A program made the translations under genes and the position numbers. From the NCBI GenBank assembly GCA_038882715.1, contig JAVZNR010000005.1, positions 1-64,000 of the forward strand: a stretch of DNA of 64,000 bases, written 5' to 3'. The notes below the pieces were generated by a model, which saw nothing but the letters and a program-made list of their open reading frames with translations, was not told where the DNA came from and ran no database searches. This document shows, one piece after another, positions 1 to 64,000 of this stretch. Origin of the DNA: Candidatus Bathyarchaeia archaeon. Lineage in GTDB: Archaea; Thermoproteota; Bathyarchaeia; Bathyarchaeales; DTEX01. Position 1 is the first letter of the stretch, and each line of letters begins with the position of its first letter.

Positions 1-748
1 TTTCCTTACGCCTACGGGCTTTAAACCCTTAAGCTTGCCACGGCTGTGAACTCCCCGGCCCGTGTTTCTAGACGGAATGCGCGACCCTGGTCCCCCTCCC
101 TCGTCTTCCGCGTCGCCGCGGTTGACTTTGGGAGGGATCTACCCTTTCAGGCCGCGCACGTTCCTGTAGCCGTCTGGTTTCAGGCTCTTTTCACCCCCCT
201 TCCGGGGTGCTTTTCAGCTTTCCGTCACCGTACTTGTTCGCTATCGGTCTTGGGACGTGTTTAGCCTTGGAAGTTGATGACTCCCTGATTCCCGCACCCA
301 AACCGGGGTACGGTACTCTGGGTCACCGGCCCCATAGCTCCTCTCGGCTTACGCCTACGGGGCTATCACCCTCTGCGGCGGGCCGTTCCAGGCCACTTCG
401 GCTTCGCCGAGGAGAAGCGTTGGCCGGGCCCACAACACCACATCCCCCACGGGTTTCCCCGCAGGGTTTGGTTTGGGCTCTCCCCCTTTCGGTCGCCCCT
501 ACTTAGGGGATCCCTGTTGGTTTCTCTTCCTCCCCCTACTAAGATGTTTCCGTTCGGGGGGTTCCCGCTTCCCCTCCCCGAAGGGAGGTGGAAGCACCGT
601 AAGAGCCGAAAGACCCTTACGGTGGGAGGTCCCATTCAGGAATCCCCGGATCGAAGGCTGCATGCGCCTCCCCGGGGCTTATCGCAGCTTGCCGCGCCCT
701 TCTTCGGCGCCCAAGCCGAGCCATCCACCAGACGGCGTCGGCGTGTCG
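1..748 (-). rRNA. 23S ribosomal RNA, 5' portion (partial)
   Basis: Read on the minus strand, the segment just inside position 748 has the conserved archaeal LSU 5' sequence (TGGTGGATGGCTCGGCT near 730-714, followed by the GGGCGCCGA, AAGCTGCGATAAGCC and GGGGAG blocks). The GGTTTGGGTGCGGGAATCAG and neighbouring stretches near 290 also look like LSU. The gene runs off the window at position 1, so only about a quarter is present. The 5' end is estimated by analogy with haloarchaeal 23S, where it lies about 17 nt before TGGTGGA; it could be off by tens of bases. No 16S, tRNA-Ala or other RNA lies on its 5' side, where a plus-strand protein gene begins at 1028. ORFs across this region are artefacts of rRNA sequence. 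Confidence 0.95.
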
Positions 749-841
749 GGCCTACTCGGATTCAGCGTCTGTTTGACGTTGGGCCTATGCGTGGTGCTCA
801 TTGTGAGAGTGAATGGGGTTTCACTCCCACTTTCACCCTTC

Positions 842-866
842 CCCCCTCAACTCGATATTGAGGGGG
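842..866 (-). other. Perfect hairpin in the 23S leader
   Basis: Positions 842-850 (CCCCCTCAA) and 858-866 (TTGAGGGGG) form a perfect 9-bp stem with a 7-nt loop, about 95 nt upstream of the estimated 23S 5' end and inside its transcribed leader. A second short inverted repeat (AGTGAA...TTCACT) lies at about 805-822. Such structures fit pre-23S leader processing; the classical archaeal processing stem pairs 5' with 3' flanks, which cannot be tested here because the 3' flank is absent. Confidence 0.55.
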
Positions 867-930
867 TGCACGTTTTCTGTTTTCAGCAAAAACTTTTGAT
901 AGTATTTTCCCGATATAAACTTTGCTGTTA

Positions 931-947
931 CCCCTATATAAAGCTAG
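931..947 (-). promoter_or_regulatory. Putative 23S rRNA promoter (TATA box)
   Basis: On the minus strand CTTTATATAG (943-934) is a good archaeal TATA box, preceded by purine-poor BRE-like sequence. Transcription would start near 910, giving a leader of roughly 160 nt that contains the 842-866 hairpin. A second TATA-like element (GTTTATATCG) lies at about 913-922. This supports independent transcription of the 23S gene. Confidence 0.5.
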
Positions 948-1027
948 TTGCCTTGTTCATGCCATATTTCGTTTTGAATAAACCTTAATATTTTCCTTGT
1001 CACTTTAAATTTTGCGGAGACTTTTAT

Positions 1028-2728
1028 ATGGGTCATGCGCTTTTATCTGCGCGGGCAATCGTCCTGCTCTTCCTGTTAAATCCCTATATCGCTCCATATG
1101 CTTCGCTCCTTCATGTAGGCTTGAAGTACTCCCAAGGCACTGAATACCTTAGATATAGTTTCATTATTGATGAGGAAGGAGGGGCGCTTGTCAGAATAAT
1201 GTTTCACAGTAGTAGGGCGAGCGGATCCTTCTGGATCTTTGTACCAAGGTTCTCTGAATGGTTGAATTATACGACTAAAGGGAGAGTTTTCAGGTGGACG
1301 CTTGAAGACCCAGAGAAGTATACTGGTTCCCAATACTACTTTTACAAAGTATTAGAGTTCCAGTTTATATCTGACGGTAGCGAGTTTGAGATTGTGGTTG
1401 AATACAATTTTTCTCTGGCCGCCATGGTGGTTGAAACCGAATCAACACATGGTATCTTCTATTCGCCGCAGATAGGTTTTAAAGGCGGAGGCGAATTCGA
1501 GGCCGCAGTTATTTTTCCACCGAAATTTAGGGCTGACTTAAATGAGGCTTTGGCGGTAGGGGGAAGCCTTTATAGGCCGGATAAAGCGCTGTCCAATTCA
1601 AGCTTTGTCCTCTTTAGAGGGATACCGGCGACCGAAAATCTCCTACGTATACAGATAGGCTTCAGGGCCATTGATAAGGAGCCTAGCTCAATTATCCTTG
1701 AGAGCGGGGTCTTTAGGTTTAACACTGTTAAGCGCTATGAGCCTTACGCTTGGAAGATTTTAAACCTATATAATTTGACGTATAATATGCTTATCAACTT
1801 ATTTAACACGACGCTTGGTCAGTATTCGCCTTCAGGGGAGAATAAGGGTGTAACCATAAGATTCTTTGTTCCCGACTTCGACTCCCTTATGTCGATTGGA
1901 GGTTATGTGCCGTTTTCAGGCAAGGATTTAGGCGACATATATGTGAACCTTATGTTTACAAGGTATATTGAGGGTTACTTGGAGGTTATAGCGCTCCACG
2001 AGCTCATCCACCACTTTCTCTGGAAGGCAGGAATATCGCCTCAGAACCTACTATGGTTCCATGAGGGGATGGCGCAATACGTTAGCTTAGAAGTAGCTGG
2101 AAAACTAGGTTATGAGGGCGCGAAAATGATTAAGGATGAGATCGAAGACAACATTAAGAATATTGTGTTAACATACAATGATTTAAGTTTCCTCCTCGAT
2201 TGGACGCCTACACATGCGCCAAGAGATTTAAATACACTTTATACGGCGGCATACTACGTTGTTAACAGATTAGCTGCAGAATATGGTGGCCTAGATTACT
2301 ACGCTAGGTTCTTTAAGATTTTAAGCGGTAAAACCCTTAGGGATAATGTGGCGCTCTGCTACTACTTAAGCGTAGCTGCAAACGAAAGCGTAGCTGATAA
2401 GCTTAACTCATTTGGCTTTAACATACCGGATCTTTACGCATATTGGCCGCTCATAAGTGAGGTAGAAGAAGCCATAAAGAAGATTGATTCAAGCAACGTT
2501 TTTCTGAAGCCGTTTAGGGATCTCGCCAACCTGATCTATAGGGTTGGGGTTAGCGGCGAAAGAATATTTGTCGAGTGGAGACACTTTATTCTGCTTGCAG
2601 CTCTACTGACAGCCTACTTTGCTCCATTGCTGGCGTTACTTGCATACTCCAGCCTGATATTTACGGCATTAATTATTCTTCTTAAGGTGAAGGGAGTTTT
2701 AAGCGACAGAGCCTCTAAGGCCTCCTAG
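1028..2728 (+). CDS. Exported, membrane-anchored gluzincin-like metalloprotease
   Basis: A 566-residue protein not assigned to a named family. The N-terminus (residues 4-26) is a hydrophobic signal-like segment. The middle carries a zinc-protease signature: HELIH with H324, E325 and H328, then FHEGMAQY with E346 as likely third ligand, the M1/M61-like gluzincin arrangement. Two hydrophobic segments (about residues 517-555) lie near the C-terminus, so the catalytic domain probably faces outside and is tethered by the tail. A TATA-like CTTTAAATTT at about 1001-1010 and GGAG at 1015 support the ATG at 1028. It converges with the fumarase beta gene and overlaps it by 30 bp. Substrate unknown. Confidence 0.7.
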   Translation: MGHALLSARAIVLLFLLNPYIAPYASLLHVGLKYSQGTEYLRYSFIIDEEGGALVRIMFHSSRASGSFWIFVPRFSEWLNYTTKGRVFRWTLEDPEKYTGSQYYFYKVLEFQFISDGSEFEIVVEYNFSLAAMVVETESTHGIFYSPQIGFKGGGEFEAAVIFPPKFRADLNEALAVGGSLYRPDKALSNSSFVLFRGIPATENLLRIQIGFRAIDKEPSSIILESGVFRFNTVKRYEPYAWKILNLYNLTYNMLINLFNTTLGQYSPSGENKGVTIRFFVPDFDSLMSIGGYVPFSGKDLGDIYVNLMFTRYIEGYLEVIALHELIHHFLWKAGISPQNLLWFHEGMAQYVSLEVAGKLGYEGAKMIKDEIEDNIKNIVLTYNDLSFLLDWTPTHAPRDLNTLYTAAYYVVNRLAAEYGGLDYYARFFKILSGKTLRDNVALCYYLSVAANESVADKLNSFGFNIPDLYAYWPLISEVEEAIKKIDSSNVFLKPFRDLANLIYRVGVSGERIFVEWRHFILLAALLTAYFAPLLALLAYSSLIFTALIILLKVKGVLSDRASKAS

Positions 2729-3304
2729 CACCCCATCCATTCTTCTCCCAGCTTCCTCAGCAACCCTTTCAAACAGGTTGGCTCCATGAGAGTCCATAGC
2801 TATTATTAGCGGGCCAAAGTTTTCAACCTCAAGAAACCAGACGGCTTCGGGCATGCCTAAATCCATCCATAAAACATCTCTAACCCTCTTAACGTATTTC
2901 GCCGCTAAAACGGCTACTCCACCGGTAAACATCGCGTAGGCTGCGCCGTGCTCCATCATGGCTCTTTTAGTCTTCTCCCCCATCCCACCTTTACCAATTA
3001 TCAGCCTAACTTTAAGTTTTTCAATGACCTCGTGTTCAAATGCCTCCATACGCACACTGGTTGTCGGCCCAGCCGCCAATATAACCCACTCGCCATCAAC
3101 TTTCTTAGCTAAGGGGCCGCAGTGAAAGAGCGCTAAACCTTCAAGGTTGAAAGGAAGCTCTTTAGACTCCATCAAATACTGATGAATTCTTTTATGCGCT
3201 GCGTCACGCGCCGTAACCAGAGTCCCAGTAATGTAGACTATATCACCAACATGTAGCCTACGAATATCGCTCTCTGAAAGCGGGGTCATCAAATTGAAGG
3301 TCAT
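2699..3304 (-). CDS. fumB: Fumarate hydratase (class I), beta subunit
   Basis: 201 residues matching the C-terminal/beta part of iron-sulfur-dependent fumarase and L(+)-tartrate dehydratase. Visible family motifs are GDIVYITGTLVTARDAAHKR near the N-terminus, HCGP, AAGPTTSVRM, GKGGM and FTGGVA. With the alpha subunit it interconverts fumarate and malate. The alpha subunit is encoded about 27 kb away (30309-31187), not next door. The gene follows the primase/GINS operon on the same strand after a 45-bp gap and ends inside the convergent protease gene. Tartrate dehydratase is an alternative substrate class within the same family. Confidence 0.9.
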   Translation of the reverse strand: MTFNLMTPLSESDIRRLHVGDIVYITGTLVTARDAAHKRIHQYLMESKELPFNLEGLALFHCGPLAKKVDGEWVILAAGPTTSVRMEAFEHEVIEKLKVRLIIGKGGMGEKTKRAMMEHGAAYAMFTGGVAVLAAKYVKRVRDVLWMDLGMPEAVWFLEVENFGPLIIAMDSHGANLFERVAEEAGRRMDGVLGGLRGSVA

Positions 3305-3349
3305 GCGCGCACGCTCCTACACGTTATTGTTGATGAGAATAGTCGTTAG

Positions 3350-3910
3350 TTATTGAATGTTTATCTCTATAGCGGCACCCTGCTTTATTAATGCCCTAGC
3401 ATTTTCCTCTGGAAGCGTAGCTATGTCTTCGGGTTTAAACGGACCATATATCTTCATGTCGACCCCAACTATTTGAGGGATTTCCTTAACTATGCGGACA
3501 GTGAGGAAGCCTTTAGTCTCCCTACGATTAATTTTTCTCGGCTTCCGCCCCTGCATTATGTCGTCCAGCAGGCTCCTATACGCCTCCGAATGCGCAGATA
3601 GATTACTGTAGAAGCTTTCTTCCTCCTCAGTTAACGCCGTTAGCGGCACTATCTCGCCGCTGATGACCAACTGTAGAATCTTGTCATGTCTCATGCGGAT
3701 TAACTCGCCAATCATCTTCCTGACGTTTTCTTCCTCCTTCTGCAGGAGTTTACCCCTCAAGCTCTCTTCATCCATCATACGTCTTTCTTCACGGATTCTT
3801 CTCATGTAGTCGGCTAGACGCGCATAGAAGTCTTTCGGCAAGCTTTGCAGACCGATATTCTCCCTTTCCCTTCTCCAAAACTCGAGGAGCTCGTCATACA
3901 TGTTAATCAA
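3350..3910 (-). CDS. gins15: GINS complex subunit, Gins15/Gins51 type
   Basis: 186 residues. The helical N-terminal A domain (about 1-125) is rich in Arg/Glu and followed by a short beta-rich B domain (about 130-186), the A-B order of archaeal Gins15 and eukaryotic Sld5/Psf1. GINS joins MCM and Cdc45/RecJ-like protein in the CMG replicative helicase. The start overlaps the end of priS by 8 bp, and the order PCNA-PriL-PriS-GINS on one strand is a known archaeal replication neighbourhood that strongly supports the call. No second GINS subunit is in the window. Confidence 0.8.
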
Positions 3911-5147
3911 TCACTCTAGCGGCATTCTTACATAAAAGGAAGATGGCTGCTGAGAGAGGCAGCTTAACCTTTTGCTTTTCAAAGGGGCCGAAGACCTCAT
4001 CTCCCAGCCTAAAGGCGGGGGCCTCATCAACATATATTTCAACCTTATCCTCGCTCCTGAACGCTAAAGCCTCTTTAAGCGGATCAAAATCCTCAATCCT
4101 ACTTACCGGGAATGAGATTTTAAGTAGGCCGGTCTTTCCATGCAATGTTCCGGGTAGGCGTATAAGTCTATGGACGTCAACCGTGACGACAGTATCAACC
4201 TTAGCGGACTGGAATGCGATGCTGTGATGAATGATTTTACGCCAACCCTCCAAACCCAAACCCTCAACTATATTCCATGGGCCATTCACCTTCCAGCTCT
4301 CTAGAATCTCATCCCTGTTAGCTAAAATTCTCTCAATGGTTCTTTTCTTCAACCTGAGCCTCTTTAAATCCACGTCTACGGCTGTTAAAAGAAACTCATA
4401 TAGGCCTCTTGCCATGCGCCCGCGCCAGCCGATGTCGTCTAGGCTCGGGCCGATTATGAAGCTTGTCTTCCCATCTCTGACCTCCTCAAGCCCGTGAAAA
4501 GCCGCGTCTATGCCGGTTCCGGTCACATAGTCAACTATCTCTTTTCTGGCATTTGAATCAAGGTTTAGGATATCTTCGCTATCAACCTGAACATGGTAGC
4601 CCCTATGTCCACTAAAAGAACACTTTACCTCCTTATCTGAGAAGCCTAAATCATCCATCAATATATCTATCAGCTTTATTGTTTCGCTCCTCGCGGTCTC
4701 TAAACACGCTTCACAAGGCCAAGTTTTCTCATCGAAGCTTTCATTGCCGCAGTTGGGGCATTTTTCCGGTGTTTTTCCCTTGCCCTTTAAACCGCATCCC
4801 TTACATGTCCAAGTATCATGTTTTTTGTCACATTTAGTTGGTATGTGGTCAGCGTCTATATCGAAGAACAAGTCCGAGCCAAGCCACCCCTTCTCATCCA
4901 TTTTAGCCTCCGGAACACTATAGTAGGCTGCTGAATAATAAACGTTTGAGGGAACATTTCTTTTAATGAAGTCTTTCAGGTCTTCAGGGTTCATAAACCC
5001 TTTATGTCTAACCATAACCCCCTCTTTAAATAACGTGAAACCAAACTCTCGACTCTCGATGGATTTCGGTATCTCAACTCTATCAACATTATTACTGTAA
5101 AATGTGGAGAACGCTTCGCGGATAAAAGTTAGGTTATCCATTTTCAT
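3903..5147 (-). CDS. priS: DNA primase small (catalytic) subunit PriS
   Basis: 414 residues, AEP-superfamily primase that makes primers for DNA replication. The catalytic acidic motif FFDIDADH has D96 and D98, and SGHRGYHV provides the conserved nucleotide-binding His. The zinc region is enlarged: C106/H110 and C145/C148 look like the usual knuckle, but an extra ribbon (C115, C118, C130, C133) is inserted between them. It overlaps priL upstream (5134-5147) and gins15 downstream, so the three genes are probably translationally coupled. A second ATG two codons in (5141) is an alternative start. Confidence 0.95.
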
Positions 5148-6234
5148 CCTTCTTTAACTCATCCATTTTTTCTTTTTCCCTAATTCTGAGAGCCCTTGTT
5201 TTCCTAAGATAATAGGTTAACGGATGCTTAACTCTTCTACATAAGTCATCCGCGCCTAAACATAGCCCATGGGTGCGTAGCGTATCACATTTAGGTGGAG
5301 TGTACTTCGTTCTTGAGCCCCTTTCACCAGCAATATGCTCGATTTGATATCGAGCTATCCTCTCATTGAAATCAGATAATTTCCGAAATAGATCGATTAT
5401 AGCGTCAGGGCCCATCCCTATATTTAAGAGAAAGGATGTTAAAGCAAACCGCCCAACATGGGATACATGCCGCCCAGCTTTAACCGCCCCATAAAGCTCC
5501 CTCATACATGGTGGGAAAGCATCATCTACAACATCCGATGGAACTGGTTCGAGAGGAGCCTCCTTCATCCTTTCGGAGCAAAGCTGCCTAAGTCTTTCTA
5601 CACGCTCTAAGATCTCCTCGGGAACCTTTAAGCCTACGCTGAGATTTATCTTGGACTCAATATAGCGTCTAATCTCCTCTTGAAGTAGGCGCGCAACATC
5701 CTGCTTAGACAAATATACCTCTCCGTTATAAACCAGCCTATTCACTAGTTTCCATTCCTTCTCGTGGAAGGATGCCGCGTTCTTTAGATATTCTATGAAG
5801 TGTATGGCGAAGTCGAATTTTGTGAAGTTTACTTGTCTACTTAATGCCCTTATCCTCCAACCAAATTTACTGGCTATTTCAATAATCTTCTCTTCTTTTT
5901 CAGTCCTAAGGATCTCGTAGGCTCTTCTAGCTTCGGCTAAAGCATACCGCCTCTTAACGTAGTCGTTGGCTAAAGCCGCCACCAAAACTATTGCGACTGG
6001 AAAAGAGAGCACCTCTACATCTTCGCTATATGCATGCGGGTCATAGCCTACTTCAGGCGGGTTAGTCGTTAAGGCTTCAATTATTCTCTTCTCAGCCCTC
6101 TCAAGCACAGGCCTATAATCAGGGTTCATGAGATGCTCTATCCTAAAATCCAGCTTTTTTACCTCATTAGCAGCCTCGGGTGTAAATGGGTACTTAGCTA
6201 AATCGTTTAGCGTAAGTATTATTTCTCCCTCCAT
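5134..6234 (-). CDS. priL: DNA primase large subunit PriL
   Basis: 366 residues, the non-catalytic partner of PriS. The N-terminal half is the helical PriL domain, and the C-terminal domain has the four-cysteine iron-sulfur pattern: Cys in FPPC, Cys in PPKC, then THGLC and DDLC. This matches the archaeal/eukaryotic primase [4Fe-4S] domain that supports primer initiation. It overlaps priS by 14 bp and follows pcn after 64 bp. The ATG at 6234 gives a family-typical length. Confidence 0.9.
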   Translation of the reverse strand: MEGEIILTLNDLAKYPFTPEAANEVKKLDFRIEHLMNPDYRPVLERAEKRIIEALTTNPPEVGYDPHAYSEDVEVLSFPVAIVLVAALANDYVKRRYALAEARRAYEILRTEKEEKIIEIASKFGWRIRALSRQVNFTKFDFAIHFIEYLKNAASFHEKEWKLVNRLVYNGEVYLSKQDVARLLQEEIRRYIESKINLSVGLKVPEEILERVERLRQLCSERMKEAPLEPVPSDVVDDAFPPCMRELYGAVKAGRHVSHVGRFALTSFLLNIGMGPDAIIDLFRKLSDFNERIARYQIEHIAGERGSRTKYTPPKCDTLRTHGLCLGADDLCRRVKHPLTYYLRKTRALRIREKEKMDELKKDENG

Positions 6235-6298
6235 GCTCTCCCGGAGCCGCTAAGCCGCTATTTTCTAGGGGCGCTATGCCTGCGAACGCTGCTTCACG

Positions 6299-7054
6299 TT
6301 ATTCAACTTCCACCCTTGGCGCCAGCAGATATACCAGTTTACCATCATAACGTTGCCTAAAATCTAAACGTAACGGCATATCTGTTGAAAACTCAAGTGT
6401 AACGATGTCAGATGTGTCTGAAGCTGCTTTAACGATATCTGTCAGGTAGCTTAGGCTGAATGTTGCCCTCGAAGGCTCTTTAGCCTCTATAGATATCAGC
6501 GTATCATCGCCCTTCTTTATCTCTATTTCGGCTCCAGCGACGTCGCCTTTAGCATTCATTATGAACCTTTCGCCATCAGTCTCTATTCTAACGCTGTCGC
6601 TGACCAGTTCAACATCCTTCAGAGTATCATAGAAGTCGCTGGCTGTAAGGGTTACCTTTGCATTAAACGTCAATCTTGGTTCTGGAACTTCTTCCTCGCT
6701 TGTCTCCAACACCGGCAGTGAAAACGTGCGGGTGTATCTCCCCCTTACTCTAACGAGAAACTGTCCAGCCTCTTCATTCAAAGAGAGTTCAATAATATCG
6801 TCTTTGCCAGCTCTCCTAAGCAGCTTCTTAAGCTCATTGAGGTTAACACATACCTTAGAGTCTTCTGTAGCCTCATACTCGTCGAAGCTAGTTCTCTTCA
6901 TCTCAAAGTCAACCATTGCTACACGGGAGGGATCCATAGCCCTAAGCCTTATGCCATCCGGGCTTATCGTAAAAGTTGCCTCATCTATGATCGTAGATAA
7001 CGCGTCTAAAACGCTTCGGAATGTTTTCGTATCTGAAATCCTAATCCTGAACAA
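6299..7054 (-). CDS. pcn: DNA polymerase sliding clamp PCNA
   Basis: 251 residues, the expected length for archaeal PCNA. N-terminal features (FRSVLDALSTIIDEATF, then GIRLRAMDPSRVAMVDF) and the C-terminal tail (YLLAPRVEVE) are characteristic, with two repeated clamp domains. It tethers replicative polymerase, Fen1 and ligase to DNA. It heads the pcn-priL-priS-gins15 block. A single copy is seen here; Thermoproteota such as Sulfolobus carry three paralogues, but the rest of this genome is not visible. Confidence 0.95.
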   Translation of the reverse strand: MFRIRISDTKTFRSVLDALSTIIDEATFTISPDGIRLRAMDPSRVAMVDFEMKRTSFDEYEATEDSKVCVNLNELKKLLRRAGKDDIIELSLNEEAGQFLVRVRGRYTRTFSLPVLETSEEEVPEPRLTFNAKVTLTASDFYDTLKDVELVSDSVRIETDGERFIMNAKGDVAGAEIEIKKGDDTLISIEAKEPSRATFSLSYLTDIVKAASDTSDIVTLEFSTDMPLRLDFRQRYDGKLVYLLAPRVEVE

Positions 7055-7392
7055 TAGGGCAACCTCCGCGCGGCACCAGCGATCGCCTTATCACCTTAAA
7101 TTATTTCGCACCCGCTTATAACCTTATTATCCGGCTAAACCCAAATGAAAATAGGGGAAAACTATGTTCAAGATTCTTCAAGTAAACAAAACTGCTTAAA
7201 ATGTCCAAAAATGAATCGTGGGAAATTTATTCATAGCATGTAAACTTTACGTTATATTCGACTTTTTCACTCCTTGAGATTACACCGCCAATAGGATTAC
7301 ATGTTTTAATAAACGTGCCTCATACATAAAATTTCACACATCTATCTTAACTTAAAGATCAAATTATGCCAATTTAGAGAATAATTTTTGGA
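7055..7392. other. Intergenic region upstream of pcn
   Basis: About 340 bp of AT-rich sequence between pcn and the TFS gene, both on the minus strand. I see no ORF or RNA gene. TATA-like elements on the minus strand at about 7094-7106 (AATAATTTAAGG) and 7115-7123 (GGTTATAAG) could serve pcn with a 20-45 nt leader. The rest probably holds the 3' end of the TFS transcript. Confidence 0.45.
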
Positions 7393-7740
7393 CTAGGAAT
7401 ACTCTCTAAACGTGTAGCCGCATCTAGTGCATCTAAAGAACTGAGTTGATGACTCATCAGCGCCTCTAGTTTGAACTTGCCAAACATATGCTAGATTATT
7501 TCCGCATTTGGGGCATTCAACAGTGATTACTGGAAGAGTTTTCAGTTTTTGCTCCTTCTCCCCGATCACAACAATATTGTCTTCTGGCTTAATTTCAGTG
7601 ATCCTTCTAGATAGAGAAAAGATCGGAGCCTCTACTTGCCGTTCATAGCCGCACTTCTGACATGAGAGGAAAGTTTCCTTTGAATCCTTCTTTCGCTTAA
7701 TAATTAGCCTAGTTCCGCAGTTTGGGCAGAATTCTATCAA
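7393..7740 (-). CDS. tfs: Transcript cleavage factor TFS
   Basis: 115 residues with two zinc ribbons. The N-terminal one has CPNCG and CQKCG (C5, C8, C27, C30 region). The C-terminal one has CPKCG and CTRCG and carries the acidic tip RGADESS, whose D-E pair stimulates RNA cleavage in TFIIS/TFS. It rescues backtracked RNA polymerase. The intact D-E pair argues against an inhibitory TFS4-like paralogue. Confidence 0.93.
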   Translation of the reverse strand: MIEFCPNCGTRLIIKRKKDSKETFLSCQKCGYERQVEAPIFSLSRRITEIKPEDNIVVIGEKEQKLKTLPVITVECPKCGNNLAYVWQVQTRGADESSTQFFRCTRCGYTFREYS

Positions 7741-7865
7741 GGTTTCCCTCCACGCTGCCTTTTATCCTCAGTTCTCTTTTAAGAAAGAGAAAAGATGCTT
7801 TTAAACTTTCCCCTTATAAGTATTTTAAGCCTAACAGAATTAAAACATAGGCAAGGTGTGAATAT

Positions 7866-8501
7866 TTGCCAACAATATCTTTAACGGTGGGCCCTCTATA
7901 CACGAATTGCTACATAGTTTTTTGTGAGAAAACGCATGAAGCACTCATAATAGATCCAGGCTTCACCGAGGAAGAGTGGCATAAGGTTCTCAGCAAGATT
8001 AGGGAGAACGGTCTGCGCATTAAATATATAGTTAACACTCACGGGCACGTAGACCACATCAGCGGAAACTCCAAGATCAAGGAGGCTACAGGAGCCATCC
8101 TAGCGACGCATTTCAGAGATATCGACATGTTAATTGACCCAGCGAAAAACCTGTCACTGATGCTAGGATTACACGTGGTTTCTCCCCTACCAGACATAAT
8201 TCTTCGGGGCGGAGAGGAGATCAAGGTCGGGCATATAAAATTTAGAGTTCTTCATACTCCGGGACATACGCCCGGAAGCATATCGCTTCACTGTAAAGAT
8301 TTGGAGGCCATATTTACAGGGGATGCTTTATTCGCCGGATCTATAGGTAGGACTGATTTTCCGGGCTCTTCACATAGAGATCTCATGTACTCGATAAAGA
8401 AGAAGATTTTGGTTCTGCCGGACGAAACAGTGGTGTATCCCGGCCACGGTGGGAGCACAAGCGTCGGCATAGAGCGAAGATTCAATCTCTTTCTATTATA
8501 G
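7866..8501 (+). CDS. Metallo-beta-lactamase-fold hydrolase (glyoxalase II-like)
   Basis: 211 residues, with the metal-binding THGHVDH motif near residue 58, a later His in HTPGHTPGS, an Asp in TGDALF and a final His in YPGHGG. These are the full ligand set of the glyoxalase-II-like metallo-beta-lactamase family. Such enzymes hydrolyse thioesters such as S-lactoylglutathione analogues; the substrate is unknown here and archaea generally lack glutathione. The start is TTG at 7866, about 30 nt after a TATA-like stretch near 7815-7830. It ends 6 bp inside the convergent dehydrogenase gene. Confidence 0.85.
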   Translation: MPTISLTVGPLYTNCYIVFCEKTHEALIIDPGFTEEEWHKVLSKIRENGLRIKYIVNTHGHVDHISGNSKIKEATGAILATHFRDIDMLIDPAKNLSLMLGLHVVSPLPDIILRGGEEIKVGHIKFRVLHTPGHTPGSISLHCKDLEAIFTGDALFAGSIGRTDFPGSSHRDLMYSIKKKILVLPDETVVYPGHGGSTSVGIERRFNLFLL

Positions 8502-9884
8502 GAGGCCGCGCGGATTAAGGATGTTGTTTGGATCAAACACCCTTTTTATGCTTCTTAGGATCTCAAGATGCTTCTCACTTAGAACCATGCGCAGGTTTTC
8601 AAGCCTTATTTTTCCGAGACCATGCTCACCAGTTATCGTACCGCCCAAGCGCACAGCTTTCTCGTAAATTTCATTCTTTATCTTCTTCACCATATCCTCG
8701 CTTTCTATCCCCTCTTTCATTATGTGCACGTGAAGGTTCCCGTCACCAGCATGACCGTAGGCTGGTAAATACACACCGTACTTCGAGCTTATCGCATCGA
8801 CCTCGTTCATTAGCTCCTCTAGGCAGCTCGGCGGAACAGTTACGTCCAGAATATCTATCATGTTCGGCTTAAGAGCCGTATAGATATTGCTTCTCACCTT
8901 TAGAATCCTATTCTGCTCTTCAGGAGTCTCGGCAAGCAATATATCTAGGGCATTGTTAGCCTCGCATATCAGCGATATTTCCTCGCAAGCCCTTAAAACC
9001 TCCTCTTGACTCATCCCATCCAGAATAATTATTAGTTGAGCAAAGCCTTTTTGAACAGGCCAGCTCTCATTCAAATGCTTAGCGGCCTCCAGTATCTCGT
9101 TTATTTGGATGTACTCTATTGCTAAAGGCATAACGCCCGACCTCAATATCGCCGGAACAGTTTTTAATGCGTCTGAACGCTTATCGAAGGGGATAACCAA
9201 CGTGACCATGGATCTGCTTTTCGGAAAAAGCCTTATCACAGCCTTCGTTATAACGCAGAGCGTTCCCTCGCTTCCAATAATCAGCTGCATTAAGTCATAG
9301 CCAACATTATTCTTCAGAATCTTACCACCCAATGATAAGATCTCGCCTGTTGGAAGAACGACCCCCAAGCCCCTAATATAATTTCTCATGACGCCATACT
9401 TTATGGCTCTAGCCCCGCCAGCATTAGTCGCTATCAGCCCACCGATCTGGGCGCCTTCGTCACCCGGATGAGGAGGGAAAAATAGGCCGGCTTCTTCCGC
9501 AGCCTTAATTAAATCGCCTAGCGTTGCTCCGGCTTCGGCGACAGCCATAAGGTTATCTCTATCTACTTCAATTCTACTCATGCGCTCAAGCGAAAGTATT
9601 ATGCCCGGCTCGGTTGGAACAGATCCTCCGACCAGCCCAGTTCTTCCACCAACAGGGAAGACCGGGATTTTTCTATCGTTGGCAATTTTAAGGATTAACG
9701 AAACCTCTTTTGTTGAGGAAGGTTTAACGAGGATCAGGTTTTCAGCCGGTTTAGGTCTAATTGGTTCAGGGGTTTCATCCCTCAAGTAGCTCTCCATGAG
9801 ATCTCTTTGGGTTATAACCCATCTCTCGCCAACTATCCCCTTTAAATCCTCAACAACAGCGTTTAAAAAATTGGAGGACATCAT
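8496..9884 (-). CDS. FAD-linked D-lactate/glycolate dehydrogenase (GlcD/LctD type)
   Basis: 462 residues. The N-terminal PCMH FAD-binding domain shows VFPVGGRTGLVGGS, PHPGDEGAQIGGLIATNAGG and GSEGTLCVITKA. The C-terminal domain has YGHAGDGNLH and GEHGLG metal-site motifs. The family oxidises 2-hydroxy acids such as D-lactate or glycolate. It directly follows etfB-etfA with a 4-bp overlap, the gene set of the Acetobacterium woodii electron-confurcating lactate dehydrogenase (LctBCD), so ETF is the probable electron acceptor. The exact substrate cannot be read from sequence. Confidence 0.88.
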   Translation of the reverse strand: MMSSNFLNAVVEDLKGIVGERWVITQRDLMESYLRDETPEPIRPKPAENLILVKPSSTKEVSLILKIANDRKIPVFPVGGRTGLVGGSVPTEPGIILSLERMSRIEVDRDNLMAVAEAGATLGDLIKAAEEAGLFFPPHPGDEGAQIGGLIATNAGGARAIKYGVMRNYIRGLGVVLPTGEILSLGGKILKNNVGYDLMQLIIGSEGTLCVITKAVIRLFPKSRSMVTLVIPFDKRSDALKTVPAILRSGVMPLAIEYIQINEILEAAKHLNESWPVQKGFAQLIIILDGMSQEEVLRACEEISLICEANNALDILLAETPEEQNRILKVRSNIYTALKPNMIDILDVTVPPSCLEELMNEVDAISSKYGVYLPAYGHAGDGNLHVHIMKEGIESEDMVKKIKNEIYEKAVRLGGTITGEHGLGKIRLENLRMVLSEKHLEILRSIKRVFDPNNILNPRGLL

Positions 9885-10885
9885 TTAATCAACCCTTTCA
9901 CCCTTTTAATCTCATTAATTAATGGGTAAATTATCTCATATAAATCTCCTATCACATAGTAGTCTGAGACGCTTATTATCGGCGCGGACGGATCCTTGTT
10001 AACTGCGATGATCAGGTCTGAATCCCTCATGCCGAACAAATGTTGAGGAGCGCCTGATATCCCGAGGGCTATGTAAACTTTAGGCTTGACAACGTTTCCG
10101 CTAAATCCAACCTGATGCTCCCTACCTATCCACCCATCGTCGACGAGAGGTCTACTTGAACCTAAGGCACCGCCCAGAAGCGTAGCTAACTCCTGTAGGA
10201 TCTTAAAGTCTTCCGGGCTTCTTAACCCCCTGCCGGCGGCTACAATAACATCTGCTTCAGGAATGTTTACGCCCCTAATCTCGACTTTATCTAAAATCTC
10301 TATTCCCGTTTTCTCCGGAACATCGGCTTCCCTAACTATTATTTCACCCCTCCTACTTGGATCCCTATTTAAGGGCTTCATAACCCTGTATCTGACGGTT
10401 GCCATCTGAGGTTTAGTTCTAGTTTTTATCTGCGCCATAATATTGCCGCTGAAAGCAGGTCTAATCTGCAGAAGGTTCCCATCCTCATCAAGATCCAGAT
10501 CAACGCAGTCAGCGGTTAAACCGGTTCTTAAAGCCGCTGCAACTCTAGGCGCAAGGCTCCTACCAATCCTAGTAGCGCCTATCAGGAATATGTCGGGTTT
10601 CACCTCACTAACAATCTTAACGATATTATGCTTGTATTTAACAACATCGAATTCTCTGAGGGAGGGATGGTCAATAAGGTAAACCTTATCTGCACCATAA
10701 TAAATCAACTCTTTCGCCTCGTTTACAAGGCCGTATCCTAGGAGAACCGCGCAGAGAGAATTTTTGAGCCTATCCGCGAGCTCCCTACCTTTACCGAGCA
10801 GCTCATATGTTACGTTATGTATCCTGCCATCTTCCTGCTCGGCAAAAACTAGGACGCTGCATTCATCAGACATATTTAACCCCAC
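9881..10885 (-). CDS. etfA: Electron transfer flavoprotein alpha subunit
   Basis: 334 residues. The C-terminal FAD-binding segment has GFSGNVVKPKVYIALGISG and QHLFGM, the EtfA/FixB signature, with AAGRGLRSPEDF before it. It pairs with EtfB and here presumably accepts electrons from the neighbouring FAD dehydrogenase. It lacks the N-terminal ferredoxin domain present in A. woodii LctC. The GTG at 10885 overlaps the etfB stop by 1 nt; the ATG at 10873 (MSDECSV) is an equally plausible start. Confidence 0.93.
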   Translation of the reverse strand: MGLNMSDECSVLVFAEQEDGRIHNVTYELLGKGRELADRLKNSLCAVLLGYGLVNEAKELIYYGADKVYLIDHPSLREFDVVKYKHNIVKIVSEVKPDIFLIGATRIGRSLAPRVAAALRTGLTADCVDLDLDEDGNLLQIRPAFSGNIMAQIKTRTKPQMATVRYRVMKPLNRDPSRRGEIIVREADVPEKTGIEILDKVEIRGVNIPEADVIVAAGRGLRSPEDFKILQELATLLGGALGSSRPLVDDGWIGREHQVGFSGNVVKPKVYIALGISGAPQHLFGMRDSDLIIAVNKDPSAPIISVSDYYVIGDLYEIIYPLINEIKRVKGLIK

Positions 10886-11679
10886 TACAGAATCTTGTTT
10901 TCCATGAGAATCTGAACGACCTTTTTGGCCACTTCATTAGGCGGCCCGGATATCATTTGGCCGCGCCTCTTTTCGGCTGTTGGAGTAAAGACTCTGATTA
11001 CGCGTGTGGGCGAACCGTCAAACCCGAAATACTGTGGATCAGCGACTTCAGTTAAATCCTCGTATCTCCAAATTGTTACTGGCACCCGCATCGCCTTTAA
11101 CTTATCCCTTAAACTCGGCAAGCGTGGAGCGTTCACATCCTTTGTCACCGTTATTAGAGCCGGCAAACTAAGCCTAATGATATAGTGGCTTCGCTCCATC
11201 CTAGCCTTAACAACAATGTTATGCTCATCCACATGCTGAATCTCCTCAACAAACGCAGCGTGAGGAACATTAAGAAACTCGGCGACCTCAGGTCCAACCT
11301 GAGCTGTATCCCCGTCAACCGTTTTCTCACCGCAAATAACTAGGTGAAAGGAGCCGATCTTCCTTATCGCCGCCGCGAGGGTGTAGGCGGTTGCCAGAGT
11401 ATCGGCGCCAGCAAACCTCTCGTCCGACAACAGTATCGCCCTATCAGCCCCTCTCGCAAGCGCATCCCTAAGCATCTCCTCAGCCTTCATTGGGCCCATG
11501 CTTATCGCGGTCACTAAGCCCCCAAGCTTCTCTTTTATCTGTACTGCGGCCTCAAGAGCGTTTAAATCGAAGGGGTTTGTTGTGGCTCCGGCTGAACTCC
11601 TATCGAGGCGTCCCTTCTCAGGGTCGAATCGAACCTTCTCGATTTCAGGAACCTGCTTCATGAGAACTATTATATTCAA
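10885..11679 (-). CDS. etfB: Electron transfer flavoprotein beta subunit
   Basis: 264 residues with the EtfB/FixA signature: MKQVPEIE at the N-terminus, NPFDLNALEAA, and the nucleotide-binding GEKTVDGDTAQVGPE. The partner gene etfA follows with a 1-nt overlap and the dehydrogenase after that, implying one transcript. Whether this ETF bifurcates cannot be decided by eye. It lies 30 bp downstream of proS on the same strand. Confidence 0.93.
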   Translation of the reverse strand: MNIIVLMKQVPEIEKVRFDPEKGRLDRSSAGATTNPFDLNALEAAVQIKEKLGGLVTAISMGPMKAEEMLRDALARGADRAILLSDERFAGADTLATAYTLAAAIRKIGSFHLVICGEKTVDGDTAQVGPEVAEFLNVPHAAFVEEIQHVDEHNIVVKARMERSHYIIRLSLPALITVTKDVNAPRLPSLRDKLKAMRVPVTIWRYEDLTEVADPQYFGFDGSPTRVIRVFTPTAEKRRGQMISGPPNEVAKKVVQILMENKIL

Positions 11680-11709
11680 ATAAACACGTCTCCTAGGGCA
11701 GGTTTCCTC

Positions 11710-13134
11710 CTAATATGCTCTCGCCACATATACGATTCTCTTCGCATCGCGCCCACATATTACGCATGGCTTATCAGGCTTCTCTTCGACATCGATTCTA
11801 TGGCCCCTTATCTCTCCGCCAGAAACCTCCCTTATTTTCTCGGCGCACTCTACGCTCTCACACCAGCAGACCCTCGCAATCTTCCTGCCCAATTTGACTA
11901 TCTCGCTGAGCAAGGATTGATCATCGGCATCGATAATGAACTCTTTAAGAGTTGAACTGCTCCTTTCTTCCAGCTCCCTCGTTATCTCGGTAAAGAGGCT
12001 TCTTATAGCTGAGACAGCGTCCTCAAGGGCGACAACAGATCTCTTTAAGTCAACCCTTTTAACGAGTGTAACTTTCCTCTCTTTCTGATCTCTAGGCCCA
12101 ACCTCAACTCTAACTGGTACGCCGAACTTCTCCCAATAATAGTATTTCTCTCCGGGGGTCTTATCTTCAGATACATCTAAGTGAACCCTTATGCCGCCTG
12201 ACTTAATCACCTCGTAGACTTCTTTCGCATAGGCGTCTACTTCACGCGCAGTCCCTTTATACAGGATTGGAACTACAACTACCTGTATCGGCGCAATATC
12301 TGGCGGAAGAATGAGACCGTGATCATCGCTGTGCTGAGCTATTATGGCGGCTACAACGCGGCTTAAACCGAAGCCGTAGCATGTCTGAAAAACATTTTTA
12401 TGTACGCCATCGACATCCTCATACGTTATCTCGAATGCTTTAGCAAAGTTCTCGCCGAGATTATGTACAGTACCTATCTGGTTTACTCTACCATCAGGGT
12501 TCCAAGCATCAAACGCTATAGAGTAAACTGCGCCGGCAAACTTGTCGAAGTCCGGCCTCTTTAAGACAAGATAGCTTAAACCTAAGCGCTTAAAGACATA
12601 GTTGTAGATCTCTATCGCCTCCATAACCTGCTTCTCAGCCTCCTCCCATGATTTATGCGCTGTGTGAGCCTCGTTCCAGAGGAACTCCCTCATTCTCAGT
12701 AGGGGCCTAGTGGCCTTGGTTTCATATCTGTAGACTGCGACGCTCTGGTAAACCTTGAGGGGCAGATCGGCGTGAGATCTGATCCATAAAGCGAACATAG
12801 GATACATGGCTGTCTCAGAAGTTGGTCTTAAAAGAAGCCTTTTATCGAGCTCCCTATCACCCGCATGTGTAACCCAGAAAACCTCTGAACTAAAGCCTTT
12901 AATATGCTCAGACTCCTTAGCAAAGGCGTCTTCAGGAATGACGATTGGGAAAAGCATTGGAACATGTCCTGTCTCATCGAGCTTCCTTTCAAGAATCTCA
13001 ATTATATTTTTAATTATTTTGAAGCCCCACGCTTTGTACACGGCGAAGCCTTTGACCGGATACCTATTGTCAAGTATGTCGGCGTTGAAAAGTATTTCAT
13101 CAAACCATTCGCTGAAGTTTTCAAACTTCTTCAT
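11710..13134 (-). CDS. proS: Prolyl-tRNA synthetase, archaeal/eukaryotic type
   Basis: Class II synthetase charging tRNA-Pro. Motif 2 region (YRYETKATRPLLRMREFLWNE splits around the conserved Arg residues), motif 3 (GFGLSRVVAAI), the anticodon-binding domain and a Cys-rich C-terminal domain (CVICGRD, VAYARAY-like end) identify the archaeal form without the bacterial editing insert. I place the start at the ATG at 13134 (MKKFENF), giving 474 residues. The frame stays open to 13212, but a TATA box lies at about 13166-13176, so the longer version would begin inside its own promoter. Confidence 0.93.
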   Translation of the reverse strand: MKKFENFSEWFDEILFNADILDNRYPVKGFAVYKAWGFKIIKNIIEILERKLDETGHVPMLFPIVIPEDAFAKESEHIKGFSSEVFWVTHAGDRELDKRLLLRPTSETAMYPMFALWIRSHADLPLKVYQSVAVYRYETKATRPLLRMREFLWNEAHTAHKSWEEAEKQVMEAIEIYNYVFKRLGLSYLVLKRPDFDKFAGAVYSIAFDAWNPDGRVNQIGTVHNLGENFAKAFEITYEDVDGVHKNVFQTCYGFGLSRVVAAIIAQHSDDHGLILPPDIAPIQVVVVPILYKGTAREVDAYAKEVYEVIKSGGIRVHLDVSEDKTPGEKYYYWEKFGVPVRVEVGPRDQKERKVTLVKRVDLKRSVVALEDAVSAIRSLFTEITRELEERSSSTLKEFIIDADDQSLLSEIVKLGRKIARVCWCESVECAEKIREVSGGEIRGHRIDVEEKPDKPCVICGRDAKRIVYVARAY

Positions 13135-13163
13135 AGACTCATTCCATCTTAAGATAGCACTCG

Positions 13164-13178
13164 CGATTATAAATTTTA
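13164..13178 (-). promoter_or_regulatory. Putative proS promoter
   Basis: On the minus strand AAATTTATAATCG forms a TATA box centred about 37 nt upstream of the proS ATG at 13134. The predicted transcript would start near 13144-13146, leaving a leader of about 10 nt. It decides the start of proS. Confidence 0.5.
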
Positions 13179-13249
13179 TTGTGTCTCTAGGTAGATTTTT
13201 AGGCTTCCTCATAAAAATAGATTAATTGAGGAGGAAGGAGCTGAGAAAA

Positions 13250-13660
13250 ATGAGCCACGAGTATGAAGAGATGCTGAATGAAGCGTATAAGCAGCTTCCA
13301 TCGGAGGTCTTCAAGCGTGAAAGGCTTGAGGTGCCGAGAGCCTCCTCCGCAACGTTTGGTTCAAGGACTTTTCTAAACAACTTCAGGGAAATATGCGATA
13401 CTTTAAATAGGGATCCGGTACACGTCTTAAGATACTTGTCGAAGGAGATGGCGACCTCAGGCGCGATCGAGGGCTCAAGAGCCGTCTTCCAAGGAAGATT
13501 TGAAAACGAGGACTTTGATAGGCTTATTAGGCGCTACATGGAGGAGTTCGTCATATGCCCGATTTGCAAGAGGCCTGATACAAAAATTATTAAGGAAAAG
13601 AGGTTTAATTTTTTGGTGTGCGAAGCTTGCGGGGCCAAGTCGCCGGTTAGACGCATATAA
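13250..13660 (+). CDS. eif2b: Translation initiation factor aIF2 beta subunit
   Basis: 136 residues from the ATG at 13250, which follows a strong ribosome binding site (GAGGAGGAAGGAG); the TTG at 13226 is inside that site and unlikely. The protein has the aIF2-beta core (helix, then FLNNFREICDTLNRDPVHVLRYLSKE split by the fold) and a C-terminal zinc ribbon CPICKRPDT...CEACGAKSPVRRI. aIF2 delivers initiator Met-tRNA to the small subunit. The DUF424 gene follows at once, a common archaeal pairing. Confidence 0.95.
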   Translation: MSHEYEEMLNEAYKQLPSEVFKRERLEVPRASSATFGSRTFLNNFREICDTLNRDPVHVLRYLSKEMATSGAIEGSRAVFQGRFENEDFDRLIRRYMEEFVICPICKRPDTKIIKEKRFNFLVCEACGAKSPVRRI

Positions 13661-13691
13661 GCGCATATAACTTGAAGAGAAGGAAGGGATA

Positions 13692-13991
13692 TTGGAAGTA
13701 TATGTCAAAATTACTAAGTGGGGGAGGCACACTCTCCTAGCGGTATGCGACACGGATATACTTGGGAAGACGTTCAGGAAGGGCGGCATAGTCTTCGAGG
13801 TTAAAGAGGAGTTTTACAACGGCTATAAGACGACCGTGGAGAATGCTCTAGAATTAATTGAGAAGTCAACGATAGTTAACCTATGCGGACGAAACATAGT
13901 TGAAAAAGCGATTGAGAGGGGTTTCGTCCACCCAGAGGCAGTATTTGAGATATGCGGTGTCCTACATGCACAAATAATGAAGATGATATAG
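13692..13991 (+). CDS. DUF424 family protein
   Basis: 99 residues matching the archaeal DUF424 family as I know it: MEVYVKITKWG at the start, LLAVCDTDILGKTF, then FYNGYKT and NLCGRNIVEKAIERGFVHPEAV. Function unknown. It lies 31 bp after aIF2-beta on the same strand, which hints at a translation-related role. The start is TTG at 13692 behind a GAAGGAAGGG ribosome binding site. Confidence 0.8.
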   Translation: MEVYVKITKWGRHTLLAVCDTDILGKTFRKGGIVFEVKEEFYNGYKTTVENALELIEKSTIVNLCGRNIVEKAIERGFVHPEAVFEICGVLHAQIMKMI

Positions 13992-14003
13992 AGGGAAGAG
14001 AAA

Positions 14004-14153
14004 ATGAGGGTTGAGGAGAAGCGAATAATCGCATTACTAATCATACTCTTAGGGTTAACAATGCTCGCGGCGGGAATAATAACGAACCAGATAGAATACC
14101 TCCTAGACTTTATCAGAAAAATTTTTGAGCCATCAATTGCTGGCGCACCATAA
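14004..14153 (+). CDS. Small single-pass membrane protein (49 aa), unknown
   Basis: An ATG at 14004, 12 nt behind the DUF424 stop and preceded by GAGGGAAGAG, opens a 49-codon frame ending TAA at 14153. The peptide has a charged N-terminus (MRVEEKR), one hydrophobic helix (about residues 8-26) and an amphipathic tail. Tight coupling to aIF2-beta/DUF424 and the good ribosome binding site favour a real gene. I do not recognise the family. Confidence 0.5.
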   Translation: MRVEEKRIIALLIILLGLTMLAAGIITNQIEYLLDFIRKIFEPSIAGAP

Positions 14154-14224
14154 AATATGATCAGAAAAATTATTATCCTAGAGAAATCAGAAAATAATTT
14201 TTGTGTGAAACTCAGGCTACATGA

Positions 14225-14298
14225 GCCGGGGTGGCCGAGCGGCTAGGCGGCGGGCTGCAGACCCGCTGACATGGGTTCGAATCCCGTCCCCGGCTCCA
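14225..14298 (+). tRNA. tRNA-Cys (GCA)
   Basis: Complete cloverleaf: acceptor GCCGGGG pairs with CCCCGGC (14288-14294), D arm at about 14234-14248, anticodon stem GCGGG/CCCGC around the loop CTGCAGA with anticodon GCA at 14257-14259, and a T arm with TTCGAAT. U at position 73 is the usual Cys discriminator. The 3' CCA (14296-14298) is encoded. No intron. Confidence 0.95.
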
Positions 14299-14546
14299 AT
14301 AACATTATAAATAGTGATACTTGCCCAAGAAAGCAGCCCTAAGGTTTTTCTTAAGAATATTTCGTATGATTGTTGGCTTTTTGTCCCATTGCGAGTTACG
14401 AATAGACTTTGACGCTGAGGATAGAATGCTTGGAGGGAAACTGTAGAGAACTGACCCCGATAAAGCCGTAATCGAGAATAAAAATCCTTTAATTATGCCT
14501 TCTACGCAATATGTTGGGTTCGCCTATTCTGTATGCTTTTGGGTGG

Positions 14547-15353
14547 TTAAGTATCAGTTTTGAGATGTAGGAAGTCTGATTTAAAGACAGAAACAAGAAT
14601 AGAGACAAAAATAGCGGCTGTAAGAAAATAGAATGGGAAAACAGGGCTGGAAATGTTCTCCTTAGTGAATAGCGTGGTGTTTACTGCGTTTGTGGATGCG
14701 TGGTATAGTGATACGGTAAACAAGCTACCATGCGTGGAGTTGTAAATCCAAGTGTAGGAGATCGAGTATAGGGACGTGAAGATGGCGAACCAGAGGAAAT
14801 TAGGGTAGTTGACAGCCATCATGCTGTCTTTAACCGCGAAGTGTGGCCAGTGCCACGCCGCCCAAAATACTCCGATAATTAGGCTTGAAATAACAGCGTT
14901 ATGTTTCTTCTGCAGTGCTGGTAAAGCGTAGCCTCTCCACCCTATTTCCTCCCACATATTCATCAGGAAGCTCGTAATTAGAATCAGCGGAAACTCGGCC
15001 AGCTTCGTAAAGTCTAGAATACATGTTTCTCCAGCTATGGACCATAACAGGATTGAAGAGGCTGCGAGAACCAGGGGAATGAAAACCGCCGCCGAAAACC
15101 ATATCTTTGAAAAGCCCCTACGACCGAACTGGCCGAACAAATATTTTGTTCCTCTTCTCCCAGATTCAAGTTCTGCCACTATTAACGCGGCGATCGTTGG
15201 GGAGAAACCGCCGAAGATCACGAAAACAAAAACTAAATCAGATGGAAACATACCATATGAGGCTAAAATCCATGGGGCATAGGTTAAGCTGCCGATTAAT
15301 AGAACTAAGCTGAAATAATAAACGATAAGCTTATCCAAAATGGCCGGCACCAC
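14547..15353 (-). CDS. CPBP-family intramembrane metalloprotease 1
   Basis: 268 residues with about eight hydrophobic segments. The family signature WEEIGWRGYALPAL contains the EExxxR motif, and later His residues (WHWPHF, LYHAS) complete the probable metal site. The CPBP/Abi family includes CAAX-processing Rce1 and bacteriocin-immunity proteins; the substrate here is unknown. It overlaps its upstream paralogue by 23 bp, so the two are coupled and likely arose by tandem duplication. Confidence 0.85.
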   Translation of the reverse strand: MVPAILDKLIVYYFSLVLLIGSLTYAPWILASYGMFPSDLVFVFVIFGGFSPTIAALIVAELESGRRGTKYLFGQFGRRGFSKIWFSAAVFIPLVLAASSILLWSIAGETCILDFTKLAEFPLILITSFLMNMWEEIGWRGYALPALQKKHNAVISSLIIGVFWAAWHWPHFAVKDSMMAVNYPNFLWFAIFTSLYSISYTWIYNSTHGSLFTVSLYHASTNAVNTTLFTKENISSPVFPFYFLTAAIFVSILVSVFKSDFLHLKTDT

Positions 15354-16164
15354 TGGTTTTTAGTTTTAGGAAATCCTTTTTCTCTCGAACCATTCTTTTT
15401 GTCCCGAAGACCGCTAGGATAATCATGGCGACGGCTACTATTAGAACTAGGTAATATAATGGCCCAGTTCGCGTTTCAAAAACCGGGAACACAACGTATG
15501 TTGATAGGTTCACCATCGTATGGAATAGTAGGGTGGCGAAAACGCTGCCGCCAGTATTGTTGTAGATCCAAGTGAATAATACCGACATGAAAGCCATGGT
15601 GATAATTGAGCCTAGAAGCATTCCGATAGCAGCCTCATACTGAGGGCCCGGAGGCTGAGCCATGAAGTTTAAGGGTAGATGCCAGAAAGCCCAGATTACT
15701 CCAAGCATTACGCTTGAGACGAGAGCCGAGCGATGTCTTTGAAGACGGGGGAGCGCATAACCTCTCCAGCCGAACTCTTCCTGAAGAGGCCCTCCGAGAA
15801 AAAATATGTAAACAAGGTTCCATGGAACCAGCCAAGGCTGAGATAGCGCCGTCAATTCAGGTATGGCTCCTTCGCTTAACCATGCTAGAAAGAGGGAGAA
15901 GCCCGCGATAGCGGGCATTAACAGGAAAATCGGAGCGTACCATATTTTGTCAATTCTAGGATCAAAACCCTTCTTAAATAATTCTTTAACGCCCACCTTT
16001 CCCTCATTCATGAAAGTAAGTAAAAACGCGGCTACAAATGGACCAAACGGCGCTACATAAAGGTTTAAACCCCAAATTTGCAATAACCAGAAGAACCAAG
16101 ACCAGGCAAAGGCTATCAGAAAAAACAGCAGCAAACTATTACTTTCATAGCTACGCTGATTCAA
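15331..16164 (-). CDS. CPBP-family intramembrane metalloprotease 2
   Basis: 277 residues, multi-pass membrane protein with the CPBP motif LQEEFGWRGYALPRLQR followed by WAFWHLPLNF and LLFHTMVN. It starts with TTG at 16164 behind a clear GGAGGTTA ribosome binding site. It is the first of two tandem paralogues; both retain the Glu-Glu and His residues, so both may be active. Role unknown. Confidence 0.85.
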   Translation of the reverse strand: MNQRSYESNSLLLFFLIAFAWSWFFWLLQIWGLNLYVAPFGPFVAAFLLTFMNEGKVGVKELFKKGFDPRIDKIWYAPIFLLMPAIAGFSLFLAWLSEGAIPELTALSQPWLVPWNLVYIFFLGGPLQEEFGWRGYALPRLQRHRSALVSSVMLGVIWAFWHLPLNFMAQPPGPQYEAAIGMLLGSIITMAFMSVLFTWIYNNTGGSVFATLLFHTMVNLSTYVVFPVFETRTGPLYYLVLIVAVAMIILAVFGTKRMVREKKDFLKLKTSGAGHFG

Positions 16165-16658
16165 CTAAATAACCTCCACGATATTTTTCAGTCTTTTCTC
16201 CAACAGCGCTTCATGTAAATCGCTAAGCCTATATATTGCATAAGAATCGTGGTTTTCTCAGCAGTATATCCCATATATGTTTTCCAGTCTCCTTAGCGTT
16301 AAATTTAAGCCCACCAACAAGCAAAGAAAGCGGTCTTAATGCTCACTTTACAAGCTAGTGAAGCTCATCTTGAATGTTACTGATTAGATTAATAAGGATT
16401 TTGCTCCCTGCAAACGTAAGATGCAACCAAGCTTCCAGGCTTATGCAGATAGCCTCTATTTTCAGCTTTAAGCTGAGAGATTATTTTACCCACTTGCCTG
16501 CAAGGGTTACCCTTCAACAAAGGAGAAAAACTCCGGGAAAAATCACAAACAACAAATGATGCTTTGAGCATCTAGAGAGGGGGAAAGGGTGGGCTCGTAA
16601 TCACAAATTTTAATTTAATACTCCAATTTATCTCCAGCCTTTAGTTGGAGGAAATCTC
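16165..16658. other. Intergenic region, no gene seen; possible hoxH terminator hairpin
   Basis: About 490 bp between the CPBP pair and hoxH, both on the minus strand. Two opposed 60-residue frames (16374-16559, 16389-16571) show no family features or good start context and are probably noise. Small inverted repeats occur at 16558-16572 (GATGC/GCATC) and 16621-16650 (CTCCAA/TTGGAG, 18-nt loop). The latter sits just after the hoxH stop and might end the hydrogenase transcript. Confidence 0.4.
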
Positions 16659-18098
16659 TTAACTTGTTAGCCTACGTATCATTTTTCCCTCTGAATCAAA
16701 TACCTCGATTGCTAGGGCTATAGGTCTCCACGCGTGCGTAGCGCAGCTTAGACACGGGTCGAAAGCGCGGATCACCGCCTCAACTCTATTCAGTAGGCCT
16801 TCGCTTAATCTACCTCCGCTTACATATTTCTTTGCCACCTGCGTTATAGCCATGTTGTATGCGAGGTTATTATGCTCAGTCGCGATTACGAGATTAGCCC
16901 ACTCTATTAAGCCGTGCCTGTTAACCTTATAGTGATGTATAAGCGTGCCCCTAGGGGCCTCAGCGACCCCAACACCCTCGTACCTATTGACGGAGGCCCT
17001 AGCCCAAATATTATCGGAATATGCTTCTGGATCCTCTAAGATTTCCCTAACCTTCTCTATGCAGAACAGTATCTCAATTAACCGCGCGTAATGATATAGC
17101 ATGGTGTTTTGGACAACGCCGTTTTTACCCCACTTCTTAAATTCTTTCAGTTCCTCGTCTGCTAGTGGTGTGCCACATCGTGAAACAATATTAAGTCTCG
17201 CCAGCGGCCCAACCCTATAGACTCCCTTCGGGTAGCCCAGCGGCTTATAGTATGGGAACTTCATATACGACCAGGGTTCAACAGCCTCCCCAATATACTC
17301 ACAATATCTTTTTGGGTCAAGATGATCGCTAATTATTTGCCCTTTATCATCAACGATTCTTATTAGTCCATCGTAATGTTCCAATTCGCCTTTCCGCGTC
17401 ACTAACCCCATATAATATGTTGGGAAGTCTCCAAAGCCCTTGATCTCGTCGCTCATCTTTTCTAAAATCTCTCTAAATCTGGATAGATTTTCGAGAGTTA
17501 TTTTTAGGGCGTCATCATATTCGCTCATGATTCTCTCCGACTTATCCTTTGAGAGCGGCGCCGCAACGCCTCCCGGAACAATCCAGTCGCTTGAATGTAT
17601 CCTTTTGCCAGCCAAATACTCAATTATCTTTTGCCCAAAGGCTCTGAGCTTTATTCCCTGCTTAGCTATCTCCGGATACCTTTCCATCAATCCGAAAATA
17701 TTTCTTTTTGATGGCTCAGAATCCATGCCTAAAAGGAAATCCGGCGAAGAGAGGAAAAAGAAGCTCAGCGCATGCGACTGGATTATCTGCCCCATATGCA
17801 TTAAGCGCCTTAGAAGCTCAGCGGCTCTAGGTATGCTTACAGCCAATATATCGTCGCATGCCTTCACGGACGCTAGAAGATGGCTTACAGGGCATATCCC
17901 GCATGTCCTAGACATTATGCTCGGCATCTCATAGAAGGGACGCCCCTCGCAGAATTTTTCGAAGCCGCGGAAATCCGTTACGTGCAGTCTAGCCTCTCTA
18001 ACGCTTCCATCGTCGGATAGGTGGATTGTCACCTTAGCGTGTCCTTCGATCCTAGTGACTGGCTTTATCTCAATCAGATTGCTTCTTTCCTCAACCAT
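16659..18098 (-). CDS. hoxH: [NiFe] hydrogenase large subunit (HoxH type)
   Basis: 479 residues carrying the Ni-Fe active site. The L1 motif RTCGICP has C66 and C69; the L2 motif DPCLSCATH has C449, C452 and H455. Twenty-four residues follow H455, the length of a C-terminal extension normally removed by a maturation protease. Sequence and gene order point to a group 3 cytoplasmic enzyme, probably NAD-linked group 3d. It overlaps hoxY by 8 bp. No maturation protease or Hyp genes are in the window. Confidence 0.9.
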   Translation of the reverse strand: MVEERSNLIEIKPVTRIEGHAKVTIHLSDDGSVREARLHVTDFRGFEKFCEGRPFYEMPSIMSRTCGICPVSHLLASVKACDDILAVSIPRAAELLRRLMHMGQIIQSHALSFFFLSSPDFLLGMDSEPSKRNIFGLMERYPEIAKQGIKLRAFGQKIIEYLAGKRIHSSDWIVPGGVAAPLSKDKSERIMSEYDDALKITLENLSRFREILEKMSDEIKGFGDFPTYYMGLVTRKGELEHYDGLIRIVDDKGQIISDHLDPKRYCEYIGEAVEPWSYMKFPYYKPLGYPKGVYRVGPLARLNIVSRCGTPLADEELKEFKKWGKNGVVQNTMLYHYARLIEILFCIEKVREILEDPEAYSDNIWARASVNRYEGVGVAEAPRGTLIHHYKVNRHGLIEWANLVIATEHNNLAYNMAITQVAKKYVSGGRLSEGLLNRVEAVIRAFDPCLSCATHAWRPIALAIEVFDSEGKMIRRLTS

Positions 18099-18633
18099 AT
18101 TTTGCTTTACCCTCCATATTCGGCGCTCTACCCGCCAATATTTCGGTTAGAACATAGTTTATGAGGTCTGCTGATGGCGGGCATCCCGGAATAAAATAAT
18201 CGACCTTAACAACTTCATTCAATGGGCATGCGCGCTTTAGCAATTTTGGGACATCGTTTGGGGTCAGCGGGTTAACATCAGTTAATTCTATGTAAGCTCT
18301 GCGGATAATCTCTTCGGAGCCATTATCCAAGGTATTTCTTAATGCGGTCACGTTTCCGGTTACCGCGCAGTCACCTATGGCGATAAGTATTTTTGTGTGT
18401 TCCCTAACAGTCTTGAGTAAGTGTAGCTGCTCCTCGTTTCCAACAGCTCCCTCAACAATAGTCACATCAACGTTCTCTGGGAAATCCTTAACATCCATAA
18501 GCGGGCTGTAAACAAGATTTATCTTTTCAGCAAGATCTATTAGGCGCTCATCTTGATCTAGAAATGACATATGGCACCCTGAGCAGCCGCTAAGCCAGAC
18601 CGTTGCGAAATTAACTTTATTGATTCGGCTCAT
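18091..18633 (-). CDS. hoxY: [NiFe] hydrogenase small subunit (HoxY type)
   Basis: 180 residues, short as in cytoplasmic group 3 hydrogenases. SGCSGCHMSF supplies C17 and C20, and GDCAVTGN plus PGCPPSAD supply the other cysteines of one proximal [4Fe-4S] cluster. There is no Tat signal and no second cluster domain, fitting a soluble enzyme. It passes electrons from HoxH to the HoxEFU diaphorase. The start lies next to the hoxU stop. Confidence 0.9.
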   Translation of the reverse strand: MSRINKVNFATVWLSGCSGCHMSFLDQDERLIDLAEKINLVYSPLMDVKDFPENVDVTIVEGAVGNEEQLHLLKTVREHTKILIAIGDCAVTGNVTALRNTLDNGSEEIIRRAYIELTDVNPLTPNDVPKLLKRACPLNEVVKVDYFIPGCPPSADLINYVLTEILAGRAPNMEGKAKYG

Positions 18634-19341
18634 CTATCTCCGCCTCCTTGAGATTATGAATTGGGCTATATCCTTGTCCTTCGTTTCCGAGATGGGTTTG
18701 TCCCTCACGTATATTGCTCCAACAGGGCATACTCTAGCACACTTACGACACGATGTGCATGATCTAGACGAGCCCCAATCCTCATCCATATCCACAATTA
18801 TCTGCGAGTCTTTACCCCTAGCTTTTATGTCTAAGACATGGACGCCCTCAATCTCATCGCATACTCTAACGCAGCGGGTGCATAAAATGCACCTATTATT
18901 GTCTATAACTAGAAAGTCATGCGTCAAATCTATTTTTTGCCTAGTCCACTCGCGATCGAACCTCAAGTGATCGACGCCAAACTCTTTCGCCAAATCCTGC
19001 AATTCACAATTACCATTAGCGACGCAGACGGCGCATACATGAGGCTTCTCTGAAAGCAGAAGCTCTACCGTCATCTTCCTATATTTCCTCAGCCTCTCAG
19101 AGTCTGTAATGACCTCCATACCGTTGCTGACAGGGGTTGTGCAGGATGGGAAGAGTTTAGGCGAACCCTTAATTTCAACTATGCATAGGCGGCAACTACC
19201 ATAATTACTTAACCCATCTAGATAGCATAACGTTGGAATTCTTATCCCAGCCCTCTTAGCAGCTTCAAGAATTGTTTCTCCCTCGTAGGCAGTAACCTCA
19301 ACACCATTGATCTTCAATTTAACTGTTCCAGCACCACTCAT
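18634..19341 (-). CDS. hoxU: Hydrogenase diaphorase iron-sulfur subunit (HoxU, NuoG N-terminal type)
   Basis: 235 residues. An N-terminal plant-type [2Fe-2S] ferredoxin domain (CYLDGLSNYGSCRLC...SCTTP) is followed by the His-Cys3 [4Fe-4S] site (HVCAVCVANGNC) and two more [4Fe-4S] motifs (CILCTRCVRVC and CTSCRKCARVCPVGA). This is the HoxU/NuoG-N layout that wires the flavin subunit to the hydrogenase module. It abuts hoxF (1-nt gap) and hoxY. Confidence 0.9.
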   Translation of the reverse strand: MSGAGTVKLKINGVEVTAYEGETILEAAKRAGIRIPTLCYLDGLSNYGSCRLCIVEIKGSPKLFPSCTTPVSNGMEVITDSERLRKYRKMTVELLLSEKPHVCAVCVANGNCELQDLAKEFGVDHLRFDREWTRQKIDLTHDFLVIDNNRCILCTRCVRVCDEIEGVHVLDIKARGKDSQIIVDMDEDWGSSRSCTSCRKCARVCPVGAIYVRDKPISETKDKDIAQFIISRRRR

Positions 19342-19342
19342 C

Positions 19343-21004
19343 TCATGGAGCCTCCTTCATAGATACTTGGGACCTAAAACATTTTCCAGCCGGACACCTC
19401 TTATCAAATATATGGGTAATGTATTCATCCCTAAAATAGCGTAAGGTTGTTAAGACCGGGTTCGGGGCTGTTTGTCCTAAACCGCATAGGCTCACATCCC
19501 TCACATACTCGCCCAGCTCGCTCAATATATCTAGGTCCTCTAGGCGCCCCTCGCCCTTCATAATCCTCTCCAGAATATTCCTCATTTTCAGCAATCCAAC
19601 CCTACAGGGAACACATTTACCACACGATTCATCAACGCAGAAGTCCGTGAAGAACCATGCTGTATCAACCATACATGACTCATCATCGATCACGACTATG
19701 CCGCCAGAACCCATTATAGCCCCAGCTTTAGTCAAAGACTCATAATCAATCGAAAGATCAAGCAAGCTTTCAGGCAAGCATCCGCCTGACGGCCCACCGA
19801 CCAGAACAGCCTTAAATCTCCGCCCAGACGGAACCCCACCACCTATCTCGAAAACAACCTCTCTAAGGGTTATTCCCATCGGGACCTCAATAAGCCCCGG
19901 GTTGTTCACTTTACCGGTAAGCGAGAAGCATTTTGTGCCAGTACATTTTGGTGTTCCAATCTTAGCAAACCAGCTTCCACCGTTAAGTATTATGAGCGGA
20001 ACGTTCGCCAGGGTCTCAACATTCTGTATGAGTGTTGGCTTACCCCACAATCCCGATGTCGCTGGGTACGGTGGACGCGGTCTAGGCATTGCTCTGCGCC
20101 CTTCAATAGACGCAAGTATACCGGTCTCCTCACCGGCAACGAATGCGCCTGCACCCAACCTTAACTCAATATCGAAGCTGAACTGCGTTTCAAGAATATT
20201 CTTTCCCATAAGATTCATTGACCTGGCTTGTTTTAAGGCTTCCCTTAAAGTCTGAACCGCTAGCGGATATTCGGCTCTAACATAAATGTAGCCTTTTTCG
20301 GCGCCTACAGCATAGGCGGCTATGGCCATACCCTCAATTATAGCATGGGGATCCGCCTCAGCCAATGTTCTGTTAGCGAATACTCCCGGGTCGCCCTCAT
20401 CCAGGTTCGCTACAACATATTTCGGAGTATTTTTCTCTCTAGCCACGAAATTCCATTTCTGCCCGGTTGGAAAACCCGCGCCTCCGCGCCCCCTTAATCC
20501 GCTTGCAATAACCTCATCTATCACTTCCTTTGGTGTCATCTTTGTCAGGCACTTTATAAGCGCGGAGTATCCGCCAGCCGCTATATAATCCTCTATTTTA
20601 AGCGGGTCTATTTTACCAGCGTTCCTTAGAACAAGCCTAAGCTGCTTCTTAAAGAAGGCCTCATTCGCATAAAGCAGCTCTTTAACAGGTTTCCCGGAAA
20701 CTATGTGGCTTTTCACTATTTCCCTAGCATTCTCCGGCGTAACATTCTGATATAGGTAGCCGCCGGGCTCAATTAAAACTACTGGGCCGACTGAGCATGT
20801 TCCCACGCATCCGGTTCTTGAAACCCTGCATTCGCCCTGAAGCCCAAACTCTTTAATAGCTTCCTCAAACGCTTTAAGAACTTGTAGGGCGCCGAATGGT
20901 AGGCATCCGCTGGAGCAGCAGACGTTTATCCTATACCTATAAGACCTCTGTCTCTCGGCTTCCTCTCTAGCGATTCTCAAAATATCCTCTGGCTTCAAAA
21001 CCAC
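19343..21004 (-). CDS. hoxF: NAD-binding flavoprotein subunit (HoxF/NuoF type)
   Basis: 553 residues. The N-terminal thioredoxin-like [2Fe-2S] domain has CCSSGC and CVGTC (to about residue 110). The FMN/NAD core shows GLRGRGGAGFPTGQKW, ANLDEGDPG and GAGAFVAGEETG, then an SLBB segment and the cluster motif ESCGKCVPCRVG with a later Cys. It exchanges electrons with NAD(H). The C-terminus stops right after CPAGKC, a motif that in electron-bifurcating HydB/HylB-type proteins leads into a double [4Fe-4S] domain; that domain is absent here. Confidence 0.9.
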   Translation of the reverse strand: MVLKPEDILRIAREEAERQRSYRYRINVCCSSGCLPFGALQVLKAFEEAIKEFGLQGECRVSRTGCVGTCSVGPVVLIEPGGYLYQNVTPENAREIVKSHIVSGKPVKELLYANEAFFKKQLRLVLRNAGKIDPLKIEDYIAAGGYSALIKCLTKMTPKEVIDEVIASGLRGRGGAGFPTGQKWNFVAREKNTPKYVVANLDEGDPGVFANRTLAEADPHAIIEGMAIAAYAVGAEKGYIYVRAEYPLAVQTLREALKQARSMNLMGKNILETQFSFDIELRLGAGAFVAGEETGILASIEGRRAMPRPRPPYPATSGLWGKPTLIQNVETLANVPLIILNGGSWFAKIGTPKCTGTKCFSLTGKVNNPGLIEVPMGITLREVVFEIGGGVPSGRRFKAVLVGGPSGGCLPESLLDLSIDYESLTKAGAIMGSGGIVVIDDESCMVDTAWFFTDFCVDESCGKCVPCRVGLLKMRNILERIMKGEGRLEDLDILSELGEYVRDVSLCGLGQTAPNPVLTTLRYFRDEYITHIFDKRCPAGKCFRSQVSMKEAP

Positions 21005-21565
21005 TTATCCCCCAAGAACTTTTCTTATTTTATCCAAAACAACCTCTTTAGTTGCTCTTCCAACAACTTCGTTATCAATAGTTATATTTGGGGCCATGGC
21101 GCATGCGCCAATGCAACGCGTAACAAAAAGTGAGAGCCGTCCATCCGGACTTGAACCGCCGCGCTTAATATTAAATTCTCTCTCAATTGCCGTTATTATC
21201 TCTTCAACACCCTTCACGTAGCATGCTGTCCCCATGCACGCTGAGATAACATGCTCACCGGGCTTCCTAAACTTGAATAAGTGATAAAATGATGCTACGC
21301 CATAAACATGGCTCGGCGGCAGGTTCAGGCGCTCAGCTATATATGTTAGAAGAGGTTTATCGAAGTATCCATAAAGCTCATGTGCCGCATGCAGAACTTC
21401 AAGAAGGGCGCTTTTCTGATAGTTATGCTCTTTTATAATTCTTTCAAGCATTTGTAAGCGCCTATCTTCCTTTAACAAAGGGTTTACCGCCCCGAATAAT
21501 TGTTTTCTAAACGCTTTCTCTTTCTTAAATGAGGTATGACGGGGAGTATTTAAGGGTTTACTCAT
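21005..21565 (-). CDS. hoxE: Thioredoxin-like [2Fe-2S] subunit (HoxE/NuoE type)
   Basis: 186 residues. A helical N-terminus (LLEVLHAAHELYGYFDKPLL region) precedes the thioredoxin-like [2Fe-2S] fold with CMGTAC and, about 40 residues on, CIGAC. It is the first gene of hoxEFUYH, and all five genes abut or overlap, implying one transcript. A TATA-like CACTTAAAT about 25 nt upstream suggests a near-leaderless operon start. Confidence 0.9.
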   Translation of the reverse strand: MSKPLNTPRHTSFKKEKAFRKQLFGAVNPLLKEDRRLQMLERIIKEHNYQKSALLEVLHAAHELYGYFDKPLLTYIAERLNLPPSHVYGVASFYHLFKFRKPGEHVISACMGTACYVKGVEEIITAIEREFNIKRGGSSPDGRLSLFVTRCIGACAMAPNITIDNEVVGRATKEVVLDKIRKVLGG

Positions 21566-21583
21566 TAAGATTACTTTAAAATT

Positions 21584-21594
21584 GATTTAAGTGC
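21584..21594 (-). promoter_or_regulatory. Putative hox operon promoter
   Basis: CACTTAAAT on the minus strand lies about 25 nt upstream of the hoxE ATG (21565), the spacing expected for a leaderless or near-leaderless archaeal transcript. No other TATA element is better placed. Co-transcription from the upstream 124-residue gene is the alternative. Confidence 0.35.
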
Positions 21595-21608
21595 TAGGAT
21601 TCAGTAGA

Positions 21609-21983
21609 TCATGGAACGTGAGGTTTAACGGCAACCTTAACTTGACCATCCGGGCTTATGGCGATTAAACCTATAGGTAAATTTATAACGCTCAAAATTT
21701 TCTCCAGTTTCCTTAAATATGGATAATCTTCTGGAACCGCGATATACGTCGGTACAAACCCGTTTTCAACGCAATGAACTATACATTGACCCAGATTTCT
21801 ATAACAATCAGATAACTCAAAACCACATCTGGTCATTACACAGTACGCCATCCTATACCCTATGCTATATCCGTCCTCAATCTCGTAGACTTCAATTCTA
21901 TCCTCCTCAGAGCGAACAATGCTTGTTGGGAACAATGAGGACAACCATTTAGATAAAACCTCAGAGACATTTTCACTAACCAT
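21609..21983 (-). CDS. Small cysteine-rich protein, unknown
   Basis: 124 residues, family not recognised. No signal peptide or membrane helix. A central cluster of five cysteines (within YCVMTRCGFELSDCYRNLGQ and the next few residues; spacings 5, 6, 6 and 3) could bind metal or a cluster. It ends 43 bp upstream of hoxE on the same strand and could be co-transcribed with the hydrogenase, but a separate hox promoter is also possible. Confidence 0.6.
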   Translation of the reverse strand: MVSENVSEVLSKWLSSLFPTSIVRSEEDRIEVYEIEDGYSIGYRMAYCVMTRCGFELSDCYRNLGQCIVHCVENGFVPTYIAVPEDYPYLRKLEKILSVINLPIGLIAISPDGQVKVAVKPHVP

Positions 21984-22059
21984 GCCGTTTCTCCCTCAAA
22001 TACGATTTCTAGGAACTTTAACATTTAATTTATTTTCACGCGCTTATATAATACTTACT

Positions 22060-23040
22060 TCAAGATTTTGGAGCCCCGCGTACAGAAAGCAAAATTATGG
22101 AAGAAGCTATGATGAAAACCGCTAAAAATATAGTTATCTGTGATAAGATAGCGAGGATAAATACTCCATATAAACTGGAAACCAGTTTCATTATGACGCT
22201 TAAAGAAATGAAGCCTAAACATAAGCCAAATGTTAATTTAAAGCTAGCCTCCTTTACTCGTCTGGTCGCTGAAGAGCCGATCTGCACACCGATCGAGGAA
22301 CCGACAAAGATTAGAATTGCCAATATAAAATCAACGTTCCCCTTGAGCGTATGAGTTAAAGACGCGTACGCGCAGCTCACCAGTACTCCGAAAATGCATG
22401 TTCCAGCGGCAACCGACGGCTTACAGCCAACTATATAGATTAGCAGCGGAACCAGTATAAAACCTCCACCAGCGCCTAGAAAACCAGCTGATAAACCGCC
22501 AATAAAGCCGATCGCTGCCACCATCCATACTGATATTGGCTTTGCATCAGGCTGCGACGTCGTGATCAGCGGCGGGATTTTAAGCTTATGAATCCTAAAC
22601 CATAAAGGCTTCTTTTCGGGACTCTTTTCCCGACCAGGGTTTAAGCCCTCATAAACCATGTATGTGGAGATTAGAATTAAAATTAGGATATAAGCCAGAC
22701 TCACCGCGAAATTCATGAACTGCGTGTTGATCCTCTTAAGTTGCTCAATTGATTGCGCCCCAATTTCTGTTCCGAGAACTGAGGAAAGAGCAATAATTAA
22801 GCCTATTTTCACCTCCACGTTGCCTAAGCGCTTATGCCTTAACGATGCAACAATAGATGACATAAATATCTCGGTAACGCTTGTCCCGACAGCCGTGCTG
22901 GCTGGAAAACCTAGGCTAATTAGAAACGGTGTGAGAATGAAGCCGCCGCCGAAACCGAAGAAACCGGATAGAATCCCTACGAGAAAGCCCATAGCGATTA
23001 AGCAGAGACTTACACCTACATTTAAATCCAGTACCAACAT
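22060..23040 (-). CDS. TSUP-family (TauE/SafE) permease
   Basis: 326 residues, eight or so membrane segments in two homologous halves. Each half opens with the glycine-rich TSUP motif: GILSGFFGFGGGFILTPFL and GLSAGFLGAGGGFILVPLL. Members carry sulfite, sulfonates or other small organic anions, usually outward. The long loop between the halves (about residues 125-165) is charged. Substrate cannot be inferred from the neighbours. Confidence 0.88.
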   Translation of the reverse strand: MLVLDLNVGVSLCLIAMGFLVGILSGFFGFGGGFILTPFLISLGFPASTAVGTSVTEIFMSSIVASLRHKRLGNVEVKIGLIIALSSVLGTEIGAQSIEQLKRINTQFMNFAVSLAYILILILISTYMVYEGLNPGREKSPEKKPLWFRIHKLKIPPLITTSQPDAKPISVWMVAAIGFIGGLSAGFLGAGGGFILVPLLIYIVGCKPSVAAGTCIFGVLVSCAYASLTHTLKGNVDFILAILIFVGSSIGVQIGSSATRRVKEASFKLTFGLCLGFISLSVIMKLVSSLYGVFILAILSQITIFLAVFIIASSIILLSVRGAPKS

Positions 23041-23127
23041 TTTCTCCTGCTATAAAGAGCTTCAAAATAATAAAAATAAAGATTAGGGGAAATAGCCGGA
23101 TAATGTAAAGTTTCTCCGGCTTTTCTT

Positions 23128-23721
23128 TTACTCGCGCAGCCTACCCTCTAGCTTATTTACCCACTTATTATATTCTCTGGCGCCCAATAAATCGTTCAAT
23201 TCCTCCTCAAGAATCACGGAGTTCTTGGGTTTGATTTCAAGAATCCAGCCCTTGCCATACGGGTCTTCGTTTATTAGATGTGGTTCGTTCTTTAAGTCCT
23301 CGTTAACCTTAACTATTTTGCCGCTAACTGGCGCATAGATATCGAACATGAACATCCATGTTTCAACGACACCTATCGGCTCCATTTTATTAACCTCTTT
23401 TCCAGCCGGCTCAGTCATAACGTGGGCTATGCCTTTCAAGTGCCTAGCAGCGTAATCAGATAGCCCGACGCGTATATTTCCTTCAGGAGTTATTTGAGCC
23501 CATGTATGCTTCGGAGTGTATAGCAACTGTTCTTTAATGGTCGCTAGGACCTCCTTTCTTTTCTCCGCTGGGACCCCTCTGGTGCGCATTATTTCTTCAA
23601 GGCGTAATCTTATAGCCTCTGAAACGAACTCCGATATACTTCTATACTTTCCAGTTTTAACGGCCTTTTCAACCTCATCTATTAATTCTTGCCTTATACT
23701 CACGGTCTTCCATTTTGGCAT
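23128..23721 (-). CDS. Ribbon-helix-helix regulator fused to a GcvH-like lipoyl domain lacking the lipoyl lysine
   Basis: 197 residues with two domains. Residues 1-45 resemble a CopG-type ribbon-helix-helix DNA-binding domain (WKTVSIRQELIDEVEKAV, then YRSISEFVSEAIRLRLEE). Residues 66-197 match glycine-cleavage H protein along most of its length (YTPKHTWA, VGLSDYAARHLKG, DIYAPVSGKIVKVN, DPYGKGWILEI). The lipoylated lysine of the ESVKA motif is replaced: ETWMF puts M123 there. A lipoyl cofactor therefore cannot be attached at the usual site. A sensor-regulator role is my inference. A GGAGGCG ribosome binding site supports the start. Confidence 0.8.
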   Translation of the reverse strand: MPKWKTVSIRQELIDEVEKAVKTGKYRSISEFVSEAIRLRLEEIMRTRGVPAEKRKEVLATIKEQLLYTPKHTWAQITPEGNIRVGLSDYAARHLKGIAHVMTEPAGKEVNKMEPIGVVETWMFMFDIYAPVSGKIVKVNEDLKNEPHLINEDPYGKGWILEIKPKNSVILEEELNDLLGAREYNKWVNKLEGRLRE

Positions 23722-23744
23722 ATACTACGCCTCCACTACACTTG

Positions 23745-23782
23745 AGTGATATATAATGCAAGCGAAAGATATATATTTAATG
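23745..23782. promoter_or_regulatory. Divergent TATA boxes between RHH-GcvH-like and PhoU-like genes
   Basis: Minus-strand TTATATATC (about 23748-23757) lies some 30 nt before the RHH-GcvH-like start. Plus-strand GATATATATTTAATG (about 23767-23781) lies 50-60 nt before the PhoU-like TTG start. The two elements are nearly back to back, so binding by one product could affect both genes. Confidence 0.5.
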
Positions 23783-23830
23783 CAAATAAAATAATGATTG
23801 GTAAATATCGTATATTCCGGGTGAGCTGGG

Positions 23831-24913
23831 TTGGAGAGTAGAAAGCTACAGAAGGTTGGCCGCTCAACAATAACAGTTTCGCTTCCAAATAAATGGATAA
23901 AGGAGAATAACATTAAACCCGGCGATTTAGTCTTCATTTTGCCGGAGAAAGATGGAGCATTGAGGATAGTTCCAAGCCAGTCCATGCGCCAAGAAGAAGT
24001 TGAGGAAGAATACGTGATTAACGCTGATGCCTGCGATGAGCATGGTATGCTTGAGAGGATAATCGTTGGCGGCTATATTCTTGGGCGAAACGTCATCAGA
24101 ATCGTATCACCAAACCGTATAGAGAAAGAACACATAGATGAAGTCCGGAGGATCGTACGTAAGCTTATTGGCTTAGGCATACTTGAGGAAACATCGAACA
24201 GCGTATTGCTGCAGTGCTCATTAGACCCAACGAGATTTAAGATAGACATGTTGGCTAGAAGATTAACCCTTGTTGTTTCGACAATACTTTCTGAGGCTAT
24301 GCAAGCGCTCTTAGAGAATAATGAGGCTTTAGCTAAGGAGGCTATTGAGCGTGAAGAAGAAGCTGACACAATTTACTACTTGGCTACTCGTTTACTTCTC
24401 TATGTGCAGAGAAAACCTGCTTTAGCCGAGCAAATGGGTATAACGGATATAATTCTTATACCGGCTTTACGCTTAATATTCCAGTCTTTAGAGTTAATAG
24501 GCGATTACTCTGAGGATATAGCGAAAAAGGTGCTGGCCCTCAAAACATATAGAAATAGGATAAGCGAAGACATGATAAAGAAGATTTATGAGTTGGGTGA
24601 GGCGGTTCAGACTGTTTTCCAGAGGGCTATTGACTGCATCTTTACGGGCGATATTAAGCTCGCTAACAGCGTGCTTGAGATGAAAAGATCTCTTAAAGAT
24701 GGAGCTGAGAGACTGATGCATGAGCTGCCAGAGATACCATACTTGAGGGCCATAGTTTCAGGTTTAGCCAATATAGCGAACGTCGGAGGGATAAGCGCCG
24801 ATATAGCGATAAATAAGGCGTTGCTGGAGCACAGTAAGCATATTGAGGGCATAGTTGAGATAGTCAAGCATGTTTTAGTGCAACCTAAACCATCAAGATT
24901 TGAGTTAAGATAG
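23831..24913 (+). CDS. PhoU-family regulator with AbrB-type DNA-binding N-terminus
   Basis: 360 residues. The first 50 residues form a SpoVT/AbrB-like swapped hairpin (KLQKVGRSTITVSLPNKW, then GDLVFILPEKDG). The rest is helical with two PhoU-type three-helix repeats containing the acidic metal-binding pattern (EREEEADTIYYLATRLL; then LELIGDYSEDIAKKV). Archaeal members are annotated as phosphate-uptake regulators. The start is TTG at 23831 behind GGTGAGCTGGG. No pst genes are nearby, so a phosphate link is by family only. Confidence 0.82.
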   Translation: MESRKLQKVGRSTITVSLPNKWIKENNIKPGDLVFILPEKDGALRIVPSQSMRQEEVEEEYVINADACDEHGMLERIIVGGYILGRNVIRIVSPNRIEKEHIDEVRRIVRKLIGLGILEETSNSVLLQCSLDPTRFKIDMLARRLTLVVSTILSEAMQALLENNEALAKEAIEREEEADTIYYLATRLLLYVQRKPALAEQMGITDIILIPALRLIFQSLELIGDYSEDIAKKVLALKTYRNRISEDMIKKIYELGEAVQTVFQRAIDCIFTGDIKLANSVLEMKRSLKDGAERLMHELPEIPYLRAIVSGLANIANVGGISADIAINKALLEHSKHIEGIVEIVKHVLVQPKPSRFELR

Positions 24914-25093
24914 ACGCTGGCACATGCCCTCTTATGCATGGTTACTCATCCAAGCAATTAAGACATGCGTAGATAACCTTAAACTCACAGCTGAAGGCTC
25001 TTAAAACATGCATGTTCTTCTTATGCGTTAAACTTAACTTAGAAAAGGAAAAATATATGCAGTAAATAAAGTATTAATTGAGGGAAACAATTT

Positions 25094-25480
25094 ATGGGCA
25101 ATAGTTTTGAGGAGGCGTTATCGAATATAAACGTTTTCTGCTCAGTTTTGGTTAAAAAGATAATTGAGGATGAAGAACCGCAAATAAAGCCCGAACCTAT
25201 CGAAAGTATGTTAAAGAAAAAGTATACAGTTGAGGTTTACGGAGACTGTGATAAATGGGAGGAACCCCTAGTAGATGTTTTTGAAGATGAAAAACAAGTG
25301 AAGATCCTCATGCGCTTCTCATTCGGAGGACAGGAAATCGAGTTTCATCCCTGTGAAGATTACGTGGAGATATGGGTTAATAAGGGCCAAAGGTTTAAGC
25401 TTCCAATAGATCCTCCAAACATGAATAAAACAACTGTAAAACGTAATAACCAAGTATTAGAAATAACAGTACAAAAGTGA
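25094..25480 (+). CDS. Hsp20/alpha-crystallin-fold protein
   Basis: 128 residues. After a helical N-terminus, residues 55-127 follow the Hsp20 beta-sandwich pattern: PLVDVFEDEKQVKILMRF, then a short variable part, RFKLPIDPP and NNQVLEITVQK. The terminal I-x-I oligomerisation motif of chaperone-type Hsp20 is not evident, so it could be a GvpH-like or CS-domain protein rather than a typical small heat-shock protein. A TATA-like AAAAATATATG precedes it at about 25050. It converges on the GH32 gene. Confidence 0.6.
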   Translation: MGNSFEEALSNINVFCSVLVKKIIEDEEPQIKPEPIESMLKKKYTVEVYGDCDKWEEPLVDVFEDEKQVKILMRFSFGGQEIEFHPCEDYVEIWVNKGQRFKLPIDPPNMNKTTVKRNNQVLEITVQK

Positions 25481-25505
25481 TTTTGGCACCTCATAATCCT
25501 TTAGA

Positions 25506-27155
25506 TTAATCAGCGTCTTGTTCTCGCCATACAGAGCTGAGTTCGTATATCTCTAGAAGCTTAACCTTGGTTTTTCCGCCTCTACTGTAAGCTTCCAGCA
25601 ACCTATCAGAACTATCGAAGATGGCTCCAACCGAAAGTATTATTGCCCCATCATTGCCGAATACCTCTATGGATGTTTTGTCCACAAGAACCTGTAGTCG
25701 AATCTTCCCGTCATTAGGCTTGAGGGGTGCGCTCCTATTTAGACAAGTAATTCTTTCTGACATAACATTATACGTAACCGGTATCCCTCGTATAATAAGA
25801 CCGAACTCCGATCCGGCCTCAATTTGGAATTCTACTCGTACGTCAAGAAGGTCGCTGCTCAATCCTTTTGTCAAATCCATTCTACCTGAAAGATAAAAGT
25901 TCTCTTTAACTAGTCTTCTACCATGTAGTTTCTGAATCTCTTTAACTGGTTCTCCAAATAAGCGTAGCCCACCCCTTGTTTTATGGAGCGTAAGCGCGCA
26001 CGGAAAGGTCATTTGTTGACTGAAAGGCATGTTTGGCGCCCCATTTTTAATCTTTAACCATGCTATTTGGAGCCTCCGCCCATCTTCAGGCGGTATATCG
26101 TTCCAAGTTTGGGCGGCGTAGCTGTCTCCCCAAGATAGTCTCTGCGGCTCTGTCTCTCGCTCAAATTTCTCTCCATTAAATGAGCCTAAAACATATCGTC
26201 CATCAGCAACCCAGAAGACCCATTTACTGCTCCATCGATCTCCATTGATTGGCAGTTCAAACATGTCGGGGCATTCGCTGGCTTCAGGGATAGTTATTCT
26301 GCATAGTTCCTCCCATTCCTTAAGGTTCGGTGAAGAAAATAGTCCATAATCGTTTTTGTCTAGGTAAAGCACCATTACCCATTGTTGAGATGGTTCATGC
26401 CAAAACACTTTCGGATCACGATTCTGCCCAACAATATTAGGCAACACAGGGTTCTTCTCATATTTTGTCCATGTTCTGCCCGAATCATTGCTATATGCTA
26501 TAGATATCGTAAAGGGCTTCCCTCTAGACAGAGGCGAGGTATCTCCGGCTGACGTGTAGATAAGCACTAGGGGAGGCTTGTCGCATGTTTGGAAGCCTGC
26601 CGTATTCTTCCAGTCTACTACAGCTGAGCCAGACCATATTGTTCCCATCTCATCGGGTTCGAGAGCTTCGCCCAGCTCTTTCCAGTGAAGTAGATCTGTG
26701 GCAACGGCATGTCCCCAATGCATATCACCCCATTTACATCCATACGGGTTATGCTGATAGAAAAGATGGTACTCCCCTCCATAATACACGAGCCCATTAG
26801 GATCGTTAATCCATCCGCGACGGGACGTGAAGTGAAATTGGGGGCGATATGGCTCCCTATATAGGTTTGGGTATAATCTGTTATCTAAATGGTCACTTTG
26901 AATTATATGATCCGCGGTATTATATGGAAAGTTTGAATCCTCGATCTCAACCACAATTCTTCTACCTCTATAAATGCTGACATCCGAGAACACCCAGAAC
27001 ACCCAGAAATCAGGCTCTTTATAAGCGAACTTCATCTCAAACTCTCGCACCACTTTATTCATATAGAGCAATCTCAGCCTTAGCGGCTGGGCGCCCACCT
27101 TAACTGGTAAATGCAGGTATCTGCCCGAAATAGTGATTTCGAATTGTGCCTTCAA
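25506..27155 (-). CDS. GH32 beta-fructosidase (levanase/invertase type)
   Basis: 549 residues. Residues 1-100 form a beta-rich leading domain like those ahead of some bacterial GH32 catalytic domains. The catalytic five-bladed propeller starts at FHFTSRRGWINDPNG (nucleophile D118) and contains NRDPKVF (stabilising Asp) and ECPDMF (acid/base Glu), the three GH32 hallmarks. A C-terminal sandwich ends with the TSIEVFGNDG motif. It hydrolyses sucrose, levan or inulin-type fructosides. No signal peptide is evident, so it is probably intracellular. GH32 is uncommon in archaea; transfer from bacteria is plausible. Confidence 0.9.
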   Translation of the reverse strand: MKAQFEITISGRYLHLPVKVGAQPLRLRLLYMNKVVREFEMKFAYKEPDFWVFWVFSDVSIYRGRRIVVEIEDSNFPYNTADHIIQSDHLDNRLYPNLYREPYRPQFHFTSRRGWINDPNGLVYYGGEYHLFYQHNPYGCKWGDMHWGHAVATDLLHWKELGEALEPDEMGTIWSGSAVVDWKNTAGFQTCDKPPLVLIYTSAGDTSPLSRGKPFTISIAYSNDSGRTWTKYEKNPVLPNIVGQNRDPKVFWHEPSQQWVMVLYLDKNDYGLFSSPNLKEWEELCRITIPEASECPDMFELPINGDRWSSKWVFWVADGRYVLGSFNGEKFERETEPQRLSWGDSYAAQTWNDIPPEDGRRLQIAWLKIKNGAPNMPFSQQMTFPCALTLHKTRGGLRLFGEPVKEIQKLHGRRLVKENFYLSGRMDLTKGLSSDLLDVRVEFQIEAGSEFGLIIRGIPVTYNVMSERITCLNRSAPLKPNDGKIRLQVLVDKTSIEVFGNDGAIILSVGAIFDSSDRLLEAYSRGGKTKVKLLEIYELSSVWREQDAD

Positions 27156-27326
27156 CTTAATCCCCAGAACTTTATGTTTTTCAATGCATTAATACAGACA
27201 TAGTTTTAGAGACAGTTAAGGCTTTCTTCATTACCCAAGACTCAAGAAGTTTTCATAATCTGTCATCTTTACCTCAGCAAAGGATTAATCTTCGTCTTAA
27301 CGATTATCTTCTGTTTGGTGCTGTGC

Positions 27327-27863
27327 ATGGATGTTTTTGAGGCTATTCAGAAGAGGCGTTCGGTTAGAGCCTATGAACCGATGCCTATCCCTAGGGAAAT
27401 GTTGAAGAAGATTTTAGAGGCAGCTAGGCTTGCGCCCTCCGCAGGGAATATTCAGCCTTGGCACTTTATAGTTGTGACCGATGCCGAGAAAAGAAGACGG
27501 CTTGCCGAAGCGCCTTTCGCGGGCTTTCTAAAGGAGGCGCCTGTCGTCATCGTTGGCTGTGGAAACCAGAGGGCTTCTCCAAAATGGTTTATGGTTGACG
27601 TCGCTATAGCTATGCAAAACATGGTTTTGGCTGCGACAGCCGAGGGGCTTGGAACATGCTGGGTTGGCAGCTTTAATGAGGATAAGGTTAGAGATCTGCT
27701 CAAAATACCAAGCGATTACCGGGTGGTTGCATTACTTGCCCTAGGATACCCGCGTAACAAACTTGACATTCAGGGTGGGATGATCCACTTAATTAGAAGA
27801 CGTAAAAGCTTAGAAGATATAGTTGGCTTTGAGGAGTTTGGCGGAAAATTTTTAAGTAAATGA
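27327..27863 (+). CDS. Nitroreductase-family FMN protein 1
   Basis: 178 residues from the ATG at 27327, where family homology begins (MDVFEAIQKRRSVRAYEP); a TTG four codons earlier is possible. FMN-binding features are RRSVRAY, LAPSAGNIQPWHF and the AEGLGTCWVGSF segment near the end. Such enzymes use NAD(P)H to reduce nitroaromatics, quinones or flavins; the natural substrate is unknown. A second member, less than half identical by eye, lies at 34941-35504. Confidence 0.85.
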   Translation: MDVFEAIQKRRSVRAYEPMPIPREMLKKILEAARLAPSAGNIQPWHFIVVTDAEKRRRLAEAPFAGFLKEAPVVIVGCGNQRASPKWFMVDVAIAMQNMVLAATAEGLGTCWVGSFNEDKVRDLLKIPSDYRVVALLALGYPRNKLDIQGGMIHLIRRRKSLEDIVGFEEFGGKFLSK

Positions 27864-27951
27864 AACTATCAAATCTCCATATGGAATTTTAAATATAAGA
27901 TTATAAATATGGACTATTAATTCATAAAATTTACTTAAAGCAGCCTAAATT

Positions 27952-28380
27952 ATGAGTATTTTGAGGAGCATTATGAGAGAGTATGATATTTTAGAGGTGG
28001 AAAAACTTTTGGGCGTCAGTGCTGCGTGTTCTACTGTTGAGGTCTTTCGTGACGTTTCTAAGAGAATTCTCTGCTTTAGTCTCGGAGAATCCGCTAGTGA
28101 AGCAGTGTTATTCTTTCTACATAAAGGTTTAGGTCGCGACCCATTCAATGCTTTCTGGGAAGATCCCAAAGCCGTCTATTGCGAGATGGAGCGGATCTTC
28201 GGCGTAGGCGCTAGGGTTCTAATCAATATTCTGGTGGCGGGGATCAATAGGGAATATGGTTTAAACATGAGCCCAGAACACTTCCTAGAGATTATACGTG
28301 ATGGCGACCAGATGGCGATAGAAGAAGTGCGCTCTTTTATGAGAAAAATAGCTGAAGCGCATAAATATAGAAGTGCGTAA
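27952..28380 (+). CDS. Helical protein of unknown function, coupled to a KaiC-like ATPase
   Basis: 142 residues, predicted mostly helical and soluble, no recognised family. The N-terminal half has CSTVEVFRDVSKRILC, the C-terminal half a conserved-looking acidic stretch (MERIFGVGARVLINIL). Its stop overlaps the GTG start of the KaiC-like gene by 8 bp, so the two are almost certainly translated together and may form a signalling pair. AT-rich sequence upstream (27880-27940) probably holds the promoter. Confidence 0.65.
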   Translation: MSILRSIMREYDILEVEKLLGVSAACSTVEVFRDVSKRILCFSLGESASEAVLFFLHKGLGRDPFNAFWEDPKAVYCEMERIFGVGARVLINILVAGINREYGLNMSPEHFLEIIRDGDQMAIEEVRSFMRKIAEAHKYRSA

Positions 28381-29830
28381 AGTGAATGTTGAAGGCGCCG
28401 GTTGCGCCGGTAAAGCTCAAAGCGGCATAAGCGGCTTAGATGATCTTATAAATGGAGGTTTCCCCAAAGGCAGCCTAATAGTTTTAGCTGGGAACCCCGG
28501 CACAGGCAAAACAATATTCTCAGCTAGATTCCTTTACCATGGCGCAGTTAATTGTGAAGAGAAGGGCATATACGTTAGCTTTGCGGAGAACCGAGAAAAT
28601 TTCCTTAAGAACATGCTCAGTTTAGGCCTAGATTTTGAGAAGCTGGAAAAAGAAGGCAAATTCCGCTTCCTAGACATGCTGACCGTTAGAGGAGAAGCTG
28701 TCCAAACAGTTCTAGAGACTATGTTTAAAGAGGCGAGTAACATCGGAGCTAAGCGCCTAGTATTAGACTCCTTTTCAGCGTTGGCTCAAGCATTTAAGGA
28801 GACCCATGAAGCCAGAATTATTCTACATACGATTTTAAGTAAGATTACTAGGCTCATGGGTTGCACAACAATACTGATAGTGGAGACCCCGCATGGGGAA
28901 GAGAGGATTGGTTTAGGCATAGAGGAGTTTGTCGCCGACGGCATAATCCTGCTCAGGAGAACTAGGCTAGATGGAAGGCTCCTAAGGGATCTAGAATTAC
29001 TTAAGATGAGGGGAACACCAATAGCTGAAACTCAGGCAGTCTTCACGCTTAAAGACGGCTTCAAAGTTTTCCCACCATTCAAACCCAAGCCAATTAAGAA
29101 ATCATCCAGATTTCAGCCTCAGCCAGATACAGAAGAATACTTCTCAACAGGCTCACCAGACCTAGACGAGATGCTTGGAGGGGGCTACCTAAAGGGCTCG
29201 ACGGTCTTGATCGATATAGGTGAGCAGATCTCAACGCTGCAATACCACTTAATTGCTGCCGTAACAGCCTGCAACTTCATTACTCAGGGTAGAGGCGTAA
29301 TCATTGTTCCATCTAGGGGTGTAGACACCAGCCTCATATTTGAAAGGGTTGAGGAGTATGGCTTAACAATAGATGAGGTGAACAGGCTCCTAAGAATATG
29401 CGTCAAAGAATACCCCGGATTTAAGTCCAAACCATATCTTATAGCATTTGGAGGCAAGAGCATTGATGAGGATTATGCAAAATATATGAAGGGTGAACAG
29501 GAGCTAATAGAGAGCACCAGCCAGCCAATACTGCATGTTATTGGCGTGGACACTCTAATAGATGATTATGGGGTTAGAGAGACTATTTCAGCCATTAGAA
29601 CCTACGCTACGCGAGTAAGGGAGACTGATGGTCTAGGCATAGTGCTGCTTAAGCCCGGCTACCCGAGGCTGGCTAAGATACTCTCAGCGACAGCGGACAT
29701 ACACTTAAAGATCACACGGGAGCATGGAGCCGTCCTAGTCCACGGCGTAAAGCCCAGAACAAACATACACGTGCTAGAAATGGACACTTCAATGGGCTAT
29801 GCTATGCCAAGACTCACACAAATAACTTAG
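28373..29830 (+). CDS. KaiC/Rad55-like ATPase with one active and one degenerate domain
   Basis: 485 residues in two RecA-fold KaiC-type domains. Domain 1 (about 15-235) has an intact Walker A GNPGTGKT and a Walker B-like RLVLDSFSAL. Domain 2 (about 255-485) keeps the family entry TGSPDLDEMLGGGYLKGS but its Walker A position reads IDIGEQIST, with no Gly-Lys-Thr/Ser, so it should not bind ATP normally. Archaeal proteins of this class act in signalling, motility or gas-vesicle regulation (GvpD). The start is GTG within the upstream gene's end. Confidence 0.8.
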   Translation: MRKVNVEGAGCAGKAQSGISGLDDLINGGFPKGSLIVLAGNPGTGKTIFSARFLYHGAVNCEEKGIYVSFAENRENFLKNMLSLGLDFEKLEKEGKFRFLDMLTVRGEAVQTVLETMFKEASNIGAKRLVLDSFSALAQAFKETHEARIILHTILSKITRLMGCTTILIVETPHGEERIGLGIEEFVADGIILLRRTRLDGRLLRDLELLKMRGTPIAETQAVFTLKDGFKVFPPFKPKPIKKSSRFQPQPDTEEYFSTGSPDLDEMLGGGYLKGSTVLIDIGEQISTLQYHLIAAVTACNFITQGRGVIIVPSRGVDTSLIFERVEEYGLTIDEVNRLLRICVKEYPGFKSKPYLIAFGGKSIDEDYAKYMKGEQELIESTSQPILHVIGVDTLIDDYGVRETISAIRTYATRVRETDGLGIVLLKPGYPRLAKILSATADIHLKITREHGAVLVHGVKPRTNIHVLEMDTSMGYAMPRLTQIT

Positions 29831-29992
29831 TAAGAGGGGATAAAGATAATTTAGACAATAGCCCGATTCGCTTTTCGCGGGATCTTCCGCCTCTAGATGA
29901 TAGGTAGATGAAACTCTCAAAAAGGAACATTAAACGCGAATACTTAAACTCAAAAATTATAGGGAAAATAGATAGAAGGAAGATGTAGAGGT

Positions 29993-30163
29993 CTACTTAA
30001 GTTTATATTTTCCGTCAGGCGTCTTCTCAACCTTCCCCTCCTTAATTAACCTTGTTAACTGCCCCTTAACTATACCAGGCTTCGACCTGGTGGCTTTAAC
30101 AAGATCCTCAACGGTCTTTACGCCGGACTTTAGTTCCTCAACTATTTTGTTTTTAACGCTCAA
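29993..30163 (-). CDS. Tiny winged-helix DNA-binding protein (56 aa)
   Basis: A TTG at 30163, just behind a GGTGGTGAT ribosome binding site, opens a 56-codon frame ending at 29993. The product reads as a minimal winged helix: a helix (NKIVEELKSG), a turn helix (TVEDLVKATRSKPGIVKGQL), a recognition helix (TRLIKEG) and a wing (KVEKTPDGKYKLK). The organisation and good codon flow make it convincing despite its size. It may regulate transcription of neighbours, but no target is identifiable. Confidence 0.75.
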   Translation of the reverse strand: MSVKNKIVEELKSGVKTVEDLVKATRSKPGIVKGQLTRLIKEGKVEKTPDGKYKLK

Positions 30164-30308
30164 CCAATCACCACCCCCTTCTCATAATGTTTTTATGAAT
30201 CAAATAAATAAATGTTTTACGCTGAAAATGTGAAACCGCCGTTTTACTGTTCTTTCCAATTCACTGTAAAGCTTATATATTTCATTTTATTAGGGCTTAA
30301 ATTTGCCT

Positions 30309-31187
30309 TTAAACCTTGTGAGTTAAATAATCTACTCCACCGTCCGAAAGAATTCGGGCGGCGGCTTTTCTCGCAGCCCAGCACTGGAAAGCGACCGCTA
30401 CTGGATATGATGCTGGGTGCCGATGGGCGCATTCGATCTTCACCGCTAGAGCCGTTATGCTTCCGCCAAGACCCATTGGCCCTATGCCAGTCATATTTAC
30501 GGTTTCAAGAAGCTCTTTCTCAAGACTCGCTATCCTCTCGTCTTCGGGCTTTTCATCCAATGGTTTAAGTAGAGCCTTTTTAGCAAGGCTCATGGCTATA
30601 TCCGCCCCACCGCCTAAACCAACACCTATAATTGTCGGCGGGCACGGAAGCCCACCGGCTTTTATGACGCTCTTCACAATAAACTTTTTTAATCCATCTA
30701 AACCTTCGCTTGGATTCATCATCTTTAATGCGCAAGCATTCTCTGACCCCCCTCCCTTAAGTAACACCGTGATTTCAAGGCAGTCTCCCTCGAAAATCTC
30801 CCAGCATAAATATGGAAGATACCTTCCAGTATTATCCCCCGAATTCACATTTGAAAGAAAATCCACAGCGTTTGGTCTAAGCGGTATGCTTAAAGTTGCT
30901 TTTCTCACAGCGCTGCGCAAAGCCTTTTCAACCTTACCTAAACCCCTAAATCTCGAACCCGCCTTCAAGTAAAACGAGATCGTTCCAGTATCCTGGCAGA
31001 CAGGTATATTTTCTCTCTCAGCCAAACGTATATTCTCAAGAATATTTTGAAGGTGTAGTCTTCCAAGAGGGCTCTTCTCCTCGTGATAAGCTTTCTGGAG
31101 AGCCTCCTTAACGTCATCCGGCAATCTTATGGCCGCGAGCTCCAAAAGCTTTAGAGCCACCTCCTCAATTAATGAGCAGCTAACCAT
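30309..31187 (-). CDS. fumA: Fumarate hydratase (class I), alpha subunit
   Basis: 292 residues of the N-terminal/alpha part of iron-sulfur fumarase/tartrate dehydratase. Family landmarks are PVCQDTGTISFYLKAG with the first cluster Cys, GGGSENACALKMM, and PPTIIGVGLGG followed by IGPMGLGGSITALAV. It forms the enzyme with the beta subunit at 2699-3304. It is divergent from radA, sharing a short AT-rich promoter region. Confidence 0.9.
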   Translation of the reverse strand: MVSCSLIEEVALKLLELAAIRLPDDVKEALQKAYHEEKSPLGRLHLQNILENIRLAERENIPVCQDTGTISFYLKAGSRFRGLGKVEKALRSAVRKATLSIPLRPNAVDFLSNVNSGDNTGRYLPYLCWEIFEGDCLEITVLLKGGGSENACALKMMNPSEGLDGLKKFIVKSVIKAGGLPCPPTIIGVGLGGGADIAMSLAKKALLKPLDEKPEDERIASLEKELLETVNMTGIGPMGLGGSITALAVKIECAHRHPASYPVAVAFQCWAARKAAARILSDGGVDYLTHKV

Positions 31188-31211
31188 AGCTGTTCACCAT
31201 AAACCCTTAAT

Positions 31212-31228
31212 CTCCTAATTTAAATACC
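31212..31228. promoter_or_regulatory. Shared palindromic TATA region between fumA and radA
   Basis: AATTTAAATACC (about 31218-31229 region) contains the symmetrical TTTAAA core. On the plus strand it lies about 35 nt before the radA ATG; on the minus strand it lies about 30 nt before the fumA ATG. One element could serve both directions. Confidence 0.45.
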
Positions 31229-31257
31229 TCTTTCCCACAAAATATAATTGAAGAAGA

Positions 31258-32250
31258 ATGTATGAGAGCGAATTAGAGAGAAAACGGTATCTAACTATTG
31301 AGGAGATTCCAGGCGTAACTCCATCGTTGGCTGAGAAACTGCGTGAGTTAGGCTTCAACACAGTTGAGTCTCTAGCCATGGCAACAATACGCGAACTTGA
31401 GCAAGCTGGCATAAGCGATAAAAAGGCTTTTGAAATAATTAATGCGGCGCGCTCCTCCATAACGCTGTCATTTATACGCGCAGACGAGATCCTTAAAAGA
31501 CGGCAAAATGTGCTCCGATTAACGACAGGGAGCAAAAAGCTAGACGAGCTGTTAGGAGGGGGACTTGAAACCCAAACAATAACAGAGTTTTACGGCGAAT
31601 ATGGATCTGGAAAAAGTCAGATTGCTCATCAGGCTTGCGTTAATGTTCAACTGCCTCCGGAGAAAGGAGGGTTAGATGGAGGAGCCCTATACATAGATAC
31701 TGAGAATACTTTTAGGCCTGAGCGAATAGTTCAGATGGCTAAGTTTAGAGGATTAGATCCCCAGAAGGTTGTTAAGAACATTATTTGGGCTGAAGCGTAT
31801 ACGTCTGACCACCAGATGTTTCTGCTCGAGAACGCCGATAAAATAATAAAAGAGAACAATATACGCTTGATAGTCGTTGATTCTTTAACAGCGCATTTTA
31901 GAAGCGAATATATTGGCCGGGAAAACTTGGCTTTGAGACAGCAGAAGCTGAATCAGCATATGCATAAGCTTATTAGGCTGGCGAGAGCTTTTAACGCAGT
32001 TGCTTTAGTAACCAACCAAGTTATGTCAAGTCCTGAAGCCTTCTTCTCCGAAGGGATAAGACCTATAGGTGGGCACATAGTTGCTCACACAAGCCACACA
32101 AGAGTTTTCTTAAGGAAGAGCTCCAAAGGCCCTGTAAGAATAGCGCGCCTAGTCTCAAGCCCGCATCTTCCAGAAGGCGAATGCCTATTTAAAATAACTG
32201 AGAATGGTATAGAAGATGTCGCTGAAGAAGACAGGTTTAGCTGGGAATAA
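31258..32250 (+). CDS. radA: DNA repair and recombination protein RadA
   Basis: 330 residues, the archaeal RecA/Rad51 recombinase that catalyses strand exchange. The N-terminal helix-hairpin-helix domain ([20 protein letters not shown]) is followed by a polymerisation/linker segment, Walker [10 protein letters not shown], Walker [10 protein letters not shown] and [10 protein letters not shown]-terminal ..[12 protein letters not shown] is typical of RadA rather than RadB. A small unknown gene overlaps its 3' end by 35 bp. Confidence 0.96.
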
Positions 32251-32614
32251 AACACCTATTCCATATCAGTCTCTAAATATCATATTTGACCTTATAGTTA
32301 ATAGGAAGATAACCGAGGCTGAAAAAACTCTACAGGAGATAGAGGTGAATTTTAGGGATAATATTAAAGGCGAATTTGACGCCGGCTTTATTCAGGCGCT
32401 TAAAGGCATTATATTAATGTATAAGTCGAATGATCAAAACACATTTTTAAATAACCTTAATCTGAGCGATGCGGATGCTCTGAAAAGGTATCATAGTGAG
32501 TTTTTGGAGAACTCCATGGATTATCTTCACTCTGATTATGATAGGGGATATTTCTCAGCATTATCAGAGTTTATGCTTTTTGCGCTTAGAAAACTGAGGT
32601 TGAAAGAAAAATAA
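32216..32614 (+). CDS. Conserved-looking helical protein of unknown function
   Basis: 132 residues, soluble, all-helical in appearance, family not recognised. It begins with ATG inside radA in another frame and extends 364 bp beyond it, so expression is probably coupled to RadA. Residues such as [17 protein letters not shown] and [14 protein letters not shown] look like paired helices of a small repeat. A role tied to recombination is only suggested by position. It converges with the EMC6-like gene 7 bp on. Confidence 0.6.
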
Positions 32615-32620
32615 TCGTGT

Positions 32621-32887
32621 CTAGTGAGAATACATTATGGTGTATAGAAGAACCCAAAAGAAGATCCACGAGGCAATATATATGCCTATACCAGTTTTAG
32701 TGATATCTGATAGTTTATTGACTTTCGCGATAAATATCTGCCTTAATATTTTATCGCTCACAAGATAAGTTGCTACGCATAGCATTATTCCACTAAATAT
32801 GTTGTTTACTCTTAGAAGCACACATAAAGCTCCCACTAAAGCTCCAAGGGCAACCTTAATCCAATAGATAACGTTTAAAGGCTCCAT
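32621..32887 (-). CDS. EMC6-like small membrane protein
   Basis: 88 residues with three hydrophobic helices (about 10-28, 32-48 and 66-86). The pattern ALGALVGALCVLL, then a charged loop, then TGIGIYIASWIFFWVLLYT parallels eukaryotic EMC6 and its archaeal homologues, which are partners of Get1/YidC-like insertases. The assignment rests on pattern recognition at low identity. It sits on the opposite strand between radA and the NEMF/Rqc2 gene. Confidence 0.6.
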   Translation of the reverse strand: MEPLNVIYWIKVALGALVGALCVLLRVNNIFSGIMLCVATYLVSDKILRQIFIAKVNKLSDITKTGIGIYIASWIFFWVLLYTIMYSH

Positions 32888-32912
32888 TCAACATCTACCT
32901 TCTGGTGATTAT

Positions 32913-34922
32913 TTGAAGGAGCAGATGAATAGCTTCGATATAGCAGCCGTAGCTGCGGAGCTCAACAAGATCATCAAGGGCTCCCGAATCGCTAAGATTT
33001 ACCAGATAAATAATAAAATCTTACTATTAAATCTTCGTAACCCGAAAGGCGAGCTTCTTCAGCTTTTGGTTGAAGCTGGTAGAAGAATTCATTTAACTTC
33101 ATATGATTTAGAGAAGCCTAAGAAGCCGCCGGGCTTCTGCATGGCTTTAAGAAAATATTTAGAGAACGGCATAATTAAGGAGGTTGCGCAATATGATTTC
33201 GAAAGGATAATTGAGGTTTTCATTGAGTGCGGTGGCCAGAACTATCGTCTTATAGTCGAACTATTTGATAAAGGAAACATCATACTTGTCGACCCAGAAA
33301 ACAAAGTTTTGCACGCCTTGACTTATCGGAGGATGAAGGATAGAAGTATTCTGAGGGGTGAAACATTCAAGTATCCTCCCAGAAGAGGTATAAGCCCTAA
33401 AGATCTAAACCTAAAGGATCTTAACAAAATTAAGGAGCTTGGTCAGCTAGAGGTTGTTAAAGGGTTAACAAGAATTCTGGATATAGGTGGATTTTATGCC
33501 GAAGAGGTTCTCCTCATGGCGGGAGTCGATAAAAACAAGACATGCTCCCTGCTTGACGAGACCGACTTAAACGCTATTTTCCACAGCGTGAAAGGTCTGA
33601 TGACTCGTATTGAGCGGGGAGACTATGAGCCATGCATATTTATCGGCAGAGAGGGTGATCTGATTGATGTTGCGCCATTCCCACTAAAAAAGTATTCTGA
33701 TCTACATGTTCAGAAGGTTGAAACCTTCAATAAAGCCCTTGATGAATATTACGCGGAGTTTTCAGTTAAGTTAAAAGCTAAGCAGGCGGAGGATGCTGCT
33801 AGGCAGGAAATAGTTAAATTGGAGAAAATACTTGAGGGCCAAAAAAGGAATTTACAGGAGTTAAAGGATAAAGCCGAAACCTATCGCCGAATCGGAGACA
33901 CGATATACAGCCATCTCTACGAGGTTGACGCCTTGTTAAACAGGGTTATGGCTGAAAAAAGGATGGGCAGGAGATGGGAAGAAATAGAGAGGATCCTACT
34001 AGAAGAAAAACAGAACTTTATTTCGCCTTCAATTTACTTTGTTTCTCTGAAGCCTGAAACTTTAACTCTTCAAATGTTGGTAGACGGGCAGATGTTCGAT
34101 TTAAATCTTAAAATGTCGGCGCAGCAGAACGCTGCAAGATATTATGATATGGCGAAGGAGGCTGAAAGCAAGATTATTGGCTTAGAGGAAGCTATTAAAC
34201 AGACCGTGGCAAAGATTGAGGAAGCTAAAGTTAAAGCCGTTAAGAGAATTGAAGAAGCCTTAAAGCCTCCACCGCTTAAGAGGAAGAGAGAATGGTTCGA
34301 GAAGTTCCGCTGGTTCTTTTCTTCTGAAGGCTTCCTCGTTATAGGTGGGAGGGACGCGGCGACAAACGAGGTTTTGATCCGAAAATATATGGAGGATTAC
34401 GACGTAGTTTTTCACGCGGATATAGCTGGCTCACCATTCACTCTCATTAAAACCCAAGGCAAAACGCCCACAGAAATAACGATCAATGAGGCGGCTCAAT
34501 TCACAGCTTCCTATTCGCGGGCGTGGAGGGAGCAGATCAGCGCCATAGACGTTTATTGGGTTAAGCCTGAACAGGTTAGTAAAAGTCCGCCTTCGGGAGA
34601 ATATCTTCCAAGAGGCTCCTTCATGATTTATGGATCTAGAAACTACGTTAGGAATGTTCCGCTTGAGGTGTCTATAGGTGTTAAAGATGACGATGGATTA
34701 AAGGTTATTGGCGGGCCGACCAGCGCCATAGCTAAGCAGACAAACCTTTATGTGAAAATTCTCCCCGGCAGTGTGCCAAGCGGGAAACTTGCTAATGAGG
34801 TTAGGCGGATGCTGGCGGATATGGCTCCTCATGAAAAGCGTGAAGAGATACTGAAGATTCCATTGGAGGAGATCCAAGCCTTCATACCGTCAGGTATGGG
34901 AAGGATAGTTAGTAATAGATGA
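32913..34922 (+). CDS. NEMF/Rqc2 (NFACT) family ribosome-quality-control protein
   Basis: 669 residues in the NFACT order. The N-terminal NFACT-N domain (MNSFDIAAVAAELN, GRRIHLTSYDLEKPKKPPGF) precedes helix-hairpin-helix and coiled-coil parts (about 280-450), and the NFACT-R domain contains RKREWFEKFRWFFSSEGFLV and GGRDAATNE. Homologues bind 60S/50S-peptidyl-tRNA complexes and recruit tRNA for C-terminal tailing. The start is TTG at 32913 behind GGTGATT; the ATG at 32925 (MNSFD) is an alternative. Confidence 0.92.
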   Translation: MKEQMNSFDIAAVAAELNKIIKGSRIAKIYQINNKILLLNLRNPKGELLQLLVEAGRRIHLTSYDLEKPKKPPGFCMALRKYLENGIIKEVAQYDFERIIEVFIECGGQNYRLIVELFDKGNIILVDPENKVLHALTYRRMKDRSILRGETFKYPPRRGISPKDLNLKDLNKIKELGQLEVVKGLTRILDIGGFYAEEVLLMAGVDKNKTCSLLDETDLNAIFHSVKGLMTRIERGDYEPCIFIGREGDLIDVAPFPLKKYSDLHVQKVETFNKALDEYYAEFSVKLKAKQAEDAARQEIVKLEKILEGQKRNLQELKDKAETYRRIGDTIYSHLYEVDALLNRVMAEKRMGRRWEEIERILLEEKQNFISPSIYFVSLKPETLTLQMLVDGQMFDLNLKMSAQQNAARYYDMAKEAESKIIGLEEAIKQTVAKIEEAKVKAVKRIEEALKPPPLKRKREWFEKFRWFFSSEGFLVIGGRDAATNEVLIRKYMEDYDVVFHADIAGSPFTLIKTQGKTPTEITINEAAQFTASYSRAWREQISAIDVYWVKPEQVSKSPPSGEYLPRGSFMIYGSRNYVRNVPLEVSIGVKDDDGLKVIGGPTSAIAKQTNLYVKILPGSVPSGKLANEVRRMLADMAPHEKREEILKIPLEEIQAFIPSGMGRIVSNR

Positions 34923-34940
34923 GTAAAGGATTTATCTTTT

Positions 34941-35504
34941 GTGAAAGTTAAGTATCCTAGTTGGAGGGACCATAAAGTGGATTTCTATGATGTGATTAGG
35001 ACTCGTAGAAGCATAAGATCCTATAAACCCGATCCAATACCAGATGATGTTTTAATGAAGGTTTTAGATTCCGCTAGAATAGCTCCTTCCGGCTCAAACC
35101 GTCAGCCATGGAAGTTTATAGTTGTAAAAGATGAAGAGATTAAGAAGAAGGTGGCGGCCGCCTGTAGCGGACAGATGTTTATAGCTGAAGCCCCGGTCGT
35201 CATCGTGGCTTGTGGACGCAACATCCATTACAATAGAGGTGGATATATGGGCGACCTCAGCATGCTCGTCGATGTCTCCATAGCCTTCACCCATCTAATT
35301 TTAGCGGCGAGAGCAGAGGGTTTGGGAACATGCTGGATTGGAGCGTTCAATAACGATGAGTTGAAAAGAATCTTAAATGTGCCTGAAGAATGGAACATTG
35401 TAGCGGTAACTCCAATAGGCTATCCGAAAGACGAGAGCTTTAGAGAGCCGGATTCGAGAAAACCGCTCCCGGAAATAGTTTCCGTAGATAGGTTTCAAGA
35501 GTAA
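34941..35504 (+). CDS. Nitroreductase-family FMN protein 2
   Basis: 187 residues with the FMN signatures TRRSIRSYKPDPIP, IAPSGSNRQPWKF and AEGLGTCWIGAF. It parallels the protein at 27327-27863 but is a separate lineage member with an N-terminal extension. The GTG at 34941 gives the length stated; a GTG at 34977 is possible, since homology begins near FYDVIRTRRS. It follows the NEMF gene by 18 bp. Substrate unknown. Confidence 0.85.
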   Translation: MKVKYPSWRDHKVDFYDVIRTRRSIRSYKPDPIPDDVLMKVLDSARIAPSGSNRQPWKFIVVKDEEIKKKVAAACSGQMFIAEAPVVIVACGRNIHYNRGGYMGDLSMLVDVSIAFTHLILAARAEGLGTCWIGAFNNDELKRILNVPEEWNIVAVTPIGYPKDESFREPDSRKPLPEIVSVDRFQE

Positions 35505-35530
35505 AAAGGGCCTATCTAAGGCCTCTTTAG
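35504..35530 (+). terminator. Putative terminator hairpin after nitroreductase 2
   Basis: AAAAGGGCCT (35504-35513) can pair with AGGCCTCTTT (35519-35528) with one mismatch and a G-T pair around a 5-nt loop. T-rich sequence (GTTTTAGAAACTTTTATTTT) follows. It lies right after the stop codon and before the GH20 promoter region. Confidence 0.4.
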
Positions 35531-35576
35531 TAGTTTTAGAAACTTTTATTTTCCAATAACAATATAGAATTCCTCT

Positions 35577-37232
35577 ATGAAAGCAGATAGAGAAGTTTTT
35601 ATTGTTCCTGAGCCAAAGCGCTTGAAGTTCACTGGAAAATGGTTCGCCTTCAACGGGTTCTCAAGTTTCCCAAGCTTCCTTAAAGCCGAGTTCGCTGTCC
35701 CTGAGGGCGATTGGGTCATCTCTACAGTTGAGGGAGTAGATGAGGAGAGCAAACTAAAGATTGAGGAGGGAAAGGTCACCATATGTGGTGCCCAAAACAT
35801 ATGCTACGCAACGCTCATACAATTAATCATTCAGGGAAAGGGCTATTTACCTGAAATTGAGGCAGAAGAGTCTTTCAAGTTTAAGTTTAGGGGTTATCAT
35901 CTGGACATAGCTAGGGGAGGGGTTCCAAAAGTTGAAACATTTAAGAGGATACTGCGCCTTCTATTCTTGCTCAAATACAACTACTTCGCCATATATTTTG
36001 AAGATTTATTTCCATGGAGAAGCTACCCGCAAATAGGCGCACATAGAGGTAGGCTAACTGAAGAGGAATTGAAGGAGATCATAGATTACGGCGACAAACT
36101 GGGCATAGAGGTTTTCCCATCGCTTGAACTTTCCGGCCATATGGAAAACATTCTTTCGTTACCTGAATTCCGAAAATTTAGTGAATGGCATAATCCTGGA
36201 GAAGGCTGCTTAGACCTAAGCAATGATGAGGCCAGGGAATTCGCCTATAGGCTTCTCGAGGAAGCTATCGATTATTTCCCATCAGCCAGATACATCCATG
36301 TGGGCGGAGACGAAACATGGGCTCTTGGAAGAGGAAGAAGCCTTAATAGAACATGGGTCTTCGAGGGGCCGCGGCTATATGAAGTACACCATAAAGAAAT
36401 GATTAGTAGGGTTTTGAGGAGAGGTAAAGAGCCGGTTTTATGGGGCGACATGATCTCAGGCATGTATCTCAGAGAAGAAGCGGAGAAGTGGAGTGAAATC
36501 CTGAAGAGCGACATATGGGGGAAATCACTTATAGCCAACTGGGATTATAGTCCAAGTTCAATAGAATATTTTAAAAACAAGATAAAGATCTTTAAGGACC
36601 GAAATCTGAGGCAGATAGTTTGCCCCGGTCTCTCTAATTGGAACAGATACTATCCGAACTTTGATTCAGCCATAGAAAACTTAAGAAACTTTCTCTTGGC
36701 GGCGGCGGAAGAGAATATAGAAGGCTTCCTAGTGACAGCTTGGGGCGATGATAGAGAGGAATGTTTATTCTCGCTTCTAGATCCGCTAATCTTAGCTGCG
36801 ATGGAGCTCGCCGAGGGGCATGGAAACTGGGAGAGAAAATGGCTTGCAATCAGTGGCGAGAACGATGAAATCCTTAGATCCAGAATCCTTTTTGGAAAAA
36901 GAGAATTTTCAGACGTCATAAAACACGTCATATTTAGAGACTATTGGTATAGGAGGCTTCCAGAAGATGAGCAAAAGAGGATCCTTGCGGAATGGAAGAA
37001 GATGCTTGAGGAGATTAAGGGCATTCGGCTGCCTAAAGACTTAGGTTTCATAAGAGAACTGCTGGCTCTCGGGATAAAAATTCTTGAAGGAGAAGCAAAG
37101 GTCTCAGACTTCATCACTTTATCAAATATTTACGTGAGCCTGTGGCTAGAGGAGAGGAAGCCTGAAGGATTAGAGAGGATTGTTGAAAGGTTTTGGGGTA
37201 TGGCTGGCAAACTGGATGCTGGTCTTCCATAG
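35577..37232 (+). CDS. GH20 beta-N-acetylhexosaminidase-like glycoside hydrolase
   Basis: 551 residues. A small N-terminal alpha/beta domain (to about 95) leads into the GH20 barrel at FRGYHLDIARGGVP. The catalytic pair is in IHVGGDETW (D245-E246), the substrate-assisted mechanism of the family; ELSGHMENILSLPEF and a Trp in TAWGDD also fit. It removes terminal N-acetylhexosamine from glycans. There is no signal peptide, suggesting cytosolic use of imported oligosaccharides or own glycans. A C-terminal helical extension (about 430-551) is of unknown role. Confidence 0.85.
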   Translation: MKADREVFIVPEPKRLKFTGKWFAFNGFSSFPSFLKAEFAVPEGDWVISTVEGVDEESKLKIEEGKVTICGAQNICYATLIQLIIQGKGYLPEIEAEESFKFKFRGYHLDIARGGVPKVETFKRILRLLFLLKYNYFAIYFEDLFPWRSYPQIGAHRGRLTEEELKEIIDYGDKLGIEVFPSLELSGHMENILSLPEFRKFSEWHNPGEGCLDLSNDEAREFAYRLLEEAIDYFPSARYIHVGGDETWALGRGRSLNRTWVFEGPRLYEVHHKEMISRVLRRGKEPVLWGDMISGMYLREEAEKWSEILKSDIWGKSLIANWDYSPSSIEYFKNKIKIFKDRNLRQIVCPGLSNWNRYYPNFDSAIENLRNFLLAAAEENIEGFLVTAWGDDREECLFSLLDPLILAAMELAEGHGNWERKWLAISGENDEILRSRILFGKREFSDVIKHVIFRDYWYRRLPEDEQKRILAEWKKMLEEIKGIRLPKDLGFIRELLALGIKILEGEAKVSDFITLSNIYVSLWLEERKPEGLERIVERFWGMAGKLDAGLP

Positions 37233-37292
37233 CATGGTCATCTGGGCAGCATAGTCCGGGCATGCGTCAGCGGGCTTGGAAGGGATAAACCC

Positions 37293-38558
37293 TTGGTTGA
37301 CGTTTGGCTCCCTTACGGCGCAACAGAAGTATGCGTTAGGGTTCCCGCCGAGAATCTACGCAGCATCGTTAGGGCGCAGGAGAAAGATGGCTTAGAAAAA
37401 TTGGAGGAAGAGGTGGAGAGAGCCCTCAGAAACCCTATTGGATCCAAGAGATTATCAGGCATTGTTAAGCCTGGCGACAAGGTGGCGCTGGTCTTAAATA
37501 TGCCGGATTTATCGTTGTCTAAGTTAACGGTCTCTTCAATAATGGGTGAACTCTCCCAATCTGGGCTGAAAAGCGACGATTTAACAGTTATTCTCGCCTA
37601 CAATCCTTTTACCCCGAAAGAACCCAGCGTGCTCGGTCAGATCAGGGATGAGTTCTCCGCCCTCGGGGTAGAGGTTAAGGTGCATGATCATTACGCGAGC
37701 GATAGCGTTTACGTTGGGGAGGCAGAAGGTGAAATAAAAGCTTACTTGAACAGGGACTTCGCTGAATCATCCATTAAAATAATTGGGAGCGTTTTCGAAC
37801 CCAACCCCTACACACTTTATAATTATGGTGGATGCGGGGTCGCCTTGGGGTTATCTAACATGGAAACTGTTGAGGATATTTTGGCGCCAGCCCTCATCGC
37901 TGAGGATGCTGGGGAAACAATATTTAGAAGGATTGCTGGTTTTTCACGGGCAATAAGTGTTGACTTCAGTATAGAGGTTGTTAGAAATGTGAGGGGGGAC
38001 GCTGTTGGCTTCTTTGCAGGGAATTTTGAGGAAACAACACTTGAATGCATTAAGCTCGTTGACTCGCTCTTTAAGGTTCAAGTAGAAGAGCTAGCCGATA
38101 TAACTGTTGTTAGCCCGGGGGGTTTACGGTTTGACAGAAGCATTTTTAGCGCTTGTGGTTGCCTAGAAAATGCTCTTAAAGTCACCAAGAGAAATGGTGT
38201 TATCATACTTGTTGCTGAATGCTCCGAGGGATATGGAGATGCTGAAATACAGAAGATAATAGAGAAGTTGAGAGATGACGTGGAATCCTTGGAGAAGGAT
38301 TTGAGAAAAAAGTTTAGTGTGAGCGGTTTTATAGCTTATCGGTTTATGAGGGCTTTAAGGAAGGCTAATGTACTAATGGTTTCAGCTATACCGGATCACT
38401 ATGCTAATAAAGTGCCGAGGCTAAAAATATTTAGAGTGGCGAATGAAGCCCTAAAGCATGCTTCAAATAAGTTTGAGAGAAAACTCAATGTTTCAGTTAT
38501 CTTACATGGAAACCTGGTTATTCCTGTTGTGAAAGAAATGGAACCTAAACCGGCTTAG
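37293..38558 (+). CDS. LarA-fold (lactate racemase family) protein without catalytic residues
   Basis: 421 residues aligning along LarA/DUF2088: N-terminal WLPYGATEV, NPIGSKRL, central IKIIGSVFEPN and YGGCG, and C-terminal PGGLRFDRSIF and NGVIILVAECSEGYGD. Compared from memory with Lactiplantibacillus LarA, the tethering lysine K184 falls on G182, H174 on N171, and H108 and H200 also lack His; the DHTRP substrate loop is gone. It is thus unlikely to hold the nickel-pincer cofactor in the known way or to racemise lactate. The TTG at 37293 fits the family start. Function unknown. Confidence 0.7.
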   Translation: MVDVWLPYGATEVCVRVPAENLRSIVRAQEKDGLEKLEEEVERALRNPIGSKRLSGIVKPGDKVALVLNMPDLSLSKLTVSSIMGELSQSGLKSDDLTVILAYNPFTPKEPSVLGQIRDEFSALGVEVKVHDHYASDSVYVGEAEGEIKAYLNRDFAESSIKIIGSVFEPNPYTLYNYGGCGVALGLSNMETVEDILAPALIAEDAGETIFRRIAGFSRAISVDFSIEVVRNVRGDAVGFFAGNFEETTLECIKLVDSLFKVQVEELADITVVSPGGLRFDRSIFSACGCLENALKVTKRNGVIILVAECSEGYGDAEIQKIIEKLRDDVESLEKDLRKKFSVSGFIAYRFMRALRKANVLMVSAIPDHYANKVPRLKIFRVANEALKHASNKFERKLNVSVILHGNLVIPVVKEMEPKPA

Positions 38559-38593
38559 AAGGAGAAACAATTTTTAGATGGTAATTTAACTAA

Positions 38594-39085
38594 TTGATTT
38601 TGCTAATTGAGGTGAAGAACACGTACACGATAAGGAAATTTAGGCTAGAAGACTTAGATCAAGTGATGTATATAAATCGGACTTGCCTTCCGGAAAATTA
38701 TTCAACTCACTTCTTTATCGACTTATATAAGAGTTTTCCAGAAACCTTCATAGTTGCGGAGAAAGACGATCAGGTTGTCGGCTACATAATGTGCCGCATC
38801 GAAAGCGGTTTTTCCGGTTTCGGCTTAGCTAAGAAAGGACACATTATATCGATAGCTGTTTTACCGGAACATAGGCGGAAAGGGATTGGCGAAACCCTAC
38901 TCAAAGAAGCCCTTCAATCAATGATGAACTATTATGGCATAAAGGAATGCTATTTGGAGGTTCGGGTCAGCAATACGCCGGCAATAAACCTATATAAGAA
39001 GGTTGGCTTTAAGATTGAGAAAGTTATTAGAGGATACTATGCCGATGGGGAAAACGCCTATTTAATGCGTATAAAAATGCCTTGA
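38594..39085 (+). CDS. GNAT N-acetyltransferase (RimI-like)
   Basis: 163 residues of GNAT fold. The acetyl-CoA-binding motif A is ISIAVLPEHRRKGIGETLL (Q/RxxGxG/A pattern), followed by LEVRVSNTPAINLYKKVGF and a C-terminal YYADGENAYLM, which is close to RimI/Ard1-type N-terminal acetyltransferases. Likely substrate is the N-terminus of proteins. The TTG at 38594 is the longest start; a GAGGTGA motif at 38609-38615 overlaps the beginning, so the real start may be a few codons later. Confidence 0.82.
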   Translation: MILLIEVKNTYTIRKFRLEDLDQVMYINRTCLPENYSTHFFIDLYKSFPETFIVAEKDDQVVGYIMCRIESGFSGFGLAKKGHIISIAVLPEHRRKGIGETLLKEALQSMMNYYGIKECYLEVRVSNTPAINLYKKVGFKIEKVIRGYYADGENAYLMRIKMP

Positions 39086-39107
39086 AGTAAAGTTAGAGGT
39101 CTTGACG

Positions 39108-39401
39108 ATGAGGGGAGCGCGCATATCTAAAGACCAGGTTGAACATATAGCTGAGCTCGCGCATATAGAGTTAACCGAGGAAGAAAAGAATCTTTTCACC
39201 GAGCAATTTAACAGGATTCTTGAGTTTTTTGAAAAAATTGATAGTGTTGATACTAAGGGTATACCGCCCACCTACCACGTTTTTGACTTAGTAAACGTTT
39301 TTCGCAAGGATGAGGCTGAGGAACCATTACCTAAAGAAAGCGTTTTAAAGAATGCTCCGAGAAGGGAAGAAAACTTCTTTAAATCGCCTAGAATCATTTA
39401 G
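39108..39401 (+). CDS. gatC: Asp/Glu-tRNA amidotransferase subunit C
   Basis: 97 residues from the ATG at 39108, placed well behind GAGGT. The GatC pattern is clear: HIAELAHIELTEEE, NRILEFFEKIDSVDT and a C-terminal REENFFKSPRII. GatC stabilises GatA in the amidotransferase that converts misacylated Asp-tRNA-Asn (or Glu-tRNA-Gln). Archaeal GatCAB usually serves Asn-tRNA formation. gatA follows at once; gatB is not in the window. Confidence 0.92.
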   Translation: MRGARISKDQVEHIAELAHIELTEEEKNLFTEQFNRILEFFEKIDSVDTKGIPPTYHVFDLVNVFRKDEAEEPLPKESVLKNAPRREENFFKSPRII

Positions 39402-39433
39402 GCTCTTTAAGCGGAGAGTGGCTTCCTACGAGA

Positions 39434-40888
39434 CTGCGTGAGCTATTAGCAATAGATGTTGTTGAGCGAATAAAAAGGCAGGAGACCACGGCAGAAGAAT
39501 ACGTCAACTCAATAGCTGAGAGGATCTCAGAAGTCGACAGCAAAATAAATGCCTTCATATCGGTCACAATCAATGAGGCATTAGAGAAAGCCAAAGATAT
39601 TGATAAAAGGATAAGTAGAGGAGAGAAGATTGGCAAGCTAGCTGGCGTAACCATAGCGGTAAAGGACAACATATGCACGCTCGGGGTCCGAACAACATGC
39701 GCCTCACGAATGCTTGAGAATTTTGTGCCGCCTTACGATGCCACCGTTGTTGAGAGGCTTAAACGTGAAGACGCCATAATAATCGGCAAGACGAACATGG
39801 ATGAGTTCGCGATGGGCTCAACCACAGAAACCAGCTACTTTGGGCCCACTAGAAACCCTTGGGATTTAACTAAGGTTCCGGGCGGTTCTTCCGGTGGGAG
39901 CGCGGCAGCCCTAATATCCGATGAGGCCACATTGGCCTTAGGTTCTGATACCGGTGGCTCAATAAGATGCCCCGCCAGCTACTGCTCAGTTATAGGGCTA
40001 AAACCCACGTACGGTTTAGTAAGCCGCTATGGGCTGATAGCCTACGCCAATAGTTTAGAGCAGATAGGCCCGCTGGCGAAAAACACCCTTGACTGCGCGC
40101 TGCTTCTATCAGTGATAGGCGGATACGATCCGAGAGACAGCACGTCGCTGAACGTTCCCTTAGAGCAGTATCTCAGCAATATTACGGATGATGTAAGGGG
40201 CTTAAAACTTGGATTAATCAAAGAGTTTTTCGGCGAAGGGGTTGAAGACTCCGTGAAAAAACATGTGTGGAGATCCATCCATCTGCTTGAGGATTTAGGC
40301 ACCGTATATGAGGAGCTCTCTTTGCCAAGCTTAGAGTACGCGTTGGCCTCCTACTATATTATCGCTATGTCTGAGGCGAGCTCTAACCTAGCTAGATTTG
40401 ATGGATTAAGATATGGATTTAGGGTTGAACATGACGATGCTGACTGGTCTAAGATTTATGCTAAGAATAGAAGTATGGGGTTCGGGGCTGAAGTTAAGAG
40501 GCGAATAATGCTTGGAACCTACGCTTTATCGGCGGGCTATTACGAGCAATACTATCTTAAGGCGCTTAAAATTAGAACCATAATCCGAAGGGAGTTTGAA
40601 GCAGCCCTCAAAAAATTTGATGCGTTAATCGGGCCAACGATGCCGCTGCCACCGTTCAACATAGGTGAGAAAATACAGGATCCATTAACTTTATACATGT
40701 GTGATGTGCTAACTGTTCCAGCTAACTTAACGGGTTATCCAGCCATATCTATACCATGTGGGTTTGAAGGTAATTTGCCTATAGGTTTACAGGTTATTAG
40801 CAGGCCGCTCCGCGAAGAGACGCTCCTAAAAATTTCTTTTGCTCTTGAAAGAAACGCTGGCGTCGTTGGGAAAAGACCTATATTATAA
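39434..40888 (+). CDS. gatA: Asp/Glu-tRNA amidotransferase subunit A, non-canonical start
   Basis: Amidase-signature enzyme releasing ammonia from glutamine. The catalytic Lys is in GVTIAVKDNI and the Ser-cisSer pair in PGGSSGGSAAAL, with GSDTGGSIRCPASYC. The conserved N-terminus, including that Lys, lies upstream of the first ATG (39710). The frame is open back to a TAG at 39389 and contains no ATG, GTG or TTG. I start it at the CTG at 39434, behind GGAGAG at 39413-39418; ACG at 39428 is an alternative, as is a one-base frameshift or sequencing error. The length from there, 484 residues, is family-typical. Confidence 0.85.
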   Translation: MRELLAIDVVERIKRQETTAEEYVNSIAERISEVDSKINAFISVTINEALEKAKDIDKRISRGEKIGKLAGVTIAVKDNICTLGVRTTCASRMLENFVPPYDATVVERLKREDAIIIGKTNMDEFAMGSTTETSYFGPTRNPWDLTKVPGGSSGGSAAALISDEATLALGSDTGGSIRCPASYCSVIGLKPTYGLVSRYGLIAYANSLEQIGPLAKNTLDCALLLSVIGGYDPRDSTSLNVPLEQYLSNITDDVRGLKLGLIKEFFGEGVEDSVKKHVWRSIHLLEDLGTVYEELSLPSLEYALASYYIIAMSEASSNLARFDGLRYGFRVEHDDADWSKIYAKNRSMGFGAEVKRRIMLGTYALSAGYYEQYYLKALKIRTIIRREFEAALKKFDALIGPTMPLPPFNIGEKIQDPLTLYMCDVLTVPANLTGYPAISIPCGFEGNLPIGLQVISRPLREETLLKISFALERNAGVVGKRPIL

Positions 40889-40936
40889 AAGGTTTTATTA
40901 CTTCCTTAACCATAACCGAATTTGGAGGGTTAATCC

Positions 40937-42028
40937 TTGAATCATAGAGAGAGGTTTCTCCGAACATTTGAGTTTAAGGATGTTGATAGAGCTCCGGATT
41001 ACGAGTTTGGTTACTGGACTGAAACAATCGACAGATGGCATAAGGAGGGACTGCCCGTAGAAAAGAAGACCAACAGGGATATAGAGCTTTACTTAGGGCT
41101 TGAGGGATGGGACTGCATTGAGATGCTACCCGTTAGAACCGGCCTATGGCCAACGCTTCCGGAAAGGATAATAAAAGAAGAGAAGGATAGGGCCATAGTT
41201 GACGATGGTATGGGTGGCATATATATTAAGACCACCGCCTCTTCCTCTGTCCCACATTACATTCGCCATCCACTGAAAAATAGAGATGACTGGGAAAAGC
41301 TGAGACCTTTCTTTGACCCTGATACACCCGGCCGCTTCCCATTAAATTGGGATGAGGTTGTTGAGAGCTATAGGGAGCGGGATTACCCGTTAGGTATTAA
41401 TGTTGGGAGCCTCTACGGTTGGCTGAGGAACTGGATGGGCGTTGAGAGAATATCAATAGCATTTTATAGAGACCCAGATTGGGTCGCTGAGATGATGGAT
41501 ACCCTCGTTAATCTATGGATCAAGATAATCCGCAGGGCCCTTAGGGATGTTAAAGTCGACTTCGCAACATGGTGGGAGGACATGTGCTATAGCCGCGGAC
41601 CCCTACTCTCAGTTAAGCATTTTGAGGAGTTTATGGTTCCAAGGTATAGAAAGGTTACTGAGGTTCTAAAAGAGTATGGTGTTCACGTAAATATTCTTGA
41701 TTCCGATGGCGACATAAGTCTGCTTGTGCCAGGATGGCTTAAAGCGGGTATAAATTGCATGTTTCCGCTTGAAGCCCGTTACACCGATGTTTATAGGCTT
41801 AGAGAGGAACATGGTGATAAGCTCCTCCTCATGGGTGGCGTAAATAAGTTCGCTTTAATGAGCGGCGAAAAAGGAATAGAGAAAGAGCTTGAGAGGCTCA
41901 CGCCCCTACTTAAGGAGGGCGGATATATACCAACAGTCGACCACAGAGTTCCGCCAGAAGTCTCCTACCAAACCTACTTGGTCTATCTTAAGAAGAAGCG
42001 CGATTGGATTGGCAGAAGGGACATTTAG
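40937..42028 (+). CDS. Uroporphyrinogen decarboxylase-family protein
   Basis: 363 residues of the UroD/MtaA-like fold: MNHRERFLRTFEFKDVDRAP at the start, GINVGSLYGWLRNWMG, FEEFMVPRYRKVTEVLKEYG and GGVNKFAL near the end. True HemE residues for porphyrin binding are not evident, and many archaeal relatives are methyltransferase-like or act on unknown substrates. The start is TTG at 40937 after TTGGAGGGTT. Its pairing with a PdxA-family gene suggests a catabolic role, not haem synthesis. Confidence 0.75.
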   Translation: MNHRERFLRTFEFKDVDRAPDYEFGYWTETIDRWHKEGLPVEKKTNRDIELYLGLEGWDCIEMLPVRTGLWPTLPERIIKEEKDRAIVDDGMGGIYIKTTASSSVPHYIRHPLKNRDDWEKLRPFFDPDTPGRFPLNWDEVVESYRERDYPLGINVGSLYGWLRNWMGVERISIAFYRDPDWVAEMMDTLVNLWIKIIRRALRDVKVDFATWWEDMCYSRGPLLSVKHFEEFMVPRYRKVTEVLKEYGVHVNILDSDGDISLLVPGWLKAGINCMFPLEARYTDVYRLREEHGDKLLLMGGVNKFALMSGEKGIEKELERLTPLLKEGGYIPTVDHRVPPEVSYQTYLVYLKKKRDWIGRRDI

Positions 42029-42061
42029 CTAATCATTCATTTTCCCCTAGAGGTTGACAGC

Positions 42062-43078
42062 GTGAATAGGTCGGCGAGACCAATCATCGGAGTAACCATT
42101 GGAGACCCAGCGGGCATAGGTCCTGAAATCTCTGTAAAGGCTTCGCTTGAACCCAGTGTGCTCAAAGTATGTAAACCCGTTCTTATAGGCGACATGTCTA
42201 TACTAAAAGGGGTTAGTGAACGTTTAGGGCTAAATATTGATTTTAGAATTATAGATTCCCCGAGAGAGGCTAGAGGCGAAAGAGGCTTAATCGATCTTGT
42301 TAATCTTAGTAACGTAGATCTGAGGAATCTGCCTATTGGAGAAGCCTCCGCGGTATCGGGGCGAGCTTCAATACAGTATATCGAGAAAGCGGTGGAATAC
42401 GCTTTAAGGCGAGAAGTTTCCGCGATATCTACTGCGCCAATAAATAAAAAGGCTATAAATATGGCGGGCAGCAAGCATGTCGGGCACACAGAGATCCTAG
42501 CGGCTTTATGCGGAGTTGAAGAACCCTTGACAATGTTTTGGGTTAAGGGTATGCGTATCTTTTTTCTAACTAGGCATGTGCCGTTAATTGAGGCTGTGAA
42601 GGCGGTTAAAAAGGAGAAGATAATCGGCATGACTTTGAAAATTAAGGAGGCACTTCATCAGCTTGGAGTAGACAACCCGAAGATAGCTGTGGCCGCGTTA
42701 AATCCTCATGCTGGCGACGAGGGCTTAATCGGCAGCGAGGAAATCAGGGAGATAGCTCCGGCGGTAAAGGATCTTCAAAGCATGGGTTTAAATGTTGTCG
42801 GCCCGGTTCCAGCCGACAGCGTCTTTCATCAGGCGCTAGAACGAAAATATGACGCTGTATTATCGCTTTACCATGATCAGGGGCATATTGCTGCAAAGAC
42901 CCTAGATTTTTATGGCACAGTTGCTGTAACTCTTGGTCTCCCGTTTATAAGAACGTCGGTAGATCACGGGACAGCGTATGATATTGCTTGGAAAGGGTTA
43001 GCGAGCCACAAGAGCTTAGTTGAAGCCATAAAATTGGCTGCAAAACTCTCAAAAATCTATTCTCCAGATGTAAGGTAA
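42062..43078 (+). CDS. PdxA-family 4-phospho-sugar-acid dehydrogenase
   Basis: 338 residues. PdxA hallmarks are IGVTIGDPAGIGPEI, the metal ligand in GHTEILA, LNPHAGDEG, and the late ligand stretch LYHDQGHIAAKTL and RTSVDHGTAYDIA. PdxA oxidises 4-phosphohydroxythreonine for vitamin B6; the PdxA2 subfamily oxidises 4-phospho-threonate/erythronate. Archaea normally make B6 through PdxS/PdxT, and no pdxJ is seen, so sugar-acid breakdown is more likely. The GTG at 42062 lies 34 bp after the UroD-family gene. Confidence 0.85.
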   Translation: MNRSARPIIGVTIGDPAGIGPEISVKASLEPSVLKVCKPVLIGDMSILKGVSERLGLNIDFRIIDSPREARGERGLIDLVNLSNVDLRNLPIGEASAVSGRASIQYIEKAVEYALRREVSAISTAPINKKAINMAGSKHVGHTEILAALCGVEEPLTMFWVKGMRIFFLTRHVPLIEAVKAVKKEKIIGMTLKIKEALHQLGVDNPKIAVAALNPHAGDEGLIGSEEIREIAPAVKDLQSMGLNVVGPVPADSVFHQALERKYDAVLSLYHDQGHIAAKTLDFYGTVAVTLGLPFIRTSVDHGTAYDIAWKGLASHKSLVEAIKLAAKLSKIYSPDVR

Positions 43079-43083
43079 GATAA

Positions 43084-43476
43084 ATGCGAAAAGTTATATT
43101 CGACACGAATTTCCTTTTTCTCCCAATCCAATTTAAGATAGATATTTTCAGCGAAGTCGAAGGTTTAATTGGACGATTTGAACCAATAGTTCTCTCAGTA
43201 ACAATAGAGGAGCTTAAAAAGTTGTCAGCTAAGGGCTCTGAAAAAATTCAGAGACAAGCCTTACTCGCCATGGAAATAGCTAAGAAATGCAAAATTATAC
43301 AGGTTGATGTTAAACCCGAAGAGAAATATGATGATGTATTGCTGCGAATCGCAAAAGAGAAAAATTGTATGGTTGCGACGAACGATAGGATCCTTAGAAG
43401 AAAACTGAGGGAAAATAATATAGCAACTATTTTTCTTAGGCAAGGCTCTTTTTTACAAATTAATGGATATGTTTGA
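43084..43476 (+). CDS. PIN-domain nuclease, Fcf1-like (COG1412 type)
   Basis: 130 residues, single PIN domain. VIFDTNFLFLPIQFKIDIF contributes the first acidic residue, IEELKKL the second, and VATNDRILRRKL the third. The DTNFLxLPxQFKVD form is that of the archaeal Fcf1/Utp24-like family linked to rRNA processing, not a typical VapC toxin, and no antitoxin gene is adjacent. It follows pdxA by 5 bp. Confidence 0.85.
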   Translation: MRKVIFDTNFLFLPIQFKIDIFSEVEGLIGRFEPIVLSVTIEELKKLSAKGSEKIQRQALLAMEIAKKCKIIQVDVKPEEKYDDVLLRIAKEKNCMVATNDRILRRKLRENNIATIFLRQGSFLQINGYV

Positions 43477-43586
43477 ACTTCATTTAATCCTACTTAAATA
43501 AATTATGGTGACATTTTAAAGTTCTTCTCAGAGCAAAGTTTTAATATCGCTTCTAAATTTCCTTCTTTTGTCCCTGGAGGGATGGT

Positions 43587-44099
43587 TTGAAACTTGAAAT
43601 TATTAATGCTAAAATAAGCCCTCTAAGGGACGAGGAGATCAAAGAAATCGTTAATATCGAACGCCACCCGCTGGTTAAAAAGTGGCTTGTTGAGTATGCC
43701 GATGAGGAGCTTGAAAAGGAGATTGAAGAGTATAAGAGATTCTTTAGCGATCTTCAGGGCAATAACAGAGTTGACGTTTTAGTCGCAAAGATTAACGGGT
43801 GTGTAGCTGGCTTCTTAGCTTTATGGCGTATGGATGATGATGGACAGATTGCAAGTATAGGCATAAGTGTTCACCCGGATTACTGGGGTAAGGGGATAGC
43901 GACAAACCTAGTGAGGGAATCTATAAGACTTGCTAAAGAAAGAGGTATTAGAAGACTTATCATAGAGACGCTTGAGGAGAACAGTGCTATGAGACATGTG
44001 GCTGAAAAACTAGGGTTTAAGCTTGAGGAAGTGAGGAAAAGAAAGATCTTCAAGGATGGCGATTATCACAATGAAGTCGTTTATTCGCTGCATCTCTAA
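43587..44099 (+). CDS. GNAT N-acetyltransferase next to the aminomutase
   Basis: 170 residues. GNAT motif A is ISVHPDYWGKGIATNLVRE, followed by LETLEENSAMRHVAEKLGF and a basic KRKIFKDGDYHNEV stretch, as in RimJ/RimL-like enzymes. It starts with TTG at 43587 behind GGAGGGATGG. Its place 105 bp ahead of the lysine 2,3-aminomutase gene recalls the archaeal ablA-ablB pair, where an acetyltransferase makes N-epsilon-acetyl-beta-lysine, but AblB is longer and I cannot confirm orthology. Confidence 0.8.
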   Translation: MKLEIINAKISPLRDEEIKEIVNIERHPLVKKWLVEYADEELEKEIEEYKRFFSDLQGNNRVDVLVAKINGCVAGFLALWRMDDDGQIASIGISVHPDYWGKGIATNLVRESIRLAKERGIRRLIIETLEENSAMRHVAEKLGFKLEEVRKRKIFKDGDYHNEVVYSLHL

Positions 44100-44124
44100 T
44101 AATGTCAAAAAATGTCGATAGAAA

Positions 44125-44184
44125 ACTTTAAATAACTGTCCTATAATGCATACATTACTCTTTGTAGCACCAAAGCGTGCTACA
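44125..44184 (+). promoter_or_regulatory. Aminomutase promoter and leader palindrome
   Basis: A TATA box (CTTTAAATAAC, about 44128-44138) lies upstream of a perfect 8-bp inverted repeat: TGTAGCAC (44163-44170) and GTGCTACA (44177-44184) with a 6-nt spacer. Transcription would begin near 44155-44160, so the palindrome sits at the extreme 5' end of the transcript, 20 nt before the ATG. It may be an operator or an RNA hairpin. No lysine-riboswitch-sized leader exists. Confidence 0.5.
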
Positions 44185-44204
44185 GCGAGCGCGCGAAATA
44201 GAAA

Positions 44205-45317
44205 ATGGGAGAGAACTGGAAAAATATTCTTAAAAAGAGTATAACTAGACCAGAGCAGATTCTAGAGAAATTTAACGTTGACATTAGGCCAATTAAGGCA
44301 GTCGCTGAGCGGTACCCAATGTTTGTGTCAAAATACTATTTTGATCTTATAGAATATGTTGACGACCCAATATGGAGGCAGTGCATACCAAGCCCGCTTG
44401 AACTTCAGGATCCCTATGGACAAGAGGATCCATTAAATGAGGAGGGAGATAGCCCCGTACCGGGTCTAGTGCACAGATATCCGGATAGGGTACTGATGTG
44501 CGTATCCAACAGCTGCGCAACATACTGTAGGTTCTGCACTAGGAAAAGGAAGGTTGGTAAACCCTCCATAAGTTTCTCGGATGAAATCTACCTGGCGCAG
44601 ATCAAATATATCCGTGAAAATCCAAGCATTAGAGATGTGCTTCTCTCTGGCGGAGACCCGTTCATGTTGCCTGACGAAAAAATAGACTTCTTATTGAAGA
44701 AGCTTAGGGCAATACCTCACATCGAGATACTGAGAATAGGTACAAGGGTTCCATGCACATTACCCCAAAGGATAACCCCAAGACTATGCAGGATCCTCAA
44801 AAGATACCATCCATTATATGTGAACGTTCACTTTGAGCATCCAAATGAGATAACTGAAGAGAGCGAGCGCGCATGCGGAATGTTAGCTGACGCCGGAATA
44901 CCCCTCGGGAATCAATCTGTCCTTTTAAAGGGTGTTAATGATGACCCTGAAGTCATGAAGAGCCTAGTCCAAAAGCTGCTTAAGATCCGCGTTAGACCAT
45001 ACTACCTATTCCAAATGGATCTTGTTAAGGGAACATATCATTTTAGAACGAGGGTTGAAGTTGGCCTTAAAATACTTGAAAGCCTGGTTGGATGGACGTC
45101 TGGACTAGCCATACCGCGCTTCGTTATAGATGCGCCTGGCGGAGGAGGAAAAATCCCACTTCAGCCAAACTATATTCTCTCAATGGATGATGAGAAAGTA
45201 GTTTTGAGAAATTATGAAGGAAAAATATTTGTTTACCCGCAAGTGCCGGTGGAAAGCGAGAATAATGGGGTTCTGTTTAGATCAAAGTCTACAAGCGCCA
45301 GTGCTGTAATACCATGA
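44205..45317 (+). CDS. kamA: Lysine 2,3-aminomutase-family radical SAM enzyme
   Basis: 370 residues. The radical SAM cluster CATYCRFC gives C104, C108 and C111; the PLP lysine is K316 in DAPGGGGKIP. D272 (QMDLVKG) and D309 (VIDAPGG) occupy the positions of the two Asp residues that bind the lysine side chain in clostridial aminomutase; in glutamate 2,3-aminomutase these differ. The sequence therefore predicts L-lysine to beta-lysine. The length is somewhat shorter than the clostridial enzyme (about 416). An ATP-grasp ligase gene follows 28 bp on. Confidence 0.9.
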   Translation: MGENWKNILKKSITRPEQILEKFNVDIRPIKAVAERYPMFVSKYYFDLIEYVDDPIWRQCIPSPLELQDPYGQEDPLNEEGDSPVPGLVHRYPDRVLMCVSNSCATYCRFCTRKRKVGKPSISFSDEIYLAQIKYIRENPSIRDVLLSGGDPFMLPDEKIDFLLKKLRAIPHIEILRIGTRVPCTLPQRITPRLCRILKRYHPLYVNVHFEHPNEITEESERACGMLADAGIPLGNQSVLLKGVNDDPEVMKSLVQKLLKIRVRPYYLFQMDLVKGTYHFRTRVEVGLKILESLVGWTSGLAIPRFVIDAPGGGGKIPLQPNYILSMDDEKVVLRNYEGKIFVYPQVPVESENNGVLFRSKSTSASAVIP

Positions 45318-45345
45318 AATATCATGGAGCGGCTGGCTGATTCAT

Positions 45346-46401
45346 ATGGTTCTAAGGGTTGGCTTAACATATAACCTCAGGAAGAAAGTTGCCGAACACG
45401 AGGGTTTACCGGAAGACTATTATGTGGAGTTCGATGATGAGAGCACTGTTAACGCTATAGCGTCGGCTTTAGCCTCAGGCGGATGCAAGGTTATAAAGAT
45501 TGAAGCCGACGAGAACGCCTACGCAAAGCTGCGCAGATGTAAGCCGGACATAGTTTTTAATATTGCTGAGGGTCTGCGCGGCGAAAGCCGCGAGTCCCAT
45601 ATACCGGTCATACTGGAGATGCTTGGCATACCCTACACCGGCTCTGGGCCGGCGACTTTAGCCATATGCTTAGATAAAGCCATGACGCATAGAGTTTTAA
45701 GCGCATATGGAGTACCATCACCGAGGTTCCAAGTTTTTAAGCAGACTGATGAGGAACTTGAAGGTAGCCTAAACTTTCCATTAGTTGTTAAACCTCTGCT
45801 TGAAGGCTCAAGTAAGGGAATTAGAAACAGTTCTCTTGTTAAAGATGAGGAAAGCCTTAGGAGACAGGTTTCATGGGTTATAGAAACCTATCATCAGCCA
45901 GCTATTGTTGAAGAGTATATGCCGGGCAGAGAGTTTACCGTCGGATTAATAGGAAACGAGGAGCCCTTCGTTTTACCAATAGTTGAAATACAGCTCGGTA
46001 AGCTGCCAAAGGAGGCGAGCCCAATATATTCTTATGAGGCTAAATGGGTTTGGGATACGCCCGAGAACCCTCTAGATATATTTAGGTGCCCAGCCGAGGT
46101 TCCTCCGGAACTTAACGAAGAAATAAGAGAGATAGCCATTAAGACTTTTAAGATATTAAACTGTAGGGATATATGCCGTATAGACATGAGGTTAGATGCG
46201 GAAGGGACGCCGAGAGTTTTAGAGGTTAATCCGCTGCCCGGTTTGATACCGGATCCGGACGCCCATTCATGCCTGCCTGAGGCGGCTAGAGCAGCCGGCT
46301 TCACGTATGAACAATTAATCTGCACGATTCTCTGGCAAGCCTTAAAGAGATATGGGCTTCAAGATCTCTTCAAAAATAAGCATTTAGTGAAGATCCCATG
46401 A
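45346..46401 (+). CDS. D-Ala-D-Ala-ligase-like ATP-grasp enzyme A
   Basis: 351 residues in the Ddl three-domain order: NIAEGLRGESRESHIP and PYTGSGPATLAICLDKAM early, PLVVKPLLEGSSKGI for ATP binding, and RVLEVNPLPGL for Mg ligands. The family joins a carboxylate to an amino group with ATP. Archaea lack peptidoglycan, and the neighbour is a beta-lysine-forming enzyme, so beta-lysine or another amino acid is a likelier substrate than D-alanine. It is probably co-transcribed with kamA. The 3' end converges with a paralogue 7 bp away. Confidence 0.85.
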   Translation: MVLRVGLTYNLRKKVAEHEGLPEDYYVEFDDESTVNAIASALASGGCKVIKIEADENAYAKLRRCKPDIVFNIAEGLRGESRESHIPVILEMLGIPYTGSGPATLAICLDKAMTHRVLSAYGVPSPRFQVFKQTDEELEGSLNFPLVVKPLLEGSSKGIRNSSLVKDEESLRRQVSWVIETYHQPAIVEEYMPGREFTVGLIGNEEPFVLPIVEIQLGKLPKEASPIYSYEAKWVWDTPENPLDIFRCPAEVPPELNEEIREIAIKTFKILNCRDICRIDMRLDAEGTPRVLEVNPLPGLIPDPDAHSCLPEAARAAGFTYEQLICTILWQALKRYGLQDLFKNKHLVKIP

Positions 46402-46408
46402 TATACCT

Positions 46409-47452
46409 TCATATTGGCGGGAGACTTTTACCAGCCCTCTCGAGGGCGAAGCCAAGTATCTTTTTAATGAAAACCTCAAAAGGTATTCCGGCAGCCCTTA
46501 AGGATCTGGTGAAACCAGCTTCAGGAGAAATGTCGGGATTTGGGTTAACCTCAAGAACATATGGGGTCTCCGTTTTACTTTCGAGGCGTATATCGACCCG
46601 TGCATAATCCCTGCATCCCAACGCTTTGTATGCTTTTAATGCAGCGTTCTCCACCCTACTTTTAGCCTCACCCTTTAATTCTGCCGGGCAAACAGGCCTA
46701 GTTTTAGTGTACTCTTCGCTTTCCTTGAGCCATTTAGCCGCGTAGTCAACTATTTTCGGCTCATCCCTGAAATCAAAGATTATTTCCGATATCGGCAGAA
46801 CAATAGGGTTCTCATTGCCTAATATTGATACGTTAAACTCTCTCCCGCTAACGTATTCTTCGACAAGCGCTGGCTGCCTATATAAATTAACGATGTATTC
46901 TATCTGCCTCCTAAGCTCCGCATGATCTCTAACGAAGCTACGCCGTGATATCCCTATGCTAGCGTCTTCTCTCAGCGGCTTAACTATCAGCGGAAAACTT
47001 AAACCCTCTAAATCTTCGAGGGCGGCCTCATATCCGGCTGCTATACAATAGTTTGGAGTCGATACGCCACATGCCTTTAAGATAGCTTTGGCCAGACCCT
47101 TATTTTGGCATAATCCAAGCGTTAGTGGCGATGATCCAGTATATGGTATCCTTAAGATTTCAAGTATTGACGGAATATGCATTTCAAAGCTGCTATCCCC
47201 CATAAAACCCTCGCAAAGATTTATGACCACATCCGGCTTGTAAGACTTAAGAGCCTTAACAACGTCCTCCACATCGTCTTTAATGGGAAAGAGATGATAG
47301 TGAACATCAAGTTTCTTAAGGGCTTCCTGAACAGCATTTACTTGATCTAAGACTTCTTCTTCAGCCAAATAATCTATTTCTTCGCCTCTCAGCGGCTTCA
47401 CAGGCGAGTTAAACATTATACCGACTTTAAGAGCCAAACTCTGCACTCCCAT
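46409..47452 (-). CDS. D-Ala-D-Ala-ligase-like ATP-grasp enzyme B
   Basis: 347 residues from the ATG at 47452 (MGVQSLALKVGIMFN), which aligns with the start of enzyme A. The frame is open to 47494, but a TATA box at 47494-47502 makes that longer version unlikely. Motifs match its paralogue: NLCEGFMGDSSFEMHIPSIL, PYTGSSPLTLGLCQNKGL, PLIVKPLREDASIGI and YVLEVNPNPDISP. Two divergent copies tail to tail suggest two successive ligations or two substrates rather than redundancy. Specificity unknown. Confidence 0.83.
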   Translation of the reverse strand: MGVQSLALKVGIMFNSPVKPLRGEEIDYLAEEEVLDQVNAVQEALKKLDVHYHLFPIKDDVEDVVKALKSYKPDVVINLCEGFMGDSSFEMHIPSILEILRIPYTGSSPLTLGLCQNKGLAKAILKACGVSTPNYCIAAGYEAALEDLEGLSFPLIVKPLREDASIGISRRSFVRDHAELRRQIEYIVNLYRQPALVEEYVSGREFNVSILGNENPIVLPISEIIFDFRDEPKIVDYAAKWLKESEEYTKTRPVCPAELKGEAKSRVENAALKAYKALGCRDYARVDIRLESKTETPYVLEVNPNPDISPEAGFTRSLRAAGIPFEVFIKKILGFALERAGKSLPPI

Positions 47453-47493
47453 ACGCTTGCCGATTTTTCCTATCCCTTGGAATAACATACGCA

Positions 47494-47534
47494 CTTATAT
47501 TTTCTTACGATCCTAGGGGAGAAGTTTATTAAGG
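47494..47534. promoter_or_regulatory. Divergent promoters between ATP-grasp B and the MFS-kinase fusion
   Basis: Minus strand: AAATATAAG (47502-47494) lies about 45 nt before the ATG at 47452. Plus strand: GTTTATTAAGG (about 47524-47534) lies 35 nt before the MFS ATG at 47564. Both predict short leaders and place the two genes under adjacent control. Confidence 0.45.
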
Positions 47535-47563
47535 CGTCGTTTTTCAATGTTTGCTTACAGGGT

Positions 47564-49399
47564 ATGATGGAAGAGAAACTAAAATCCGCATTTAAAGGGA
47601 ACATTAGAGTGCTGATGGTTAGGGATCTCGCTCTCACAGTTATAGCTGGATTAAGCGGTGGACTTGACATACTATTTGTCAAAGAGGTTCTCGGAGCCGA
47701 TGCAATAGTTTTAAGTACACTAGCATCAATTTGGTCAATAGTCTTTCTAGCCTTCATACTGTTTGGCGGCTGGATATCTGACCAATACAGCCGCAAGAAA
47801 ATGTTAATCGCCGGCATGGCTCTAACCCTGCCGAACCCGTTAATCTACGCTTTTGCACCAGACTGGCAGATAACTGTTATAGCGAACTTTCTCGGGGCTG
47901 TTGGCACAGCGCTCGTTGCGCCAGCCTATGTAGCGCTTTTATTCTCTTCTTCCGAGCAGAAGAGCAGAAGCCGAACGATAGCCGTGATGAACACGGTTAA
48001 CAATATTGCCAACGTATTTATTCCACCAATAGGCGCATCATTAATCCAGACGTTAGGTGGCGGAAAACTGGATTGGCTCAGAAACATCTTCCTCGCCCAA
48101 TTCTTCCTCACATTAATCGTCCTATTTTACACAGCCCGCAACCTCGAAGACAAACCACCATCTATTAGGAAAACATCAAAAAGGCTTACTGAAGCCGTCA
48201 AAGATATTTTTGGGCAAATAAGTAGAGTATATAGGGTTTCAAAGGAGAGAAAAGCCACGGTGTGGCTTTTCTTAGCTTTAACCGGGCCTTGGGCTTGGGA
48301 GGCTGTCGCTCCCTTCTGGATAATATACGCTGCTGAGGTATGCGGGTCGCCGATAATAGTTTTAGGTCTCTTACCATCGGTTTATAGCCTAACAGCGGCC
48401 ATACTGATGATTCCGCTGGCTGAAATTTCGGATAAAAAGGGGAGAAAAACGGTAATATTGTTCACGCGCCCATTTTTATACATATGCTTAGCTCTACTGC
48501 TCGCCGGCGGAACATTTAAAGGGCTGGGTATAATACCATTTGTTCCGCTCGCTGCATGGATATTTAGAGCGATAGGTGATGCCTCCGGCCCCTCCTGGAC
48601 AGCTGTCTCAACGGAAGTTATACCAGAGGAGCTTCAGAGCGAATGGGAGGCTACAAGAGACTTCTTATGGAGGAGTATGGCTATACCAGCCGTTTTGGTC
48701 GGAGGACTGCTATGGAACATTGATCCTCGACTGCCGTTCCTAATGGCCCTCATCGTTGATGGCCTAATAAGATTCCCAACACTAATATATGAAATCCCAG
48801 AGACCCTAATAGTTCACGGCCATCACCATCCAATAGGTCCACACATAATCCTTTACGGATTGCCCGGCGCCGGAAAAACATCTATTGCCCGATTGGTGCA
48901 GAGAGAGCTGTCTTTAGAAATAATTGACGAAAGAATCCTTGAGGAAGAGATGAAGGAGCCGGATAATCACTTAATTCCACTGCCCTTCATGGACAAGGGT
49001 TCTGACGAGAAAGAAATCGAAGAGAAATTAAACTTTGTGCTCTCTAGAGTCAATAGAGCCGCAATTATAGAAGGGGAGCCAGCGCTATTTGCTGCGAAAA
49101 GCGAGGATAGGGGTCTGATAGTTTTGCTGGTTGCGCCTAAGGATGAGAGGGTTAAAAGGGAGATGAGGAAGCATGGTGGACCAGACTTTGTAGTGCTCAA
49201 AAAGATCGAGGATGAGGATCGAAGATTCCTAAAGTTAACGCGCCATCTTTTTGGCGCAGATATATCGAAACTTCCTCCGTTTGATATAGCGATAAACACT
49301 GAGAGGATTCCCCCAGAAAAAATTTTGAAGATTATTAAGGTTCTCTACGGCAACAATGATGGTGAGAACATGACTACTGGAGGCCAAAAAGCAAATTGA
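47564..49399 (+). CDS. MFS transporter fused to a C-terminal P-loop kinase-like domain
   Basis: 611 residues. Residues 15-420 form an MFS permease with the loop 2-3 motif GGWISDQYSRKKM and the equivalent second-half loop EISDKKGRKTV. After a His-rich linker (VHGHHHP), residues 428-600 form a soluble P-loop NTPase: Walker A GLPGAGKTS near 430-440, a central IIEGEPALF, VAPKDERVKREM and a C-terminal FDIAINTERIPPEKI, most like cytidylate/adenylate-kinase-type domains. I know of no characterised protein with this fusion. It might couple transport to phosphorylation or be gated by nucleotide. Confidence 0.82.
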   Translation: MMEEKLKSAFKGNIRVLMVRDLALTVIAGLSGGLDILFVKEVLGADAIVLSTLASIWSIVFLAFILFGGWISDQYSRKKMLIAGMALTLPNPLIYAFAPDWQITVIANFLGAVGTALVAPAYVALLFSSSEQKSRSRTIAVMNTVNNIANVFIPPIGASLIQTLGGGKLDWLRNIFLAQFFLTLIVLFYTARNLEDKPPSIRKTSKRLTEAVKDIFGQISRVYRVSKERKATVWLFLALTGPWAWEAVAPFWIIYAAEVCGSPIIVLGLLPSVYSLTAAILMIPLAEISDKKGRKTVILFTRPFLYICLALLLAGGTFKGLGIIPFVPLAAWIFRAIGDASGPSWTAVSTEVIPEELQSEWEATRDFLWRSMAIPAVLVGGLLWNIDPRLPFLMALIVDGLIRFPTLIYEIPETLIVHGHHHPIGPHIILYGLPGAGKTSIARLVQRELSLEIIDERILEEEMKEPDNHLIPLPFMDKGSDEKEIEEKLNFVLSRVNRAAIIEGEPALFAAKSEDRGLIVLLVAPKDERVKREMRKHGGPDFVVLKKIEDEDRRFLKLTRHLFGADISKLPPFDIAINTERIPPEKILKIIKVLYGNNDGENMTTGGQKAN

Positions 49400-49488
49400 G
49401 ATTTCTCAAATGATGAAATTGAGGTGATTTTTGAGTAAACATTTTTAACCTACTATTATCTCCTCATAAATGCTGAGAAGGTGTCTGA

Positions 49489-50235
49489 ATGGTTTTTTAC
49501 GTGGTTTACAGCGTTCTAAAGGAAAACAGAAGTAGGAGCTTAATACCTAGGCGTCTTAAGGCTTTAGGCTGCAAGCACATATGCGGGTCTTTCTGGGAGG
49601 TGAATGAACGAAAAATAGATGAGGTCTTAAAAGTTGTGGGTGAGAACCAACCAATACTTTTGAGGCGAACTAGGGATATCAGGAAGCCATCGTATGATGA
49701 TGAAGGAAACCTTATTGACTTTGGGAGCCTCATAGTCTTAGTCTACAACCCCGACTGTAATGGAAATTCTAAGATCAAATGGTTGTTAGCTAAGACGCCA
49801 TATATCAGATTGTGCCGATCGGTTTACGCTTTCCCTCAAAATAGCGGCCGGTATGAAAAGAAAGGGGGAATGCCTGGAATAAGCGATCTTTTAATGCTGG
49901 TTAAGGAACATAGTGGGGATACTGCAATATTTTCTAGAATCATAATTGTGAATAGTAGTGAGGTAATGAACACTTTGATTGAAAGAGTTAGGTTAAGAGT
50001 TTTGAAGAAAACAGAAAAGATACTTAATGGTTATAGGGATCTTATAGACGCATTTTACACGGGGCAGCTGGAGAAAAAACATTTCATCGAAAAGGAAAAA
50101 AAGCTTTATAATGAGTTTAAGCATTTAAGGAGATTGATCCTTTTTTACGAAAAATGGCTTAAAATAGATTTCGCAAGGGAAACGATGAAAATTTATTCTG
50201 TGATGAGGAAAACGAGGCTATTAAGGGAAAATTAA
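49489..50235 (+). CDS. Unrecognised protein with two Cas2/ChrB-like alpha-beta modules
   Basis: 248 residues, no confident family. Residues 1-60 (VFYVVYSVLKENRSRSLIPRRL, KALGCKHICGSFWEV) resemble the strand-helix-strand start of Cas2- or ChrB-N-like ferredoxin folds. A similar layout recurs at 78-120 (GSLIVLVYNP, then KWLLAKTPYIRLCRSVYAFPQ). The C-terminal third is helical and very basic. No CRISPR array or cas gene is nearby. Nucleic-acid binding is possible from the charge; function unknown. Confidence 0.6.
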   Translation: MVFYVVYSVLKENRSRSLIPRRLKALGCKHICGSFWEVNERKIDEVLKVVGENQPILLRRTRDIRKPSYDDEGNLIDFGSLIVLVYNPDCNGNSKIKWLLAKTPYIRLCRSVYAFPQNSGRYEKKGGMPGISDLLMLVKEHSGDTAIFSRIIIVNSSEVMNTLIERVRLRVLKKTEKILNGYRDLIDAFYTGQLEKKHFIEKEKKLYNEFKHLRRLILFYEKWLKIDFARETMKIYSVMRKTRLLREN

Positions 50236-50349
50236 AAAAAGGATGTTTGGTTTTATACAATATTTCTCTCGGAGAAAAAATAAAGGTGTTTTTGAGGGAA
50301 AATTAAGTTTTTAGAAACTGTTGTTTGTTGCTGACGGGTGGCTGGGGAT

Positions 50350-50481
50350 TTACCACTCCTCTTCCTCTTCTTCCTCCCATTCTTCCTCTTCTTCCCACTC
50401 TTCTTCTCCCCAGTCCTCCCATTCCTCTTCCTCTTCTTCCTCCTCTTCCTCTTCTCTTGGCGGACTCTTTCTTCTCGACAT
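50350..50481 (-). CDS. Glu/Trp-rich acidic miniprotein (43 aa)
   Basis: The purine-rich tract here is open in several frames. The frame from ATG at 50481 to TAA at 50350 has the best start: GGTGACC lies about 6 nt upstream. It encodes a basic head (MSRRKSPPR) followed by 34 residues that are almost only Glu with Trp punctuating at five places, plus one Asp and one Gly. The Arg/Gly-rich overlapping frame (50303-50494) and the plus-strand Ser-rich frame are by-products of the GAA/GAG repeat. Conservation is untested. Confidence 0.5.
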   Translation of the reverse strand: MSRRKSPPREEEEEEEEEEEWEDWGEEEWEEEEEWEEEEEEEW

Positions 50482-50755
50482 TCTTGGTCACCACTCTTTG
50501 AAAGCTATTAAATTAGAGGGAATCAAATAAACCTTTACCAAAAACTGGAGAAAAAATAGTTAAAAGAAAACAATGAAAATAACCCAATAATGCGCCCCTT
50601 AACGAAAAATTTTAGATTTTTATTTTCCTTTGTTTGAAAAAGTGTTTAAAATTCATTTTATATGGAAACAAGGTGCAAATATTTGGCATTCTCTATTATT
50701 CTGGGATTCTTCATAGACAAAGATGAGCATAATTAAGAGCTTATCGGTTACCCTC

Positions 50756-51439
50756 CTACTTTAGAACCTTTCCAGTCTCAATGAACCATAAATATAGGTC
50801 TAGCTCTCCTAGGCTTAATCCAACAATCTTAGCCAACTCAGCCAATTTTTTCTCAATCTCAATGTATCTGCGTCTCGTCATAGTTTTCGTCTCTTCTATA
50901 AGCCCATATCTAGACAGAAGGTTAATTATATGGAAGTCTATTATCGCAACGTTCATGAAGCCGATATTTCTGAGGAAATGGCTCGCCTCTTTGTAGCCAA
51001 GTCCCTTGATATTTTTGACAAGCCACTCTCTCAGCGCTTTCTCATCCCTTGAAGAGCTTAAAACTCTCTCTATTTCCGGGATCATTTTTCTTGCTTCAAC
51101 AATGTATCTGGCTCTTGAATCGGGGTAACGGTGACCTAGGGCCTTGAGTTTTTCCGCTAAATCTGCTTCAGATAAGCTCAAAAAACCATCATTGATCTCC
51201 GCCTGAATCTTCATGGTTTTCTCCGCATTAAAGTGCGCTGTCAATATGCAGAAGCAGAGTTCCTTAAAGATCTCGGCGGAAGTTTTCACCCTGTTCTTCT
51301 TAAACTCCTCCACTCTAGACTTAATTAATTCTCTAACCCCGCTGTTCTTAAGGGCGCTAATAAGGTTCACTAAGCTGCTTAAGCCATTTGCGGGGCTTAC
51401 GCGACTAATCTCACGAGTTTTCAATAATTTCTTCCTCAC
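50756..51439 (-). CDS. ogg: 8-oxoguanine DNA glycosylase/lyase, archaeal Ogg2 type
   Basis: 227 residues. The helix-hairpin-helix segment NIKGLGYKEASHFLRNIG contains the catalytic Lys, and the nearby AIIDFHI carries the conserved Asp, matching archaeal OGG (Ogg2) proteins. It excises 8-oxoguanine and cleaves the strand. N-terminal 30 residues are less conserved, so a later start is possible. It follows the TFB gene on the same strand with a 38-bp gap. Confidence 0.88.
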   Translation of the reverse strand: MRKKLLKTREISRVSPANGLSSLVNLISALKNSGVRELIKSRVEEFKKNRVKTSAEIFKELCFCILTAHFNAEKTMKIQAEINDGFLSLSEADLAEKLKALGHRYPDSRARYIVEARKMIPEIERVLSSSRDEKALREWLVKNIKGLGYKEASHFLRNIGFMNVAIIDFHIINLLSRYGLIEETKTMTRRRYIEIEKKLAELAKIVGLSLGELDLYLWFIETGKVLK

Positions 51440-51477
51440 CCGCTAAAACTTGTAGAGTTTCAGAAAATGAGAGCGGT

Positions 51478-52434
51478 CTATAATCTAACTATAAACATTA
51501 ACTGTTCTATCAGCTCCTTATATCTGTTCCTTATAGTTACCTCGGTGACTTTTGCTATCTCAGCTATTTCTCTCTGCGTTCGCTTCTCACCTATCAGCAC
51601 AGAAGCTATGTAGCTTGCTGCGGCAGCTATGCCCGTTGGCCCTCTACCAGACGTCAGCTTGAGTTCAGAGGCGACTGAAAGAACCTTGTTTGCAATCTCC
51701 TCAACTTTTCCCTGCATCGTAAGTTGATTAGAAAACTTAGATATGTAGTGGCTTGCCTTAAGTGGTGGAATAGTTAAGTTCAGCTCTTTAACGAGAAAGC
51801 GGTAGCATCTCCCAACTTCCCTTCTACTTATGTTTGCGGCGCCTGCTATTTCATCTAAGGTTCTCGGGAGACCGCATTGTCTACAGGCGATGTATACGGC
51901 GGCAGCGCTTATTCCTTGAATTGATCTTCCACGTATTAGGTGCTCTCTAACCGCCTTTCTGTATATTATGGAACTTGTCTCAAAAATGCTCTTCGGCAGA
52001 GAGAGAACATTTGCGATCTTCGTGATCTCCGAGAGAGCGAAAGCAAGATTTCTCTCGATAGCATCTGAGACCCTTATTCTTCTCTGCCACTTCCTCAACC
52101 TATACATTTGTGCTCTTTGATTCACATCGAATCTCTTGCCGAAAACATCTCTATCATGCCAGTCAATCACCGTAGATAAACCTTTATCATGGATGGTAAA
52201 CGTTACCGGTGCGCCAACCCTAGCCCTCTTATTTCGCTGCTCATTATCAAAAGCTCGCCATTCAGGGCCTTGATCAGCTATCTTCATGTCCACTACATAG
52301 CCGCATTCCATGCAAACTACTTCGGCTGCCTCGTAATCGCGCATTAATTTTGAACTACCGCACTCCGGGCAGCGCTGAATATCTCTTAGAATCGGGGGAA
52401 GGGATGGGTTTTCATCGCTATCGCTCATCTTCAC
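51478..52434 (-). CDS. tfb: Transcription initiation factor TFB
   Basis: 318 residues. An N-terminal zinc ribbon ([24 protein letters not shown]), the B-reader/linker ([19 protein letters not shown]) and two cyclin repeats with [18 protein letters not shown] and [16 protein letters not shown] identify archaeal TFIIB. It recruits RNA polymerase to TATA/TBP. The start overlaps the Gar1 gene by 4 bp, a typical archaeal gar1-tfb pair. Confidence 0.96.
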
Positions 52435-52688
52435 CGCTTCCTCTCCGATTCTTTAGGTAGAATGTAGATTGGAGAATTAACAATCTTCTTTGCTTCCTGA
52501 TCTCTAACCCTGATCTCAATGTAGGGTGATTTCACTGGGCCAAAAATGTCTGAAACAACTCCAATCGGCCTCTTCTTGATGTCGAAAATCGTTGCACCGA
52601 TTTTTGGAGGGCTTTCGACTTTAGCTATAGCCCTGTTACCAAGATATATATGTAAAACTTGGCCAATCTTTTTCAAGCTATGCATCAC
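52431..52688 (-). CDS. gar1: H/ACA RNP subunit Gar1
   Basis: 85 residues forming one small beta barrel: [49 protein letters not shown] split by the family turn. Gar1 works with Cbf5, Nop10 and L7Ae in RNA-guided pseudouridylation. The gene overlaps tfb, whose product is transcribed from the same mRNA. The GAR tails of eukaryotic Gar1 are absent, as usual in archaea. Confidence 0.88.
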
Positions 52689-52746
52689 CTAAAAGTAATG
52701 AATAAAAAAATGAACTCAACCAATTATTTAAGTGTTTCTTAAACGG

Positions 52747-53049
52747 CTACTTAAAGTACTTCATAAGCTCAAGGGCTATTCTCCTAATAACCTGCGATTT
52801 ATTTTCCCCACCCTTTTTCACAGTTATACAGCCCGTTTTAATCCATGGGAGTCTAGGATAAACCGTTTCCTGAGAGATTTCATAGCTTAAGCCTAAATCT
52901 TTAACCGCTCTCTCAAGCATCGAAATACTTGGCGAGGGAACGCAGAGATTTTTCGGTAAGCGTCTACCCTCACGTCTAGTTTTTGTGGAGTCAAAGTATA
53001 CTGGCCATAAAACTATCGAGTCTCTTCTCCGCATATTTAAAATGTTCAT
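52747..53049 (-). CDS. srp19: Signal recognition particle protein SRP19
   Basis: 100 residues. SIVLWPVYFDSTKTRREGRRLPK is broken by family spacing but clearly SRP19, as is the tail KGGENKSQVIRRIALELMKYF. SRP19 assembles 7S RNA for SRP54 binding. The ATG at 53049 is used; an ATG five codons in (53034, MRRRDS) fits a leaderless start from a TATA-like GATTTATTTTTATG upstream. It follows rps8e by 23 bp. Confidence 0.92.
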   Translation of the reverse strand: MNILNMRRRDSIVLWPVYFDSTKTRREGRRLPKNLCVPSPSISMLERAVKDLGLSYEISQETVYPRLPWIKTGCITVKKGGENKSQVIRRIALELMKYFK

Positions 53050-53072
53050 TTATCAGCATAAAAATAAATCTG

Positions 53073-53468
53073 TTATGATGCTTTTTTCTCAACCAATATA
53101 GCGTTTAGAACACCATTCTGCCCAGGCCTTGAAGTTATCTTCGCTGTTCCTATAGGGGTCTCCACTAAACAGCCCCTTGTTATGACGCCCCTTCTATCGT
53201 AATCAACGTTTGCCGGGTTTCTTATAACCCTTATGATCTCAACCCTTTTTGTCTCACCGGTTTCTGGGTCGGAAACGTTCACCCATTTGGTGCTAACTAA
53301 CCTAACCTTTATATTTCCTCCCCTTCTACGGCTCACTCTAACTCTATGTTCGCCTAAAATGGTTTCAGTCGGAAACGACCCTCTCTCATACTTTCGTTTC
53401 TCTCTATATGGTTTCCTTTTTCCACCCGTAGGTTTCCTTTTATGTAGATCTCCGTGCCAAACAGACAT
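53073..53468 (-). CDS. rps8e: Ribosomal protein S8e
   Basis: 131 residues, very basic. MSVWHGDLHKRKPTGGKRKP, the loop GEHRVRVSRRRGGN and NPANVDYDRRGVITRG are diagnostic for archaeal/eukaryotic S8e of the small subunit. It lies within a minus-strand run of information-processing genes (srp19, gar1, tfb). Confidence 0.96.
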   Translation of the reverse strand: MSVWHGDLHKRKPTGGKRKPYREKRKYERGSFPTETILGEHRVRVSRRRGGNIKVRLVSTKWVNVSDPETGETKRVEIIRVIRNPANVDYDRRGVITRGCLVETPIGTAKITSRPGQNGVLNAILVEKKAS

Positions 53469-53530
53469 TTATGCTCCCTTCATCCATTAAGTCTTTAAGA
53501 AAAATCTTAGAGTAATATAAGTTTAACGGC

Positions 53531-54964
53531 TTAGGAAAACCTATAAATGAATTCCTCAACATACCCCATTAATTTATCTAAGTCTATTTCTGGCTTAGGG
53601 ATCTCTATCTCACCGCCCTCCTCCAGTACGCCAACATATATCTCATGCGGCTTTATACCGCTAGAGGAACACTTAGCACATATGGCAGCCCCCAAGCCAG
53701 TCGCCTCTGGAAAAGTGGCCTTTAAAACCCTGTTCTCAGGGAAGAGAGCTGAAAGAATGCTTAAGTAGACGTTGTTTTTCGCGAAGCCTCCTTGAACCAC
53801 GATGTCGACTTTTCTCTTTTCCGTTATCAGGTTTATCGCCACATATGATTCTATTGCGAGGTACAGGTTTAGTAGGTGGTAAGCCTCATTAGCGCTTCTA
53901 TTAAACGAGTCCCCTATTATTCTCGCCTTGGAACGCTGAAACTGCCCTGACCCCTCAACTAAGCCGGGCGCTATGAAATCTTCTTTCCTAGTCAAAATCC
54001 TATTTAAAACATTTTTGTCAAAGCCTATGTTATCGGGATTTACGGAGAACTTTTCTTTTATGATCGCAGTATAGTAATCGTATTCAAAACCTCCCTTAAA
54101 TCTGGAGGCTCTTACCGGTCTACCGTAAGGATCTATATAGTATACTACGTCCCTGTATAGGTCGTCGCTCTTTGGATCGAATCTTTCTCCGGGGCACATG
54201 AAGACGCACCATGTTCCAGTAGATGCTAACAAAAATTCCCTGCCTCTAGTAAGATATGACAACAGGCAAGCGTTCGAATCATGTATTCCCGGACTTACGG
54301 TCATTTTTTGTCCGCCGATGTAGGTCTCTCCTAACGAGTCCCAAACATCGACCATTTTCGGCGATCTTTCATCGAACATTAAGCCTTCGGCAACATTGCT
54401 CCACCCACTTTTCCTTATATCGTAAAGGTAGGTGTGGCAGCCTACGCTCGTAATCTCGCTCGCTTTAAAGCCTGAAAGCATGTAGGTGAGGAACTGCGGT
54501 AGGAAAAGTATCTCATCTATTTCATTAAATGCTTCTCTAAAGCATTCCCTTATCCAATATATCTGTATCCCAGCGTTTAGGAGCTGCCCGTAGGGCGGGG
54601 TTCCAGTTGCCATATAAAGATCAAGTGGGCTACCAAATTCGCTATAAAATTTCTCCCTAACGCTTTTAGCAATCTCATGGTTATAAGATATCACGGGCAG
54701 CTTTAATGCTCCGTTGCTTAGGTTCGCTATTGTAGCCCCGAAGGTCGCTACTGATAACGCCTCAATTCTCCAATTCTTAGTAGCGTATAGGAGCCTATCC
54801 CTCATCCAGGAGACTATGGATTCAGCATCATCGCAGAGAATTCCATTAACCTTCACTTCATCTATTCTAGTTGTCTCGGAATAGATAGGCTTTAAATCTT
54901 CTGAGAATACTATGAATTTCTTATTTGATTTCCCTATATCAAAAGTTCCTATAGCCTTATACAT
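53531..54964 (-). CDS. FGGY-family carbohydrate kinase (rhamnulokinase/fuculokinase-like)
   Basis: 477 residues of two actin-like ATPase domains. The N-terminal phosphate-1 loop reads GTFDIGKSNKKF, the central region SPGIHDSNACLLSY, then LLASTGTWCVF, and the C-terminal VVQGGFAKNN and PEATGLGAAICA motifs bind the nucleotide. It resembles L-rhamnulokinase or L-fuculokinase more than xylulo- or glycerol kinases. It is the only sugar gene between the ScpB and S8e genes. Sugar specificity unknown. Confidence 0.85.
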   Translation of the reverse strand: MYKAIGTFDIGKSNKKFIVFSEDLKPIYSETTRIDEVKVNGILCDDAESIVSWMRDRLLYATKNWRIEALSVATFGATIANLSNGALKLPVISYNHEIAKSVREKFYSEFGSPLDLYMATGTPPYGQLLNAGIQIYWIRECFREAFNEIDEILFLPQFLTYMLSGFKASEITSVGCHTYLYDIRKSGWSNVAEGLMFDERSPKMVDVWDSLGETYIGGQKMTVSPGIHDSNACLLSYLTRGREFLLASTGTWCVFMCPGERFDPKSDDLYRDVVYYIDPYGRPVRASRFKGGFEYDYYTAIIKEKFSVNPDNIGFDKNVLNRILTRKEDFIAPGLVEGSGQFQRSKARIIGDSFNRSANEAYHLLNLYLAIESYVAINLITEKRKVDIVVQGGFAKNNVYLSILSALFPENRVLKATFPEATGLGAAICAKCSSSGIKPHEIYVGVLEEGGEIEIPKPEIDLDKLMGYVEEFIYRFS

Positions 54965-55015
54965 AGGGGTGTCACAAGAATAAAATGCTACATGGCAAGA
55001 AATAATTTTTGCCCG

Positions 55016-55696
55016 TCACTTGGCATTGCTTTCGCCAGCCGATTTTTCAATCTCAGACATTTCTCTCCGCTCATCTTCACCAAGGGAGAGCGGTAACGTT
55101 TCTTCGCCATGCCTCTTAAAAATCCGCTCAAGTTGACGCTTCATAACATGTATGTTGCGGCTTAAGCCAAAATAATCGGCAAAATACTCTGTTGTTCTTA
55201 GAATGGAATCCTTGCCATCTTTCTCACGCGTAATTAGACCCAGCTCGATAAGCTCCTTAATATGCTGATAGGCATGTTTTCCCCTCACTTCAATCACCTG
55301 CTTCTGAGTTATAGGCTGCTTATAGGCTATGTAGGAGAGGGTTCTGAGCGGCCCAACTGTTAAGAGCGGCCTTACAGCTAGCCGCTTAACTCTATCAGAA
55401 TAGTTGCTTTTAAGTTGCATGACAAACCTATGATCCTCGAGCTCGAGCACCTCCAGCGCCGTGTTACGCCGTTTATACTCCTCCACAAGCATCTTGGCAA
55501 TCTTATGAACCTTTTTCTCGGAGTGGGAGCCTATAATGCTGCATAAAGTTTTGAGATCTAATGGTCTACCAGCCACGTATAATGCTGCCTCGATAATCCT
55601 CATCTTCTCCTCAACGTCTTTCCTGCTTTTTCCTCTTTCCTTTCTTTGAACTTGCCGCATTGATGTTGAGGATAAATTAGCTGTCAAAGCCGTCAT
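55016..55696 (-). CDS. scpB: Segregation and condensation protein ScpB
   Basis: 226 residues. The two winged-helix repeats are visible as MRIIEAALYVAGRPLDLKTLC and RPLLTVGPLRTLSYIAYKQPITQKQVIEVRG in pieces, followed by a charged tail. ScpB binds ScpA in the SMC condensin. The start overlaps scpA by 20 bp. The N-terminal ~30 residues are basic and may be over-extended; an ATG at 55603 would begin near the core (MRIIEAAL). Confidence 0.82.
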   Translation of the reverse strand: MTALTANLSSTSMRQVQRKERGKSRKDVEEKMRIIEAALYVAGRPLDLKTLCSIIGSHSEKKVHKIAKMLVEEYKRRNTALEVLELEDHRFVMQLKSNYSDRVKRLAVRPLLTVGPLRTLSYIAYKQPITQKQVIEVRGKHAYQHIKELIELGLITREKDGKDSILRTTEYFADYFGLSRNIHVMKRQLERIFKRHGEETLPLSLGEDERREMSEIEKSAGESNAK

Positions 55697-56381
55697 CCAT
55701 TACCCCCTCACCATTAAACGTTACATATATTTCGCCAAACTCTTCATGCTGCCATAACGTAACTATACCCCTCTGAGCCATGAACAAAAGTATTATAAAA
55801 ACCCTTATCGCCTCATTCTTATCCGACCCATGTATAATCTTCGAAAACGTTACGATCTCCCCTCTCTCTAGGAGAAAACGGATTTTCTGAGATACTTCTT
55901 CAATTTTACTTTCAATCTCCATTAAATATGCACTTATAGTTGGGATTATTTCAGGCGGCGGAAGTATCGGCTTTTGAGCCACCTTAATTGATAGGAGACT
56001 CTCGCTCTGCAACGCTTCATTGAGAGCTTCAAGCAGGTTTTGTATCGTCGTAGTGGTAAGCTCGTAGCGTAATGGAAGCGTTAGTGGCGGAGGTATAAAA
56101 TCGATGGCCGGCTTCGGGGACGGTGGAGGTTGAGGTTCCTCAAATTTCAACAATAAGCTAGATTTAAGAAGATATATTGAGGCTGACGAGTCTAGGGCGA
56201 CACCGGAGGCTCTAAAATCTATGATCGCCCTTTGCTCCATCTCCTTAAGAAACGTAAGCAGAAGGAACGCTATGTCTATGCTCCATGGATTGATTTTCTG
56301 TAACCGTTGAAAATCAAACAATATGTCCCACGGCGGCTGAAGATAGAATGGTCTATTACCGGGTTTATCCACTCTAGGCAA
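55677..56381 (-). CDS. scpA: Segregation and condensation protein ScpA (kleisin)
   Basis: 234 residues. The opening PPWDILFDFQRLQKINPWSIDIAFL is the kleisin N-terminal SMC-binding pattern. A middle proline-rich linker (PQPPPSPKP) and a C-terminal winged helix follow. It bridges SMC heads. The smc-scpA-scpB order with small overlaps (8 and 20 bp) implies one operon, the arrangement seen in many archaea and bacteria. Confidence 0.82.
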   Translation of the reverse strand: MPRVDKPGNRPFYLQPPWDILFDFQRLQKINPWSIDIAFLLLTFLKEMEQRAIIDFRASGVALDSSASIYLLKSSLLLKFEEPQPPPSPKPAIDFIPPPLTLPLRYELTTTTIQNLLEALNEALQSESLLSIKVAQKPILPPPEIIPTISAYLMEIESKIEEVSQKIRFLLERGEIVTFSKIIHGSDKNEAIRVFIILLFMAQRGIVTLWQHEEFGEIYVTFNGEGVMDDGFDS

Positions 56382-59300
56382 CCCCCTTAAATGTCATTGA
56401 GACAACGTGAGAAACCCCGTTTTGCCCATAGACCCCATACACTTTGTCGGCCTTACTGATCATTTCAGGCTTTAACGTTATAACTATGAACTGCAACTGC
56501 ATTTTAGATGCCTCCTCAGCCAATAGTTCGCCTAGCCTCTCAACATGGAAGGCATCGAGGTGAGCATCTATTTCATCGAAGAGATAGAAGGATGCTGGTG
56601 AAAACTCCTGTAGGGCAAATAGAAAGGCGACCGCCGAGACAGATCTCTCTCCACTGCTAGCACCGCTTACAAGTATCGTATGCTTATTTGGAAATTGAAC
56701 CACCATATCGACCCCACCGGCAAATGGATTATCTGGGTTCTCAAGCTTTAAGGAAGCCGCTCCTCCACCAGTCAACCTAGAAAAGTAGCTGTTCAACCGC
56801 TCATTTATCTTATTAAACGCCTCCATGAAGATCTTCATCTTTTTCTGCTCTATCTCCTCAATGAACTTTAAGATCGCTAATTTTTCTCTTTCAAGATCAT
56901 TTAACCTCATAGACAGCTCCTTATATCGCGAAATCTGCTCCACATACTGGGTTTCAGCCAACTGATTAACAGCCCCTATACGTTCAACTTCGTTCAACAT
57001 AGACTCCATCTGAAAGGCAATATCCTCATCACCATATCCTGAAAGATCAACTAATTCTACATCTTCGCACCCTAGCGTCTTTAATCGTTCTCTAAGTTGA
57101 TCGACCCGCAAGTTTGCGGCCTGCAACTTCATCTCTAGATCATTAAGGATCTTGATCCCGTTTTCATACTCTTTTTCAAGAACCGCTAGCTCACTGTCTA
57201 AAGCATCTATCTCTGACATAAAGCTTTTAATTCTCTCTCTGAAACCGGAAATCTCTTCGGAGAGATTTTTCTCCAAATCTTCGAGCTCCCTAATTCTCCT
57301 ACGGGTCTCAGCATCCTTTTTGACTGCTTCTTCAATCTCCTTCTCTAAACTGATGATTCGCGTTGAAACATCGTCTATTTGGGTAGCTAAATTCCCCAAG
57401 TTTCTCTTTAAAACAGAATCTACCTTCGACCTCTCTATCGATATTTCCGACTCTATTTTACTGTATTTATGTTTTAAAGCAACTATTTCATTGGCTATAG
57501 ATTCACGTCTGGCATTTGCATCACGTATTTTGAGTAAATCTACTTCGCTCCTTAAGCGTTCAAGGTTTTCGCTTAAAGATTTCTCCTTCTCGTTTATCTC
57601 GCTGATTTTAGCTTCAAGCGAGCTTAAACGGACTTTATCTTCCTCTATTCTACTCAGTATGCTCTCTACGCTCTCTTCTACACGCTTAATCTGTACTTCA
57701 GATTGAGATACGCTTTTTCTAACCCTCTCGACCTCTCCCTCAAGCTTGATTAGAGATTCAGAAAGGCTCGCGATGTCTCCCTTAATTTTTGATATCTCGC
57801 TCTCCAATTCCGAAACTATATTCTCCCTATTCTCCAAATAGGTTCTAAGAGTTTTGACAGCCTGCTCCAAGTTTTTTAGGGCTTTTTCGCTTGGTATAAA
57901 AGAGGATATGTCAACTGGAGCCCTGTAAAAGCCGCTTTCGACGCCCCCGCCAGATTCGTAGAGGTCGCCGTTTAACGTGACCGCTCTGAAACCATCTTTT
58001 GAAGCCTTTATGGCGGCGTCTTCGCTTAGAGCTAATAATGTGTCGCCCAGAACAAAGTTTATAGCAGGCTCATAAATTTTCTCGCATTTAACGAAAGATA
58101 AGATCGAACCGCTAGCTCCATCAATACTGTCCGATTTAATTGTATTCTTATTCGCTGACAAACTATTTAACGGTATTATTTTCACTCTTCCAAGCTTCAT
58201 GCGTTTTAATGTCTCTATGCATGTGAAGGCGACATTTAAATCATCAACTACGAGCGAGTCAAGCCAACCTGAAGCGGCGGCTTCAACAGCCTTCTCATAT
58301 CCCTTCTCAATTTTTATCAGTTTCTTAAGCCTGCCATGTATGCCGCTTATAACGCCTAGAGCGCCCAGCTCCTCAAGGCTCTTTAGCGCAATTTCCTCCG
58401 AATCAATTTTGCTTATAAGGTCTTTACGCGCCTCAAACTCTATCAGCGCCTCCTTAGCTAATCCTGCAATCTTCCCGGCATTCTCCATTTCCCTTTCAAT
58501 GAGCTCTTTTTGCTTAATACGTCTATCTAAAGCAGCCTGAAGTTTTTTCATTTGCTCTCTCTGATCGTTTAACACGCCCTCTAGATTCGCCAGCAGTTCG
58601 CAAAGCTTATTGTAAGACTCTTTTATTTCGTCTCTTTTAGATTTCAGGTCTTCAAGCCTTTGCATATAGATGCCCGATCTGGATTGAACCCTTCCGTATT
58701 CGCTCTCAACTTTCACTTTATCTTCACGGATTTGACTCAGCTGTCTCTCCGTGTCGCTGACCTGCTTAGATTTCTCTTCAAATATTAGCTTAATTTTAGA
58801 CAGATCTTCTGAAAGCGAATCGAGAAGGGTTTGCTTTTCCGCTATCTCTTTATTAACTTGACTCAAAATCTCGGATAACCGCTTTATTTTCTCCTCGGAC
58901 AGATAGATTTCCTTTTTTGTTTCCTCATACTGTTGTTGGAGATTTTCCCTGACGCTCCTTAATTTCTCGATTTCGGTTTTCCCACTATTAATCCTCACAT
59001 TTAATTCATTAAGATTGGTTTTCAGGCCCTTGATCTCCATTTGAATCTCAATAATTTGCCCCCGCTTCTTCTCAATCTCATCAAAGCCAAGTTTCCGCAT
59101 CTCGGCCTCTAGATCTCGGCGTTTAAGGCGAAGATTTTCTCTACGCTCCAATATCCTACTATTCTTCTCCTTTATCTCCGAGATCTCCCTCGAAATTTTT
59201 CCCGCCTCATCTTCAAGTCTTCTTATTTCTCTAGAAACTTTCATCGCCTCTAAACGGGCAATCTCGCGCTTAAGGAAATTGTAGCGTAAAAGGTTGTTTC

Positions 59301-59931
59301 GCTCCCTCTCTAAATCCTCAATCCTCTTCTGTATCTCGCTTATTTGTCCTAGAGCCGTCTTTATGGCTGTTTCAGCCTCCTTAAGCTTACTTTCAGCCTC
59401 CGCTTTCTCAGCGTCGTACTGCGCTATTCCAAGCATATCCTCAATAATTTTCCTTCTTTCAAGCGTTGATATTTCAGCCATACGCGTTAAGGTTCCCTGT
59501 AGGACGATGTTGTGCCCATAGGGGCTTATGCCAGCTACTGAAAGAATCTCTAACATGTGGTTTCTTGGGACTCTTCTGCCGTTTACCCTATATACGCTTT
59601 CACCGTTCTTGTCAATTTCACGGGATAGCGTGACGGTTGTCGTCTCAACGGGTAGTCGTCCATCAGAATTGTCAAATTGTATTGTTACTTTCGCCTCACT
59701 CTTCCTTATGCTAGATTTTTCTCCACCATTAAATATGAGGTTTGAAAAGTTCTCCGCCCTTAACCTCTTGGCGCTTAGCTCGCCTAAACAGAAAAGGATT
59801 GCGTCAATTATATTTGTCTTGCCGCTGCCGTTCGGTCCAGTTATTGCAATAAATCCCTTATCAAATGTTAATGTGGTTTTCTGGGCAAACGTTTTGAAAC
59901 CGTTTATTTCGATGCGCTTGATGTACGGCAT
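56374..59931 (-). CDS. smc: Chromosome segregation SMC protein
   Basis: 1185 residues: head with Walker A GPNGSGKTN (about 32-40), long coiled coil, hinge (about 520-660, GVISGIHGRL, GRVKIIPLN), return coil and C-terminal head with FYLFDEIDAHLD as Walker B. The signature motif reads SGASSGERS where most SMCs have LSGGEK, so the first Gly is Ser. DNA loop organisation with ScpAB is the expected role. The ATG at 59931 starts directly at the conserved MPYIKRIEINGFKTF. Confidence 0.95.
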   Translation of the reverse strand: MPYIKRIEINGFKTFAQKTTLTFDKGFIAITGPNGSGKTNIIDAILFCLGELSAKRLRAENFSNLIFNGGEKSSIRKSEAKVTIQFDNSDGRLPVETTTVTLSREIDKNGESVYRVNGRRVPRNHMLEILSVAGISPYGHNIVLQGTLTRMAEISTLERRKIIEDMLGIAQYDAEKAEAESKLKEAETAIKTALGQISEIQKRIEDLERERNNLLRYNFLKREIARLEAMKVSREIRRLEDEAGKISREISEIKEKNSRILERRENLRLKRRDLEAEMRKLGFDEIEKKRGQIIEIQMEIKGLKTNLNELNVRINSGKTEIEKLRSVRENLQQQYEETKKEIYLSEEKIKRLSEILSQVNKEIAEKQTLLDSLSEDLSKIKLIFEEKSKQVSDTERQLSQIREDKVKVESEYGRVQSRSGIYMQRLEDLKSKRDEIKESYNKLCELLANLEGVLNDQREQMKKLQAALDRRIKQKELIEREMENAGKIAGLAKEALIEFEARKDLISKIDSEEIALKSLEELGALGVISGIHGRLKKLIKIEKGYEKAVEAAASGWLDSLVVDDLNVAFTCIETLKRMKLGRVKIIPLNSLSANKNTIKSDSIDGASGSILSFVKCEKIYEPAINFVLGDTLLALSEDAAIKASKDGFRAVTLNGDLYESGGGVESGFYRAPVDISSFIPSEKALKNLEQAVKTLRTYLENRENIVSELESEISKIKGDIASLSESLIKLEGEVERVRKSVSQSEVQIKRVEESVESILSRIEEDKVRLSSLEAKISEINEKEKSLSENLERLRSEVDLLKIRDANARRESIANEIVALKHKYSKIESEISIERSKVDSVLKRNLGNLATQIDDVSTRIISLEKEIEEAVKKDAETRRRIRELEDLEKNLSEEISGFRERIKSFMSEIDALDSELAVLEKEYENGIKILNDLEMKLQAANLRVDQLRERLKTLGCEDVELVDLSGYGDEDIAFQMESMLNEVERIGAVNQLAETQYVEQISRYKELSMRLNDLEREKLAILKFIEEIEQKKMKIFMEAFNKINERLNSYFSRLTGGGAASLKLENPDNPFAGGVDMVVQFPNKHTILVSGASSGERSVSAVAFLFALQEFSPASFYLFDEIDAHLDAFHVERLGELLAEEASKMQLQFIVITLKPEMISKADKVYGVYGQNGVSHVVSMTFKGVA

Positions 59932-60021
59932 CTCCTCGCTGTTCTCCTAGAGCCGCATCATCTCTATATGTGGGCATACTATCAGTAATTCAATAAGCGT
60001 TATCATAATGCCATGATGCTT

Positions 60022-60537
60022 TCACTTTCCCTTTGATTCACGAATCTTTTCTGAGACCCGCCTAACGAAATCTCTTAATTCATTTTCTCCCCCATGCACA
60101 AGCACATATCCGTCTTCCTCAACCCTAATCTTTAAGCTGAGGTCGCTGGCTATGCTCTCAAGAGTCTCGAGCGTGGTTTCATCGGTTATCTTAACTCTAA
60201 TCCATTTTTCATCCCTCGGAAAGCCTGGATGAAATCTTATTTGCACTCTTTCTTCGCTCTCCTCGCTCTCTAGGCTGCATAACCTCTTTAAAACCTCTTC
60301 AACATATTCTTCACCAAACTTATCTCTTGCAGCCGAAAGAACATAAGCCTCAACATTGCTTAAACATTCTTCAAGGCGAGATATATTCTCGGGCCGCGAT
60401 CTATCAACTTTAAGAATCTCTAAAATAACTTTTGCGGATCGTAAATCATTAATCACGTTGGGCGGCACCATTCCGCCCCCTCTGAGGAGATCCGTAGTTA
60501 CATCCGATAAAATCCTCCAACGAGCCTTCCAACTCAT
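60022..60537 (-). CDS. DUF2096-type archaeal protein
   Basis: 171 residues. The start SWKARWRILSDVTTDLLRGGGMVPPNVINDLRSAK and the C-terminal GYVLVHGGENELRDFVRRV look like the archaeal DUF2096 family, assigned from memory. An N-terminal helical domain and a C-terminal alpha/beta domain are visible. Function unknown. It lies upstream of smc on the same strand and could share its operon. Confidence 0.6.
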   Translation of the reverse strand: MSWKARWRILSDVTTDLLRGGGMVPPNVINDLRSAKVILEILKVDRSRPENISRLEECLSNVEAYVLSAARDKFGEEYVEEVLKRLCSLESEESEERVQIRFHPGFPRDEKWIRVKITDETTLETLESIASDLSLKIRVEEDGYVLVHGGENELRDFVRRVSEKIRESKGK

Positions 60538-60812
60538 CGCTAAAACCCCACAGAACCAAATAAGATTGATACCATTATAAATGCATCGCTAGAAAAAGCA
60601 CCATATTTCACAATATTTGGAGACTTTACAGAGCGAAATCTAGATTCAAGCAACATAACATCCCCTTTCATTTAATCCGGGGATGCGTAAATATTTATTT
60701 CTAACATGCTAATCTATATGAACATAAATGTTTGTCCTAAAAGATGTCTAAACTTAAGGTAGCGGAAACTGCCTCTGCGCTCTTAAAAAGCATTTAAGGC
60801 GGTGTATGACAT

Positions 60813-61178
60813 ATGCTTAACTCCAGCAAATTTAAGCAGGTAATGGTGCTTAGAGCCGATTTGAAGATGAGTCCAGGTAAAGCCGCCGCTCAAGCAAGCC
60901 ACGCGGCTGTCTCGTCTTCCGAGGAAGCTAGAAAAAGCCATCCATCATGGTGGAGAGAATGGATTGAAAGTGGGCAATGTAAGATTGTACTGAAAGTTAA
61001 TTCGGAGTCGGAACTGTTAAGCTTAAAGAGGAAAGCTGAGGAACTGGGTCTCCCAACAGCCCTAATCTCAGACATGGGTTTAACCGAGCTTGAGCCCGGC
61101 ACGATAACGGCTTTAGGCATAGGTCCGGCTCCATCCGACTTAATCGATAAGGTTACGGGAAGCTTGCCGCTTTACTGA
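60813..61178 (+). CDS. pth2: Peptidyl-tRNA hydrolase, Pth2 type
   Basis: 121 residues. QVMVLRADLKMSPGKAAAQASHA and TITALGIGPAPSDLIDKVTG frame the archaeal/eukaryotic Pth2 fold with its catalytic Lys/Asp/Ser region (GKAAAQASHAA). It recycles stalled peptidyl-tRNA. It begins behind GGCGGTG and is 10 bp from truD, forming a small RNA-related operon. Confidence 0.95.
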   Translation: MLNSSKFKQVMVLRADLKMSPGKAAAQASHAAVSSSEEARKSHPSWWREWIESGQCKIVLKVNSESELLSLKRKAEELGLPTALISDMGLTELEPGTITALGIGPAPSDLIDKVTGSLPLY

Positions 61179-61188
61179 GGATCTAGCG

Positions 61189-62562
61189 ATGCTTAAAGTG
61201 CCGGATATAGAAAAGGGTATTGGAATAGAGGTTTACGCTTCAAAAACGCAAGGTATAGGCGGGGTTATTAAGAGTTCACCGGAGGATTTTATTGTTGAAG
61301 AGATCTTGATAGACGGGTCTAAAGCGTCCGTTAGCCCGGAGGCTAACCTTGGGTCTTTCGCAGATCATGGACGGCACCTCATATGCGTTTTAATTAAAAG
61401 AGGCTGGGATACGCTTCTAGCAGTAGAGGAAATCTCAAAGTTGATAGGCGTTGATTCAAGCAGAGTAGGATTCGCCGGAATAAAGGACGCCAATGCGCTG
61501 ACAGCCCAGTACATAAGCATAGGAGGAATGCCTCACAGCAAACTGGCCAGCATAAAAATTAAAGATGTTATTGTTAAGCCTCTAGGTTACTCTGACGAGG
61601 AGATTTCACCTAGAAAACTGTTCGGAAACATGTTCACGGTGAGAGTCAAGTCTATAAAGCTTAGAGAGAAGACAATTCAAAGCAGGATTAAAAAAATCTG
61701 CGGCGAATTAGATGATTTCGGCGGCATACCAAACTTTTTTGGGCATCAACGATTTGGAACAATTAGGCCGATAACTCATCTGGTTGGCAAAAGCGTACTT
61801 AAAGGTGATTTTGAAGGGGCTGTAATGATTTTCCTCTCTTACGTGAGCCCTTTTGAAGGCGCCAAGGCTAGGGAGGCTAGAAGGGATCTTCGTGAAAGCA
61901 TGGATTTTAAAGCAGCGCTTAAGAGGTTCCCTAAAACCTTGGTGTATGAGAGAATAATCCTTAAACATCTTTTAAATGTTCCACGCGACTATTTAGGTGC
62001 TCTCTATAAGCTTCCGTTAAACTTTCGAAAGCTCTTCATACAGTCCTATCAATCTTATCTGTTTAACAGATTTTTAAGCGAGAGGATAAAGCGCGGGATG
62101 CCTTTAAGGGAGGCGCTTGTCGGCGATTACGCCGTAAAATTGAACAGTTTAGGGTTGCCTGAAAAGATCTTCGTTGAGGTTAAAGATAGTAATGTGGCGT
62201 ATGTAAACGAGGAGATCAAAATGGGGCGAATGGCACTAGCGTTACCGCTTCTCGGATCAAAACAGCCTATGTCAAAAGGTTTACAGGGAGAAATTGAGGC
62301 TGAGATACTGGAGGAAGAGGGGTTATCTAGGGATGATTTTCAAAGAGCTAAGGCTCTTAAGGTTAATATTTTCGGCGGCTTAAGGGTAGCCCTAGAAAAA
62401 GTTATTGATCTGGGAACAAGAATTGTCTCGGAGAAAAAAGGGTCTTCGGTAAACTCTCCTGAATTTAAATTCATTCTTCACAAGGGGGCTTATGCAACTA
62501 TACTTTTAAGGGAGTTTATGAAACCGAAGACTGATGAGCAGTTGGTTAAGAGCGGGTTTTAG
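61189..62562 (+). CDS. truD: tRNA pseudouridine synthase TruD
   Basis: 457 residues. The catalytic Asp is in VGFAGIKDANALTAQ, and NFFGHQRFGTIRP plus the inserted TRUD domain (about 170-370) are diagnostic. It forms pseudouridine 13 in tRNAs, and the archaeal type may act at other sites. Length is normal for the archaeal form. It follows pth2 directly. Confidence 0.94.
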   Translation: MLKVPDIEKGIGIEVYASKTQGIGGVIKSSPEDFIVEEILIDGSKASVSPEANLGSFADHGRHLICVLIKRGWDTLLAVEEISKLIGVDSSRVGFAGIKDANALTAQYISIGGMPHSKLASIKIKDVIVKPLGYSDEEISPRKLFGNMFTVRVKSIKLREKTIQSRIKKICGELDDFGGIPNFFGHQRFGTIRPITHLVGKSVLKGDFEGAVMIFLSYVSPFEGAKAREARRDLRESMDFKAALKRFPKTLVYERIILKHLLNVPRDYLGALYKLPLNFRKLFIQSYQSYLFNRFLSERIKRGMPLREALVGDYAVKLNSLGLPEKIFVEVKDSNVAYVNEEIKMGRMALALPLLGSKQPMSKGLQGEIEAEILEEEGLSRDDFQRAKALKVNIFGGLRVALEKVIDLGTRIVSEKKGSSVNSPEFKFILHKGAYATILLREFMKPKTDEQLVKSGF

Positions 62563-62662
62563 CATGGTTTATGTATAATTTTCCATTAATTTGTATGAAA
62601 ATCTGAGAAATCCTTTTATAATTGTGTGAGAAACCAGACCTTAACGTAAAGGTGACCCGGGC

Positions 62663-63901
62663 ATGCTGCCCGCTTTAGAAGGACCTGAAAACAATAGATT
62701 GAGGGCTTTAACAGTAATAATCGTCTTGCTGATAATAGGATTTTTCGTCGCAGGTTACTTCGGCTACACTATGGGTTATAGAAGCGCCCTAGAGGAGATC
62801 AGTGGGCTGAAAAATCAAATCAGGGATCTTAAGACGGATCTCGAAACCCTGCGGTCCTCCTTAAACGCTGCGGTCCAAAGCATCCCTCAATACAGCGCCC
62901 TATTAAGCGAAAACGTTTCTCTTTCGCAGATTTACGAGCAGGTTAAAAACTCAGTCGTCATGATTAGGGGGTTAATACGGCAATACAGCCTTTTCGGCTA
63001 CTATTATGAGCGGGTTCAGGGGTCCGGTTTCATCTATAACTTTACTGGTAGAATGGTTGTGATCACAAATTATCATGTGATTAGAAACGCCATGAATATA
63101 ACTGTAACCTTCGCTAATGGGAATAGTTACGCTGCCAGCGTGCTCGGCTACGATCCATACGCTGACCTAGCAGTATTAGAGGCAGATGCGCCGGAAGAAG
63201 AATATTATCCGTTAGAAATAGTTAGCTCGTCAACCCTTAAAGTCGGCGACATAGTTTTAGCTGTTGGTAACCCGTATGGTTTAGCCGGATCTATGAGCGT
63301 GGGGATAGTTAGCGCTCTAGGCAGAACAATAAATGTTGAGATAGCTGGCGGCTATCCGATAGCTAACGTTATCCAGACGACTGTTCCGCTCAACCCCGGC
63401 AATTCAGGCGGCCCGCTTCTAAACATTAGGGGGCAAGTAGTGGGAATAACGACGGCAATAGTAAGCGGCTCCCAAGGCGTCAGCTTCGCCATACCATCCA
63501 ACACTATACTACGAGAAATAAAGTTCCTAGTTGAGGAAGGATCGTATAATAGGCATCCGTGGCTCGGAGCCTCCGGAGTAGATATGACATACGAGATTGC
63601 AAAAGCTATGGGCACTAACGTAACTTATGGTTGGCTGATAACGCAGGTTATCAGCGGAAGCCCAGCTGATAAAGCTGGGCTTAGAGGCGGAACCAGAGTG
63701 GCTTATATAGCTGGCGAACGCGTGGTTATTGGCGGAGATATAATAATCGCGATAAACAACGTGAAGATCACCGGCATAGACGATCTATCGTCTTACTTAG
63801 AGGAAAACACGGCGCCAGGCCAAATAGTTAACATGACTATAATTAGAGGTAATGAGAAAATGATTCTTAAAGTGGAGTTGGGTTCAAGACCGCTAGGCTG
63901 A
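62663..63901 (+). CDS. HtrA/DegP-type serine protease with PDZ domain
   Basis: 412 residues. One N-terminal membrane anchor (about 16-35) is followed by a coiled stretch, then the trypsin-like S1C domain with His in ITNYHVI, Asp in DPYADLAVL and Ser in NPGNSGGPLL. A PDZ domain (about 300-405, VISGSPADKAGLRGG) ends the protein. It probably degrades damaged proteins outside the membrane. A TATA box (CTTTTATAAT, about 62613-62622) and GGTGACC ribosome site support the ATG at 62663. Confidence 0.93.
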   Translation: MLPALEGPENNRLRALTVIIVLLIIGFFVAGYFGYTMGYRSALEEISGLKNQIRDLKTDLETLRSSLNAAVQSIPQYSALLSENVSLSQIYEQVKNSVVMIRGLIRQYSLFGYYYERVQGSGFIYNFTGRMVVITNYHVIRNAMNITVTFANGNSYAASVLGYDPYADLAVLEADAPEEEYYPLEIVSSSTLKVGDIVLAVGNPYGLAGSMSVGIVSALGRTINVEIAGGYPIANVIQTTVPLNPGNSGGPLLNIRGQVVGITTAIVSGSQGVSFAIPSNTILREIKFLVEEGSYNRHPWLGASGVDMTYEIAKAMGTNVTYGWLITQVISGSPADKAGLRGGTRVAYIAGERVVIGGDIIIAINNVKITGIDDLSSYLEENTAPGQIVNMTIIRGNEKMILKVELGSRPLG

Positions 63902-63917
63902 AGAACCTAGAGCTGCT

Positions 63918-64000
63918 TTATGGAGTTAACCTAAATCGGTCTCTTGGAAACAGGACTACCTCCCTAATGTTTCTTACGCCGGTTAGCATCATTACTAAGC
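63918..64000 (-). CDS. aspS: Aspartyl-tRNA synthetase, C-terminal end (partial)
   Basis: Twenty-seven codons on the minus strand run in from the window edge and stop at TAA (63918-63920). They read LVMMLTGVRNIREVVLFPRD then RFRLTP, the motif 3 continuation and C-terminus typical of archaeal AspRS (class II). AsnRS shares this region, so the exact amino acid is not certain. The rest lies outside the window. It converges with the HtrA gene. Confidence 0.82.
   Translation of the reverse strand, partial: LVMMLTGVRNIREVVLFPRDRFRLTP

Follow-up and report, generated by a model that had tools for sequence, protein, structure and literature searches.

A ribbon-helix-helix protein with a lysine-less H-protein fold leads hydrogenase and Hdr operons in Bathyarchaeia and is a probable transcription regulator

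What may be the role of a protein in which a ribbon-helix-helix (RHH) head is joined to the fold of the glycine cleavage H protein (GcvH), when methionine stands at the position of the lipoylated lysine? The gene that raises this question (hereafter RHH-GcvH) lies in the window, the whole stretch of 64,000 nucleotides analysed here, which derives from a member of the Bathyarchaeia, archaea that are abundant but uncultured and about whose gene regulation very little is known. The gene and its parts are as follows.

23128..23721, minus strand: RHH-GcvH fusion gene (lysine to methionine), 197 aa, ATG at 23721; kept in 41 Bathyarchaeia genomes
23593..23706, minus strand: RHH head (CopG/NikR-like), residues 6-43; Pfam RHH_1 and profile match to the NikR RHH
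Within 23593..23706, minus strand: candidate DNA-contact strand T6-S8-R10; T6 invariant, R10 conserved in at least 90%
23155..23526, minus strand: GcvH domain, residues 66-189; Pfam GCV_H, AF2 model and Foldseek
23353..23355, minus strand: codon 123, ATG (Met), at the lipoylated-lysine position; hairpin tip ETWMFMFD

Domains and predicted fold of the fusion protein

The original prediction, made from the letters alone, described an RHH head joined to a GcvH-like domain, with Met123 replacing the lipoyl lysine and the rest of the fold well kept. All of this was recovered. Pfam GCV_H aligns with residues 66-189 of the window protein with E=7.2e-31 (107 bits; cut-off, 22.2), and RHH_1 aligns with residues 6-43 with a value of 6.6e-4 and 20.0 bits, marginally under its cut-off of 20.5. 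RHH_1 is matched at E<=0.01 by 14 aligned family members (best value, 4.3e-6), and a heads-only profile finds the RHH region of NikR with E=0.002; a single ribosomal-protein match, which we take to be spurious, ranks higher. Judging from these profiles, the RHH assignment of the window protein's head is weaker than that of the GcvH part but real. Codon 123 is ATG in the context ETWMFMFDIYAPVSG, and the methionine that it encodes stands in the local context VVETWMFMFDIYAPVSGK.

In the AF2 model (mean pLDDT of 82.6, mostly >85 in the GcvH part), the RHH helices at residues 11-22 and 29-47 show the helix-helix topology and are followed by a linker helix (52-63) and then by the GcvH fold. The RHH strand (residues 1-10), which needs a dimer partner, is predicted with low confidence in this monomer. 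When the model was compared with known structures by Foldseek, its GcvH part superposed on the lipoylated E. coli H-protein 3ab9 (rmsd 1.2 A; TM 0.93, by target length). In the predicted fold W-M-F occupies the turn 122-124 between two strands, at the lipoyl-lysine site. A ligand pocket, which the original prediction had also considered, was not established.

Loss of the lipoyl lysine across the family

One scan covered one genome per species and another 257 Bathyarchaeia genomes. About 50 copies or gene pieces of RHH-GcvH were found in 41 of the 257, all in the window's own order; 398 genomes sampled from the whole phylum gave no member outside that order with E<=1e-42, and in the one-per-species scan full-length relatives occur in Bathyarchaeota only. 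In that same scan every copy read carries the tip ETWMFMFD, except a tandem neighbour with ETWWFVHD. Lysine is present at column 123 in none of the RHH-GcvH copies readable there. M-type copies have Met almost always and Leu once, and W-type copies have Trp, Leu or Pro, as read by alignment around small insertions. Because the lysine is absent in every copy read at the column, its loss is more than chance, and conservation rules out an isolated mutation or a sequencing error at codon 123.

The domain keeps much of ordinary GcvH (PF01597): H72, W74, G86, E120, P131, G134, N140 and W159 are all retained or nearly so. It differs at the hairpin, where the tip reads ETWMFMFD instead of ESVKAVSD and the lipoylated lysine of the ESVKAxSD motif is missing; T121, W122, M123, F124 and F126 replace S, V, K, A and S of lysine-bearing GcvH. 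The position of pea Glu14, an arm contact in ordinary H proteins, is occupied by Thr73 in the window protein when the residues are mapped by alignment. In alignment A2, residues T6, S28, S30, F32 and S34-R40 of the head are invariant, as are W74, D89, G107, G117, E120, T121, W122, F124, D127, P131 and G134 of the GcvH part; the protein is under constraint.

In a tree of 67 H domains, the 35 lysine-less domains form one clade, split at 100/100 from the 32 lysine-bearing domains (all 32 with the lysine kept), and the W-type copies form a clade of their own (100/98), the tree having 125 columns only and weak inner forks. Several families have RHH-GcvH genes in tandem, with the W-copy first and the M-copy second (L018, L111, L112, L118-L122), an arrangement that suggests heterodimers. 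Since lysine-less GcvH genes without an RHH head also exist, in other gene contexts (L027:7917-8408, with Met at the site, and L127:238-720, with Asn), lysine loss and RHH fusion are separable.

Operon context and the divergent promoter

RHH-GcvH is the first gene of a same-strand run that extends, with short gaps or overlaps, to position 16659 of the window. The original prediction lacked what is our main clue to its function: throughout the window's order the gene stands, nearly always, at the head of hydrogenase/Hdr operons. The run and its divergent neighbour comprise these features.

23831..24913, plus strand: AbrB/MazE-type DNA-binding domain fused to PhoU domains (AbrB-PhoU), the divergent neighbour; Pfam, and synteny kept in nearly all relatives
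22060..23040, minus strand: permease of the TauE/SafE family, in the window's family the second operon gene; Pfam and synteny
21609..21983, minus strand: 124-aa protein with no Pfam match, kept between the TauE and hydrogenase genes in the window's family; synteny
21005..21565, minus strand: NuoE-like [2Fe-2S] subunit; Pfam
19343..21004, minus strand: NuoF-like FMN/NAD(P)-binding subunit; Pfam
18634..19341, minus strand: NuoG-like/HoxU-like iron-sulfur subunit; Pfam
18091..18633, minus strand: [NiFe] hydrogenase small subunit; Pfam Oxidored_q6
16659..18098, minus strand: [NiFe] hydrogenase large subunit with CGIC and DPCLSCATH motifs; Pfam NiFeSe_Hases and sequence

Most relatives have another set of genes, in the order GltD-like, FlpD-wHTH, HdrA (1000 residues), MvhD, HdrC, HdrB, MvhG and MvhA; in 31 of the 41 genomes RHH-GcvH is the gene directly upstream of GltD-like and FlpD-wHTH-HdrA (one contig ends within GltD). 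Both arrangements are found within the window's genus: RHH-GcvH and TauE are followed by the NuoEFG-hydrogenase genes in the window's own genome and two others (G000, G170 and G175), and by GltD-Hdr-Mvh genes in G173 and G167. RHH-GcvH, TauE and AbrB-PhoU are constant there and the downstream electron-transfer module is swapped. A constant first gene and divergent neighbour next to a changing operon content is what is expected of a cis-linked regulator, not of a subunit of one complex. Strict co-occurrence of RHH-GcvH with hydrogenases was not found: members of the genus and family without RHH-GcvH still have other [NiFe] hydrogenases, and RHH-GcvH is consequently not required for hydrogenases in general. 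An antitoxin function, hinted at by the ParD-like character of the RHH, was discarded, no toxin gene being recognised alongside and the neighbours being hydrogenase genes. On the far side of AbrB-PhoU, positions 25094-25480 of the window encode a 128-aa protein without a significant Pfam match, relatives of which are present at that place in most loci compared.

RHH-GcvH and AbrB-PhoU share a promoter region of 109 bp, and this regulatory DNA between the two genes is conserved. It contains the following elements.

23722..23830, no strand assigned: divergent promoter region, with conserved blocks across relatives
Within 23722..23830: AGGAGG-like ribosome site
23743-23755: block TATATATCACTCA
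About 23769-23775: TATA-like TATATAT
About 23801-23807: block TATTTAC

We aligned 25 distinct upstream regions. In 23 of them the start codon is preceded, at a distance of 33-36 bp, by the motif TATATATC[AC], against a mean of 0.15 and a maximum of 2 after shuffling, a comparison that overstates significance to some degree because related promoters are not independent draws. In nearly all 25 promoters the TATA-like TATATAT is found 20-21 bp further upstream. If that TATATAT is the TATA box, an identification favoured by the AGGAGG-like leader, transcription would start near the TATATATCA block. The TATTTAC block lies about 86 bp upstream and is probably part of the divergent gene's own promoter. 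The conserved blocks could be core promoter elements of the two divergent genes rather than an operator. A palindromic operator was sought by eye: inverted repeats of the TAGTA-TT-TACTA type and of the type GATATATA/TATATATC are present in some promoters, but not in all, and they overlap the TATA-like elements, and the candidate was dropped. A wider regulon was likewise rejected. The full TATATATCACTCA motif has one exact site in the window's own genome, which is the window promoter, and one site with a single mismatch (G000:C1:248235); its occurring once argues against a regulon beyond the RHH-GcvH operon, at least with the same site.

A regulator reading and its alternatives

Taking these data together, we favour, with a probability of about 0.6, the reading that RHH-GcvH regulates the transcription of hydrogen/electron-bifurcation operons as a one-component system, in which the lysine-less H fold serves for sensing or docking. 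The RHH head would dimerise and bind the short promoter common to RHH-GcvH and AbrB-PhoU, and the protein would control its own operon (autoregulation), which encodes a hydrogen-handling electron-transfer machine: an NAD(P)-linked [NiFe] hydrogenase in the window, and in most relatives a bifurcating HdrABC-MvhADG complex together with a GltD-like NAD(P) flavoprotein. Lipoate would no longer be carried by the C-terminal GcvH fold, whose lipoyl hairpin would now end in a W-(M/W)-F tip, fixed and hydrophobic, and the fold would recognise, probably, a protein or redox partner of hydrogen/lipoyl metabolism and so alter DNA binding. We infer DNA binding by the head, for which there are the conserved promoter region and the conserved strand residues, and we also infer the regulatory target and the signal. 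The original prediction had seen here a carrier turned into a regulatory module, with the divergent promoter beside the PhoU-like gene as its possible target. Clade structure, operon-leading position and a conserved common promoter all fit that view, in which DNA binding, sensing and the operator itself remain putative. What the H fold might read is a more tentative matter: possibly, rather than probably, it responds to the state or abundance either of the hydrogenase/Hdr complex or of a lipoyl-GcvH redox system, and the hydrogen-metabolism operon is switched accordingly, in some lineages by a W-copy/M-copy heterodimer.

The constant co-location of RHH-GcvH with hdr/mvh genes may also be read as the mark of a subunit, accessory or for assembly, of the Hdr/hydrogenase complexes; its H fold would dock like LbpA in sulfur oxidisers, and the RHH would serve only for dimerisation. 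LbpA, of the sHdr pathway, is the nearest Hdr-linked relative of RHH-GcvH, both being GcvH-like proteins genetically tied to Hdr genes. However, the lysine is kept in all 95 LbpA aligned, and two cysteines in most (PMC6067878), whereas RHH-GcvH lacks the lysine, is almost free of cysteine and bears an RHH head. The hdr genes linked to it in 31 of the 41 genomes are of the HdrABC-MvhADG type. As several operons of the window's genus contain RHH-GcvH without any Hdr subunit, and the strand and helix residues of the RHH expected at the DNA are conserved, we consider a subunit role unlikely. Slightly more doubtful, in our opinion, is a sensor of lipoate status, that is, a mimic of the apo-H-protein that binds lipoate ligase or dihydrolipoamide dehydrogenase and whose DNA binding reports the supply of true lipoyl-GcvH; it would possibly also be a form of the regulator reading favoured above. 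In favour of such a sensor, the one lysine-bearing GcvH gene of the window's own genome overlaps a gene for a dihydrolipoamide-dehydrogenase-type pyridine-nucleotide-disulphide oxidoreductase (L138:7948-9712, G000:C3), and lipoate ligase is encoded as two neighbouring genes, for a C-terminal-domain protein and a catalytic protein (L139:6750-7824, G000:C2). Since GcvT and GcvP have no match in this genome (95% complete), its lipoyl-GcvH probably serves redox chemistry outside glycine cleavage, a role that would make a regulator built on a lysine-less relative more sensible. The GcvH residues E120, D127, P131 and G134 are moreover retained in RHH-GcvH. Against such a sensor, the hairpin read by the ligase is radically altered (V/I to W, K to M, A to F and S to F), and the RHH-GcvH gene is not linked to lipoate genes.

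A NikR-type nickel sensor, with an RHH head and a metal-binding C-terminal domain encoded before a nickel enzyme, has in its favour the general layout (RHH, then a C-terminal sensor domain), the fact that NikR is the best regulator match of the head profile, and candidate targets that are, like those of NikR, nickel enzymes, here [NiFe] hydrogenases. We give it very little credence: the C-terminal domain has the GCV_H fold and not the ACT-like nickel-binding one, no NikR-like cysteine/histidine metal site is recognisable, almost all M-type members lack cysteine, the conserved His72 is also found in ordinary GcvH, and His94 is not universal (78% in the M-type, mostly Gln in the W-type). That the gene is simply decaying, a random fusion with chance loss of the lysine that defines a carrier, has practically no likelihood left; conservation refutes it, with about 50 copies in one order, among which the tip ETW.F is conserved and tandem pairs preserve an old W/M duplication.

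The regulator reading has a partial parallel in the sirtuin-macrodomain operons, where an H fold, GcvH-L, is used in a regulatory setting and not in glycine cleavage (PMC4518038). Its structure 5a35 is among the Foldseek matches of the RHH-GcvH model. GcvH-L differs in having no DNA-binding head, and it is lipoylated on the lysine. One-component regulators usually sense through a pocket for a small molecule or a metal, and we call RHH-GcvH a putative regulator of the RHH kind whose C-terminal module is of a new type. A genetic switch for hydrogen metabolism has probably arisen here from a protein that once carried a cofactor; more tentatively, a carrier of a covalent cofactor may have turned into a pseudo-carrier sensor. 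In the open-access papers searched we found no report of RHH-GcvH or of lysine-less H-protein regulators, nor of an H-protein or lipoyl-type carrier fold reused as a sensor upon losing its attachment lysine. RHH-GcvH provides a named candidate regulator for the electron-bifurcating hydrogenase/Hdr operons of Bathyarchaeia and makes a concrete test possible, with one protein and one 109-bp promoter.

The hdr-mvh operons encode a further protein with a DNA-binding domain. FlpD-wHTH (L009:10436-11197 and relatives) is an FlpD/MvhD-like protein with a C-terminal winged helix-turn-helix, possibly a second redox-linked DNA-binding protein. It is present in 31 of the 41 genomes with RHH-GcvH and adjoins it in 30 of them, including two where a contig break intervenes or a gene is split; in the remaining genome the contig ends inside GltD. 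Many genomes that lack RHH-GcvH have FlpD-wHTH as well, and the FlpD-wHTH gene is duplicated in G063 and G069.

Follow-up and report, generated by a model that had tools for sequence, protein, structure and literature searches.

An MFS carrier encoded at positions 47564–49399 of the window (the whole 64,000-nucleotide stretch of archaeal DNA that was analysed) bears at its C-terminus a domain derived from a CMP kinase. This fusion recurs in other archaea, and its domain has in most copies lost the catalytic P-loop lysine of the kinase while remaining under strong purifying selection. On balance, the domain has probably been retained as a largely non-catalytic regulatory or structural part of the carrier. 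Control or support is a likelier role for this tail than catalysis, since the working parts of the kinase are missing in most relatives while the attachment to the carrier has been kept.

Architecture of the fusion gene

The original prediction described a single frame joining an MFS permease to a soluble domain resembling nucleotide-monophosphate (NMP) kinases, and the frame, its coordinates and the motif GLPGAGKTS (residues 432–440) were all recovered as it had given them. The features referred to below are the following.

47564–49399, + strand: MFS and cytidylate-kinase-like fusion gene, 611 aa, single open frame
47564–48799, + strand: MFS carrier part, residues 1–412, 12 predicted helices (PF07690, 2.2e-32; hydropathy)
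47765–47800, + strand: GGWISDQYSRKK, loop between helices 2 and 3, residues 68–79, which from its sequence we take to be MFS motif A-like
48806–48835, + strand: His-rich linker, residues 415–424, genus-specific in the alignments
48839–49348, + strand: cytidylate-kinase-like domain, residues 426–595 (PF13189; CMP-kinase profile match probability 99.5)
48857–48883, + strand: P-loop GLPGAGKTS, residues 432–440, Lys438 present in 7/18 fused copies
48926–49027, + strand: stretch replacing the NMP-binding lobe, residues 455–488, not conserved and almost deleted in most relatives
49148–49159, + strand: R529 to R532, R529 invariant in 18/18
49274–49306, + strand: PPFDIAINTER, residues 571–581, the best-conserved stretch of the domain, PPFD and AINT invariant in 18/18
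49489–50235, + strand: 248-aa gene immediately following the fusion gene in 6/6 fusion-bearing genomes of the genus

Both predicted parts exceed their Pfam cut-offs, with MFS_1 (PF07690) matching residues 30–358 (112.8 against 33.4 bits, E 2.2e-32) and Cytidylate_kin2 (PF13189) matching residues 432–580 (46.9 against 28 bits, E 4.6e-12); among the 25 NCBIfam models listed for the protein, none was over its cut-off. Hydropathy analysis of the carrier part gives 12 peaks, all within residues 21–408, and G68, G69, W70 and D73 of the GGWISDQYSRKK loop are invariant in the 14 fused copies that were aligned. The charge pattern of the loops is mostly positive-inside, so the C-terminal domain would lie in the cytosol; the acidic loop that follows helix 10 breaks the alternation expected for cytosolic termini. 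A 13th, weak hydropathy peak falls at 506–524, inside the soluble domain. AlphaFold2 models built from six sequences had a mean pLDDT of 34.2 for the whole protein and 38.4 for the domain, and both were discarded. The His-rich linker that had been predicted is restricted to the window's genus (6/18 copies), other residues occupying this place elsewhere.

The kinase ancestry of the domain is supported by PF13189, which matches all 18 fused domains (E ≤ 0.01), and by profile comparisons, in which 17 stand-alone CMP-kinase-like proteins gave a probability of 99.5 and a second stand-alone paralogue one of 98.9; a chance motif was rejected. The fused domains thus share the fold family of archaeal CMP kinases (PF13189/TIGR02173), but they differ from them in being linked to a carrier, in often lacking the lysine and in having mostly lost the acceptor lobe. 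With 45.4 bits against a required 102.1, the domain of the 611-aa protein also falls short of the TIGR02173 (d)CMP kinase equivalog cut-off. Nor is the fusion the genome's sole CMP kinase: beside SecY and an EMC3-like gene lies a regular CMP-kinase-like gene whose P-loop is intact, and the fusion therefore need not supply this housekeeping step.

Distribution, single origin and genomic context

The soluble domain was searched initially in 61 near genomes and then in the whole class (256 genomes), where 14 genomes gave strong matches (E ≤ 2e-29). Thirteen of these 14 yielded 14 full-length copies, two of them from G016; G013, in which the two halves sit at separate contig ends, and G014b, truncated where its contig stops, were left out of the counts. 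Four further fused copies (G577, G550, G500 and G334) came from 398 genomes drawn from the phylum, and searching the classes of these four, in which 3/81 and 1/12 genomes hold the domain at E ≤ 1e-40, yielded no additional fusions. The G334 copy has a long branch and comes from a genome listed at 7% contamination. The open frame of the G550 copy (L127:1018-3192, + strand) extends over 725 aa, of which about 140 extra N-terminal residues may be upstream read-through and not protein.

The survey of homologues for the same fusion, as proposed in the original prediction, thus placed both parts in one open frame in 18/18 full-length copies from 17 archaeal genomes, which span three classes within a single phylum. 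As the junction is uninterrupted in all of them, an assembly error at about position 48830 is ruled out, and so is the possibility that the two parts are always separate in homologues. The stretch 47564–49399 occurs once in its own genome (1.64 Mb, 22 contigs). Within the window's genus, the fusion was found in only 6 of the 11 genomes examined and is therefore accessory.

In a tree built on the carrier part, with two truncated copies and 15 unfused relatives among its 35 rows, the fused copies all group in a single clade (support 100/100), and the domain would have been captured a single time, the donor being an archaeal CMP-kinase-like protein. The sole unfused row within this clade, G014c, has a long branch and ends where the linker would start; a search for a domain remnant behind it gave no convincing match in the locus, the best one (E 0.073) covering the carrier's own end. 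G014c may have lost the domain or may represent the original state, and since this domain-less protein sits inside the fused clade, the carrier may work without the domain.

The 248-aa gene that follows the fusion is possibly co-transcribed with it and gave no convincing Pfam match, the best E being 0.027 in one of 6 members. Upstream of the fusion lies a convergent pair of D-Ala-D-Ala-ligase-type ATP-grasp paralogues (45346–46401, + strand, and 46409–47494, − strand), which is adjoined by a lysine-2,3-aminomutase-like radical SAM gene. For G016a, G028 and G011, the neighbours were viewed as sequence starts, and the one G011 gene among them that was searched gave no match. The flanks vary by lineage: the window's genus has ATP-grasp genes, whereas a Holliday-junction resolvase and a gene resembling integrases flank the fusion of the leucine group. 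Because of these differences, the neighbourhood was rejected as a clue to the solute. The nearest solved carriers by sequence are a QacA-type antiseptic resistance protein, EfpA and NorA (E 1e-5 to 5.5e-4); this similarity is weak and does not extend beyond the N-terminal half, which is too little to deduce a solute from these drug exporters.

Catalytic residues and selection

In the CMP kinase of T. thermophilus, Lys15 of the P-loop forms a bridge between the donor and acceptor phosphates (PMC7259600). Residue 438 over the 18 fused copies is Lys in 7, Arg in 1, Gln in 1, Leu in 8 and Val in 1, against a lysine in 32/35 stand-alone CMP-kinase-like proteins (Thr in 2 and Arg in 1 of the others). 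The lysine alone is an imperfect marker, since it is missing from these 3/35 stand-alone relatives, which may be active, and is replaced by Cys in 10/10 copies of the second paralogue. This latter cytidylate-kinase-like protein (G000:C3:12492-12764, L066; copies L037 and L058–L065) reads GYLGSGCT in 9 copies and GELGAGCT in L037, and its gene lies in G005 between glutamyl/glutaminyl-tRNA-synthetase-like and lactate-racemase-like genes. The P-loop is intact in 6/6 copies of the window's genus, the sole variation being A/S at 436, and the G011 copy likewise displays a complete Walker A motif, GKT included. In G577, G550, G500 and G334, both the lysine and the threonine are gone, as is the first glycine in three of them.

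None of the 46 columns of the stretch corresponding to the NMP-binding lobe is invariant (14 copies), and over the 18 copies it shortens from 36 residues, in the window's copy, to 8–11 in the leucine and valine lineages. Conservation is found elsewhere: G437, L522-V523-A524, R529, E549, D552, D566, PPFD and AINT are invariant in 18/18, and a basic residue is kept at 560 and also at 553, except for one His. The best-conserved stretches (VLLVA and PPFDIAINT) belong to the C-terminal half of the domain, outside the active site. The active-site arginines given for a bacterial enzyme in PMC3603445 offer no safe mapping to the fused domain.

Eight pairs were run for dN/dS, three of which gave no domain ratio owing to saturated synonymous sites. 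The lysine-less domains gave 0.059 (G014a/G018) and 0.034 (G017/G020), with 0.086 and 0.041 for their carrier parts, and the lysine-bearing domains gave 0.078 (G000/G009), 0.080 (G000/G002) and 0.039 (G005/G006), with 0.068, 0.061 and 0.110 for the carrier parts, all these ratios being rough because several of the remaining dS values are high. The lysine-less copies are under strong purifying selection, and the domain is no decaying remnant.

Candidate roles of the domain and known systems

An active kinase could trap an imported solute by phosphorylating a nucleoside, a nucleotide or another compound on entry, and its family ancestry, the complete Walker A motif of the window's genus and G011 and the basic residues at 553 (His in one copy) and 560 speak for such an activity. 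Phosphorylation of an incoming solute, which the original prediction had put forward, is nevertheless very improbable and finds no support in the comparison: the lysine is absent in 11/18 copies, the acceptor lobe holds no invariant residue, the nearest solved relatives of the carrier are drug exporters, and the metabolic neighbours are not common to the lineages. The differing neighbours, missing lysine and variable lobe hence give no pointer to a solute-phosphate pathway. A domain that binds ATP/ADP (or CMP) and switches the carrier with no phosphate transfer would agree with the lysine kept in 7/18 copies, with the invariance of G437 and R529 and with the P-loop of the window's genus, unchanged apart from residue 436, but the losses in G577, G550, G500 and G334 imply that gating is not the common mechanism. 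We regard it as a rather unlikely general account, and nucleotide gating appears plausible, from the sequences, only where the P-loop is retained, in the window's genus and in G011. Its narrower form, in which an ATP/ADP-sensing gate in the window's genus would couple transport to energy charge and the nucleotide site would be dead in sister lineages, is tentative and unlikely. A pure scaffold, a domain that needs no ligand and holds the carrier stable or in oligomers by folding against its cytosolic loops, would suit the concentration of conservation in VLLVA and PPFDIAINT, away from the active site, but leaves the intact P-loop of the window's genus unexplained, and we consider it quite doubtful.

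A largely non-catalytic regulatory or structural part accords best with these observations taken together. On this reading an MFS carrier, distantly efflux-like, bears at its C-terminus, which would be cytosolic, a CMP-kinase-derived domain. Most lineages lack the catalytic lysine, acceptor (NMP) binding has presumably gone from the domain, and its role would most likely be to act on the conformational cycle or the stability of the carrier through contact with the carrier or with a partner. Since most copies seem to lack the means for phosphoryl transfer and yet preserve the domain, their common function would hardly depend on it. In the window's genus, where 6/6 copies keep the P-loop, ATP/ADP binding may serve as a signal. 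Several observations weigh against this reading, namely the intact P-loop of that genus and of G011; the retention of R529 and of basic residues at positions 553 (with a single His) and 560, which makes nucleotide chemistry conceivable there; the possible activity of the 3/35 lysine-less stand-alone relatives; and the position of G014c inside the fused clade without a domain.

FeoB joins a transporter to a P-loop domain that presumably governs transport, but this is a GTPase of another family, located N-terminally on a non-MFS transporter. To our knowledge, drug exporters such as the QacA-type proteins, EfpA and NorA, to which the resemblance is in any case slight, carry no such kinase-like domain. 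LacS from Streptococcus thermophilus is likewise a secondary carrier with a cytosolic C-terminal domain borrowed from a phosphotransfer system, and this IIA domain regulates transport and is not required for it (PMC10703360). The IIA domain is, however, unrelated and has no P-loop fold, and LacS is regulated by phosphorylation. Its carrier family differs from that of the MFS fusion as well. A regulatory or structural role, by analogy with LacS, would be the best fit for the fused kinase-like domain. The open-licence literature searched gave no description of an MFS and NMP-kinase-like fusion and no characterised protein of this layout, in line with the original prediction, which knew of none. 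A carrier with an enzyme-derived cytosolic domain is in itself a known kind of protein.

MFS carriers are usually viewed as stand-alone proteins, and a conserved kinase-derived fusion departs from that view. It also cautions that one intact Walker A motif is no proof of a kinase. The fold family has been kept while the catalytic lysine was lost, and the occurrence of Lys, Arg, Gln, Leu and Val at one site constitutes a natural series on the change from enzyme to regulator.
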